From the NCBI GenBank assembly GCA_013815465.1, contig JACDGE010000013.1, forward strand, positions 1 to 42,093: DNA of 42,093 nucleotides, read 5' to 3'. The notes beneath the pieces were generated by a model, which worked only from the letters and a program-made list of their open reading frames with translations, was not told the DNA's origin and searched no databases. The DNA is from Alphaproteobacteria bacterium. Its GTDB lineage: Bacteria > Pseudomonadota > Alphaproteobacteria > UBA9655. This document shows positions 1 to 42,093 of this stretch, one piece after another (the first letter of the stretch is position 1; each line of letters begins with the position of its first letter). The translations under genes and the position numbers were made by a program.

Positions 1-90
1 ATTATTGGAACAGGACACCGCCAGGGCCTTGATCCCTACCAATCCATTCAAAAGGCTCTTAACCCACAACTCAAGTTCTTACCTGCTTAA
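1..90 (+). CDS. 3' end of an unidentified gene (partial)
   Basis: An open frame enters from the left edge and ends at TAA 88-90, giving the last 29 residues of a protein (it begins IIGTGHRQGLDPY and ends LKFLPA). No family is recognised from so short a tail. It converges on radC with a 43-base gap that holds only a weak GC-rich hairpin around 95-113. It could be an accidental open frame, but codon use resembles the neighbouring genes. Confidence 0.45.
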   Translation: MIGTGHRQGLDPYQSIQKALNPQLKFLPA

Positions 91-133
91 CTCAGTCCCG
101 CCTAAAGGGGGGTGAGTAGTTACATTTTTATTA

Positions 134-808
134 TTAAATCAATCGCTTTTCACGTAAAGACGTGTGACCACATCGGCCAATAATCAAATGATCCAGGACC
201 TCGATATCCAATTCTTTCGCAGCTTTTATAACTTTTCGCGTAATATCTATATCAGCTGCCGAAGGAGTTGGATCCCCACTGGGGTGATTGTGAACCATAA
301 TCAGGCTTACAGCTCCTAGCTCTAGACTTCGCTTGACCACTTCTCTGGGAAATATGGGCGTACGATCAACGGTTCCTTGCTGTTGGACTTCGTCGGCAAT
401 AAGCTTGTTTTTTTGGTCTAGGAAGAGCAAGCGAAATTGTTCCACCGTTAGATGAGACATACGTGCACGACAATAATCAATGACCCCTTGCCAAGACTGC
501 ATAATAGGTTGAGCACTTGTTTCTTCCCTGACAAGACGACAGGCCACCTCATGAATGACCTTAAGGGCAATGAAAGAAGATTCCCCAAGGCCGGGGATAG
601 ATTTAAGTTTTTCAATATCTGCCTGTAAAACGCCAGAAAGGCTCCCGCATTCCGAGAGAAGCTTTTTAGCGAGGGGTTTCACGTCCCCTCGAGGAAGAAC
701 ACCACAAAGCAGAAGTTCAAGCAGTTCATAATCAGGAAAAGCTTTTTCGCCTCCTTTGAGGAAGCGTTCTCTCAAGCGTTTACGATGGCCTGCATGTTCC
801 GACTTCAT
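134..808 (-). CDS. radC: RadC family protein (JAB/MPN domain)
   Basis: The protein has 224 residues, the normal length for RadC (YeeS/RadC family). An N-terminal helix-hairpin-helix region contains IPGLGESS (residues 71-78). The C-terminal MPN/JAMM metalloprotease-like domain carries the complete zinc motif HNHPSGDPTPSAADID at 173-188 (H-x-H-P-x-G-x-x-x-P-S-x-x-D). The cellular role of RadC is unsettled; the early DNA-repair assignment is doubtful. Its start overlaps the end of map by 4 bases (ATGA), so the two are probably translated from one minus-strand message. Nothing is missing or truncated. Confidence 0.95.
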   Translation of the reverse strand: MKSEHAGHRKRLRERFLKGGEKAFPDYELLELLLCGVLPRGDVKPLAKKLLSECGSLSGVLQADIEKLKSIPGLGESSFIALKVIHEVACRLVREETSAQPIMQSWQGVIDYCRARMSHLTVEQFRLLFLDQKNKLIADEVQQQGTVDRTPIFPREVVKRSLELGAVSLIMVHNHPSGDPTPSAADIDITRKVIKAAKELDIEVLDHLIIGRCGHTSLREKRLI

Positions 809-1578
809 AGAGTAAAAATTTCATATCCTTTATCTGTGACCCCCAAACTATGCTCAAATTGAGCTGAGAGAGATTTGTCTCTTGTCACGGCCGTCCACCC
901 ATCGCTCAATACTTTAATTTCATAGTTTCCCGCATTAATCATCGGTTCAATGGTAAAAAACATGCCTTCCATGAGCTCAACCCCTGTATCGGGCCTTCCA
1001 TAATGCAAAACTTCAGGAGCATCGTGAAATACCCGTCCTAGCCCATGACCGCAAAAATCCCTGACGACCGAGAAACCCTTGGCTTCTGCAAAGCTTTGGA
1101 TTGCATAGCCAATGTCGCCCAAATGAGCTCCAGGCCGCACAACTTCAATTCCACGCATCATCGCTTCATAAGTTACATCAATAAGTTTTTGGGCCCTGAT
1201 AGGAATTTTACCAATCGTATACATGCGGCTTGTATCCCCATGCCATCCCTCCAAAATCACCGTGACATCAATATTAAGGATGTCCCCAGACTGCAGTGTT
1301 TTTGGTCCTGGAATTCCGTGGCAAACCACATGATTAATGGATGTGCAGATAGACTTGGGAAAATCAATAACCGGCCCCGGATAGTTTAAGGGAGCGGGAA
1401 TTGCTCCATGGCTCACAATAAATTCATGACATAGATCATTAAGCTCTGCAGTTGTTACATGCTCTTTGACATAAGGTGCGATAAAATCAAGCGTCCGGGC
1501 CGCAAGGGCTCCAGCTTTGCGCATCCCTTCAAAATCGGCGGGCGTGTGAATGGGTATAGTTCTATAGCTAGATGACAT
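805..1578 (-). CDS. map: Type I methionine aminopeptidase
   Basis: The 257-residue cytosolic enzyme removes the initiator methionine from nascent proteins. All residues of the pita-bread metal site are visible: D104 (in LNIDVTV), D115 (in GWHGDTS), H178 (in FCGHGLG), E211 (in FTIEPMI) and E242 (in QFEHSLG), with the substrate-binding H87 in VVCHGIPG. There is no N-terminal zinc-finger extension, so this is the short bacterial type Ia form. AGGAG and AAGG lie 5-14 bases upstream of the ATG. The gene starts only 17 bases from the edge of a 134-bp palindromic element, which therefore lies in its 5' leader. Confidence 0.97.
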   Translation of the reverse strand: MSSSYRTIPIHTPADFEGMRKAGALAARTLDFIAPYVKEHVTTAELNDLCHEFIVSHGAIPAPLNYPGPVIDFPKSICTSINHVVCHGIPGPKTLQSGDILNIDVTVILEGWHGDTSRMYTIGKIPIRAQKLIDVTYEAMMRGIEVVRPGAHLGDIGYAIQSFAEAKGFSVVRDFCGHGLGRVFHDAPEVLHYGRPDTGVELMEGMFFTIEPMINAGNYEIKVLSDGWTAVTRDKSLSAQFEHSLGVTDKGYEIFTL

Positions 1579-1595
1579 GGGGACGCCTTCTCCTG

Positions 1596-1729
1596 AGATC
1601 CTGAAACAATTTCAGGATGCCAGCTACGAGGGTGGATGGTCGATAACAACCACCGTTGGGTTTGAATGAAATGTTCATCATAGAAACAGAAACCTCGAAC
1701 GCTGTCATCCTGAACTTGTTTCAGGATCT
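1596..1729. repeat. 134-bp inverted-repeat (REPIN/MITE-like) element
   Basis: Two arms, 1596-1624 and 1701-1729, are inverted copies matching at 27 of 29 positions (pattern AGATCCTGAAACAA ... CAGGATG-CAGC). Each arm is itself a small palindrome. The same architecture and size occur at 26489-26622 and 33872-34009, with related cores. It sits between sfsA and map; its right arm overlaps the 3' end of sfsA and supplies that gene's last codons and its stop. The element is too short to code for a protein and is presumably non-autonomous. Confidence 0.85.
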
Positions 1730-2421
1730 AAATTTATTGTTAAACGATTTTTGATACTAATCCCATTAGGACTCACATCACAAGCATAGACAAGGGCCTC
1801 CACACCATTTTCAAGAGCACGCAGGGTTGTCTGTGCATAGACGGGGTCAATATCACTTGCAAGGTCAAAACCTTCACAATCATTCCGTTGGACGACATAC
1901 ACAACATATGCTTTATGACCAAGGTGGACCATATCCATAAGCTCTCGCATATGCTTGGCTCCCCTTGCGGTAACTGAGCTTGGAAAGGCTGCGATTTTCC
2001 CCCGTTTCATGTGGACGTTCTTGACTTCTACGTAAATTTTTTGATTGTCATTTTCTAGCAAAATATCGATGCGAGAATTTTTCCCATAAGCGACTTCTCG
2101 TCGCATGGATTGGTAGTCTTGAAGCTCACCGATCACCCCCGACCGAATAGCCTCTTCCACCAATGCGTTAGGGTTAGCCGTATTCATCCCCACAAAGACG
2201 CCATCCACCTCAGCCATCTGCCATGTATAGGGCAGTTTTCGCGAGGGGTTGGAAGCGCGAGACACCCACACAGGTATACCTGGATCTGTAAGTCCCTGCA
2301 TCGCTCCAGAGTTAGGACAGTGAGCAGTTATAAAGCTGCCATCTTCAAGCTCAATATCTACAAGAAAACGCTTATAACGTTTTATCAGAGAACCTCTAAT
2401 AAGAGGGTCATGAAAAATCAT
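1705..2421 (-). CDS. sfsA: SfsA family protein (sugar fermentation stimulation protein)
   Basis: The 238-residue protein matches the SfsA family along its length. It has an N-terminal OB-like part with CPNSGAMQGL (35-44) and GVFVGMNTANPN (74-85). A C-terminal PD-(D/E)XK nuclease-like core follows, with D119 in RIDILLEN and E132-V-K134 in VEVKNV. The molecular function of SfsA is poorly defined; nucleic-acid binding has been reported for the E. coli protein. Its ATG overlaps the preceding small membrane-protein gene by 4 bases, implying coupling. The last residues (DPETSSG, then TGA) are encoded by a palindromic repeat, so the native C-terminus was probably replaced or extended by that insertion. 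Confidence 0.92.
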   Translation of the reverse strand: MIFHDPLIRGSLIKRYKRFLVDIELEDGSFITAHCPNSGAMQGLTDPGIPVWVSRASNPSRKLPYTWQMAEVDGVFVGMNTANPNALVEEAIRSGVIGELQDYQSMRREVAYGKNSRIDILLENDNQKIYVEVKNVHMKRGKIAAFPSSVTARGAKHMRELMDMVHLGHKAYVVYVVQRNDCEGFDLASDIDPVYAQTTLRALENGVEALVYACDVSPNGISIKNRLTINLDPETSSG

Positions 2422-2705
2422 ATACCCTTTGACCTATCTTGGGAGGATGTACTTATCCGCTCCTGTCTGGGTTTATCGAGTGATTGTTCATCCGTCCACC
2501 ATTGAGTAGCATCTTGATAGTAGAGAATTGTATTTTGATAAATCCAGAAACCAGCTCCTAGCAATAAAAGAATCCCTGTCAAGATAACAACCCACCCTAG
2601 GGAAGTCCGTTTCGAGGGCCGATTATCATTCGCAACTTTTACAAAACGACGCGAATGACTTGTTGTTTTTGATGAAAATTTCTTTTCAGGTGGTCTAGCA
2701 ATCAT
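2418..2705 (-). CDS. Small single-pass membrane protein, unknown function
   Basis: A 95-residue protein with a basic N-terminal half (about residues 1-36, many K, R and S), one strong hydrophobic segment at about 37-55 (GWVVILTGILLLLGAGFWIY), and a polar, charged C-terminal tail. The basic stretch before the helix suggests an N-in topology with a periplasmic tail, by the positive-inside rule. The start codon follows the gltA stop directly with no gap, and the end overlaps sfsA by 4 bases. It is therefore locked into the gltA-sfsA-map-radC run. Tight spacing at both ends makes it a convincing gene. I do not recognise a family. Confidence 0.75.
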   Translation of the reverse strand: MIARPPEKKFSSKTTSHSRRFVKVANDNRPSKRTSLGWVVILTGILLLLGAGFWIYQNTILYYQDATQWWTDEQSLDKPRQERISTSSQDRSKGI

Positions 2706-4040
2706 TTATATTCCATGGTGAGTCTGGGGTTCATAATGACGCAAAGTATGGCCTGTGTAAAGCTGTCGAGGACGACCTATTTTTTGTGCAGGATCTTCAA
2801 TCATTTCCATCCAATGAGCAATCCACCCAACCGTGCGAGCAACAGCAAAAAGGACCGTAAACATGGTTGTGGGAACGCCGATAGCTTTTAAGATGAATCC
2901 TGAATAAAAATCCACATTAGGGTAAAGTTTCCTTTCAACAAAATAAGGATCCTCAAGGGCAATTCGTTCGAGTTCCTTCGCAAGCTGCAGGAGGGGATCA
3001 TTATCAAATCCCAACTCGTCTAAAATTTCTTGACTTGTTTTCCATAAGACACGTGCCCTTGGATCAAAATTTTTATAAACACGATGACCAAATCCCATAA
3101 GCCGGAAAGGATCATCCTTATTTTTTGCTTTTTCAAGGAATTCAGGAATGCGGTCCTTATGACCTATTTCTTTGAGCATATTCAAAACCGCTTCATTTGC
3201 TCCGCCGTGCGCGGGCCCCCACAGACAGGCAATGCCTGCAGCAATGCAGGCAAAAGGATTGGCTCCACTTGACCCCACAAGACGCACCGTTGAAGTGGAC
3301 GCATTTTGTTCATGATCTGCATGGAGGATAAGGATTTTATCCAAAGCTTTTGCCACAACCGGATTAACAGTATAAGACCCGGTGGGTGTTGAAAACATCA
3401 TATGGAGAAAATTTTCTGCGTATCCTAACTCATTTTTTGGATAAACGAAGGGTTGTCCAACAGAATACTTATAAGCCATGGCCGCAATGGTGGGCATTTT
3501 TGCAATAAGACGGTGTGACGCAATAATTCTTTGCTGGGGGTCTCGGATATCAAGACTGTCATGATAAAAGGCCGAGAGGGCCCCAACAACACCCACCATA
3601 ATGGCCATAGGGTGGGCATCTCTACGAAACCCGCTATAAAAATTTCTCAACTGCTCGTGAACCATCGTATGATGAGTTATGTTTTTCTCAAACGTTATAT
3701 ATTCTTCCGAGGTGGGAAGATCCCCTTCCATAAGAAGGTAAGCGACCTTTAAGAAGGTACTCTTTTCAGCAAGTTCATCAATGGGATAGCCCCTATGAAG
3801 TAAAATCCCCTTTTCCCCATCAATAAAGGTAATTTTTGACTCACAACTTGCTGTTGCCGTATAGCCTGGATCATAGGTAAAATAATCCGTTTCCGTATAA
3901 AGCTTACGAATATCGAGAACAGCAGGCCCCATCGTTCCGTGAAGAATGGGAAGATCCACTGTTTCCACCCCTCCAGGCGTACCAGGCGTAAACTCAAGGT
4001 GAGCTGATTCGTGATTATCGTCTAAAATTGCGGGGCCCAT
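2706..4040 (-). CDS. gltA: Citrate synthase
   Basis: The 444-residue enzyme condenses acetyl-CoA with oxaloacetate to open the TCA cycle. The catalytic triad of the type II (GltA) enzymes is present: H278 in [10 protein letters not shown]319 in MGFGHRVYK and D377 in NVDFYSG. The N-terminal region before residue 60 contains a short repeated phrase (MGPAILD at 1-7 and MGPAVLD at 37-43), which is longer than in most homologues. AAAAGGA lies about 9 bases before the ATG. It heads the minus-strand run that continues through sfsA, map and radC. TCA-cycle retention argues against extreme genome reduction. Confidence 0.97.
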
Positions 4041-4106
4041 CTGAACAATCCTTTTCTAACTTATTTTCATAGATGGTATCCTGGACTTCCTTAAGAATCA
4101 ATTTAG

Positions 4107-4134
4107 AATTCCCCTTGAGGGGGAATTTTTTGTT
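4107..4134. terminator. Hairpin between gltA and the Sel1-like gene
   Basis: AATTCCCC (4107-4114) pairs with GGGGAATT (4120-4127), followed on the plus strand by TTTTTTGTTTT. The T-rich tail is good only in plus orientation, although both neighbouring genes are on the minus strand. It lies just past the stop of the 4135-4773 gene and probably works as that gene's weak terminator, or bidirectionally. Confidence 0.45.
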
Positions 4135-4773
4135 TTAAAATTTTATCGAATCATTATAGAGTTTGTAATATTTATCAGAGTCTGGTTTGTTATTAATTTC
4201 TGAATTTGAAATTGCTAGCTTTTTATAGATTTTGTTTAGATTACAAACACCATATAAATCTTCCTCCAAAGCCTCTGTCAACCATTTGATAGCTTCCGGA
4301 TAATTTTGATCTAGAAAATGCATCGCCCCAATATGGTATTTAGTTGGAGCAATTGCGAGTATAGCATCTACGTTACCAACCCGTTCAGCAGCCTTAAAAC
4401 ATTCGAGTGCTTTCATAAAATTTTGAGGCACTTGTTCCCCATGAAAATACATTAGAGCATTTAGAACAAGAAATAAGCCCCTTGAATCCATCTTTAGTAT
4501 CCTTGGTTCTTCCCTCTCTGGCAGCACTGATCTTAATTGAGTTGGGAGACCTTGCATTAACTTCTCTACTCGCATTAACTTCTCTAATTTGCATTTTTTA
4601 ATATATTCTTCCTCTGTTAGGACTTGGAATTTGAATTGCGCTTGCTGGCTTGAGGGAATATTTTTCTGCTCTTCATTCTCCATTGCCTGAATTTTTTGAT
4701 TGCCAATCATAGAAATGAGTACAATGGCCGAAACAAATCCTAAATTCTTTTTAACAAATAAAATTTTAAACAT
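4135..4773 (-). CDS. Secreted Sel1/TPR-like repeat protein
   Basis: A 212-residue protein. Residues 1-30 form a signal peptide (basic start, hydrophobic core GFVSAIVLISMIG, possible cleavage after IQA). The middle is charged and helical. From about residue 105 there are helical repeats resembling Sel1 or TPR units: LMYFHGEQVPQNFMKALECF, then a unit around HFLDQNYPEAIKWLTEAL. Such repeats bind proteins, and secreted Sel1 proteins are common in host-associated bacteria, but the target here is unknown. GGAG lies 7 bases before the ATG. It stands alone between gltA and a toxin-antitoxin locus; local DNA is more AT-rich than gltA. Confidence 0.7.
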   Translation of the reverse strand: MFKILFVKKNLGFVSAIVLISMIGNQKIQAMENEEQKNIPSSQQAQFKFQVLTEEEYIKKCKLEKLMRVEKLMQGLPTQLRSVLPEREEPRILKMDSRGLFLVLNALMYFHGEQVPQNFMKALECFKAAERVGNVDAILAIAPTKYHIGAMHFLDQNYPEAIKWLTEALEEDLYGVCNLNKIYKKLAISNSEINNKPDSDKYYKLYNDSIKF

Positions 4774-4864
4774 AACAATCTCCGTATTTACAATTAATAA
4801 TTTTACACATCAATAATTACAAGGAATTTTTGTTTGAAATGCAAGCTTTTTTTCGAAATATATA

Positions 4865-5072
4865 TTACTCTGCAGAAATATAACAATAAAGCACTTGGTT
4901 TTTCTCCCCTTTTTTTTCTACTATTTTGTGATCAAGGCCAAACTTTAAATCACGGCTTGCGGTAGCGCTGGAAATATTTTTAAAGATGAACCTTTTGAGC
5001 ATAGTGCAAGCGTGGGCCTGGATCTTTTACAGGGCTTATACATATGATCCTATCAAGGTCGAGGAGTTTGTT
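4865..5072 (-). pseudogene. Remnant of a Fic-type C-terminal winged helix
   Basis: Reading the minus strand downward from 5026 gives an open fragment ending at TAA 4865-4867. It contains ISSATASRDLK, then GLDHKIVEKKGEKNQ. This resembles the winged helix-turn-helix at the C-terminus of many Fic/DUF4172 proteins, whose motif is typically S-R-A-T-A-S-R-D-L-x-x-L-V-x-K-G. Just upstream, another frame (about 5072-4989) reads LLDLDRIICISPVKDPG and then HYAQKVHL, which joins sensibly to the fragment through a frameshift. No start codon or Fic catalytic motif is present. The piece lies directly downstream of the hepT stop, so a larger gene was probably lost here. Similarity is judged by eye. Confidence 0.5.
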
Positions 5073-5073
5073 T

Positions 5074-5445
5074 TTATTTTACTGCGGATAGCTGTTGATA
5101 TATCGTTTGGATTTGTTCATGAAGTTTAGGAATATCTTTTTCAAGAGTCTTCCAAACAAGCTCTAAATCTACAGAAAAATAGCCATGTGATACTCGGTTG
5201 CGCATCCAATAAAGATCGCTCCAAGGAACTTCTAAATGTTCAGCCGTAAAATGCGGATAATGCCGTTCTACGTTTCGAGAAGCTTCACCAATGATTTCAA
5301 TATTACGAATAACCGCATCTTGAATAAGCTCACTTCGAAGAAAAACAACTTCACTTACGTCATCTGTATAGTTATTTATTCGTTTTATGGCTGTTAGAAT
5401 GTGTTCAAGATAATTGAGGAGATGAGGTTTAGATTCTTTACTCAT
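5074..5445 (-). CDS. hepT: HepT-like HEPN ribonuclease toxin
   Basis: The 123-residue protein matches the DUF86/HepT family of HEPN toxins. The RNase motif R-x4-H-x-Y is intact as RNRVSHGY (R82, H87, Y89). In characterised type VII systems the MntA partner AMPylates the tyrosine of this motif and silences the RNase. The flanking helices contain the usual IGEASRNV segment at 52-59. It overlaps mntA by 4 bases and is translated second. All key residues are present, so the toxin looks functional. Downstream lies a decayed Fic-like fragment. Confidence 0.9.
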   Translation of the reverse strand: MSKESKPHLLNYLEHILTAIKRINNYTDDVSEVVFLRSELIQDAVIRNIEIIGEASRNVERHYPHFTAEHLEVPWSDLYWMRNRVSHGYFSVDLELVWKTLEKDIPKLHEQIQTIYQQLSAVK

Positions 5446-5732
5446 ACTAGTTTTGCTTCTCTTAAAACCTGACGACGAAATTTTTCTGGTAATGCTTTAG
5501 GCGTAAGAACATCCACAGGAACCCCTAGCAATACTTGTAAACGATTTTGAATTCTTGCAATATCCATTAAGGTTGTTTCAAGTGTTGGGTCCACAAGTAA
5601 ATCCAGGTCACTATTATTCGTGTCATCGCCATGTAACACAGATCCAAAAATGCGCGCATTACAAGCATGGTTCTGCTCAACAATATGGCGTATAGCTTGC
5701 CTGTGGGTATTAAGTGCTTCTGAAGGTTTCAT
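5442..5732 (-). CDS. mntA: MntA-like minimal nucleotidyltransferase antitoxin
   Basis: A 96-residue minimal nucleotidyltransferase. The family motif G-S-x10-D-x-D is exact: G30-S31, then D42 and D44 (GSVLHGDDTNNSDLDLLVD). A third acidic residue on the next strand is plausible at D84 (PVDVLTP). In type VII toxin-antitoxin pairs this enzyme AMPylates the HEPN partner. Order antitoxin then toxin, with a 4-base overlap, is typical. Upstream 5733-5848 is AT-rich and should hold the promoter; the ribosome site is weak (AGAGAAT). Confidence 0.9.
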   Translation of the reverse strand: MKPSEALNTHRQAIRHIVEQNHACNARIFGSVLHGDDTNNSDLDLLVDPTLETTLMDIARIQNRLQVLLGVPVDVLTPKALPEKFRRQVLREAKLV

Positions 5733-5848
5733 GTTTCGTATTCTCTTTCTTTAAGAAATACTATACAATATATAGCAACAATTTCGAACAAAATATTTTA
5801 GCAACAGAAAATTTTCATCTCATATTCACTACGCTTGAAACAATATTC

Positions 5849-7537
5849 CTACGCCGTCTTTCTAACCAAAGGCTTATACCGTATGCGATGGGGTTGATCT
5901 GCATCCATCCCCAAACGGCGCTTATGATCAACTTCATAGGCTTGGTAATTCCCCTCAAACCATTCCACATGGCTATCCCCTTCAAAGGCCAGTATATGGG
6001 TTGCAATGCGGTCTAAAAACCACCGATCATGGCTAATGATAACGGCACAACCTGCGTATTCCAGAAGGGCTTCTTCCAGCGCACGAAGCGTATCAATATC
6101 AAGGTCGTTTGTCGGCTCATCCAGCAAAAGCACGTTAACACCTGATTTCAGCATTTTTGCCAAGTGGACCCGGTTTCTTTCACCGCCTGATAACTGACCT
6201 ACTTTTTTCTGCTGATCCGTGCCTTTAAAGTTAAAGCTGGCGCAATAGGCCCGGCTTTGCATTTTCCGCTTTCCGATGTCAATTTCATCATTTCCTTGGG
6301 AGATTTCTTCCCATACAGTTTTGGCAGAATCTAGACTATCCCGTGATTGATCCACATATCCTAACACAACCGAATCTCCCACACGAATGACCCCGTCATC
6401 CGGCACTTCTTGGCCTGTAATGAGTTTGAATAGGGTCGATTTTCCTGCACCGTTGGGGCCAATAATGCCCACGATCCCCCCTGGAGGTAACTTGAAGTTT
6501 AACTCGTCAATCAATAAACGATCCCCAAATCCTTTCGAAAGATTTTGGGTTTCAATCACAACCGACCCTAAGCGAGGTCCCGCAGGAATAATAATCTGGG
6601 CTGTGTCTTGAGATTTGCGCCCGTCCTGCGCCAAGAGCTCTTCATAGGATTGAATACGGGCCTTACTCTTTGTTTGGCGTGCTTTTGGAGACTGACGAAT
6701 CCATTCCAATTCCCGCTCCAGGGTTTTCTGACGAGATGATTCTTGCTTACCTTCTAAGATAAGGCGCTTTTGCTTTTGTTCGAGCCAAGCAGAGTAATTC
6801 CCTTCGAAAGGAATGCCTTGCCCCCTATCCAATTCTAAGATCCAACTGACGACGGTGTCGAGGAAATACCGATCGTGGGTGACCAGAATAACAGTTCCCT
6901 TATATTCCTCAAGATAGCGTTCAAGCCATGCAACTGATTCCGCATCTAGGTGGTTTGTGGGCTCGTCCAGCAGCAAAATATCTGGATGTTGAAGGAGAAG
7001 ACGGCAAAGAGCTACACGACGTTTTTCACCACCTGAGAGGGTTTTTACATCCGTATCCCCAGGAGGGCAGCGCAACGCATCCATAGCTATCTCGACTTGT
7101 CGGTTAAGATCCCAAGCTCCCACAGCCTCTATTTTATCCTGCAATTCGGCTTGTTCTGCCAAAAGAGCATCCATTTCATCGTCCGTCATAGGCTCGGCAA
7201 AACGCGCACTGACGGCTTCAAAGCGGTCCAATAATCCCTTTGTTTCTGAAAGAGCTTCAAAAATATTTTCTTCAACGGTCAAGTTTGGATTAAGTTCCGG
7301 TTCTTGGGATAAATACCCAACGGTTGTTCCTTGTGCGGCCCACGCTTCTCCGTTAAATTCCTTGTCCATTCCCGCCATGATTTTCATGAGTGTGGATTTT
7401 CCCGAGCCATTCACACCAATGATGCCAATCTTAGCCCCGGGGTAGAAGGACAGCCAAATGTCCTTAAAGACTTCTCGGCCTCCTGGGTAAGATTTGGTGA
7501 GACCTTTCATAACATAGATATATTGATTCGAGGCCAT
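5849..7537 (-). CDS. ettA: ABC-F translation factor EttA
   Basis: The 562-residue protein has two ABC ATPase domains and no membrane segments, which defines ABC-F. Walker A motifs are GVNGSGKST (41-49) and GPNGAGKST; signatures are LSGGEKRR and LSGGERNR; Walker B motifs are [12 protein letters not shown] and [12 protein letters not shown]. The start [20 protein letters not shown] is the typical EttA N-terminus. EttA binds the ribosomal E site and gates entry into elongation according to ADP/ATP levels. The ATG at 7537 has AGGAG 6 bases upstream. The open frame extends another 62 codons, but those run through the tRNA gene and must be rejected. It lies 20 bases downstream of tRNA-Ile2 and is probably cotranscribed with it. 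Confidence 0.96.
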
Positions 7538-7557
7538 GGTAACTCCTGGATAAATGG

Positions 7558-7633
7558 TGGTGGGCCCGGCAGGATTCGAACCTGCGACAACTCCGTTATG
7601 AGCGGAGGGTTCTGACCACTGAACTACAGGCCC
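7558..7633 (-). tRNA. tRNA-Ile2 (anticodon CAT, lysidine type)
   Basis: A full 76-base cloverleaf including an encoded CCA. The acceptor stem GGGCCTG pairs with CGGGCCC; the D stem is GTTC/GAAC; the anticodon stem CTCCG/CGGAG closes the loop CTCATAA; the T arm is GCAGG-TTCGAAT-CCTGC. The anticodon is CAT. It is not the initiator, since it has a G1-C72 pair and lacks the three G-C pairs of the initiator anticodon stem. C4-G69 and C5-G68 pairs, which TilS uses to recognise tRNA-Ile2, favour Ile2 (C34 modified to lysidine, reads AUA) over elongator Met. The Met versus Ile2 call is inference. Confidence 0.9.
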
Positions 7634-7646
7634 GAAGAATGTTCCT

Positions 7647-7674
7647 AAGATACCTGAAAATCGAGATGGGTCAA
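7647..7674 (-). promoter_or_regulatory. Likely sigma-70 promoter of the tRNA-Ile2/ettA unit
   Basis: On the minus strand TTGACC (7669-7674) and TATCTT (7647-7652) are separated by 16 bases and end 13 bases before the mature tRNA 5' end. It lies between the terminator of the upstream gene and the tRNA, the only place a promoter can be. Confidence 0.6.
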
Positions 7675-7706
7675 TGAAAAAATATTGACCAGATTCCTGC
7701 TGACCT

Positions 7707-7745
7707 AAAAAAAGACCCCTCACCCGCCCGCAGACCGGTGAGGGG
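7707..7745 (-). terminator. Rho-independent terminator of the ELM1-like gene
   Basis: On the minus strand CCCCTCACC (7745-7737) pairs perfectly with GGTGAGGGG (7724-7716), followed after TC by a run of seven T. It begins 4 bases after the stop codon at 7750. Confidence 0.9.
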
Positions 7746-7749
7746 AGCT

Positions 7750-8904
7750 CTATTTTATAAGGGCCGCAGCAATTGTTTCAGCAGCAGAACTTTTTTGCGC
7801 CGTATCCACGGATGCTTCCTTGTTCTCCGTTAACCCGTTGTAACCCATGGGCAAATATTTGATGCGCACTGTATCCAATTCACTTTTTACATGGGCGTTA
7901 TGAACCTGGTTCATTGAGGTTGTGTCATAGACAATCACAGCTCCCGCAGGCATAACATCGATACTTTCAGAAATAGAAGAGGTCGATTCCCCCGCAACCA
8001 GCATCTCACCTTTTGTTACATTTACTGCTCCTAAAAGCAGATCCATATCTTTGGAGGGAGAACCAAACTGGAAGTCGAACAATGTATATTGCTTTGGAGA
8101 TATTTCAGATTTCTCGAGTTCATCCAAAAAAGCCAGGGTAATATGATCCCTTTTACCATCTCGATGGGCGGTCTTTATTTCTTCTTTTGTTCTGGGGTCA
8201 TACTTACCGGTTCTCGGGCCATTGGTAATTAACAAGTGGCGATCTTTTATGAGCGGCGCAATATAACGAGCGAGTTCACGGGCATTAGCCTCGGTAAAGA
8301 GTTGAGTTTTACCATCAGGTGTTGGGGCATCTCCCCCTAAAATGACGCCCGTGTGGGAGACATTCTCGGGCAATTTGGCTTTTTCTGAAGCATAAACCTG
8401 TTCAATCTCTTCAATCTGACGGTTATGAGCTACCCCAATGGTTGCGATCAGTTTTGTATTGGTATTTTCTACCGTTTTCGCAAAATCTCCCATAGCATGG
8501 ATGGGCACGGCAATATAATCCACCTTTCCAACCAAACTCGGGTGATGGGTTGTGATCATGTGGCACAAATGAACTGTCGTGGCTCCTTCAAAAGGAAATG
8601 GGTTCCCACAGGACGCAACCGTCTTTTCTCCCACCGCCAGGACAATGGGTTTTTCTTCTTTACGACTGACAGCATTTTTAACAGAGGCTCTTAATTTTTC
8701 TTCATCCCCTACATTAAATTCGGTGACTTCCACATCCTTATGAAGATGAGAATAAGCTTTAACAACCCCCCGAACTTGGCTCTCGTCACCCTTATGGCCA
8801 AAGTCGCGATAGATGAGGATGGATTGTGTGCAGTAAGCTAATCTCGGGGAGACCAACAAAAAGATAAAGGCTAATGTCAAGAGTGTGTTATATATCCACT
8901 TCAT
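7750..8904 (-). CDS. Secreted ELM1-like (mitochondrial-fission ELM1 family-like) protein
   Basis: A 384-residue protein with an N-terminal signal peptide (hydrophobic core [12 protein letters not shown], likely cleavage near residue 25). The mature part resembles the ELM1/DUF1022 family, a GT-B-like fold: [10 protein letters not shown] matches the family's D-x-V-V-P-x-H-D, [10 protein letters not shown] matches its N-V-x-x-T-x-G-A-x-H, GVILGGDAP fits the central glycine loop, and [10 protein letters not shown] parallels L-L-V-T-T-S-R-R-T. The usual ELM1 protein is not secreted, so this may be a divergent periplasmic relative. The biochemical function of bacterial members is not established. 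AGGAG is 11 bases upstream. A strong terminator follows. Similarity was judged by eye. Confidence 0.5.
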
Positions 8905-9013
8905 GTTTATTATTCTCCTATTAATTTTATTAAATAAATCTATTAAAAATTTATGTAAAGACTCTGAAATATAATTCTCATAAACCTTAGGACAGTCAAG
9001 AGGAAATTATAAA

Positions 9014-9451
9014 TTATTTCATCACTTCCCGAAATGAAATCACAAAGTAAACTCCCTCAGGCAAAGGATCCTTCCCTTTTTCTGTCAAAAAATCATTGGC
9101 GTCCTTATAGGTAAAAGCATGAAGAGTTCCATCATTATAAGGCATAGCGTCTGTTTTACTCTGCAGGTCTTCTAACCCAAATTTCTTAACGAACTCTGCG
9201 AAAGTATTTTTTTTCTCCAAAGCCTTTCCACGGTCTTCGAATGTAAAAAAACGCAATTGCCAAACTTTTCTTTGTTCAGAAGGAACAGCAAAAATCTTTC
9301 CTACTAAATAATCAGAGACGAATTCCGAAGCTTTCCATTTCCCCAGCTGTTTGCCTACTGGGGGAGCTGCCAAAACTTCAGAAAGTTTGATGGCGGACGT
9401 GGAAGAAACAGTTATGAAGATCCAGGCCAGTGCAAAAATTATATATTTCAT
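9014..9451 (-). CDS. Small secreted protein, unknown function
   Basis: A 145-residue protein with a signal peptide (YIIFALAWIFITVSS, likely cleaved after TSA near residue 20). The mature part is basic and polar, without cysteines or obvious repeats, and ends in a short beta-rich stretch (GVYFVISFREV). AAAGG lies about 10 bases before the ATG. It is followed in the same direction by the ELM1-like secreted protein after 109 bases of AT-rich DNA, so the two could share a message. No family is recognised. Confidence 0.65.
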   Translation of the reverse strand: MKYIIFALAWIFITVSSTSAIKLSEVLAAPPVGKQLGKWKASEFVSDYLVGKIFAVPSEQRKVWQLRFFTFEDRGKALEKKNTFAEFVKKFGLEDLQSKTDAMPYNDGTLHAFTYKDANDFLTEKGKDPLPEGVYFVISFREVMK

Positions 9452-9836
9452 GGGAATTTTTTACCTTTTGTTTTTTATTCTAATCTTGCTCACTGTAAAC
9501 GATCTTCAAGAAAATTCAATATGATCGTTTATGAATTTATAAAATATTAAGAAAACATGTTTATGCTTACAGAGCGTAAACTGTGTTTAGAGAGATGGAA
9601 GTCTAGCGACTTCACTGGTCAGTTAAGGCGTCTTTGCATCCGAAGACAATAAAGCGAAATGCCAGAAATCAGCGAAGACTCTAACGGACAAGGCTACACC
9701 TGCTAATTGTGCTACCAAAAATTAGACCTGCGAAGGTTTAATCCGATATACAAACATAGATAAATTTCATTTAATTAAATATTAATATATATATGGTAAA
9801 AATGTATTCATGCAAACTTTTTTAAGGGAAATAATC
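9452..9836. other. Intergenic region with a possible decayed small ORF
   Basis: This 385-base divergent region must carry promoters for genes on both sides. On the plus strand 9627-9725 is open but has no start codon; it reads KAKCQKSAKTLTDKATPANC near its end and stops at TAG. Its Cys, Lys and Thr-rich character resembles the tails of the small secreted proteins in this window, so it may be the remnant of one. Very AT-rich DNA at 9760-9815 precedes the next gene. Nothing else is recognised. Confidence 0.3.
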
Positions 9837-10223
9837 ATGAGACTCTACCAAAAATCTAGTTTAATTACTTTAGGACTTTTGTTGGTAACAACTATTTGTC
9901 TTGCTCAGGAGTGCCCTAAAACTGTACAGGGGCATAATGAAGGGGGCTATACTGCAGAAGTCATATATTTCGATTGCCATGGGATCAAGCATACCGACTA
10001 TCTAAACGCGGGACAAACAAAAACTTTCGCATCCGGAACTACCCCAGCAGATGGCGTCTCCCTTCGAACTTGGCCCTCGGGAAGCAATATATGGCTGGGG
10101 AGTTTCCCAGTCCCCCCTGAAGGAGTAAGCTTTAAATGCACAGGTGTAGCTCCTGAATCCACAATAGCTCTTTCACTAGGAGAGAAAGGAAAGTGTGTTC
10201 CGATAGGAAAATTTTCTCCGTAA
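9837..10223 (+). CDS. Small secreted protein with four cysteines
   Basis: A 128-residue protein. The ATG at 9837 is preferred over the ATG at 9810 because AAGGGA lies 7 bases before it and it begins directly with a signal peptide (MRLYQKSSLITLGLLLVTT, cleavage probably after CLA). The mature part has four cysteines (ECPKT, FDCHG, FKCTG, GKCVP), suggesting two disulfides in the periplasm or outside the cell. The sequence between them looks beta-rich. No family is recognised. It is one of several small Cys-containing secreted proteins in this window and runs convergent to ctaG. Confidence 0.65.
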   Translation: MRLYQKSSLITLGLLLVTTICLAQECPKTVQGHNEGGYTAEVIYFDCHGIKHTDYLNAGQTKTFASGTTPADGVSLRTWPSGSNIWLGSFPVPPEGVSFKCTGVAPESTIALSLGEKGKCVPIGKFSP

Positions 10224-10248
10224 GATGGGTGGCTTAAGGTTGCATCAA

Positions 10249-10776
10249 CTAAAACTTTTTTAACTGAAAAAACGTATACGACAGCGTAATCGTATCCACA
10301 TCATCCATGGTGGGGTCTTTTACAATGTCAGGGTTAATGAAGAACTGAACGGGGAAGTCGGTTTCTTGGCTTCCCTCAAGGTGTTGCTCAAGAAAGCAAA
10401 AGCATTCCACCTTGTTAAAGTAAATACCCGCCTTGTGGGGCGTCACGTTATAGGTGGCCATGCCGACGGTGTGATGGGGGGACAGATTCTTGCCGTGGTA
10501 GAAGGCGAGGCCAATCTCTCCCGCTTTGACTTGGATTTCCTGCTGTAGGGGCTTAAACTGCCACGGCAGTTGGGGCTGGGTGTCCGCATTAAACCGGATC
10601 GTAATCACCCGATTTTCAATACGTGTGGGCATCAACGTTGCAACTTGGGTGGTTCCTCCATGGCCTGTTTTCTCACAAAACATGCGAAAAAGGGCGGAAG
10701 ACGCAAAGGTTAAAGCCAGCATGCCAAGGGCCATCCCCACAAGAATAATCAGGGTAGAGCGATGGGCAGGCTTCAC
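10249..10776 (-). CDS. ctaG: Cytochrome c oxidase assembly protein CtaG/Cox11
   Basis: The protein delivers copper to the CuB site of oxidase subunit I. It has one N-terminal membrane helix (STLIILVGMALGMLALTFAS) and a periplasmic domain with the copper motif CFCF (C125 and C127) and the conserved C34 after the helix. The GTG at 10776 is chosen as start: it gives a 175-residue protein beginning MKPAHRSTL, overlaps the stop of the upstream 29-codon ORF (GTGA), and avoids 19 extra codons that would start at TTG and share DNA with that ORF. It is the last gene of the ctaC-ctaD-ctaB run. No Shine-Dalgarno sequence is seen, consistent with coupled translation. Confidence 0.93.
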   Translation of the reverse strand: MKPAHRSTLIILVGMALGMLALTFASSALFRMFCEKTGHGGTTQVATLMPTRIENRVITIRFNADTQPQLPWQFKPLQQEIQVKAGEIGLAFYHGKNLSPHHTVGMATYNVTPHKAGIYFNKVECFCFLEQHLEGSQETDFPVQFFINPDIVKDPTMDDVDTITLSYTFFQLKKF

Positions 10777-10862
10777 TGCATATACACACAAGCGGCACCA
10801 TAAAAGAGACCGGCTAAGCCCATTAATGCCCAAAAGAGGACTGTGTTTTTAGAACAGGTCAT
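10773..10862 (-). CDS. 29-residue membrane micro-ORF between ctaB and ctaG (CoxF-like position)
   Basis: A short frame from ATG 10862 to TGA 10773 encodes MTCSKNTVLFWALMG followed by LAGLFYGAACVYMQ, essentially one transmembrane helix after a short polar head. It starts inside the last codons of ctaB (14-base overlap) and its TGA overlaps the GTG start of ctaG. This double overlap places it in the translation chain ctaB > ORF > ctaG. Alphaproteobacterial oxidase operons often carry a tiny single-helix CoxF protein at exactly this place. Assignment rests on position and topology, not on recognisable sequence identity. Confidence 0.65.
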   Translation of the reverse strand: MTCSKNTVLFWALMGLAGLFYGAACVYMQ

Positions 10863-11748
10863 AATACCCCCGTTTATCGATAATCATCGCCGTAAATAAA
10901 AGGAAAAGATAAAAGATAGAATAGAAAAATACCCGCATGCCGTATGTGGGATTGGAAGAGAATTTTAACCGTATCCCAAAACCCAAAAACACAAGCCCTA
11001 GGACAAAGGCTGCCCCCCCATAAAACAGCCCCAAATAACCCTGATAAACGGGAAAGAGGGTCAGGCCAATCAACACCAAAATGTACCCAAGAATGTGATT
11101 CTTGGTTTTTTCAGCGCCCACAACCGTGGGTAGCATGGGGATGTTGGCGCGTTGATAATCCTGATGCTTACAGAGAGCCAAAGCCCAGAAGTGGGGTGGT
11201 GTCCACAGGAAAATAATCCCAAATAAAATCCAGGGAAACAGAGATGTTTCATTCATCACAGCTGCCCATCCAATCACAGGGGGAAGGGCCCCTGCAGCGC
11301 CGCCAATGACAATGTTTTGAGGCGTCCGTCGTTTGAGCCATATTGTATAGACAAAGACATAAAACAAAATGGCGGTCATTAAATAAAAAGCAGCCCAGAA
11401 ATTGACCAACGTATACATCACAATGACCGAGCCAATGGCAAGGGTCAGGCCAAATCCCAGCGCTTCGCCTGGCTGAATTTTCCCTTGGGGGAGAGGACGT
11501 CCCTTTGTGCGACCCATAAGGGCATCAATATCCCGCTCATACCACATATTGATGGCTCCTGCAGCCCCGCTCCCCACAGCAAGACAAAGGATAGCCGTCA
11601 ATCCAATGAAGGGATGAATAAAACCAGGTGCGAGGAGAAGGCCAGCAATTCCCGTAAACACCACCAAAGACATGACGCGCGGCTTAAGGAGATACCAGTA
11701 GTCCTCTGCCGTAGAGTCGTGGGAGGGTATGGCTAGAGCACTTGGCAT
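10849..11748 (-). CDS. ctaB: Protoheme IX farnesyltransferase (heme O synthase)
   Basis: The 299-residue integral membrane prenyltransferase converts heme B to heme O for the aa3 oxidase. The first Asp-rich motif is at 67-85 (NMWYERDIDALMGRTKGRP), KRRTPQN is in the central loop, and DYQRANIPMLP forms the second conserved loop region of the UbiA superfamily. About nine hydrophobic helices are visible. It follows ctaD by 5 bases and overlaps a 29-codon ORF that leads into ctaG. Length and motifs are normal. Confidence 0.96.
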   Translation of the reverse strand: MPSALAIPSHDSTAEDYWYLLKPRVMSLVVFTGIAGLLLAPGFIHPFIGLTAILCLAVGSGAAGAINMWYERDIDALMGRTKGRPLPQGKIQPGEALGFGLTLAIGSVIVMYTLVNFWAAFYLMTAILFYVFVYTIWLKRRTPQNIVIGGAAGALPPVIGWAAVMNETSLFPWILFGIIFLWTPPHFWALALCKHQDYQRANIPMLPTVVGAEKTKNHILGYILVLIGLTLFPVYQGYLGLFYGGAAFVLGLVFLGFGIRLKFSSNPTYGMRVFFYSIFYLFLLFTAMIIDKRGYYDLF

Positions 11749-11753
11749 ACGGG

Positions 11754-14145
<2,392 letters not shown>

Positions 14146-14271
14146 TGTTGTCCTCAATTTTTTTTCATCATACGCAAAGGAGGGCTATAAATGAAGGGTA
14201 AAAAATCATTGCATTTTTCTCAAAATAAGTTACAAGGTTCTTACTGGATTTTTACTTTTAAAGGGTTTTTT

Positions 14272-16059
14272 ATGAAGAATTTAATTTACTTTGTTTTACT
14301 ATGTGCCACGCTTTCTCCCTTAAAAGCTGCAGAACAATACGGGATCGCCATGCACGGAGATCTTATGTATCCCGCCAACTTTACCCATTTTGAATCCGTT
14401 AATCCAGATGCGCCCAAAGGTGGAGAATATGTCCTTGGTGTGGTCGGCACCTATGATACGCTTAACCCCTTCATTCTTAAGGGAACAGCAGCGGCTGACA
14501 TTAGAAATATTATGTTTGAAAGTCTTTTAAAAAAATCGCCTGATGAGCCCTTTAGCCTTTATGGGTGGGTTGCTAAAAGTCTCGAAGTTGCTCCTGACCG
14601 TTCGTGGATTAGTTTCACCATAAATCCTAAAGCTAAATGGCAAGATGGAACGCCCATTACAGCAAAGGACGTAGCTTTTTCCTATAAAACCTTTTTGGAA
14701 AATGGAACGCCTGGGCAGCAAATGGCTTTTAAAAAGGTAGAGAAGGCTGAAATTATCAATGACCACCAAATAAAATTTACCTTTAAAAAAATTGATGGGG
14801 AGTATGATCGCGAAATTCCCCTTTTAATGGGGATGATGGCGCTTATCCCAGAACATTATTTTAAGGACAAGGATTTTGAAAAAACAGGCCTTACGCCTTT
14901 TCTTACCAGTGGGCCCTATAAGGCCGTAAAAATCGAGCCCGGTCGATCCATTACTTACCAGCGGGATCCCACCTATTGGGCAAAAGATTTGCCCGTAAAC
15001 AAAGGGTATTATAACTTTGATAAGATCCGTTTTGATTATTATAAAAATGCAGCGGTCGCTTTTGAAGCCTTTAAGGCAGGGAATGTCCATACACGGGAAG
15101 AGTCAGATACGGGTAAATGGGCCCAAAACTATACTTTTCCTGCCATCCAAGATGGGCGTGTGCAAAAGGTCGAGATCCCCCACCAACATCAAGTGGGCAT
15201 GCAAGCCTTTGTCTTTAATACACGACGGGACCTATTTAAAGATCCCCGGGTGAGGCGTGCCCTTGCGTACGTCTTCGACTATGATTGGCTGAATAAGAAC
15301 ATGCTTCATGGCGCCATGACCCGAACCACCAGCTTTTTTGACAACACGGACTTAGCTGGCAAGGGATTGCCTGAAGGGGAGGAGCTCGCCCTTCTTGAAC
15401 CTTTCCGGGATCAACTACCAACGGAAGTATTCACTGAGCCCTATACCCTCCCGACCTTTGAAAAAGGGAGTCGGGAAAACCTGAAAATTGCTCAGCAGCT
15501 TTTGAAAGAGGCTGGGTGGGTGATTAAAGCTGGCAAACTGGTGAATGAAAAGACGGGTAAGCCCTTTGCGTTTGAAATTATTCTGAATGTGCCGGAAAAT
15601 GAAAAAATAGCGCTGCCTTTTGTCCGGAATTTAAAGCAGCTGGGCATTGATGTAAATGTACGTACAATTGATGCAGCCCAGTATGAAAATCGACGGGTTG
15701 ATATGAACTTTGACATGATTATGCATTTTTGGGGCCACACTCTTTCTCCTGGCCAAGAGCAATCCTTTTACTGGAGTTCAAAGGCAGCCGATGAACCCGG
15801 AACACGCAATTATCCTGGGGTTAAAAGCCCGGTCGTAGATTTTCTCTGCAAGAAAATCACGGCTGCAAAAGAGCGGAAGGACTTGGTGACGGCCGTGCGC
15901 GCCCTTGATCGGGTTCTCTTATGGGGTCACTATGTGATTCCCCTTGGCCATCGCACAAAAGACTACATCGCCTACTGGGATAAAATTGACCACCCACCCT
16001 TAGGGGTTATGGGTCTTCCCAGCATTCATACCTTTTGGGAAAAGGTCGAAACACGATAG
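14272..16059 (+). CDS. YejA-like extracellular peptide-binding protein (SBP family 5)
   Basis: The 595-residue periplasmic solute-binding protein belongs to the peptide/nickel class (SBP_bac_5). A signal peptide covers residues 1-20 (MKNLIYFVLLCATLSPLKA). The mature start with FTHFESVNPDAPKGG and YDTLNPFILKG is the hallmark of the YejA subgroup, which binds peptides, including microcin C in E. coli. The ATG at 14272 has AAAGGG 6 bases upstream; the earlier ATG at 14191 gives an implausible leader. The yejBEF permease and ATPase genes are not adjacent, so the binding protein must work with a transporter encoded elsewhere. It diverges from ctaC. Confidence 0.88.
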   Translation: MKNLIYFVLLCATLSPLKAAEQYGIAMHGDLMYPANFTHFESVNPDAPKGGEYVLGVVGTYDTLNPFILKGTAAADIRNIMFESLLKKSPDEPFSLYGWVAKSLEVAPDRSWISFTINPKAKWQDGTPITAKDVAFSYKTFLENGTPGQQMAFKKVEKAEIINDHQIKFTFKKIDGEYDREIPLLMGMMALIPEHYFKDKDFEKTGLTPFLTSGPYKAVKIEPGRSITYQRDPTYWAKDLPVNKGYYNFDKIRFDYYKNAAVAFEAFKAGNVHTREESDTGKWAQNYTFPAIQDGRVQKVEIPHQHQVGMQAFVFNTRRDLFKDPRVRRALAYVFDYDWLNKNMLHGAMTRTTSFFDNTDLAGKGLPEGEELALLEPFRDQLPTEVFTEPYTLPTFEKGSRENLKIAQQLLKEAGWVIKAGKLVNEKTGKPFAFEIILNVPENEKIALPFVRNLKQLGIDVNVRTIDAAQYENRRVDMNFDMIMHFWGHTLSPGQEQSFYWSSKAADEPGTRNYPGVKSPVVDFLCKKITAAKERKDLVTAVRALDRVLLWGHYVIPLGHRTKDYIAYWDKIDHPPLGVMGLPSIHTFWEKVETR

Positions 16060-16066
16060 GATAGGC

Positions 16067-16408
16067 TTATTTGGATGTTGCTGTAAGCATAATAGAAACA
16101 TCTTCCAGATTACTGTCCGTTGGGTAAATGAGATAATTACAGGTATGTTCGTCTATATTAGATATTTCCTTGTTAAGACCCTTCGTCTCTCCTACCTTTA
16201 TATCAGTATTCATGAGATCACTCTCCACGACCCAGGTCCTTCCATTAAGGGTAATCTCCTTCTCGGAAAAATCATCCCTATTTTCTGTATGATTAACAAA
16301 AGTATCGATATTTTGCTCAATAAGATGAGGGTCCGGGCATTGGATTGCTGCATAAACAGATGAAGAGAAGGGTATTAAGCACACCAAGGCAATCAATCGT
16401 TTTTTCAT
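16067..16408 (-). CDS. Small secreted protein, unknown function
   Basis: A 113-residue protein with a clear signal peptide (KKRLIALVCLIPFSSSVYA, cleaved near residue 21). The mature protein begins AIQCPDPHLIEQN and contains one more cysteine (EHTCNYL), allowing one disulfide. A CP-x-P start after the signal peptide recurs in small secreted proteins of intracellular gammaproteobacteria, but I cannot name a family. GAGGG precedes the ATG. It converges on the YejA-like gene with a 7-base gap. Confidence 0.65.
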   Translation of the reverse strand: MKKRLIALVCLIPFSSSVYAAIQCPDPHLIEQNIDTFVNHTENRDDFSEKEITLNGRTWVVESDLMNTDIKVGETKGLNKEISNIDEHTCNYLIYPTDSNLEDVSIMLTATSK

Positions 16409-16494
16409 GGAGTCCCTCTATTCTAAATCTTTATTGAAATCTTTTATAACATATTAATAGATAAAAAATGGTTAAGATACACCCGTCCTCCTCC

Positions 16495-16517
16495 GTAAAC
16501 GCATCTAAGTGTTAGGG
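16495..16517. repeat. 23-base dispersed repeat, copy 1
   Basis: GTAAACGCATCTAAGTGTTA plus GGG; a second copy with 2 differences is at 32869-32891. This copy contains the stop codon of the OPT transporter gene. Confidence 0.55.
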
Positions 16518-18554
16518 ATGAGCCCGGTGGGGGGCCTTTTTCACCTTTGAAGCAACTTGATAAAACCAATATAAAACTCCTAGCGTTACTATAAGCCCCA
16601 GCACATCTGTATGGTCAGCAAAAGCCTCTGGCACGAAGCGAAAGACATTGGTGCTTTGATAGGCGACAAAGGGAATAGCGAGCAAAATGCCCACCATAGC
16701 CTCACCGGCGATGAGTCCTGAAGCAAAAAGAATCCCTCGTCGTTCGGTCATTGCTTTTTCTTTTGCCGACGCCTTACTCTTGTTAAGGGATTTTAGAGAA
16801 AAATAAGAAAGAAGACCTCCAAAAAGAAGGGCTGAAGGAATCTCTAAAGGCATATAGACCCCAACAGCAACAGCTAAAACGGGCAGACGCCAAGGGGACC
16901 CTTCTTTGGAGAATTTGCCGATCATGACGATAAGAAGACCTAAGCCCATGCCAATGGTCACCATAGTCCAATCCATGGATTGGGCAAAGATCGCTTGGGA
17001 GAGGGCCGCCATAAGGGCAGCCTTGGGCGCACTGAGGGCTTGAGCCGGATCCATTCCTTCACGAGGCAAAACATCCCCAATCCCATAGGCCTCAAACAAG
17101 AGTTGAAAGATGGGGGCCAAGATTATAGCAGAGGCCAACACCCCCACAATTAGCATAACCTGTTGTTTCCAAGGTGTTGCCCCAACCAATTGCCCTGATT
17201 TGAGATCTTGAAGATTATCGCCAGCAATATATGCTGCACAACCAATTAGGGTCGCAATAAGGATGGTAATTCCAGCGGCACTTAAGGCTGCATCAGCATC
17301 CGCAGAAAAACTCACGAATGGACTTAACAGCAGCATAAAAACAAAAGAAATAATAATGATTGCCATAATCAGAATGCCAGAAACGGGATTACTCGTTGTC
17401 CCGAGAAGGCCGCACATATAGGAGGAAATAACGCTGCCCAGTGCGCTCAAGATAAAGGCCAGAAGCGTGGCAACAATCGATACTCCCATGATCAGGAGCG
17501 TTGCGAATTGAAAAGAACTTGCAGAAAAAATGCTCTCCAGGGTGAAGTAAATAGGTAGGATGAGAAAGAGTGCACCTAAACCAACGTAAGTAATGGGGAT
17601 ATCCATATCTGTCCGAAAAACCGTATCTTTTCCTTGAGTTTTGAGTTTTCGAATAGCGTCGAGGGAGGAAGAAATAGCTCGACGGACGGGAGGAATCAGC
17701 TCGATCATTGTCCATACACCACCAAACACCATCATTCCCACGCCAATAATGCGGATTTTAGAATTCCAAATGCCGCCCGCAGCTGAGTAAGCATCGGTTG
17801 CGTCAAGAGGAAGACCAAAAATAGCTCCATAAAGGGGGACCCCCAAAAACCAAGCGAAAATCGCGCCTGTGAACATGGCTGCTGTGACCTGAAGCCCGAC
17901 CACGTATCCGGCCCCTATCATTGCAAAGGAAAATCCCGCTGTGCCTCCCACAACTGTATTCCCAATTCGACCCCACATATGAATGCTGTCCGCAAAAATT
18001 TGAAAGCCCGTTTGACTGAATTTAACAACTGCGGCTGCGAGCCCCGCAAAGAGAATCCCTTTCGCCGCAGCACTTTCATCCCCTGCCTTTAAAACTTCTG
18101 CTGTGGCGACGCCTTCAGGGAATTTGAGTTTCCCTTCCACAACCATCGCCCGCCTTAAGGGAACGGACAACAAAACGCCGAGAAGCCCCCCCATGGCTGC
18201 AATGCTGGTCATAATGACATAATGAAAGGAATTCCAATACCCAATCATAATAAGGGCAGGAATGATTAAGGCAAGTGCACAAGCAATGACTTCACCTGCA
18301 GATGCAGCTGTTTGAACAATATTATTTTCAAGAATATTGGAGTTACGAAACATTTTTAAAACAGCCATAGAAATGATAGCCGCTGGAATACAAGCAGAAA
18401 CACTCAATCCTACTTTCAGGACCAGATAAGCATTGGCTGCGGCCATCAATATGGAAAGAATGATACCAAGAATAAATGCCTTAAGAGTGATTTCGGGTAA
18501 TGATGTGGACGCGGGTATATAAGGTTCAATTTTTTGATCTGCTATTTGTTTCAT
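16512..18554 (-). CDS. OPT family oligopeptide transporter
   Basis: The 680-residue membrane protein has about 15-16 hydrophobic helices. Family hallmarks include the start PYIPASTSLPEITLKAFILG, the segment NIVQTAASAGEVIA near residue 80, FLGVPLYGAIFG in the middle, and AGDNLQDLKSGQLVGATP near residue 455. Bacterial OPT proteins of this length import short peptides with protons. GGGAGG lies 4 bases before the ATG. Together with the nearby YejA-like binding protein, it points to peptides as a nutrient source. Its stop codon lies within a dispersed 23-base repeat. Confidence 0.92.
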   Translation of the reverse strand: MKQIADQKIEPYIPASTSLPEITLKAFILGIILSILMAAANAYLVLKVGLSVSACIPAAIISMAVLKMFRNSNILENNIVQTAASAGEVIACALALIIPALIMIGYWNSFHYVIMTSIAAMGGLLGVLLSVPLRRAMVVEGKLKFPEGVATAEVLKAGDESAAAKGILFAGLAAAVVKFSQTGFQIFADSIHMWGRIGNTVVGGTAGFSFAMIGAGYVVGLQVTAAMFTGAIFAWFLGVPLYGAIFGLPLDATDAYSAAGGIWNSKIRIIGVGMMVFGGVWTMIELIPPVRRAISSSLDAIRKLKTQGKDTVFRTDMDIPITYVGLGALFLILPIYFTLESIFSASSFQFATLLIMGVSIVATLLAFILSALGSVISSYMCGLLGTTSNPVSGILIMAIIIISFVFMLLLSPFVSFSADADAALSAAGITILIATLIGCAAYIAGDNLQDLKSGQLVGATPWKQQVMLIVGVLASAIILAPIFQLLFEAYGIGDVLPREGMDPAQALSAPKAALMAALSQAIFAQSMDWTMVTIGMGLGLLIVMIGKFSKEGSPWRLPVLAVAVGVYMPLEIPSALLFGGLLSYFSLKSLNKSKASAKEKAMTERRGILFASGLIAGEAMVGILLAIPFVAYQSTNVFRFVPEAFADHTDVLGLIVTLGVLYWFYQVASKVKKAPHRAHP

Positions 18555-18654
18555 AACGCCTCCCTGACGATTGACAAAGAAATCAGTAGAAAATTATAAT
18601 TAAGCAGAGATTTGCATACTCTACAAACAGATGCAAGAAAAATTGACATAAATT

Positions 18655-19134
18655 TTAAACGCTTTGATGCAAACGGCCAAAAGCATCTAAAAACCCTTGA
18701 AGAATATAAGCCGCTGCCATTTTATCTACCACTTTTTTTCGTTTAGCACGAGAAAGATCTGCAGTCAGAAGTGTACGGGTAACAGCCATCGTTGACATTC
18801 GTTCATCCCATAAACAAAGGGGAAGATCTATCACCAAAAGAAGATTAGCAACAAATTGACGGATTGACTGACAGCGAGGCCCCTCACTCCCATTCATATT
18901 TAAAGGAAAACCAATAACAATGCCCACAATGTTGTGTTCATTAATAATTTTTAATAACATCTCAGCATCTTTTTTCCATTGGGTACGATGAATAACCTGA
19001 AAAGGTGTGGCAATCCTGCAATTGATATCCGATAAAGCCAAACCAATTGACTTTTCACCCACGTCAAATCCTAAAAAACGCCCCTTTTTTTCAAAGACTT
19101 GTTGGCAAAAAAAATCAAGATTCATAAGAGACAT
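18655..19134 (-). CDS. ruvX: RuvX/YqgF family pre-16S rRNA nuclease (putative Holliday junction resolvase)
   Basis: The 159-residue protein has the RNase H-like fold of YqgF. Conserved acidic residues are D24 (LGFDVGEKSIGLALSD), E111 (LWDERMST) and D137 (VVDKMAAAYILQ). The loop VIGFPLNMNGSEGPRC is the family signature. In E. coli YqgF trims the 5' end of 16S rRNA; Holliday resolvase activity was the earlier prediction. AAAGGATG lies about 10 bases before the ATG. It stands alone, with 100 bases of AT-rich DNA before the OPT gene. Confidence 0.93.
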   Translation of the reverse strand: MSLMNLDFFCQQVFEKKGRFLGFDVGEKSIGLALSDINCRIATPFQVIHRTQWKKDAEMLLKIINEHNIVGIVIGFPLNMNGSEGPRCQSIRQFVANLLLVIDLPLCLWDERMSTMAVTRTLLTADLSRAKRKKVVDKMAAAYILQGFLDAFGRLHQSV

Positions 19135-19200
19135 GATGGTTCATCCTTTTTTAACTCTTAGCATGTAGTATTTTCAGTGGGAAACATATGTGGAGACTTT

Positions 19201-19422
19201 ATGAAAATATCTCATGAATCACTTGAAATCATTCTTGACCTCATCGAAATTAAAATGAACGTTCTTCAAATTCATGATAGAGATGATGCGCGAGAGGCTA
19301 ACAAACTTAGAAAATGTAAGCAAGAGTTTCTATCCCTATTCAATGAATCAAGTCTCAGCCCTCTCAAAACAAGTAGAAAAGAGAGGCCTTTATCCGAAAA
19401 ATCCTCCAGACAAAACGGTTAA
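19201..19422 (+). CDS. Small hypothetical protein, coiled and basic
   Basis: A 73-residue cytosolic protein. The ATG at 19201 is preferred over 19177 because GGAG lies 7 bases before it. The first 50 residues look helical (SLEIILDLIEIKMNVLQIHD, then a charged stretch), and the last 20 are basic and disordered (LKTSRKERPLSEKSSRQNG). It has no recognised domain. It diverges from ruvX and ends 10 bases before the stop of the convergent lptD. Confidence 0.55.
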   Translation: MKISHESLEIILDLIEIKMNVLQIHDRDDAREANKLRKCKQEFLSLFNESSLSPLKTSRKERPLSEKSSRQNG

Positions 19423-19432
19423 TTCACGATTT

Positions 19433-21913
19433 TTATTCTTCTTTCTTGTTCTTATCCCCAAGCGGCCCCTGGGCTGGGTTATAAGAAAACGAATAATCTC
19501 CAATATTTTTAAGCCAAAAATTAAAGGCGAAAATAGTTGCTGGCTTTAGATCGGCTGATTTATAATTTTGCTGGGTCACACCAATCCCCGCCCCAAAACA
19601 ATCATTAAGGTAGTTGATTGCCACTCCTTGTGAAAGAATCCCATGATGGGTTTTAATTTTCTGCGCTATTTCATCTAGTGTTTTTTTCTGGAAATTTTTT
19701 ACAATTGTTGCTGTAAAAGACCACTCTTTTGCGAACTGAGAGGAGAAAGTAAGGTTGGCTTGGTTAAAATTCCTATCATCTGGTGTGCCTGCACGCCGGC
19801 TCACAAAAAGATAAGTTCCGGAAAGTCTAGCAATCGCAGGACCGAGGGAACCCCCAACTTCAGAAACGCGAGAGTGGAATGACTTTTGATCTAAACGGAA
19901 GCGATAATTAAGGGATAGCCAGGTGAAAGGAGTGGATTCAATACGTCCCACGTAATCTGACAAACGATTCTTTAAACCTTGAAAATTCTTTTTAAATTGA
20001 GGATCGGAAAATGAATAGTTTTGACCTAAAAAGAGCTCTATATCTCCAAAAAGAGACCCTGTTGTAAGAACTTCACCCCCATAGACAGCTCGGCTTCCCC
20101 TATCGATTCTATCATAGCCTGGAAACCTATTAGGACTGAAAAGGTTAGCGTCGTTAAATTCGAAATCCAAGCTATCTTCATTCGGAATCTCGCGGTTTGA
20201 TGCTCCGATCGGATGGGAGGAAGCTGCAATAAGCTGACCTACAGGTTGCACCACTACACTCTGATTACAGAATGAATTAATAAAAGGCCACCGCCAATCA
20301 AAACCTGACTGAGGGAAAAAGCGAGCGCCTCCCTTATTTTCCTGAGATTCTCCCAACCGTAATCTCTCTTGTTTTTCCCGTTTTCCAAGCTCGTGAGAAT
20401 GTTCAACGCCATAAAGATCTCCACGTGTGGAAGCAAAAACCGTAAAAACTTGTCCTAAGGATGTATTCCATGGTCGCTGCCAGCCCAATTCTCCAATACC
20501 TCGTTGCATATTAATCCCTTTTTCGCGATAAAGGTTTAATAAATTCCCATCAAATTTGAAACGTCCCCCCAAAGGATCTGTATCTGAATAAGCGCTATAT
20601 TCAATGATTGGAAGAGGGGCAGAAATCCGAGTTTGATCATCCAGCCCAACGCGTAAACCTTGAAAGTGATAGGTTTTAACGGCTGCATAATCCCGCTGGC
20701 TTAAAAAACCTTCCAAAATTCCTTTGGACGTTAGAGCGTTTTCCGTTTGCCATCCAGAAAATTTATATTTACGGAAATAGGTTTTGTCAGAAACATATCC
20801 CCCAGCTAATTTAATCCGCCAAATGTCATTCAAATTTTGCTTATAAGTTCCATAAACATGGCCTCTTTTTTCAGGAATGTGATAATCGATAGCTTTGGCT
20901 TTTTCTTTCTCTTTATCAGATTTTTTGTAATTCGCGATGCTCCCCTCAACATCAAATCTACCGCTTCCAAAAACTTGTCGATATTCTCCTAAGAGCTGTG
21001 GATTGTTTAGCGTATAAAACACAGGTGTTAAAGTTATGTCCTTATCGTCTGACAAAACTATGTAATAGGGTAGTTCAAAGACCCAGCCAAAATCGGTAGT
21101 ATGATGAGGTAGATAAGGCAAGTAGCCACTTCGACGCTCTAAAGGCTGGGTAGAATAAGGAAGATACACGAGAGGTACATCCAAAAACCGAAACTCCGCA
21201 TCCGTAAAGATAAGATCCTTTTTAACATCATCCTTAACGACGCGACGACCATTAATTTGCCAGGTTGGAAGTTTGTCCCCACAAAGGTCGCAAGGTGTAT
21301 ACACAGCTTGATCTAGTTCCTGACGATTTTCAAACCTACGTCCTTCAAGTGCAACAATTTTTGAATCATCTTCTAAAAGCGATCTGAGTTGAAGAAGAAT
21401 TCCTTCCTTCATATCTCCAGTTAACTCTAAATAATCCGCAAAATCAATCTCTCCATCAGGCTTGCGAAGCCGTACGTTTCCTGAAGCTGTCACGATATCA
21501 GCCTGCTCATTATAAGTCACATACTCTGCTTCCATAACATTACCTTGATGATTAAACTCTACATGGCCTTTTAAAATCAAAATGCCTAGCTCACGATCAT
21601 AGGTTTGGCTGTCTGCATAGTACAAAACGGGGGAGCCTGGGCGCTCTTTGGGAGGTAAAGACGCAACCGTTTCAACTAGAGGTGAAGGCGCGATACTCTC
21701 ATCTGAAAGGGGAAGCTCAATGTCCCCCTCGGAAGGTGGGGGCGCAATAAGTTCCTCTAAAGAGGGAAGCACAATACTCTCCTCTAAAGGAGGAAGCGCA
21801 CTACTCTCAATGGTGGATAAAGATTCCATATTCTCCTCCCCATACAAAGGCGTAAGCCAACTGCAACTGACCAGGAGATACGAAGTTATGGTTTTGAATT
21901 TCATTTTACCCAT
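19433..21913 (-). CDS. lptD: LPS-assembly outer-membrane protein LptD
   Basis: An 826-residue outer-membrane barrel that, with LptE, inserts lipopolysaccharide. A signal peptide (about residues 4-25) is followed by an unusual low-complexity linker of 9-residue repeats (40-84). The periplasmic OstA/LptA-like domain follows (LYYADSQTYDRELGILILKG and onward), with the alphaproteobacterial YTPCDLCGDKLP Cys pair. The C-terminal barrel covers roughly residues 250-826, with alternating beta strands. The ATG overlaps the end of lptG by 8 bases (ATGGGTAA); an ATG at 21904 is an alternative that begins the signal peptide more tightly. It is the last gene of lptF-lptG-lptD. Confidence 0.94.
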   Translation of the reverse strand: MGKMKFKTITSYLLVSCSWLTPLYGEENMESLSTIESSALPPLEESIVLPSLEELIAPPPSEGDIELPLSDESIAPSPLVETVASLPPKERPGSPVLYYADSQTYDRELGILILKGHVEFNHQGNVMEAEYVTYNEQADIVTASGNVRLRKPDGEIDFADYLELTGDMKEGILLQLRSLLEDDSKIVALEGRRFENRQELDQAVYTPCDLCGDKLPTWQINGRRVVKDDVKKDLIFTDAEFRFLDVPLVYLPYSTQPLERRSGYLPYLPHHTTDFGWVFELPYYIVLSDDKDITLTPVFYTLNNPQLLGEYRQVFGSGRFDVEGSIANYKKSDKEKEKAKAIDYHIPEKRGHVYGTYKQNLNDIWRIKLAGGYVSDKTYFRKYKFSGWQTENALTSKGILEGFLSQRDYAAVKTYHFQGLRVGLDDQTRISAPLPIIEYSAYSDTDPLGGRFKFDGNLLNLYREKGINMQRGIGELGWQRPWNTSLGQVFTVFASTRGDLYGVEHSHELGKREKQERLRLGESQENKGGARFFPQSGFDWRWPFINSFCNQSVVVQPVGQLIAASSHPIGASNREIPNEDSLDFEFNDANLFSPNRFPGYDRIDRGSRAVYGGEVLTTGSLFGDIELFLGQNYSFSDPQFKKNFQGLKNRLSDYVGRIESTPFTWLSLNYRFRLDQKSFHSRVSEVGGSLGPAIARLSGTYLFVSRRAGTPDDRNFNQANLTFSSQFAKEWSFTATIVKNFQKKTLDEIAQKIKTHHGILSQGVAINYLNDCFGAGIGVTQQNYKSADLKPATIFAFNFWLKNIGDYSFSYNPAQGPLGDKNKKEE
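21662..21796 (-). repeat. Five in-frame 27-base repeats in lptD
   Basis: Residues 40-84 of LptD are five consecutive 9-residue units: LPPLEESIV, LPSLEELIA, PPPSEGDIE, LPLSDESIA, PSPLVETVA. A sixth partial unit (SLPPKERPG) follows. The unit is acidic and proline-rich and lies between the signal peptide and the OstA domain, so it forms an extended periplasmic spacer. Confidence 0.8.
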
Positions 21914-22997
21914 CTTCTTGATTAAAAACTAACACGGCTCCCACCATAAAGGTTAGAAGGGGAGGAAGCCAAGCGGCAATTACAGGAGGCAGCCTTCCCG
22001 AAGCCCCCAAAGCAAACGCTATATCCTTAAAAAAATAAAGAGCAAATCCTACAATAAGCCCCCCTAAAAGGATTAAAGCTGTTTTTCCTTGTCGGTGGGG
22101 ACGGCATGAAAAGGCCGCTGCCAGGAAAATCATGGCTCCCAACCAAAAGGTACCTGCCAACATTGAGTGCCAATACATTTGATATTTAAGACTATGAAGC
22201 CCTGAAGCTTCCAACAAAGAAATATAAGGGGGTAAATTCCAGAAAGAAAAAGTGGCTCTACTTACTCTCATTTCCTCAATTTTATTTTTATTAAGTGAAG
22301 TTTTAATCTTTTTCTCTGCAAATGATGTTGTCGACTTACCCACATGCGTTTCCCAACCCTCTTTTAGAACTAAATCATTTCCTTGAATTTGGGCCGTTTT
22401 TGCATCAAGTCGCTCAACAAATTTATTGTCAGGAGATGTTATAATAATATTTAGATTAAGGAAAGTCATGGTATTTAAATCAATTTTATCCGCTCGATAA
22501 AGGGCTTGGTTCGGCCCTATTTTCTCGCTCAACCATAAGCCAGTTGATGTAAGCTTTATATCCTCTTTAGTCTTTGAAAGATAGCGTTTTTCAAGTTTTT
22601 CATAACGTTTCTGCATCACACTTGAAAGAGGATTAAACGCACTTAAGTCAATAAATCCTATCATAAGCGCCGTTAAGCTAATAGGGAGAATAATGCGCCA
22701 TAAAGAGATACCGACTGAACGAAAAATCAGCAGTTCATTCGATCGATTCATTCTCCAAAAAATAAAAAGAGCCGCTGCAAAAAAAAGGAAAGGAAGAATT
22801 TGCTCTAGAAAATTAGGCGATCTTAGCAAAATCATTTTTAATTTAATAGCCAAAGAAATGTCTTTATTCCCTGCTCTCCGTTGAAGTTCTGCAAAATCAA
22901 AAAGAAGAATGATAGAGAATAAGCAGGTTAAAGTCCCACAAAAACTTACTAAAAAGGAGCGACTCACATAGCGAGAGAGTAATCCAAAAATTTTCAT
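21906..22997 (-). CDS. lptG: LPS export permease LptG
   Basis: The 363-residue inner-membrane protein belongs to the YjgP/YjgQ family. It has the expected layout: three N-terminal helices, a periplasmic beta-jellyroll-like domain (about 130-260), then three C-terminal helices. NELLIFRSVGISLWRI is the cytoplasmic coupling segment that contacts LptB. The ATG at 22997 has GGAGGA 5 bases upstream and overlaps the lptF stop by 4 bases; a TTG four codons earlier is rejected. With LptF and LptB it extracts LPS from the inner membrane. LptG is assigned, rather than LptF, from gene order and the overlap with lptD. Confidence 0.9.
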   Translation of the reverse strand: MKIFGLLSRYVSRSFLVSFCGTLTCLFSIILLFDFAELQRRAGNKDISLAIKLKMILLRSPNFLEQILPFLFFAAALFIFWRMNRSNELLIFRSVGISLWRIILPISLTALMIGFIDLSAFNPLSSVMQKRYEKLEKRYLSKTKEDIKLTSTGLWLSEKIGPNQALYRADKIDLNTMTFLNLNIIITSPDNKFVERLDAKTAQIQGNDLVLKEGWETHVGKSTTSFAEKKIKTSLNKNKIEEMRVSRATFSFWNLPPYISLLEASGLHSLKYQMYWHSMLAGTFWLGAMIFLAAAFSCRPHRQGKTALILLGGLIVGFALYFFKDIAFALGASGRLPPVIAAWLPPLLTFMVGAVLVFNQEDG

Positions 22998-24112
22998 GGA
23001 TTCCTCCAAGGCTTACGTTGATGCAAGATCCCATTCGCCCAGGGCGTTAAGAGAAAAAGGCAAATCACAATAGTGCCAATAACAAGTCCATAAGACAACT
23101 GAATCATAATATTTGAATATTTCAAGGTATGCAAAAATACAACACAAAAAACTTCTACAAAAGCTGAAAATATACAAGCTAGCAGAATATTTAATGTTCG
23201 TCCTTTTCTATTATAATGCCCCAATACCATCGCACAAATACTCAACAGTCCAAAAACGAAGGCGTAAAGGGGAGAAAGTAAACGCTGATGAGCATGAGAG
23301 ATAAACTCTAAGCGCATAGAAGGTGATAAGTCTTGTGGCGGATTTAAGAGATCCCCCAAATAGCGTTCATAGGTTCTTAAAAAACGACCTTCCTTTTCTT
23401 CGGGCGCAGTTTTATCCTTAGCTTCTACAACATATTGGTCAAAATATAAAATGGAAGGTTTGCTGGTGCTTTGGTCTTTTTCCTGGCGGTTTCCATTAAT
23501 AAGTAAAAGGCGCCCCCCTTCTTCTTCATTAAGCATGATTCCTTTTTCCGCCATCAGGATCCTTGATTTTTCACCTTGGGTGCCATCATAAATAAGGACA
23601 CCTAAAAAATTTCCTTGAGAATCCTGGGAGCGCGCATATATCGTATATTTTCCTAAGCTATTGAATTGACCCACTTGCACGAGACTTGTCAATGACTTTT
23701 CCCTCAATATCATTGTAATATCACGATACTTTCTAAAAGAAAGAGGAAGAAAATAAAGTGTAAATGCATAAAGAAAAATTGTAACGATACATGAAATTAA
23801 AAGAGCTGGTTTGGCGAGTTGCCAATGACTCACACCTGAAGCTTGCATAACAATAAGTTCATGATCTGCAATAAGTTTATTGTAAACAAAAAGGATGCCA
23901 ATGAGAACTGCAATCGGCGCCACAATGACAACCAGATTAGGTAAAAGATAGAGAATCATTTGACAGAATAAAAGAACAGGTGCTCCTTTATTCGCTATAA
24001 AATCAATATAGCGCAAAGATTGCGCAAGCCACATAATACATGTGAGCATCAGCGTTGTGACAAGAACTGTAAAAAAAAGCTGTCCAAAGATATAGCGTGT
24101 AAGGTAATTCAT
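22994..24112 (-). CDS. lptF: LPS export permease LptF
   Basis: The 372-residue YjgP/YjgQ-family permease begins MNYLTRYIFGQLFFTVL, the usual LptF start, with three helices, a periplasmic domain and three more helices. HELIVMQASGVSHWQLAKP is the cytoplasmic coupling helix region. The ATG at 24112 is preferred to a TTG 11 codons earlier. That ATG overlaps the stop of a startless open fragment upstream (TAATG at 24114-24110). It opens the lptF-lptG-lptD run, whose genes all overlap by a few bases. Confidence 0.9.
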   Translation of the reverse strand: MNYLTRYIFGQLFFTVLVTTLMLTCIMWLAQSLRYIDFIANKGAPVLLFCQMILYLLPNLVVIVAPIAVLIGILFVYNKLIADHELIVMQASGVSHWQLAKPALLISCIVTIFLYAFTLYFLPLSFRKYRDITMILREKSLTSLVQVGQFNSLGKYTIYARSQDSQGNFLGVLIYDGTQGEKSRILMAEKGIMLNEEEGGRLLLINGNRQEKDQSTSKPSILYFDQYVVEAKDKTAPEEKEGRFLRTYERYLGDLLNPPQDLSPSMRLEFISHAHQRLLSPLYAFVFGLLSICAMVLGHYNRKGRTLNILLACIFSAFVEVFCVVFLHTLKYSNIMIQLSYGLVIGTIVICLFLLTPWANGILHQRKPWRNP

Positions 24113-24273
24113 TAGATCCAAAACATCGTTAAAGCAACTTGACAATCACGCAGTTTTAAAAAAAGATCAAGATCTAATGAATTATCCGGGGCTAAATCTT
24201 CTGTCACATTTTGTGAAGACGAATCTTTCGCCTTTTCATTGACGCTTTGAGATCTTGTTCTTAAAGTAGGGTC

Positions 24274-25278
24274 ATGATTGATGTTTTAAAAAATACTCCG
24301 CGTGTTGCTCTTATTGGATGCGGCGCATGGGGGAAAAATTTAGCCCGAAACTTTGCAGAGCTTGGCGCTCTTACGGGTGTTTGCGATACAGACACCCGGA
24401 AAGCCAAGGTTATAGCCCTTGAACATAAGATAGAGGCGATTGACGAAGACCAGGTCTTTACTCATCCAAATGTAGATGCTGTAGTCATTTCTTCGCTTGC
24501 CCCCCTTCATGCTAGCCAAGCAGAGCGGGCTTTAAAAGCCGGAAAGCATGTTTACATTGAAAAGCCCATGGCTCTTTCGGTTAAGGATGCCCAAAACCTC
24601 TGTGCTCTTGCAAAGGATCGGAAACGCGTCCTTATGGTCGGACATCTTCTCCAATACCATCCTGCCTTTATGGCTTTAAAGGAACGTCTATCTGAGCTGG
24701 GTCCCTTAAAACATATTTACGCCACTCGCTTGGCTCTTGGACGCTTCCGGCGACAAGAAGGGGTTCTATGGGATTTAGCAAGTCACGATATTTCATTGAT
24801 CCTTGCTCTCGCCCAAAGCAAGCCAAAAACGATTGAGGCTGTGGGCCAAGCCTTTCTCACGCCCGGCAAACCGGCGAGTGCTCTTCTTACTCTCACCTTT
24901 CCGAATAATCTGACGGCCCATATCCATGCGTCCTGGCTTTCCCCTTTTAAAGAGCAAAAGTTGGTTGTTATTGGAGAAAAAGGAATTGCTGTTTTTGATG
25001 ACCGTAAGCCATTAGCAGAAAAGCTCCTTATTTCTAAGGATTGTTTTGAATGGGAGGAAGATCAGCCTCAAGCGAATGATGGGTTTAAGAGCTCTGCTGT
25101 TCTTCTGCCAGAATTTGAACCCCTTAGGCATGAATGTCTCCATTTTTTAACCTGTATTCAGGAAGGCACAGAGCCTCTCACATCAGGCGAAGAGGGCTTG
25201 CGCGTGACAGAAGTTTTAGAAGCTGCTGAAAAATCTTTACAGGAGAAGTTTGTCAAGCCAGGGGGTTGCTCCAAATGA
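24274..25278 (+). CDS. Gfo/Idh/MocA family NAD(P)-dependent oxidoreductase (GnnA-like)
   Basis: The 334-residue cytosolic dehydrogenase has an N-terminal Rossmann domain with VALIGCGAWGKN (11-22) and the family signature EKPMA (96-100). The C-terminal domain contains the DLASHDISLI segment with the conserved catalytic histidine. It is followed after 46 bases by a DegT-type aminotransferase. Such pairs (GnnA/GnnB, WbpB/WbpE, WlbA/WlbC) oxidise and then aminate the 3-position of a UDP-GlcNAc-type sugar. Adjacency to the Lpt export genes makes an LPS precursor, for instance the diamino sugar of amide-linked lipid A, a reasonable inference. The exact substrate cannot be read from sequence. Confidence 0.85.
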   Translation: MIDVLKNTPRVALIGCGAWGKNLARNFAELGALTGVCDTDTRKAKVIALEHKIEAIDEDQVFTHPNVDAVVISSLAPLHASQAERALKAGKHVYIEKPMALSVKDAQNLCALAKDRKRVLMVGHLLQYHPAFMALKERLSELGPLKHIYATRLALGRFRRQEGVLWDLASHDISLILALAQSKPKTIEAVGQAFLTPGKPASALLTLTFPNNLTAHIHASWLSPFKEQKLVVIGEKGIAVFDDRKPLAEKLLISKDCFEWEEDQPQANDGFKSSAVLLPEFEPLRHECLHFLTCIQEGTEPLTSGEEGLRVTEVLEAAEKSLQEKFVKPGGCSK

Positions 25279-25324
25279 ATTTAAAACGGTTAACCCGCCC
25301 TAAACTTGAAATACGAGGAATATA

Positions 25325-26479
25325 ATGATTCCATTTATCGATCTTGCGACTCAACAAAAGCGTATCCGCCCTCAAATAGAGGCCGCCATGGTGCGTATCT
25401 TAGACCACGGAGCCTATATTATGGGTCCGGAAGTCTATGCTCTTGAAGCTCAACTATCCTCATTTTGTGGCGCTCAACATACGTTGAGCTGTTCTAATGG
25501 CACAGATGCCCTCACACTGGTTTTGCGCGCCAAAAATGTAGGGCCAGGAGATGCTGTTTTTTTGCCCAGCTTTACCTTTGCAGCTACGGCAGGAGTGGTG
25601 GCATTGATCGGTGCCACCGTTATCTTTATTGATGTTCTTCCCGATACCTTCAATATAGATCCGATGAGCCTTGTAAAGGGTATTGAGAAAGCAAAGGCAT
25701 TGGGGCTGCATCCTTCAGGTGTGATTCCTGTGGATCTATTTGGGCAAGCCGCTGATTATGACGCACTCACCCCTATCGCAGAAAAACATGGGCTGTGGGT
25801 CATGGCAGATGCCGCTCAAAGTTTTGGCGGCACCTATAAGGGTCGAAAGGTTGGAACGCTTGCGGAAACAACGACCACAAGTTTCTTTCCTGCAAAACCT
25901 TTGGGTTGTTATGGGGATGGGGGAGCGGTCTTTACAGAGAATTCAGCTCTTCTTAACATTCTTCAATCCCTACGTATCCATGGCCAAGGCAATGAAGATA
26001 AGTATAAAAATATAAGAATCGGTATGAATGGCCGCATGGATACCCTGCAAGCGGCCATCCTCATTGAAAAACTTGCGCTCTTTCCAGAGGAACTGACCTT
26101 ACGACAAACGGTTGCAGATCGCTATTCACAAGGTCTTGCGGACGTTGCAACAACACCTTTTGTTGCTCAAGAGTGTCAATCCACCTGGGCGCAATATACC
26201 TTGAAAATAGATCCCGCAAAGCGCAAAGACATTATGGAGGAGTTGAAAAAAGAAGAGATTCCTTCTGTCATTTATTATCCTCTCCCCCTTCATCATCAAC
26301 AGGCCTACAAACATTATCCTTGTGCAACATCTACTCTACCGGTGAGTGAGGAATTAGCGAATTGCGTTTTAAGTCTTCCCATGCACCCTTATTTGGATGA
26401 GGAAACTCAAGATCGTATTATCAAAACTTTTTGTGAGGTTTTAACAAGGGTTAATACAAAATTTCAATCAAAGGGTTGA
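25325..26479 (+). CDS. DegT/DnrJ/EryC1/StrS aminotransferase (GnnB-like)
   Basis: The 384-residue PLP-dependent sugar aminotransferase has the catalytic lysine K191 in SFFPAKPLGCYGDGGA, and D162 and Q165 in MADAAQSFGG hold the cofactor. FIDLATQQKRIRPQI and SCSNGTDALTL are typical family segments. GAGGAA lies 6 bases before the ATG. It should convert the 3-keto sugar nucleotide produced by the preceding oxidoreductase into the 3-amino sugar. A 134-bp inverted-repeat element follows immediately. Confidence 0.9.
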   Translation: MIPFIDLATQQKRIRPQIEAAMVRILDHGAYIMGPEVYALEAQLSSFCGAQHTLSCSNGTDALTLVLRAKNVGPGDAVFLPSFTFAATAGVVALIGATVIFIDVLPDTFNIDPMSLVKGIEKAKALGLHPSGVIPVDLFGQAADYDALTPIAEKHGLWVMADAAQSFGGTYKGRKVGTLAETTTTSFFPAKPLGCYGDGGAVFTENSALLNILQSLRIHGQGNEDKYKNIRIGMNGRMDTLQAAILIEKLALFPEELTLRQTVADRYSQGLADVATTPFVAQECQSTWAQYTLKIDPAKRKDIMEELKKEEIPSVIYYPLPLHHQQAYKHYPCATSTLPVSEELANCVLSLPMHPYLDEETQDRIIKTFCEVLTRVNTKFQSKG

Positions 26480-26488
26480 TAAAATTTT

Positions 26489-26622
26489 GAGATTCCGAAT
26501 CAAGTCCGGGGTGACAGCGGCGAGGGCATACTCTCTTAATAACCATTGTTCAAGCTGAAACTGTTATTTAATATGGGTGTACAATACCTGACACTGTCAT
26601 CCCGGACTTGATCTGGGATCTC
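26489..26622. repeat. 134-bp inverted-repeat element (same family as 1596-1729)
   Basis: Arms 26489-26517 and 26594-26622 are inverted copies at about 25 of 29 positions (outer GAGAT, inner TGACAG). The core contains ATAACCATTGTT, which matches related segments in the copies at 1596-1729 and 33872-34009. It lies 9 bases after the aminotransferase stop and could act as its transcription terminator or as a mRNA-stabilising hairpin. Confidence 0.85.
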
Positions 26623-26661
26623 AAATAATTGTATTCTTAACAAACCAACTGGGAGGCCCAC

Positions 26662-27228
26662 ATGAAAACCATATTAAGAATTTTTTGCTTAATACCCCTG
26701 TTCGTAAGACCTGCACAAGGGCTTGAGAAGCAACCCTATAAAACCATATCGTCTAAATCCATTAAAAATTTGGACGAATCTCTTCAGAAGGCGGAAAATA
26801 CCCTGGGGTTTCCCGTTCTATTTCCTACATTTATCCCCGACGATCGAGAATTATATGCTCACACCGCGTCTACAGGTGGGCTCACTATTATCTCTTTTAG
26901 CCTTGACGAAACTTGCCATGGCGTTAAGGCGTGCACATTGGGTAGCCTGAATATCTGGCTATATGGCCACTCCGAAACGCGGAAGGATATATCTGGGAAA
27001 TCAATTACGGAAGTCGTCAACTTAAGCGATAATACAAAGGGTTATTATACACCCGGTCATTCTATGGCAGATTATTGGCCCCCTTCACTCCAGTGGAGCA
27101 AAAAAAAGGATGTCTTACATTACGACTTATGGTGGGCCGGAATGGATGAAGCTACAAGCCGCAGAGTACTCATTGATATGGCGAATTCGGCTATCTTATT
27201 AGATCCTCAAAAGAAGCCAGCCTATTGA
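26662..27228 (+). CDS. Secreted protein, unknown function
   Basis: A 188-residue protein with a signal peptide (KTILRIFCLIPLFVRPAQG, cleaved near residue 20). The mature part contains GFPVLFPTFIPDD and later a pair of cysteines (TCHGVKACT), probably a disulfide. The pattern of a short helix then L-G-F-P-x-x-x-P-x-F-I-P recalls DUF4367-like periplasmic domains, but only loosely. GGGAGG lies 7 bases before the ATG. Its stop overlaps the start of the following transporter gene by one base, so they are cotranslated. Confidence 0.65.
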   Translation: MKTILRIFCLIPLFVRPAQGLEKQPYKTISSKSIKNLDESLQKAENTLGFPVLFPTFIPDDRELYAHTASTGGLTIISFSLDETCHGVKACTLGSLNIWLYGHSETRKDISGKSITEVVNLSDNTKGYYTPGHSMADYWPPSLQWSKKKDVLHYDLWWAGMDEATSRRVLIDMANSAILLDPQKKPAY

Positions 27229-28562
27229 TGGCACATGGCCTCGCCTCACAAAGTCTAAGCTTTTGGTGGATCTTGCCCTTTGGCGGCATGCTGGGATCTT
27301 TGGCCTTGATGCCCTTGCTCGCCATCCATTTTTGGGAAGCTCACTATGGGAAAATCGCCTTTGGTTGGTCTTTCATCACCATCGCAGCCCTCCTCGGCAT
27401 TTTTGGGATTCCTCTGGTACAAACTGAAATTTTAGGAACCCTTTTCCACCACTACCTGCCGTTTATCATCATGATTGGCGCTCTTTATACGATCTCTGGG
27501 GGCATCCAGATTGACGTTGAGGCATCTGCAACCCCTGCCGTAAATACAGCTCTCTTGGTCATCGGAACGCTTCTGGCAGGATGGATTGGAACGACCGGCG
27601 CAAGTATGCTGCTCATTCGTCCGATGTTGCATGTGAACCGGAAGCGAAGCTATCGGGTCCATCATATGATCTTTTTTATCTTTCTGGTGGCAAATATAGG
27701 GGGGGCCTTAACACCCCTCGGGGACCCTCCCCTCTTTTTAGGGTTTTTGAACGGGGTTTCCTTTTTTTGGCCCACACAACATTTAATACTGCCGATGATT
27801 GTTATGGTTCTTCCTCTGCTCATTCTGTTCTATGGCATAGATGCTTATTTCGTGTCTAAGGAGGGGATTGTCTTTAAAAAAATTCGACCCCAACTCAATA
27901 TTAAAGGAAAGCTAAACGGATTTCTTTTTTTAGGGGTCATTGGCTTTGTCCTCTTAAGCGGGCTCTGGCATCCGACCCATTCCCTCACTTTGGGAGGAGT
28001 TCCCCTAGAGCTTCAAAATCTCCTACGGGATAGCGGTCTTGTGCTCTTGGCTATTCTTTCATGGGTTTTGACGCCTTCTGCAATTCACAAAGCAAACCGT
28101 TTTTCTTGGGAACCGTTGAAAGAAGTTGCCAAACTTTTTTTTGGCATTTTTATAACCGTTATTCCCGTTATTGCTATTCTTAATGCTGGCCCCCAGGGCG
28201 CTATGGCTCCTCTCGTCGCATTGGTCGAGGTAGGTGGCCAGCCTCACAACACGATGTACTTTTGGCTTACAGGCTTGTTATCTTCCTTTTTAGATAATGC
28301 ACCCACTTACCTTGTATTCTTTAATATGGCGGGGGGAGATGTGTCCCTTCTCATGTCAACCCTTTCCCAAACGTTGGTGGCCATTTCCTTAGGATCTGTC
28401 TTTATGGGAGCAATGACTTATATCGGCAATACGCCCAACTTTATGGTCAAATCCATCGCGGAAGGCCACAATATCTCCATGCCTAGCTTCTTTGCCTATA
28501 TGGCGTGGTCTTTAACCCTTCTCTTGCCACTCTTCCTTCTGCTCTCTTGGTGGTTGTTTTAA
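27228..28562 (+). CDS. Sodium:proton antiporter / CitMHS-type membrane transporter
   Basis: The 444-residue membrane protein has about 11-12 hydrophobic helices. GTTGASMLLIRPML, then GGALTPLGDPPLFLGFLNG, then FLDNAPTYLVF near residue 350 are characteristic of the ion-transporter superfamily members annotated as putative citrate transport or NhaD-like sodium:proton antiporters. The ATG at 27228 overlaps the preceding stop (TGATG). The transported ion or acid cannot be decided from sequence. It is coupled to a secreted protein of unknown function. Confidence 0.82.
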   Translation: MAHGLASQSLSFWWILPFGGMLGSLALMPLLAIHFWEAHYGKIAFGWSFITIAALLGIFGIPLVQTEILGTLFHHYLPFIIMIGALYTISGGIQIDVEASATPAVNTALLVIGTLLAGWIGTTGASMLLIRPMLHVNRKRSYRVHHMIFFIFLVANIGGALTPLGDPPLFLGFLNGVSFFWPTQHLILPMIVMVLPLLILFYGIDAYFVSKEGIVFKKIRPQLNIKGKLNGFLFLGVIGFVLLSGLWHPTHSLTLGGVPLELQNLLRDSGLVLLAILSWVLTPSAIHKANRFSWEPLKEVAKLFFGIFITVIPVIAILNAGPQGAMAPLVALVEVGGQPHNTMYFWLTGLLSSFLDNAPTYLVFFNMAGGDVSLLMSTLSQTLVAISLGSVFMGAMTYIGNTPNFMVKSIAEGHNISMPSFFAYMAWSLTLLLPLFLLLSWWLF

Positions 28563-28751
28563 GAGGAGGTTAGCGGCATGGCTTAATTTACAAAAGAAGG
28601 GTCAAATAAGAAAAATTGCAACAAATTCACGGAAATTCAATCCCATAGAATCCGTAAGACTCCGTTACGTTCTGTGATTCGTTCTGCACTAGTCGATAAG
28701 GTCTCTCTTATGGTAAGACTATGGCATTTATTGCTTAAAACTAGGTTAAAA

Positions 28752-30089
28752 ATGATTATGGATCTACAAGTTGTTGTTTTGGCAGCAGGTCAGGGCACAC
28801 GAATGAAATCGGACACACCTAAGATTCTTCACCCTTTGGGGGGAAGACCGGTCTTTCATTATGCCCTCGATTTAGCTCAGCGGATGACGCCACAAGAAGT
28901 AATCGTGGTCGTGAGTCCCTCTTTAAAGGAATTAGATATTCCCTTTTCCCATCAAACTGTCGTGCAACAACCCGCACTGGGGACAGGAGATGCGGTTAAA
29001 TGGGCTCTTCCTCATCTCAACAAGAAAGGACATGTACTGATCCTGTTTGGTGATACGCCGCTAATCTTAAAAGAAACTCTCGACCGCATGACCGATCTTG
29101 CTCATGCGCGCCCTGATATGGCAGTTATTTTGTTAGGAATGCGCCCCTTAGATAAACAAAACTATGCGCGACTTGTTCTTAATGATAAGGGAGAGCTTGA
29201 AACTGTCATTGAATATAAGGACGCAACTCCCGCTCAAAAAGAAATTTCCCTATGCAATTCAGGAGTTATGCTGGTCCGCGGTGATCTTTTGGACGATCTT
29301 CTCTCTGCTTTAAAACCGGACAATGCAGCAAAAGAATATTATCTTACAGATCTGGTAAAGATTGCCCGCAAGGAGGGCCACGCTTGCGGCATTGTGGAAG
29401 GTGAATCATCTGAATTTATGGGTATCAATACGCGCCAAGATCTGGCAAAAGCAGAAAACATTCTCCAAAATCGGTGGAGATATGAGGCGATGACGGCGGG
29501 GGTTACTCTTATGGATCCCAACCAGGTTTACCTCAGTTACGATACAACCATTGAGTCTGATGTTACGATTCATCCCTTTGTTGTGTTGGGCACAGGGGTG
29601 GAAATAGAAAAAGGTGCAGAGATTCTCTCATTTTGTCAGCTCAGCGATACGCACGTAGGGCCTCAAGCGGTTGTAGGCCCCTTTGCCCGTCTTAGGGGCG
29701 GCGTTCAGCTCTCTGAACGGGCAGAAGTTGGTAATTTTGTTGAAGTAAAAAATTCTACTTTTGGATCAAAGGCCAAGGCTAAGCATTTGAGTTACATCGG
29801 TGATACTCAGGTGGGCTCGAAAGCCAACATTGGTGCAGGAACCATTACGTGCAATTATGATGGATTTAGTAAATTCAAAACCCACATTGGGGAAGGCGTA
29901 TTCATTGGCTCAAACAGCTCGCTTATCGCCCCGCTTTCCATTGGAGATAATGCTATCATCGGCGCAGGAAGCGTTATAACAAAAGATATCGAAAGTGGTG
30001 CCTTAGGTGTCGCTCGCGGGAAGCAAATAAATCTTGAAAAAGGCGCCATTAAATTTCGTGAAGTACGAAAAAAAAGAAAGGAGAAATAG
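28752..30089 (+). CDS. glmU: Bifunctional UDP-N-acetylglucosamine pyrophosphorylase / glucosamine-1-P acetyltransferase
   Basis: The 445-residue enzyme carries out the last two steps of UDP-GlcNAc synthesis. The N-terminal uridyltransferase domain has LAAGQGTRMKSDTPKILHPL and FGDTPLI. The C-terminal left-handed beta helix carries hexapeptide repeats and HLSYIGDTQVGS, then NIGAGTITCNYDG, of the acetyltransferase site. ATG 28752 is chosen because AGG lies 6 bases upstream; ATG 28758 is two codons later. Upstream codons extending to 28674 show no coding likeness. It is followed after 5 bases by glmS, so one operon makes UDP-GlcNAc for peptidoglycan and LPS. Confidence 0.96.
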   Translation: MIMDLQVVVLAAGQGTRMKSDTPKILHPLGGRPVFHYALDLAQRMTPQEVIVVVSPSLKELDIPFSHQTVVQQPALGTGDAVKWALPHLNKKGHVLILFGDTPLILKETLDRMTDLAHARPDMAVILLGMRPLDKQNYARLVLNDKGELETVIEYKDATPAQKEISLCNSGVMLVRGDLLDDLLSALKPDNAAKEYYLTDLVKIARKEGHACGIVEGESSEFMGINTRQDLAKAENILQNRWRYEAMTAGVTLMDPNQVYLSYDTTIESDVTIHPFVVLGTGVEIEKGAEILSFCQLSDTHVGPQAVVGPFARLRGGVQLSERAEVGNFVEVKNSTFGSKAKAKHLSYIGDTQVGSKANIGAGTITCNYDGFSKFKTHIGEGVFIGSNSSLIAPLSIGDNAIIGAGSVITKDIESGALGVARGKQINLEKGAIKFREVRKKRKEK

Positions 30090-30094
30090 TTAAT

Positions 30095-31909
30095 ATGTGT
30101 GGAATTGTTGGAATTGTTGGAAACCACCCCGTAGGCCAGCGGCTCATCCATGGCCTCGAAAAACTGGAATACAGAGGATATGACTCTGCAGGCATTGCGA
30201 TCATTCATAATGGTCAAATTAAGCGACTGCGGGCAGAAGGTAAACTTATCCAGCTGAAAGAGAAATTCTTAGCAAATCCTCTTGAAGGTTATAATGGAAT
30301 TGGTCATACCCGTTGGGCAACACACGGCAAACCTAATGAAATTAATGCCCATCCTCATCTTAACGCTAAGGTTGCGGTGGTGCATAATGGTATCATTGAA
30401 AATAATGGGGAATTGCGTACCGAATTAGAAGGCAAGGGATACGTATTTGAAAGTGAAACAGATACGGAAGTTATAGCCTTTCTCATTGCTTTCTACCTTG
30501 ATAACGGTCACGCCCCTCAAGAAGCGGTGGCAAAATCTTTAACCCGACTCCAGGGCTCATTCGCTGTCGCCATTTTGTTTACAGGTTACGAAAATCTTCT
30601 CATTGCTGCTCGACGAGGCGCAAGCCCCCTGGCCATTGGTTATGGAGAAAAAGAGATGTACGTCGGGTCTGACGCCATCGCTCTTGCATCTTTAACTCAA
30701 AAGGTTTCCTACCTTGAAGATGGAGATTGGGCTGTCTTAACCTCCCAAGATATAACCATTTTTGACAGAGAAAACCACCCTGTTGAAAGGATTATTCAAC
30801 AAGGCCATATCTCTGAAAAAGACACAGCTAAAGGAATCTATGAACATTTTATGCTGAAAGAAATTTATGAACAGCCCCGGGTCATTGAAACCACCTTGAA
30901 TGCCTTCTTAAAGGACGGGGCACTGGACTTGCCATCTTTACCATGGGATTCCATTTCCCGGATGACAATTTCTGGCTGTGGAACGGCTTATTATGCAGGT
31001 CATATTGCGAAATACTGGTTTGAAAAATTTGCACGACTCCCTGTCGAAATTGATGTGGCTTCAGAATTTCGTTATCGCATGCCTCCTCTTCCTGAAAAAG
31101 GCCTTAGTCTTTTTATTTCCCAATCAGGAGAGACCGCCGATACGTTTGCCGCCTTGGAATATGCGAAATCTCAAGGACAGACAATTGTGTCGATTGTCAA
31201 TGTCCCTGAGAGCTCAATTGCTCGTCAGTCAGATGAAGTCCTTTTAACCCGTGCAGGACCGGAAATTGGCGTTGCATCAACAAAGGCATTCACAACTCAG
31301 CTTGTCACCCTCGCCCTCCTTGCCCTTGAAGCAGGGCTTAAACGAGGCTTTTTAACGCAGGAATCTTTTGAAGAAATGCTCTTTGGCCTGCGATTTCTTC
31401 CCGCGCTTTGCCAGGAAATTCTGACAAAAGAAGAGCAAATTAAAATGCTTTCTCGAAAAATTGTTAATGCACGCGATGTGCTATTTTTAGGGCGGGGAAC
31501 AAGCTTTCCCCTTGCGTTGGAAGGCGCCATTAAACTTAAAGAAATCAGCTATATACATGCAGAAGGGTATGCAGCGGGTGAGATGAAGCACGGCCCTATT
31601 GCTCTTCTTGACAAAGACGTTCCTGTCGTTTTTGTGGCTCCCTTCGATGATCTTTTTGAAAAAACAGCCTCCAATCTTCAGGAAGTTGTGGCTCGGGGAG
31701 CACCCGCCATTGTTTTAACAGATAGAAGAGGTGCTAAATACTTGGGATCCCTTGACGTAGATTGTTTTGTTTTGCCAGACACAACAGTTCTGACATCGCC
31801 TCTTGTTTATGCGATCCCTCTTCAATTGCTGGCTTACCATACGGCGCTTCTAAAAGGAACAGACGTGGATCAACCTCGTAATTTGGCCAAGTCTGTGACG
31901 GTAGAGTAG
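30095..31909 (+). CDS. glmS: Glutamine--fructose-6-phosphate aminotransferase (isomerizing)
   Basis: The 604-residue enzyme makes glucosamine-6-phosphate from fructose-6-phosphate and glutamine. The start MCGIVGIVG places C2 as the nucleophile of the Ntn glutaminase domain after Met removal; LEYRGYDSAGIA and THGKPNEINAHPH are glutaminase signatures. Two SIS domains follow (SGCGTAYYAG, SQSGETADT, AEGYAAGEMKHGP), and the C-terminus ends KSVTVE as usual. AGGAG lies about 10 bases upstream. There is no room for a glmS ribozyme; control must act at the glmU promoter or on the enzyme. Confidence 0.97.
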   Translation: MCGIVGIVGNHPVGQRLIHGLEKLEYRGYDSAGIAIIHNGQIKRLRAEGKLIQLKEKFLANPLEGYNGIGHTRWATHGKPNEINAHPHLNAKVAVVHNGIIENNGELRTELEGKGYVFESETDTEVIAFLIAFYLDNGHAPQEAVAKSLTRLQGSFAVAILFTGYENLLIAARRGASPLAIGYGEKEMYVGSDAIALASLTQKVSYLEDGDWAVLTSQDITIFDRENHPVERIIQQGHISEKDTAKGIYEHFMLKEIYEQPRVIETTLNAFLKDGALDLPSLPWDSISRMTISGCGTAYYAGHIAKYWFEKFARLPVEIDVASEFRYRMPPLPEKGLSLFISQSGETADTFAALEYAKSQGQTIVSIVNVPESSIARQSDEVLLTRAGPEIGVASTKAFTTQLVTLALLALEAGLKRGFLTQESFEEMLFGLRFLPALCQEILTKEEQIKMLSRKIVNARDVLFLGRGTSFPLALEGAIKLKEISYIHAEGYAAGEMKHGPIALLDKDVPVVFVAPFDDLFEKTASNLQEVVARGAPAIVLTDRRGAKYLGSLDVDCFVLPDTTVLTSPLVYAIPLQLLAYHTALLKGTDVDQPRNLAKSVTVE

Positions 31910-31978
31910 GATTCAGTATTCAGAAAAATTATTTCGGGGGGTAAGCAATCACGCCTCCTCAGCGCCATCACGGAATTT

Positions 31979-32014
31979 AGAAAAGCTTTGCATTAGCTTA
32001 GCTTTTCTTAATAT
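31979..32014 (+). terminator. Possible glmS terminator hairpin
   Basis: AGAAAAGCT (31979-31987) pairs perfectly with AGCTTTTCT (32000-32008), followed by TAATAT. The T-tract is partly inside the stem, so termination strength is uncertain. It lies 70 bases after the glmS stop. Confidence 0.4.
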
Positions 32015-32048
32015 CCGAGATCCAGGAGGTTTGGTTAAGAAATTTTCT

Positions 32049-32075
32049 GAGCCCCCGCCTTCGCGGGGATGACGC
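32049..32075. repeat. Single GC-rich palindromic arm
   Basis: GAGCCCCCGCCTTCGCGGGG followed by ATGACGC is one arm of the class seen at 35176-35344 (CCCCGCCTTCGCGGGG core). No inverted partner is seen within 150 bases. It ends 13 bases beyond the stop of the convergent PEBP gene. Confidence 0.7.
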
Positions 32076-32087
32076 TCCGTGGAATTC

Positions 32088-32540
32088 CTATTTTCGTTCA
32101 TAAACTCCTACAAGGGTTGTTTCGCCGAGGATATGGCTATTCATCGCCTTTATCAGGTCTACCTTCGTGGGGTCTTCCTGCAATTGAATAACCGTATCCA
32201 GGGCATAAAGCTTAAAGAAATACCGGTGTGTCCCACTTGGAGGGTTCGGACCCACATAATCTTTTGTACCCGCCGTATTGACACCACTTCGAATTTCGGG
32301 AGGCAATTGGGATTGGGTGAGGCCTTCCGCTAACACACTCACTGTCGGGGGTATGTTATATAAAATCCAATGATCCCATGTCCCCTGGGGCGCATCCGGA
32401 TCTTCACAAATCAAGGCTAAGGAGCGCGTTCCTGCAGGAATATCCTGCCACCGTAAGGGAGGCGATAGATTGTCTCCCTCACTCGAATATAGAGGGGGGA
32501 TAGATTCAAAGTTTGCAAATGCTGAGCTGAATAATTTCAC
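32088..32540 (-). CDS. YbhB/YbcL family (PEBP-like) protein
   Basis: The 150-residue protein belongs to the phosphatidylethanolamine-binding / Raf-kinase-inhibitor-like family. The ligand pocket motif is present as CEDPDAPQGTWDHWILYNIP (45-64), and the second motif as GPNPPSGTHRYFFKLYALD. There is no signal peptide, so it should be cytosolic. Bacterial members have no agreed function. GGAG precedes the start. It is convergent with glmS, with a REP-like arm between them. Confidence 0.92.
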   Translation of the reverse strand: MKLFSSAFANFESIPPLYSSEGDNLSPPLRWQDIPAGTRSLALICEDPDAPQGTWDHWILYNIPPTVSVLAEGLTQSQLPPEIRSGVNTAGTKDYVGPNPPSGTHRYFFKLYALDTVIQLQEDPTKVDLIKAMNSHILGETTLVGVYERK

Positions 32541-32601
32541 GGGTTTCTCCTTGTTTTCTATAATTATACCTGAAAAATAGGGAAAACTCTAGGCGGAAAG
32601 G

Positions 32602-32865
32602 GGATATCCACAGGGGCACCTCATGAAAAAATAAGTTTTCCACCCGTGGTGTCATCCCCGCGAAAGCGGGGATCCAAGAAGTATTCGAATTTTATAATTT
32701 TTATGAGGTTTTGGACAAATGCCGCTACAAAAAACTTTCCGTACTTTTGCAAGCTCGGGCTGGATCCCCGCCTGCGCGGAGATGAAAAAAACACCGTGAA
32801 AACAATATGTTATAATTGTTTGTCTTTGGCCTACTTGGTTTCATGAGGTGGCCCTAGGGATATCC
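32602..32865. repeat. 264-bp inverted-repeat element with a nested 135-bp element
   Basis: Outer arms 32602-32628 and 32839-32865 are inverted copies at 24 of 27 positions (GGATATCC ... CACCTCATGAAA). Inside lies a second inverted pair, 32651-32676 and 32761-32785 (TCATCCCCGCG ... GCGGGGATCCA), giving a 135-bp inner element. Here the GTCAT end is outermost, opposite to the elements at 1596, 26489 and 33872. The open frame across it (SSPRKRGS ... PRLRGDE) is a well-known spurious translation of such palindromes and is not a gene. Confidence 0.75.
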
Positions 32866-32868
32866 ACG

Positions 32869-32891
32869 GTAAACGCATCTAAATGTTAGAG
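32869..32891. repeat. 23-base dispersed repeat, copy 2
   Basis: GTAAACGCATCTAAATGTTA plus GAG matches 16495-16517 at 21 of 23 positions. It lies 3 bases outside the 264-bp inverted-repeat element. Confidence 0.55.
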
Positions 32892-32922
32892 TACGCTTGT
32901 TAATCGAAAAAGGGGACAAGTT

Positions 32923-33046
32923 ACCCCCTGGCGTCATCCCTGCTGCTGCGGGAACCTAGGTAATTTCTGGTATATGTTGTACCTAGCAGAGTGGGTGTAG
33001 GCATCGTCCTGGGTTCCCGCCGCAGCAGGGAATGACGCCGGGGGTT
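32923..33046. repeat. 124-bp inverted-repeat element
   Basis: Arms 32923-32960 and 33008-33046 are inverted copies with a few differences (outer ACCCCC-GGCGTCAT, inner GCGGGAACC-AGG). The element has GTCAT ends outermost, like 32651-32785 and 35176-35344, and its core is AT-rich. It lies in the long gene-free stretch. Confidence 0.8.
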
Positions 33047-33120
33047 GGAATCCATTACTCCTTATCCAGAACTGAGGTTCCCTCCCTCCGCGTCTTACAG
33101 CTAATAAAGATCCTTATCTT

Positions 33121-33168
33121 AAAAAAATCGTAAGAAATCCCAAGAAAATTTTCCTTGGGATTCTTACG
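33121..33168 (-). terminator. Strong minus-strand terminator with no annotated gene
   Basis: On the minus strand CGTAAGAATCCCAAGGAAAA pairs with TTTTCTTGGGATTTCTTACG (two 1-base bulges only), followed by A and seven T. It is the longest terminator-like hairpin in the window. The nearest possible source of transcription is the gene-free DNA at 33169-33871, which suggests an unannotated transcript. Confidence 0.7.
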
Positions 33169-33871
33169 ACCCACGACCCAAAGCTAAGGCCTTTGCCCCT
33201 GCCATCTGCAGTTCTTTCCCTATCCATGCGCTGTGTACCACCGACCATTCCTCATATAACCTCTCTCATACAGCTCAGAAAATAATGAGTGTTCTTAAGG
33301 CTCATGAATCATGGCCGAACGGCCAGGGAGGCGAGTTCACGGGCGAAATAAGAAGCATCTCTTTGCTTTTCTTCAAGGGATAGACTCTTCGGATTTCAAG
33401 AATTCGGGTAGGCGCCCGAGCGGGGAGCCCGAGGAGCGTATTCTTACACGTGACCGAGGGCGAGTCCCGACAGGCAACGACCCCGAAACTTGAAAGGCGA
33501 TGAGTATTGGTATTGAAAAAATCTGCTTATGTAAGTAACTTAGACATAGCCATGGTTCTCCTTGTTGGTTAAGGGTTATCGTGGTTAGTGGCGGGTGGAT
33601 CCCCAAGATCCGCTCGTCACGTTTACTCTTCGATTTTCACTCATTGAAAACCGTTGAGTAGATACAATTTAGCACAAATTTTCTGCATTGCAATCCCTTT
33701 TATGTTACCAAAAGAGATTATTTAAGATGCTGACGGCATGATTGCTCCCCTCGCGGCTAAAGCGATTGAATTTATGTAATTTTACGTTCATTGAGGAGTA
33801 CTCCCTAGGGGGCGTCCTGATCCAGAAAAGCCAAAAATACACATTCATTAGACTTTTTTCGAAATGAGAAT
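33169..33871 (-). other. Gene-free region, possible structured or decayed transcript on the minus strand
   Basis: No convincing gene is seen in these 700 bases. On the minus strand there is a possible promoter (TTGCAA and TAAATT 16 bases apart, near 33665-33695). AAGGAG before a tiny frame MAMSKLLT lies at about 33560-33535. GC-rich hairpins follow (TCGGG 33404-33408 with CCCGA 33428-33432, enclosing CCCG-AG-CGGG; GGCC-GAAC-GGCC at 33313-33324). The last 90 bases read YEEWSVVHSAWIGKELQMAG and end at a stop directly before the terminator at 33121-33168. That final fragment has no start and may be the remnant of a gene. The identity of the region is unknown. Confidence 0.35.
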
Positions 33872-34009
33872 GAGATCCCGGCTCAAGGCCGGGATGACAG
33901 GTTGAGAGTGCAAAAGCTCACCAACAAACATTGTTTTACATTGCGCAATCTATTGATTATAAGGATAAAAAACTCCGACGCTGTCATCCCGGCCTTGAGT
34001 CGGGATCTC
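33872..34009. repeat. 138-bp inverted-repeat element (same family as 1596-1729)
   Basis: Arms 33872-33900 and 33981-34009 are inverted copies with two or three differences (outer GAGATCCCG, inner GGGATGACAG). The core contains CAACAAACATTGTT, resembling ATAACCATTGTT of the 26489 copy. Orientation and length match the copies at 1596 and 26489. Confidence 0.85.
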
Positions 34010-34161
34010 ATTTTATGGGCCTAGACCATATCATCATATGTTTCGAAAGGGGTCTAGTATATCAAATCATCCTAATATTAAGCATATCTTAAGAGTTTTT
34101 GGTTAGTTTTTTAGGAATGAGCATCCACAGAAGAGATGCATATAATTATGGAGGACTAAAC

Positions 34162-34464
34162 ATGCGTACTTTTTATTATTCAATTTCATTAATGGTTTTG
34201 TTGATGGGATTGCAGAGGTCTTTTTCACCTGCTTTTGCTGATTGTGATGGTGGTCGCTTTACTGTGACACTTGATAAGGATGGCAAACCTTTCCCTTGTA
34301 AAATTCAGAAAGATTGTATAGATATGTTCGGGTTCGGAAATGAATGCAATCTAGCTCCAAATGGAAAAAAGTACTGTCCTGAATATGAAATTGTATGCCT
34401 AACCGATCAGAAAGACGCAAAACAAAACAAGAAAACAAACTCTCCCAAATCCCCAACCAAATAA
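34162..34464 (+). CDS. Small secreted Cys-rich protein (duplicate 1)
   Basis: A 100-residue protein. The ATG at 34162 has GGAGG 8 bases upstream and starts a clear signal peptide (SISLMVLLMGLQRSF, cleaved after AFA). The mature part has six cysteines (FADCDGG, PCKIQKDC, NECNL, KYCPEYEIVC) and ends in a basic tail, KNKKTNSPKSPTK in substance. Disulfide-rich size and secretion fit an effector, toxin or inhibitor, but no family is recognised. Its 5' and 3' flanks resemble those of the next gene, while the coding cores differ, so the two arose by tandem duplication. Confidence 0.7.
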   Translation: MRTFYYSISLMVLLMGLQRSFSPAFADCDGGRFTVTLDKDGKPFPCKIQKDCIDMFGFGNECNLAPNGKKYCPEYEIVCLTDQKDAKQNKKTNSPKSPTK

Positions 34465-34490
34465 CCCCCCCATCACATTCCTCTTGCCTT

Positions 34491-34525
34491 CCCCCCCTCT
34501 TTGTTTGCGAAGAGGAGGGGTTTCT
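34491..34525 (+). terminator. Terminator of duplicate 1
   Basis: CCCCCCCTCTT (34491-34501) pairs with AAGAGGAGGGG (34510-34520), one mismatch, followed by TTTCT. The same stretch in the second copy overlaps the SRP RNA promoter. Confidence 0.7.
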
Positions 34526-34636
34526 ACCAAAAATAGAATTCCTTAACCCTATCTTAAGGTTTTTGGGGTATTTTCTTTAGAAAGCCGCATTCGTAAAGGA
34601 ATGGGCAAAATTAAATACACTACAGGAAATAGGAAC

Positions 34637-34975
34637 ATGCATAGAAAAATTACAACACTGATACAATTCGTAGGCGCCTTAGGGTTCTTTATCGCGGGGA
34701 TTATATTATTCAATCCAACCTGTACACGCGCAGCGATGTGTGATTGCTGGTGTTTAGTGGGAACTGGTCCAGGAGATTCAAATTGTTTCTCTCCTGGAAA
34801 GCAAGACGCAAACAACTGTAATAGCGCATGCCAAAAGGAGTTCACTGTCGACTACAGCGATGGGGATTACTGGTGCGGGATTACTGCAGAAAAAGATTGT
34901 AGAGCGGTAGCCTCTCCAGGTCACGTAGTTACCTCCCCCAAGAAACCCTCCTCCGCATCCAAACCAAGTAAATAA
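34637..34975 (+). CDS. Small secreted Cys-rich protein (duplicate 2)
   Basis: A 112-residue protein. The ATG at 34637 has AGGAA 9 bases upstream and begins a signal peptide (TTLIQFVGALGFFIAGIILF, cleaved near TRA). The mature part carries a cluster of cysteines (MCDCWCL, SNCFS, NNCNSAC, YWCGI, KDCRA) and ends SPKKPSSASKPSK, similar to the tail of the previous gene. An earlier ATG at 34601 would bury the signal peptide. No family is recognised. It lies immediately upstream of the SRP RNA gene, whose promoter falls in its 3' flank. Confidence 0.7.
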   Translation: MHRKITTLIQFVGALGFFIAGIILFNPTCTRAAMCDCWCLVGTGPGDSNCFSPGKQDANNCNSACQKEFTVDYSDGDYWCGITAEKDCRAVASPGHVVTSPKKPSSASKPSK

Positions 34976-34993
34976 CCCCCCCTCACATTCCCC

Positions 34994-35024
34994 TTGCCTT
35001 CCCCCCCTCTTTGTTTGCTATAAA
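34994..35024 (+). promoter_or_regulatory. Probable SRP RNA promoter
   Basis: TTGCCT (34994-34999) and TATAAA (35019-35024) are separated by 19 bases; the -10 box lies 6 bases before the first paired base of SRP RNA. It sits within the C-rich/T-rich 3' flank of the secreted-protein gene. The equivalent place after duplicate 1 lacks the TATAAA box. Confidence 0.55.
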
Positions 35025-35030
35025 GAGGAC

Positions 35031-35130
35031 GAGGGGTTGGCTTTGTGGACGTATGTTTTACAAACTCGGTCAGGTTCGGAAGAAAGCAGCCGTCGTAAAA
35101 GCCATGCGGGTCATGGATGTCCGGCCTCTC
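35031..35130 (+). ncRNA. ffs: Signal recognition particle RNA (4.5S type)
   Basis: The universally conserved S-domain tip is present: GGTCAGGTTCGGAAGAAAGC then AGCC at about 35068-35091, with the GGAA tetraloop. The ends close a helix, GAGGGGTTGG (35031-35040) with CCGGCCTCTC (35121-35130), and an inner pair GTTTTAC with GTAAAAG continues the rod. About 100 bases is the bacterial short form lacking an Alu domain. SRP RNA with Ffh targets inner-membrane proteins co-translationally. Location just upstream of dnaX-ybaB-recR is seen in other alphaproteobacteria. Exact ends are estimated from pairing. Confidence 0.93.
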
Positions 35131-35175
35131 ACTTGTAGAGTTATTTCTGAGCAATGGCTCAGCCGGCCCCTACGA

Positions 35176-35344
35176 GCGTCATCCCCGCGAAGGCGGGGAC
35201 CCAGGGACACTTTGATGTAAAATAATTTTTTAACAAAAGAACGAAAAAAGAATATCTACTGAAAATGAATATTATAAAAGAATTTCACTTAAGAAAGCTT
35301 ATACCCATGACTTTCCTGGGTCCCCGCCTTCGCGGGGATGACGC
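35176..35344. repeat. 169-bp inverted-repeat element with perfect 30-bp arms
   Basis: Arms 35176-35205 and 35315-35344 are perfect inverted copies (GCGTCATCCCCGCGAAGGCG ...). Each arm is also a hairpin (CCCCGC-GAAG-GCGGGG). The core is AT-rich and has no coding frame. It lies between SRP RNA and dnaX and ends 45 bases before the dnaX start, so it forms part of the dnaX leader or a terminator for SRP RNA. Confidence 0.88.
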
Positions 35345-35389
35345 CGGCGGGGGAGGCAACACCCCCGAAACAGACAAGGCGAGGATTAT

Positions 35390-36613
35390 TTGAAAGCGAC
35401 CGTTAAACTTGTACAGCCTCAAGAATCTGCCACCGCATCTGGCGTTGAAGGCTATCGGGTACTCGCACGTAAATATCGCCCCACAAAACTCAGCCAAGTC
35501 ATCGGTCAAGACTTTCTCGTCGAAACTTTGAAACGCGGTCTAGAAGGCGGGCGGTTGGGCCACGCCTTTATCCTCACCGGCATTCGCGGAACGGGGAAGA
35601 CCACGACCGCTCGCATCATTGCCCGCGCCCTTAATTGTCACGTTGGCCCTACCCCTGAACCTTGCGGCACTTGTCCATCCTGTACGGCGATCGCTCAAGA
35701 ACGATCCATGGATGTGATTGAAATCGACGCTGCAAGCCGCACAAGTGTGGATGATATGCGCGAGATCATTGAAGCGTCCCGTTACCGGGCTGTGTCTTCC
35801 GCCTATAAAATTTATATCATTGACGAAGTCCATATGCTCTCTAAAAGCGCATTTAATGCGCTTTTAAAGACCCTGGAAGAACCCCCTGCCCATGTGAAGT
35901 TTATCTTCGCCACTACAGAAATTCAAAAGGTCCCTGCGACGATTTTATCGCGGTGTGTGCGCTTTGACCTCAAACGCATTGAAAGCCCGACCTTGGCTGC
36001 CTATTTCAAGACCCTCTGCGCGCAAGAGGCTGTAGAATTTGACGAAGATGCCATCGCCCTCATTGCAAAAGCGGCAGAAGGCTCAGTGCGTGATGGACTG
36101 TCCCTTTTGGATCAAGCCATGACCTATGGCACCTCTGCTGAGGGCATTCCCCATGTCTCTGCTTTGAATGTGCGAAAAATGCTGGGTCTCTCCGAACAAG
36201 GAGCAGTGCTAGAATTGTTCCAAACCCTGATGGGGGGAGACATCGTCTCTGCTCTTGAAAAACTGCGCTATTTTTATCAAGAAGGATCCGATCCCGCACG
36301 GATTATCGAGGACCTATTGGATCTGAACCACTGGCTTCAGTGCTTAAAGATTAATCCGGACCTGGCACAAGATATCACTTTAAGCCCTGAAAAGCGGGAA
36401 AAAGGGTTGGAATTGGCCAAAAACTTAACGCTCCCCACCCTTACACGTGTTTGGCAAATGTTGTTGAAGGGGTTGGATGAGGTCAGGCGTGCCCCCTCCC
36501 CTCAGAAAGCCCTTGAGGTGCTTGTGATCCGCCTCACCCACATGACCCCTCTGCCCTCTCTCCAAGAACTTTTAGAGGGCCTGGGTGAAGGGTCAGAAAA
36601 AAAAAAGCCCTGA
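35390..36613 (+). CDS. dnaX: DNA polymerase III subunit gamma/tau, zero-frame (gamma-like) product
   Basis: The clamp-loader ATPase. Walker A GIRGTGKT is at 64-71, the zinc knuckle C83, C92, C95, C98 is complete, Walker B IIDEVH is at 143-148 and the SRC motif at 187-189. After domain III the zero frame reads GSEKKKP and stops at TGA 36611-36613, giving 407 residues, a gamma-like protein without the tau C-terminus. That C-terminus is encoded immediately downstream in the -1 frame (36607-37050), so tau of about 553 residues needs slippage on the A10 run at 36597-36606. The start is TTG 35390 with GAGGA 4 bases upstream; no closer ATG or GTG fits. A sequencing indel in the A run is the alternative explanation. 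Confidence 0.94.
   Translation: MKATVKLVQPQESATASGVEGYRVLARKYRPTKLSQVIGQDFLVETLKRGLEGGRLGHAFILTGIRGTGKTTTARIIARALNCHVGPTPEPCGTCPSCTAIAQERSMDVIEIDAASRTSVDDMREIIEASRYRAVSSAYKIYIIDEVHMLSKSAFNALLKTLEEPPAHVKFIFATTEIQKVPATILSRCVRFDLKRIESPTLAAYFKTLCAQEAVEFDEDAIALIAKAAEGSVRDGLSLLDQAMTYGTSAEGIPHVSALNVRKMLGLSEQGAVLELFQTLMGGDIVSALEKLRYFYQEGSDPARIIEDLLDLNHWLQCLKINPDLAQDITLSPEKREKGLELAKNLTLPTLTRVWQMLLKGLDEVRRAPSPQKALEVLVIRLTHMTPLPSLQELLEGLGEGSEKKKP
36587..36613 (+). promoter_or_regulatory. dnaX slippage site (A10 run with Shine-Dalgarno-like element)
   Basis: Ten A (36597-36606) followed by G contain the heptamer A-AAA-AAG in the zero frame, the same slippery sequence as E. coli dnaX. GAAGGG (36587-36592) lies 8 bases before the heptamer and could act as a stimulatory internal Shine-Dalgarno. 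The zero-frame stop TGA is only two codons past the run. A -1 ribosomal shift or insertion of one A by RNA polymerase joins the two dnaX parts. Confidence 0.75.
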
Positions 36614-37050
36614 GTGAACCAGAGCCTGCTACTTCTCAACCACCGCCCCCCCCTTTCGTAGAGGCTAGCTTGGAAGCCTCCTCAAATGAAAGTTACCACG
36701 AAACCTTCCTCTCTTTTGAAGACCTTGTCGACTGGGTAAGCCATGAACGGGAAGGAATTCTCCATGGTCATCTGGTTTTTGATACCCATCTTGTCTGCTT
36801 TGAACCTCCTCAGCTCACCCTGCGCCTCGCGAATAAAGCCCCTAAAGACCTTCCTCAGAAATTAGAGCTGCTTTTAAAAAAGAAAAAGAATCAGGACTGG
36901 ACGATTGCAATTTCCGATGAAATCGGTCAACCTACCCTTAATGAAAAAGAGAAAAAAATCCAGAGGGACCGCCAAAATGCCATTTTGCAAGAACCCCTTG
37001 TGAAAATGGTGATTGAGGCCTTCCCTGGAACAACCCTAATTGAAAATTAA
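36607..37050 (+). CDS. dnaX: DnaX tau C-terminal part in the -1 frame
   Basis: From the slippage site this frame is open for 147 residues: a Pro-rich linker (SEPEPATSQPPPPPF) and then a domain like the alphaproteobacterial tau C-terminus, with ILHGHLVFDTHLVCFEP, LANKAPKDLPQKLELLL, QPTLNEKEKKIQRDRQ and VIEAFPGTTLIE. Tau uses this region to bind the replicative polymerase. No independent ribosome site or ATG precedes it; the first in-frame TTG (36670) has none, so it is part of dnaX rather than a separate gene. It ends 15 bases before ybaB. Confidence 0.85.
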   Translation, partial: ALSEPEPATSQPPPPPFVEASLEASSNESYHETFLSFEDLVDWVSHEREGILHGHLVFDTHLVCFEPPQLTLRLANKAPKDLPQKLELLLKKKKNQDWTIAISDEIGQPTLNEKEKKIQRDRQNAILQEPLVKMVIEAFPGTTLIEN

Positions 37051-37065
37051 TGAAGGAGAGAGAAT

Positions 37066-37392
37066 ATGTTCGGTAATATGGGCCAAATGATGAAACAGGC
37101 CAAAGAAATGCAAACGAAGATGGCAGAAACAGAAGCAAGACTGGAGACCCTTGAAGTTGATGGGGGGTCTGGTAATGGGTTGATCGCGATTACGGCAAGT
37201 GGCAAAGGAACCATAAAAACCCTTAAAATTGACCCAGCCCTCCTTGATCCACAAGAAGGCGAAGTTTTGGAAGATTTGATCGTAGCCGCTCTTCATGATG
37301 TCCAATCAAAGGTAGATGACTTAACGGCTGAAGAGATGGGAAAAGTTACGGGCGGCTTGAAACTGCCAAAAGGGATGAAGCTTCCTTTTTAA
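37066..37392 (+). CDS. ybaB: YbaB/EbfC family nucleoid-associated protein
   Basis: The 108-residue DNA-binding protein has the typical layout: a helical, Met- and Lys-rich start (MFGNMGQMMKQAKEMQTKM), a central beta region ending in GNGLIAITASGKGTIK, and the terminal helix with VTGGLKLPKGMKLPF. AAGGAG lies about 10 bases before the ATG. Its place between dnaX and recR is one of the most conserved gene orders in bacteria. Homologues bind DNA as dimers. Confidence 0.96.
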   Translation: MFGNMGQMMKQAKEMQTKMAETEARLETLEVDGGSGNGLIAITASGKGTIKTLKIDPALLDPQEGEVLEDLIVAALHDVQSKVDDLTAEEMGKVTGGLKLPKGMKLPF

Positions 37393-37401
37393 GGCGACCT
37401 T

Positions 37402-37998
37402 ATGATCAGCGACGAACTCAAAACTCTGATTCACCTCCTCTCCAAACTTCCTGGTTTAGGCCCCCGGTCAGGTAAACGTGTTGCCCTGCATTTGCTCCAA
37501 AATCGCACGACAACTTTACCTGCCTTAACCGAATCTTTACAGATCGTAAGCGCTAAAGTCAAAAACTGCACCACGTGCGGCAATCTGGATTCACAAAATC
37601 CATGCGCTCTGTGTACTGACCCAAGACGGGACCGATCTCTGATATGTGTTGTGGAAAGCGTAGCTGACTTGTGGGCTCTGGAGCGAACGGCATCCTACAA
37701 GGGGCAATATCATGTGTTGGGGGGGGTGCTTTCTGCCCTTGATGGCGTAGGTCCAGAGGATTTGGGCTTTTCTGCTCTCTTTAATCGTTGCCGAGCAGGA
37801 ACAGTCACAGAAATTATCATGGCCTTAAATGCAACCGTTGAAGGGCAAACGACCAGCCATTACCTGGCCGAGCGATTGAAAGAAATCGGTATTCAACACA
37901 TTTCCAGCCTTGCCCGAGGCGTGCCTGTAGGAGGAGAACTCGACTACCTAGACGAAGGAACCATTTCTGCGGCACTTCTCTCCCGCAGAGACGTGTAG
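37402..37998 (+). CDS. recR: Recombination protein RecR
   Basis: The 198-residue protein has an N-terminal helix-hairpin-helix (LPGLGPRSGKR, 16-26), a zinc finger with C56, C59, C68 and C71, and a Toprim domain (ICVVESVADLWALE; GALS-like VLSALDGVGP). A Walker-like C-terminal segment ends LARGVPVGGELDYLDEGTI. RecR works with RecF and RecO to load RecA at gaps. It begins 9 bases after ybaB and is followed after 15 bases by ctaE. Confidence 0.97.
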   Translation: MISDELKTLIHLLSKLPGLGPRSGKRVALHLLQNRTTTLPALTESLQIVSAKVKNCTTCGNLDSQNPCALCTDPRRDRSLICVVESVADLWALERTASYKGQYHVLGGVLSALDGVGPEDLGFSALFNRCRAGTVTEIIMALNATVEGQTTSHYLAERLKEIGIQHISSLARGVPVGGELDYLDEGTISAALLSRRDV

Positions 37999-38013
37999 AG
38001 GAGGACGATCACC

Positions 38014-38811
38014 ATGGCGAACGAAAAGAAAACCCATCCCTTCCACCTCGTGGATCCCAGCCCTTGGCCATTTGTTGGCTCTATCGGGGGACTGATCTCG
38101 GGCATTGGCTTGGTTCTGTTTATGCACAACCATGGCATTTATGTGCTGCTCATGGGCTTTGTGCTGGTGCTCTTTACCATGGTGGGGTGGTGGCGAGATG
38201 TGATTCGTGAATCAAAAGATAGGGAAACCTATACCCCCCCTGTTCAACAGGGTTTACAAGTGGGCATGGCTCTCTTCATTACGTCGGAGGTGATGTTTTT
38301 TGTGGCCTTTTTCTGGGCCTTTTTTAACGCAAGCCTTTTTCCAACTGAACCCACGGGCGGGGTTTGGCCCCCTAAAGGGATTCAGCCTCTGGATCCCTTT
38401 GATTATCCCTACTTTAACACGCTTGTTTTATTGCTTTCGGGAACCACTCTTACATGGGCCCACCATGCCCTGTTAGCGAATCATAATAAGGATGTCCTCA
38501 AAGGCCTTGGCTTTACAATTCTGTTAGGATTGCTTTTTACCTCCGTCCAAGCTTACGAGTATGCCCATGCTACCTTTGGCTTTAAAGCAGGGATTTATCC
38601 CTCAACCTTTTACATGGCAACGGGCTTCCATGGTGCCCACGTCATTGTGGGAACCCTTTTCTTATCCGTTTGTTGGTTTCGGGCGCGCTTAGGCCAGTTC
38701 ACCCCTGAGCGCCACGTGGGGTTTGAAGCGGCGGCCTGGTATTGGCACTTTGTGGACGTGGTATGGCTCTTTTTATTCGTAAGTATTTATTGGTGGGGAT
38801 CGGGGATTTAA
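38014..38811 (+). CDS. ctaE: Cytochrome c oxidase subunit III
   Basis: The 265-residue membrane protein has seven hydrophobic helices. SEVMFFVAFFWAFFNASL and WYWHFVDVVWLFLFVSIYWW are the family signatures; the lipid-binding glutamate is in TSEVMFF. It stabilises the aa3 oxidase. GAGGAGG lies about 10 bases before the ATG. In most alphaproteobacteria ctaE follows ctaG; here it is on the opposite strand, 24 kb away, attached to dnaX-ybaB-recR. A small ORF and a terminator follow. Confidence 0.96.
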   Translation: MANEKKTHPFHLVDPSPWPFVGSIGGLISGIGLVLFMHNHGIYVLLMGFVLVLFTMVGWWRDVIRESKDRETYTPPVQQGLQVGMALFITSEVMFFVAFFWAFFNASLFPTEPTGGVWPPKGIQPLDPFDYPYFNTLVLLLSGTTLTWAHHALLANHNKDVLKGLGFTILLGLLFTSVQAYEYAHATFGFKAGIYPSTFYMATGFHGAHVIVGTLFLSVCWFRARLGQFTPERHVGFEAAAWYWHFVDVVWLFLFVSIYWWGSGI

Positions 38812-38872
38812 TATATTTTTAATAATAATCTGTTATGAATTTTTTATACAGAACATTAAAGGAGACCAAAAA

Positions 38873-38929
38873 ATGACCTCTAAATTTATTAAATTCTCTG
38901 ACTCAAAAATTTTCTGCACACAGCCCTAG
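38873..38929 (+). CDS. Possible 18-residue ORF after ctaE
   Basis: ATG 38873 is preceded at 7 bases by a good AAAGGAGA ribosome site and opens MTSKFIKFSDSKIFCTQP, ending at TAG 38927. The terminator starts 8 bases later. The quality of the ribosome site in a non-coding stretch suggests a real small gene or the surviving start of a lost gene. No function is suggested. Confidence 0.35.
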   Translation: MTSKFIKFSDSKIFCTQP

Positions 38930-38937
38930 TCAATGGT

Positions 38938-38967
38938 GGGACACCCCATGAATGGTGTCCCCTTTTT
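38938..38967 (+). terminator. Rho-independent terminator after ctaE
   Basis: GGGACACC (38938-38945) pairs perfectly with GGTGTCCC (38954-38961), followed by C and five T. It ends the dnaX-ybaB-recR-ctaE unit. Confidence 0.88.
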
Positions 38968-39029
38968 CATCTTTTTACATCTCAACCATCCTTCTTCCCT
39001 ATCCCCTAATTATATGGCACTATGCGCAC

Positions 39030-40301
39030 ATGCATATTGAAACCTCACTCACTGAAATTGCGATCGTTATCACGGCGGCCCTATTATGCGGGATTTTGCT
39101 CGAGAAATTTAAGCAACCGGCCATTCTTGGCTATATCTTAGCGGGGGTTATTTTAGGTCCTTCCCTCTTCGGATTTATTGAAAATCGGGAGATGGTGTTT
39201 CAGTTGGCAGAATTGGGCGTTTTGATGCTCCTATTTGTTGTGGGTCTGGAGCTGAGTTTAAGATCATTTGTAAAAATATGGCCGATCTCGGTAGGGTGTA
39301 TCGCCCTTCAGGTTGTTGGAGGGCTTGCAATTGCTTTTCCCCTTGCCCACCTTTTTGGCTGGCCCCTTAATTTAACGCTTCTTTTGGCCTTTGTGTTTGC
39401 GCTCAGCAGTACAGCCGTGGCTGTGAAAATGCTTGATACGATTGGAGAACTTAAAACAGAAACAGGCCGCTTAACGATTAGTGTTTTGGTGGCCCAGGAC
39501 TTAGCCATCGTGCCCATGATTCTGATCATTCGAGGACTTCAGCCTAATGGTAGTCTGGATATATTCTGGATGATTATTAAGATCGTTATTTCCGTAGGCC
39601 TCTTGGCCATTCTGGTATGGTATTTAAGCCGTAGAGAGCGAATCAACATTCCCTTTTTAAAACTCGCCGCAGGACATGTGGATCTCATCCCTCTCATGGG
39701 CTTGATGTTTTGTTTTGGAACGGCGGCCGTTGCGGGTCTCGCGGGTCTTTCAGCTGCCTATGGTGCTTTCCTTGCCGGCCTGGTGTTGGGCAATAGTCAG
39801 AAACGACAAATTTTGATCGAGCGCATGACGCCTATTTATAGCGTTTTGATGATGGTGTTTTTTCTCTCCATTGGGCTTCTTCTTGATCTCAATTTCTTGA
39901 TGCAAAATTTAGGCAAGGTAATGATGATATTGGTTTTTATTACCATTGGTAAAACAGCTCTTAACATCAGTATTCTTCACCTTTTACGCCAACCGTGGAC
40001 CATGTCCTTCCTCTCAGGTGTGGTGCTGGCGCAATTAGGGGAATTTTCCTTTCTCCTTGCAACCGTGGGCCAAGAAGCTGGAATCGTGGATGAATATGGA
40101 AACAACCTGATTGTTTCTTTAACTGTTCTCTCCTTAGCCTTGAGTCCCATTTGGTTAAGTACGGCTAAAAGACTTCATGACCTTGCTCCTCGGCGCACCA
40201 TTTCTCTCTCCCGTCTTTTAAATCTTGTTTTTGGACGAGAAGTTTCACTTGTCATGCGTCTTTACAATAAGTTGAGGCGTCGTGGCAAGCCTCGAGATTG
40301 A
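39030..40301 (+). CDS. CPA2 family cation:proton antiporter (KefB/KefC-like, no regulatory domain)
   Basis: The 423-residue membrane protein has about 12-13 hydrophobic helices and matches the Na_H_Exchanger domain of KefB/C-like antiporters: PAILGYILAGVILGPSL near the N-terminus, LFVVGLELSLR, ALSSTAVAVKML, VLVAQDLAIVPM and VVLAQLGEFSFLLA. The Q-D pair in AQDLAIVP is the CPA2 ion-binding motif. It lacks the C-terminal TrkA-N/RCK domain, so glutathione or nucleotide gating is not expected. ATG 39030 is preferred because 26 upstream codons overlap the terminator. Its end overlaps rnhB by 20 bases. Confidence 0.85.
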   Translation: MHIETSLTEIAIVITAALLCGILLEKFKQPAILGYILAGVILGPSLFGFIENREMVFQLAELGVLMLLFVVGLELSLRSFVKIWPISVGCIALQVVGGLAIAFPLAHLFGWPLNLTLLLAFVFALSSTAVAVKMLDTIGELKTETGRLTISVLVAQDLAIVPMILIIRGLQPNGSLDIFWMIIKIVISVGLLAILVWYLSRRERINIPFLKLAAGHVDLIPLMGLMFCFGTAAVAGLAGLSAAYGAFLAGLVLGNSQKRQILIERMTPIYSVLMMVFFLSIGLLLDLNFLMQNLGKVMMILVFITIGKTALNISILHLLRQPWTMSFLSGVVLAQLGEFSFLLATVGQEAGIVDEYGNNLIVSLTVLSLALSPIWLSTAKRLHDLAPRRTISLSRLLNLVFGREVSLVMRLYNKLRRRGKPRD

Positions 40302-40899
40302 ATCTCATTATAAGGGATTGGTGGGTGGCGTTGATGAAGCCGGACGTGGCCCCTGGGCTGGACCTGTTGTGGCAGCAGCCGCCGTTTTTTTAGATTCCTC
40401 TTCCCTTCCCCCCTCTCTTCTAAATGGCATTCGCGATTCCAAGAAACTGTCCAAAATGAAACGGGAGAACCTCTATCAAGAGCTGATGGCCCTTGAGCCC
40501 TTTAACTATGGGATAGGGATGGCTTCCGTTGAGGAAATTGATCGGCTGAATATTCTTCAAGCGACCTTCCTCGCCATGGAAAGAGCCGTTCATTCTCTTG
40601 CTCAACGGCCTGCCACTCTCCTGATCGATGGAAAACATACCCCCTCTTTTCAAGGTATTAAAGCCATTCCTGTCATCAGCGGAGATGACATCAGCCTTTC
40701 CATTGCAGCAGCCTCGATTCTGGCAAAGGTCAGCCGAGATCTGATCATGAAAAATTTAGCTGCGGCTTACCCCGTTTATGGATGGGAACGAAATGCAGGT
40801 TATGGGACTCCGTATCATCAAGACGCTCTTAAAACCCATGGCATTACACCCCACCATCGAAAAAGCTTTGCACCCATTAAAAAATTAATAGAATTTTAA
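40282..40899 (+). CDS. rnhB: Ribonuclease HII
   Basis: The 205-residue enzyme cleaves RNA in RNA-DNA hybrids and excises misincorporated ribonucleotides. The active-site acids are D18 and E19 (GGVDEAGRGPWAGPVV), D116 (LLIDGKHT) and the acidic residue in KVSRDLIM (D153). GYGTPYHQDAL is the usual C-terminal substrate loop. The start is GTG 40282, inside the end of the antiporter gene (20-base overlap), with GAGG 7 bases upstream. Length is normal. Confidence 0.95.
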   Translation: MASLEIESHYKGLVGGVDEAGRGPWAGPVVAAAAVFLDSSSLPPSLLNGIRDSKKLSKMKRENLYQELMALEPFNYGIGMASVEEIDRLNILQATFLAMERAVHSLAQRPATLLIDGKHTPSFQGIKAIPVISGDDISLSIAAASILAKVSRDLIMKNLAAAYPVYGWERNAGYGTPYHQDALKTHGITPHHRKSFAPIKKLIEF

Positions 40900-40949
40900 T
40901 ATATCAATGATAGGATCATATATAATTTATTAAACAAAGGAAATTAATT

Positions 40950-41315
40950 ATGAAAAATATATTAAAAATATCTTCTCTCTTTATCGGAATAATTTTAGTT
41001 GACGCAAAGACGTCATCCCTATCAGCGTGTACTGCTGATGAACAGGCAGAATATCAATCTTGCATAACAGGTTGTAATGGTGCGGGAAGCGGGACCCTTG
41101 GATGTATGTGGGGATGTGATATCTATGGTTGGTGGTATCATTGCATTGGGTGGAATGATGTATCGGCCTTTAAAAATGAGGAAGAGTCTAACAATTTCAG
41201 AAATTATCTTGAGGCTAAATTTGATAAGATGCCGGATGAAACAAAATACACGGGAAAGGATTTTTATACTTTCTACCAAGAGTATAAAAAAACACACCTT
41301 TTGGATAAGAAGTAA
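40950..41315 (+). CDS. Small secreted Cys-rich protein
   Basis: A 121-residue protein with a signal peptide (KNILKISSLFIGIILVDA, cleaved near TSS or LSA). The mature N-terminal half has six cysteines in a tight glycine-rich pattern (SACTADE, SCITGCNG, LGCMWGCDIYGWW, HCIGW), then a charged helical tail (FRNYLEAKFDKMPDE). The C-x3-C and C-x3-C spacing suggests two paired disulfides, a helical hairpin-like arrangement. AAGGAA lies 7 bases before the ATG. No family is recognised. It is not similar in flanks to the duplicated pair at 34.2-35.0 kb. Confidence 0.65.
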   Translation: MKNILKISSLFIGIILVDAKTSSLSACTADEQAEYQSCITGCNGAGSGTLGCMWGCDIYGWWYHCIGWNDVSAFKNEEESNNFRNYLEAKFDKMPDETKYTGKDFYTFYQEYKKTHLLDKK

Positions 41316-41384
41316 GGAGCTCCAACCCAAACGTCAGGTTCGGATACTGCCTTTAATCCTTTCGAAAAACGCGGCAAGGGATAG

Positions 41385-41420
41385 TTGTACATTGATTTCT
41401 ATTGTTATACGTAGTACAAT
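41385..41420 (+). promoter_or_regulatory. Promoter and likely operator of the Phd/YefM-PIN module
   Basis: TTGATT (41392-41397) and TACAAT (41415-41420) are 17 bases apart, a strong sigma-70 promoter. An inverted pair TTGTAC (41385-41390) and GTACAA (41414-41419) overlaps both ends of it. The left half contains TGTACA, the core that YefM-type repressors bind, so antitoxin autoregulation is likely. Confidence 0.7.
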
Positions 41421-41440
41421 TATCTTAAAGGAGTCAGTTT

Positions 41441-41689
41441 ATGAAACAGCTTGTGTCTCTCAGAGAAGTCAATCACCACCTTGCCGAATATATTCATTCT
41501 GTTGAAATGGGGAATGAGGTTATTATCACGCGTAGGGGAAAGCCTATTGCGATGATAGTTCCTTTAAAGAAGGTAGCACAATTAACATCTCAACAGCAGA
41601 AATCCCGCAAGAATCTCTTGTCGCTTATGGAAAAGGGCTTATCTCTCAAAGGAGAAACATTTAGCCGAGACAGTCTTCATGAGCGCTAA
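41441..41689 (+). CDS. Phd/YefM family antitoxin
   Basis: The 82-residue antitoxin has the Phd/YefM DNA-binding fold: VSLREVNHHLAEYIHSVEMG, then VIITRRGKPIAMIVPLKK, the standard beta-hairpin signature. The C-terminal third is charged and would bind the toxin. AAAGGAG lies 8 bases before the ATG. It overlaps the toxin gene by 11 bases. A palindromic operator covers its promoter. The partner is a PIN-domain protein, a common combination. Confidence 0.92.
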   Translation: MKQLVSLREVNHHLAEYIHSVEMGNEVIITRRGKPIAMIVPLKKVAQLTSQQQKSRKNLLSLMEKGLSLKGETFSRDSLHER

Positions 41690-41966
41690 TCGGTTGACTT
41701 TAGATACCAATATCCTCATTTATGCCATTGATCGTGATGCAAAAGACAAACATAAAAGAGCTATCGCTATTATTGACCAAGCAATACCCTTAGATTGCGT
41801 TTTAACGCTTCAAGCACTTTGTGAGTTTTATTCAGCAGCAACACGTAAAAAATATGCCAATCATGAGGATGTTTCTTCCTTCATTAAAGAGTTGATGGTT
41901 GTTTTTCCCGTTATTACGAGTTCAAGCAAAACTCTTCCTATGGGGATTATGCAAAGCTTTGCATAA
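41679..41966 (+). pseudogene. PIN-domain toxin, C-terminally truncated
   Basis: The start LTLDTNILIYAIDRD holds the first catalytic aspartate D9, and LCEFYSAATRKKY the second acid E49 of the VapC-like PIN nuclease. The frame ends after 95 residues; the last nine (PMGIMQSFA) are read through a palindrome at 41942-41970. The C-terminal part with the third and fourth acidic residues (usually near S-F-W-D-A and S-E-D) is absent. Normal PIN toxins have about 130-145 residues. The gene was therefore interrupted by a repeat cluster and is probably inactive. Its missing part may lie beyond the window. Confidence 0.8.
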
Positions 41967-42055
41967 CCCCCATTATGCGAAGAAAAGCGTTATGCGAAGT
42001 AAAGAGTTCTATCCCTCGTAAATAAAGGATTCAGATCTAATTTACTTCGCATAAT
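41942..42055. repeat. Cluster of five TTATGC(G/A)AAG decamers in both orientations
   Basis: A perfect 20-base palindrome (TTATGCAAAG-CTTTGCATAA, 41947-41966) flanked by GGGG and CCCC is followed by direct copies of TTATGCGAAG at 41973-41982 and 41990-41999 and an inverted copy at 42045-42054. The last two form 14-base inverted repeats (TTATGCGAAGTAAA / TTTACTTCGCATAA). The cluster begins inside the PIN toxin gene. It looks like the end of a mobile element or a set of recombinase binding sites. Confidence 0.7.
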
Positions 42056-42093
42056 CTTCAACCTATTTTATTTCAGACAGCCAAGAAAGCAGT

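What the first reader, a model, noticed from the sequence alone, without database searches (positions are those of the whole stretch)
35390..37050. dnaX with reversed gamma/tau logic: tau requires slippage on an A10 run
The zero frame ends as a 407-residue gamma-like protein two codons after ten consecutive A. The tau C-terminal domain is intact but in the -1 frame, with no start of its own. In E. coli the zero frame gives tau and the -1 shift makes gamma; here the shift would be needed to make tau. An A-AAA-AAG heptamer and a GAAGGG element upstream fit programmed slippage. The trade-off would be that tau, which holds the replisome together, is made only by recoding. A single-base sequencing or assembly error in the homopolymer is the main alternative.
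Basis: partly seen in the sequence, partly recalled or inferred. Interest (0 to 1): 0.8.

Follow-up and report, generated by a model that had tools for sequence, protein, structure and literature searches.

The report
Clamp-loader gene with inverted frameshift logic
In this bacterium and in all 14 relatives of its order where the gene could be read, the DNA-replication gene dnaX makes its long, replisome-organising product (tau) only if the cell "slips" on a run of 9 or 10 A's; this unusual layout was first reported in 2013 in other bacteria, and here it is fixed across a whole order.

Summary
The dnaX zero frame (35390-36613) ends as a 407-aa gamma two codons after A10 (36597-36606). The tau C-terminal domain (Pfam PF12362, E=1e-28) lies intact in the -1 frame, to 37050. 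All 15 genomes of the order with a readable dnaX share the layout: xxA AAA AAA AAG, a zero-frame stop 1-3 codons later, and tau in the -1 frame. The three run codons are invariant, whereas the eight other invariant Lys columns all mix AAA and AAG. The -1 frame is under purifying selection (dN/dS 0.15-0.29).
RNA-polymerase slippage on the A run is the likelier mechanism, as in Thermus: at least 9 A's are kept, more than the ribosomal heptamer needs; no downstream hairpin or Shine-Dalgarno element is conserved; and the order has both tRNA-Lys (UUU and CUU). Neither mechanism was measured.
The reversed arrangement is not new: Antonov et al. 2013 described 17 such genes, nine with A10. New here are its fixation across an alphaproteobacterial order, further reversed cases in the class on ribosomal-type heptamers, and mirror-image relatives with the A9 site but tau in frame.

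The parts
35390..36613 (+). dnaX zero frame = gamma (407 aa; AAA+ ATPase, lid, domain III)
   Evidence: Pfam PF13177, PF22608, PF12169; TIGR02397 420 bits
36597..36606 (+). A10 slippage run
   Evidence: A9 or A10 at the same place in 15/15 genomes of the order
36601..36607 (+). in-frame heptamer A_AAA_AAG at the 3' end of the run (possible ribosomal slip site)
   Evidence: sequence and phase
36587..36592 (+). GAAGGG, Shine-Dalgarno-like; not conserved in relatives, probably incidental
36611..36613 (+). zero-frame stop (TGA) ending gamma
   Evidence: zero-frame stop after 1-3 further codons past AAG in 15/15
36615..36617 (+). +1-frame stop; a message with one A lost would also end in a gamma-sized product
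   Evidence: sequence
36607..37050 (+). tau-specific coding in the -1 frame (gamma + this = about 553 aa), PF12362 domain at about 36712-37041
   Evidence: PF12362 E=1.3e-28; purifying selection
37066..37392 (+). ybaB/ebfC (usual dnaX neighbour)
   Evidence: PF02575
37402..37998 (+). recR (usual dnaX-ybaB-recR cluster)
   Evidence: RecR domains

Best explanation
This is a working dnaX of the 'reversed' type: the template frame encodes gamma, and tau is made only by recoding. Most likely mechanism: RNA polymerase slips on the A9-A10 run and makes messages of mixed run length. For the window's A10, messages with one A added (or two lost) put the tau domain in frame and give tau (about 553 aa). 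Unslipped messages give gamma. Messages with one A lost end three codons later in the third frame and also give a gamma-sized protein. Shown: layout, order-wide conservation, selection on the run and on the tau frame, absence of conserved ribosomal stimulators, and two tRNA-Lys species. Inferred: that slippage happens in transcription, its efficiency, and that both proteins are made.
For: 15/15 genomes of the order with a readable dnaX have xxA AAA AAA AAG plus a nearby zero-frame stop, with tau in -1. Run codons AAA, AAA, AAG are invariant, while 8/8 other invariant-Lys columns mix AAA and AAG and 4-fold sites differ by 0.64 at the median. The preceding codon always ends in A (Glu, Leu, Val or Ser codons; about 4e-6 by codon usage, one draw per close clade), so at least 9 A's are kept where a ribosomal heptamer needs 6 A's and a G. 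Tau dN/dS is 0.15-0.29; codon-position differences 0.35/0.23/0.55. No conserved downstream hairpin: z-scores run from -5.0 to +2.2, and only 2 of 15 are at -2 or below. tRNA-Lys UUU and CUU are both present; the Atkins review (PMC5009743) suggests this as a reason why Thermus uses polymerase rather than ribosome slippage. The +1 frame stops quickly in 14/15. A7/A9/A11 runs gave 10/40/63% shifting in E. coli reporters of another gene (PMC3711429).
Against: The run always ends in AAG in phase, so A_AAA_AAG is always present and the ribosome could contribute; that G is also fixed by the Val/Ala codon of tau, so it does not discriminate. Direction is uniformly -1, which the rule of Antonov et al. 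would read as ribosomal, although one ancestral event explains it too. No RNA or protein data. The codon probabilities ignore shared ancestry within the order beyond collapsing close clades. In G008 the tau domain has a large internal deletion, so tau may be dispensable in one lineage.
Confidence: 0.7

Rival explanations
1. Programmed -1 ribosomal frameshifting on A_AAA_AAG, as in E. coli but with the products swapped.
For: The heptamer is in phase in 15/15; direction is always -1; other reversed dnaX genes of the class use bare heptamers: G365 A_AAA_AAG, G073 and G288 C_CCA_AAG, G397 C_CCA_AAA, G121 A_AAG_GGG with a strong hairpin.
Against: At least 9 A's are conserved though 6 suffice; no conserved Shine-Dalgarno element or hairpin; a tRNA-Lys(CUU) is present, expected to hold AAG firmly. 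The heptamer-type relatives showed only tRNA-Lys(UUU) in the searches made.
Confidence: 0.22
2. Sequencing or assembly error in the homopolymer; the true gene is one fused frame.
For: Homopolymers are error-prone; draft genome of 151 contigs.
Against: The same phase recurs in 15 independent genomes of three genera; many other A9 runs in this genome lie inside uninterrupted frames; zero-frame stop and -1 frame are co-conserved.
Confidence: 0.01
3. The tau domain is translated separately by reinitiation after the gamma stop.
For: The -1 frame has occasional TTG/GTG/ATG codons.
Against: First start codons are not conserved and often lie inside the domain, and the open -1 frame reaches back across the run in every genome.
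Confidence: 0.04
4. Gamma alone is used and the tau frame is decaying.
For: G008 has lost about half of the tau domain.
Against: Purifying selection on the -1 frame, and the tau domain intact in 14 of 15.
Confidence: 0.03

Closest known systems
Reversed two-ORF dnaX (GeneTack cluster; Antonov et al. 2013, PMC3711429)
   Same: Gamma ends in the zero frame at a poly-A run, tau follows in -1; nine of those 17 genes have A10; transcriptional slippage proposed there too.
   Different: Species named in the text are Chlorobi; the other genera are in a supplement I could not open. Fixation in an alphaproteobacterial order, selection tests and tRNA comparison are added here.
Thermus thermophilus dnaX (A9, transcriptional slippage; described in PMC1088944, PMC5009743)
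   Same: A9-type run at the gamma/tau junction, stops in the non-tau frames, two tRNA-Lys.
   Different: In Thermus the template frame encodes tau and slippage makes gamma.
E. coli dnaX (-1 ribosomal frameshift on A_AAA_AAG)
   Same: Same heptamer, same -1 direction, same two products.
   Different: Products swapped; E. coli has a Shine-Dalgarno element, a hairpin and a sole tRNA-Lys; here the first two are not conserved and there are two tRNA-Lys.
Blochmannia dnaX (PMC3017870)
   Same: Tau requires slippage at a homopolymer.
   Different: There the frameshift lies inside the tau-only region, downstream of the gamma site, in reduced endosymbiont genomes.

Membership tests
Reversed (two-ORF) dnaX | Zero-frame ORF ends as gamma at a slip site | tested here: met
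Reversed (two-ORF) dnaX | Tau C-terminal domain intact in the -1 frame | tested here: met
   PF12362, E=1.3e-28
Reversed (two-ORF) dnaX | Conserved across species | tested here: met
   15/15 genomes of the order with a readable dnaX
Programmed transcriptional slippage (Thermus type) | Conserved homopolymer of 9 or more | tested here: met
Programmed transcriptional slippage (Thermus type) | mRNA population of mixed run length | not testable with these tools
   no RNA data
E. coli-type -1 ribosomal frameshifting | X_XXY_YYZ heptamer in phase | tested here: met
   A_AAA_AAG in 15/15
E. coli-type -1 ribosomal frameshifting | Conserved downstream stem-loop | tested here: not met
   single sequences such as G014 fold strongly
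E. coli-type -1 ribosomal frameshifting | Upstream Shine-Dalgarno stimulator | tested here: not met
   a GAAGGG close to the run in the window, but the aligned upstream codons diverge among relatives
E. coli-type -1 ribosomal frameshifting | Sole tRNA-Lys (UUU), a feature of E. coli that makes AAG slippery | tested here: not met
   UUU and CUU both present

The most novel reading that the evidence does not exclude
In Alphaproteobacteria the gamma/tau junction of dnaX is repeatedly a slip site whose logic flips between lineages by single indels: reversed on A9-A10 (this order), reversed on heptamers (a second order and G121), and mirror-image fused genes with A9 and an immediate -1 stop, or with A_AAA_AAG and E. 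coli logic (G194). Because slippage is near 50%, the DNA frame is close to neutral, and whether ribosome or polymerase slips follows the tRNA-Lys set: UUU alone with heptamers, UUU plus CUU with A runs.
Probability: 0.35. Interest if true: 0.6.

Novelty: new member of a known kind. Interest (0 to 1): 0.42.

Why it matters
Tau holds the replisome together, so an essential product would depend on recoding throughout an order. Annotation pipelines would call the gene truncated or a pseudogene. The comparison with mirror-image relatives offers a natural test of why some bacteria slip at transcription and others at translation, through the tRNA-Lys set.

Tried and rejected
Assembly error: rejected by 15 conserved genomes. 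Separate start for tau: rejected, no conserved start. Conserved hairpin or Shine-Dalgarno element: looked for, not found. Shared descent with the fused-A9 clade: the gamma tree does not join them (single gene, many forks weak). The supplement of Antonov et al. was not available, so it is unknown whether a member of this order is among the 17. L125 (UBA3439), with tau apparently in another frame, was a lone case and was not pursued.

Full report
Observation. The zero frame of dnaX runs from TTG 35390 to TGA 36613 (407 aa) and carries the ATPase, lid and domain III of the clamp loader. It meets A10 at 36597-36606 in the phase GAA AAA AAA AAG CCC TGA. The -1 frame, open from 36589 to 37050, encodes PF12362, the gamma/tau C-terminal domain (E=1.3e-28). 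Downstream are ybaB and recR, the usual neighbours.

Not an error. A search of the whole order (17 genomes) found dnaX in 15, all with open frames of 398-429 aa, whereas most other genomes of the class have 520-740 aa in one frame. All 15 have xxA AAA AAA AAG, then 1-3 codons, then a stop, with tau in -1. A or T runs of 9 or more are rare in the genome (80), and many lie in uninterrupted frames.

Selection. In the codon alignment the three run codons are AAA, AAA, AAG in 15/15. The eight other columns that are Lys in all 15 are all mixed (2-9 AAG of 15), and four-fold sites are nearly saturated (median difference 0.64). The codon before the run ends in A in all 15 whatever its amino acid (about 4e-6 by codon usage with close clades collapsed; independence only approximate). 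The tau frame shows third-position excess and dN/dS of 0.15-0.29, against 0.04-0.10 for gamma. One genome, G008, has lost part of the tau domain.

Mechanism. Conservation of at least 9 A's goes beyond the A_AAA_AAG heptamer. Downstream folding is not conserved (z from -5.0 to +2.2), and the Shine-Dalgarno-like element is not kept in relatives. The order has tRNA-Lys UUU and CUU. The Atkins review says the tight pairing of a dedicated tRNA with AAG may explain Thermus's use of polymerase slippage. I therefore favour transcriptional slippage (0.7), with ribosomal slippage the main rival (0.22). They are not exclusive, and nothing here measures either.

Relatives. Four genomes of one other order (G073, G288, G397, G365) and G121 are also reversed but use heptamers C_CCA_AAG, C_CCA_AAA, A_AAA_AAG and A_AAG_GGG. 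Their sister G194 is fused, with A_AAA_AAG and a -1 stop two codons on, i.e. E. coli logic. Seven fused relatives carry A9 with a -1 stop 3 nt after the run, the mirror image: L085 reads GTA AAA AAA AAG TCT AGT where the window's order typically reads AAA AAA AAG TCT TAA. On a gamma tree the window's order is one clade (97) and reversed versus fused needs four changes (quick tree, many open forks). Only tRNA-Lys UUU was found in G365, G397, G288, G073 and G121. This absence is weak evidence: some genomes are 85-91% complete, and the searches missed tRNA-Lys altogether in G194.

Known or new. Antonov et al. 2013 (PMC3711429) announced this organisation of dnaX, 17 genes in 12 genera, nine with A10, and suggested transcriptional slippage. 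[quoted passage not shown] The window's gene is therefore a new member of a known kind. Further literature searches found no description in Alphaproteobacteria (open-access library only).

Noticed in passing
L234 (G000 contig C16, about 932-941): Another A10 run with a -1 frame transition, joining a short N-terminal frame with a signal-like start to a trypsin-like protease domain (PF00089, E=6e-9); slippage-expressed, phase-variable or broken.
   Followed up: partly
L235 (G000 contig C18, about 403-411): A9 run with a +1 frame transition between two frames of 132 and at least 233 codons; no Pfam match for the second.
   Followed up: partly
G000 contigs C26, C35, C37, C91, C119: Repeated 3' portions (46-50 nt, 96-100% identical) of tRNA-Lys, like attachment-site remnants of integrated elements; similar pieces in relatives.
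   Followed up: no
L137 and L138 (G000 contigs C111 and C33): tRNA-Lys(UUU) and tRNA-Lys(CUU) with near-identical flanking sequence, suggesting that one arose from the other by duplication or that both sit at integration sites.
   Followed up: no
L015 (G008): dnaX with the reversed site kept but about half of the tau domain deleted.
   Followed up: partly
L125 (Alphaproteobacteria UBA3439): 598-codon dnaX frame with the tau domain matched in a different frame; possible further case or draft error.
   Followed up: no
window 7558-7633 (-): tRNA-Met lies inside the called ORF 5849-7723, so that ORF's listed start is probably too far upstream.
   Followed up: no
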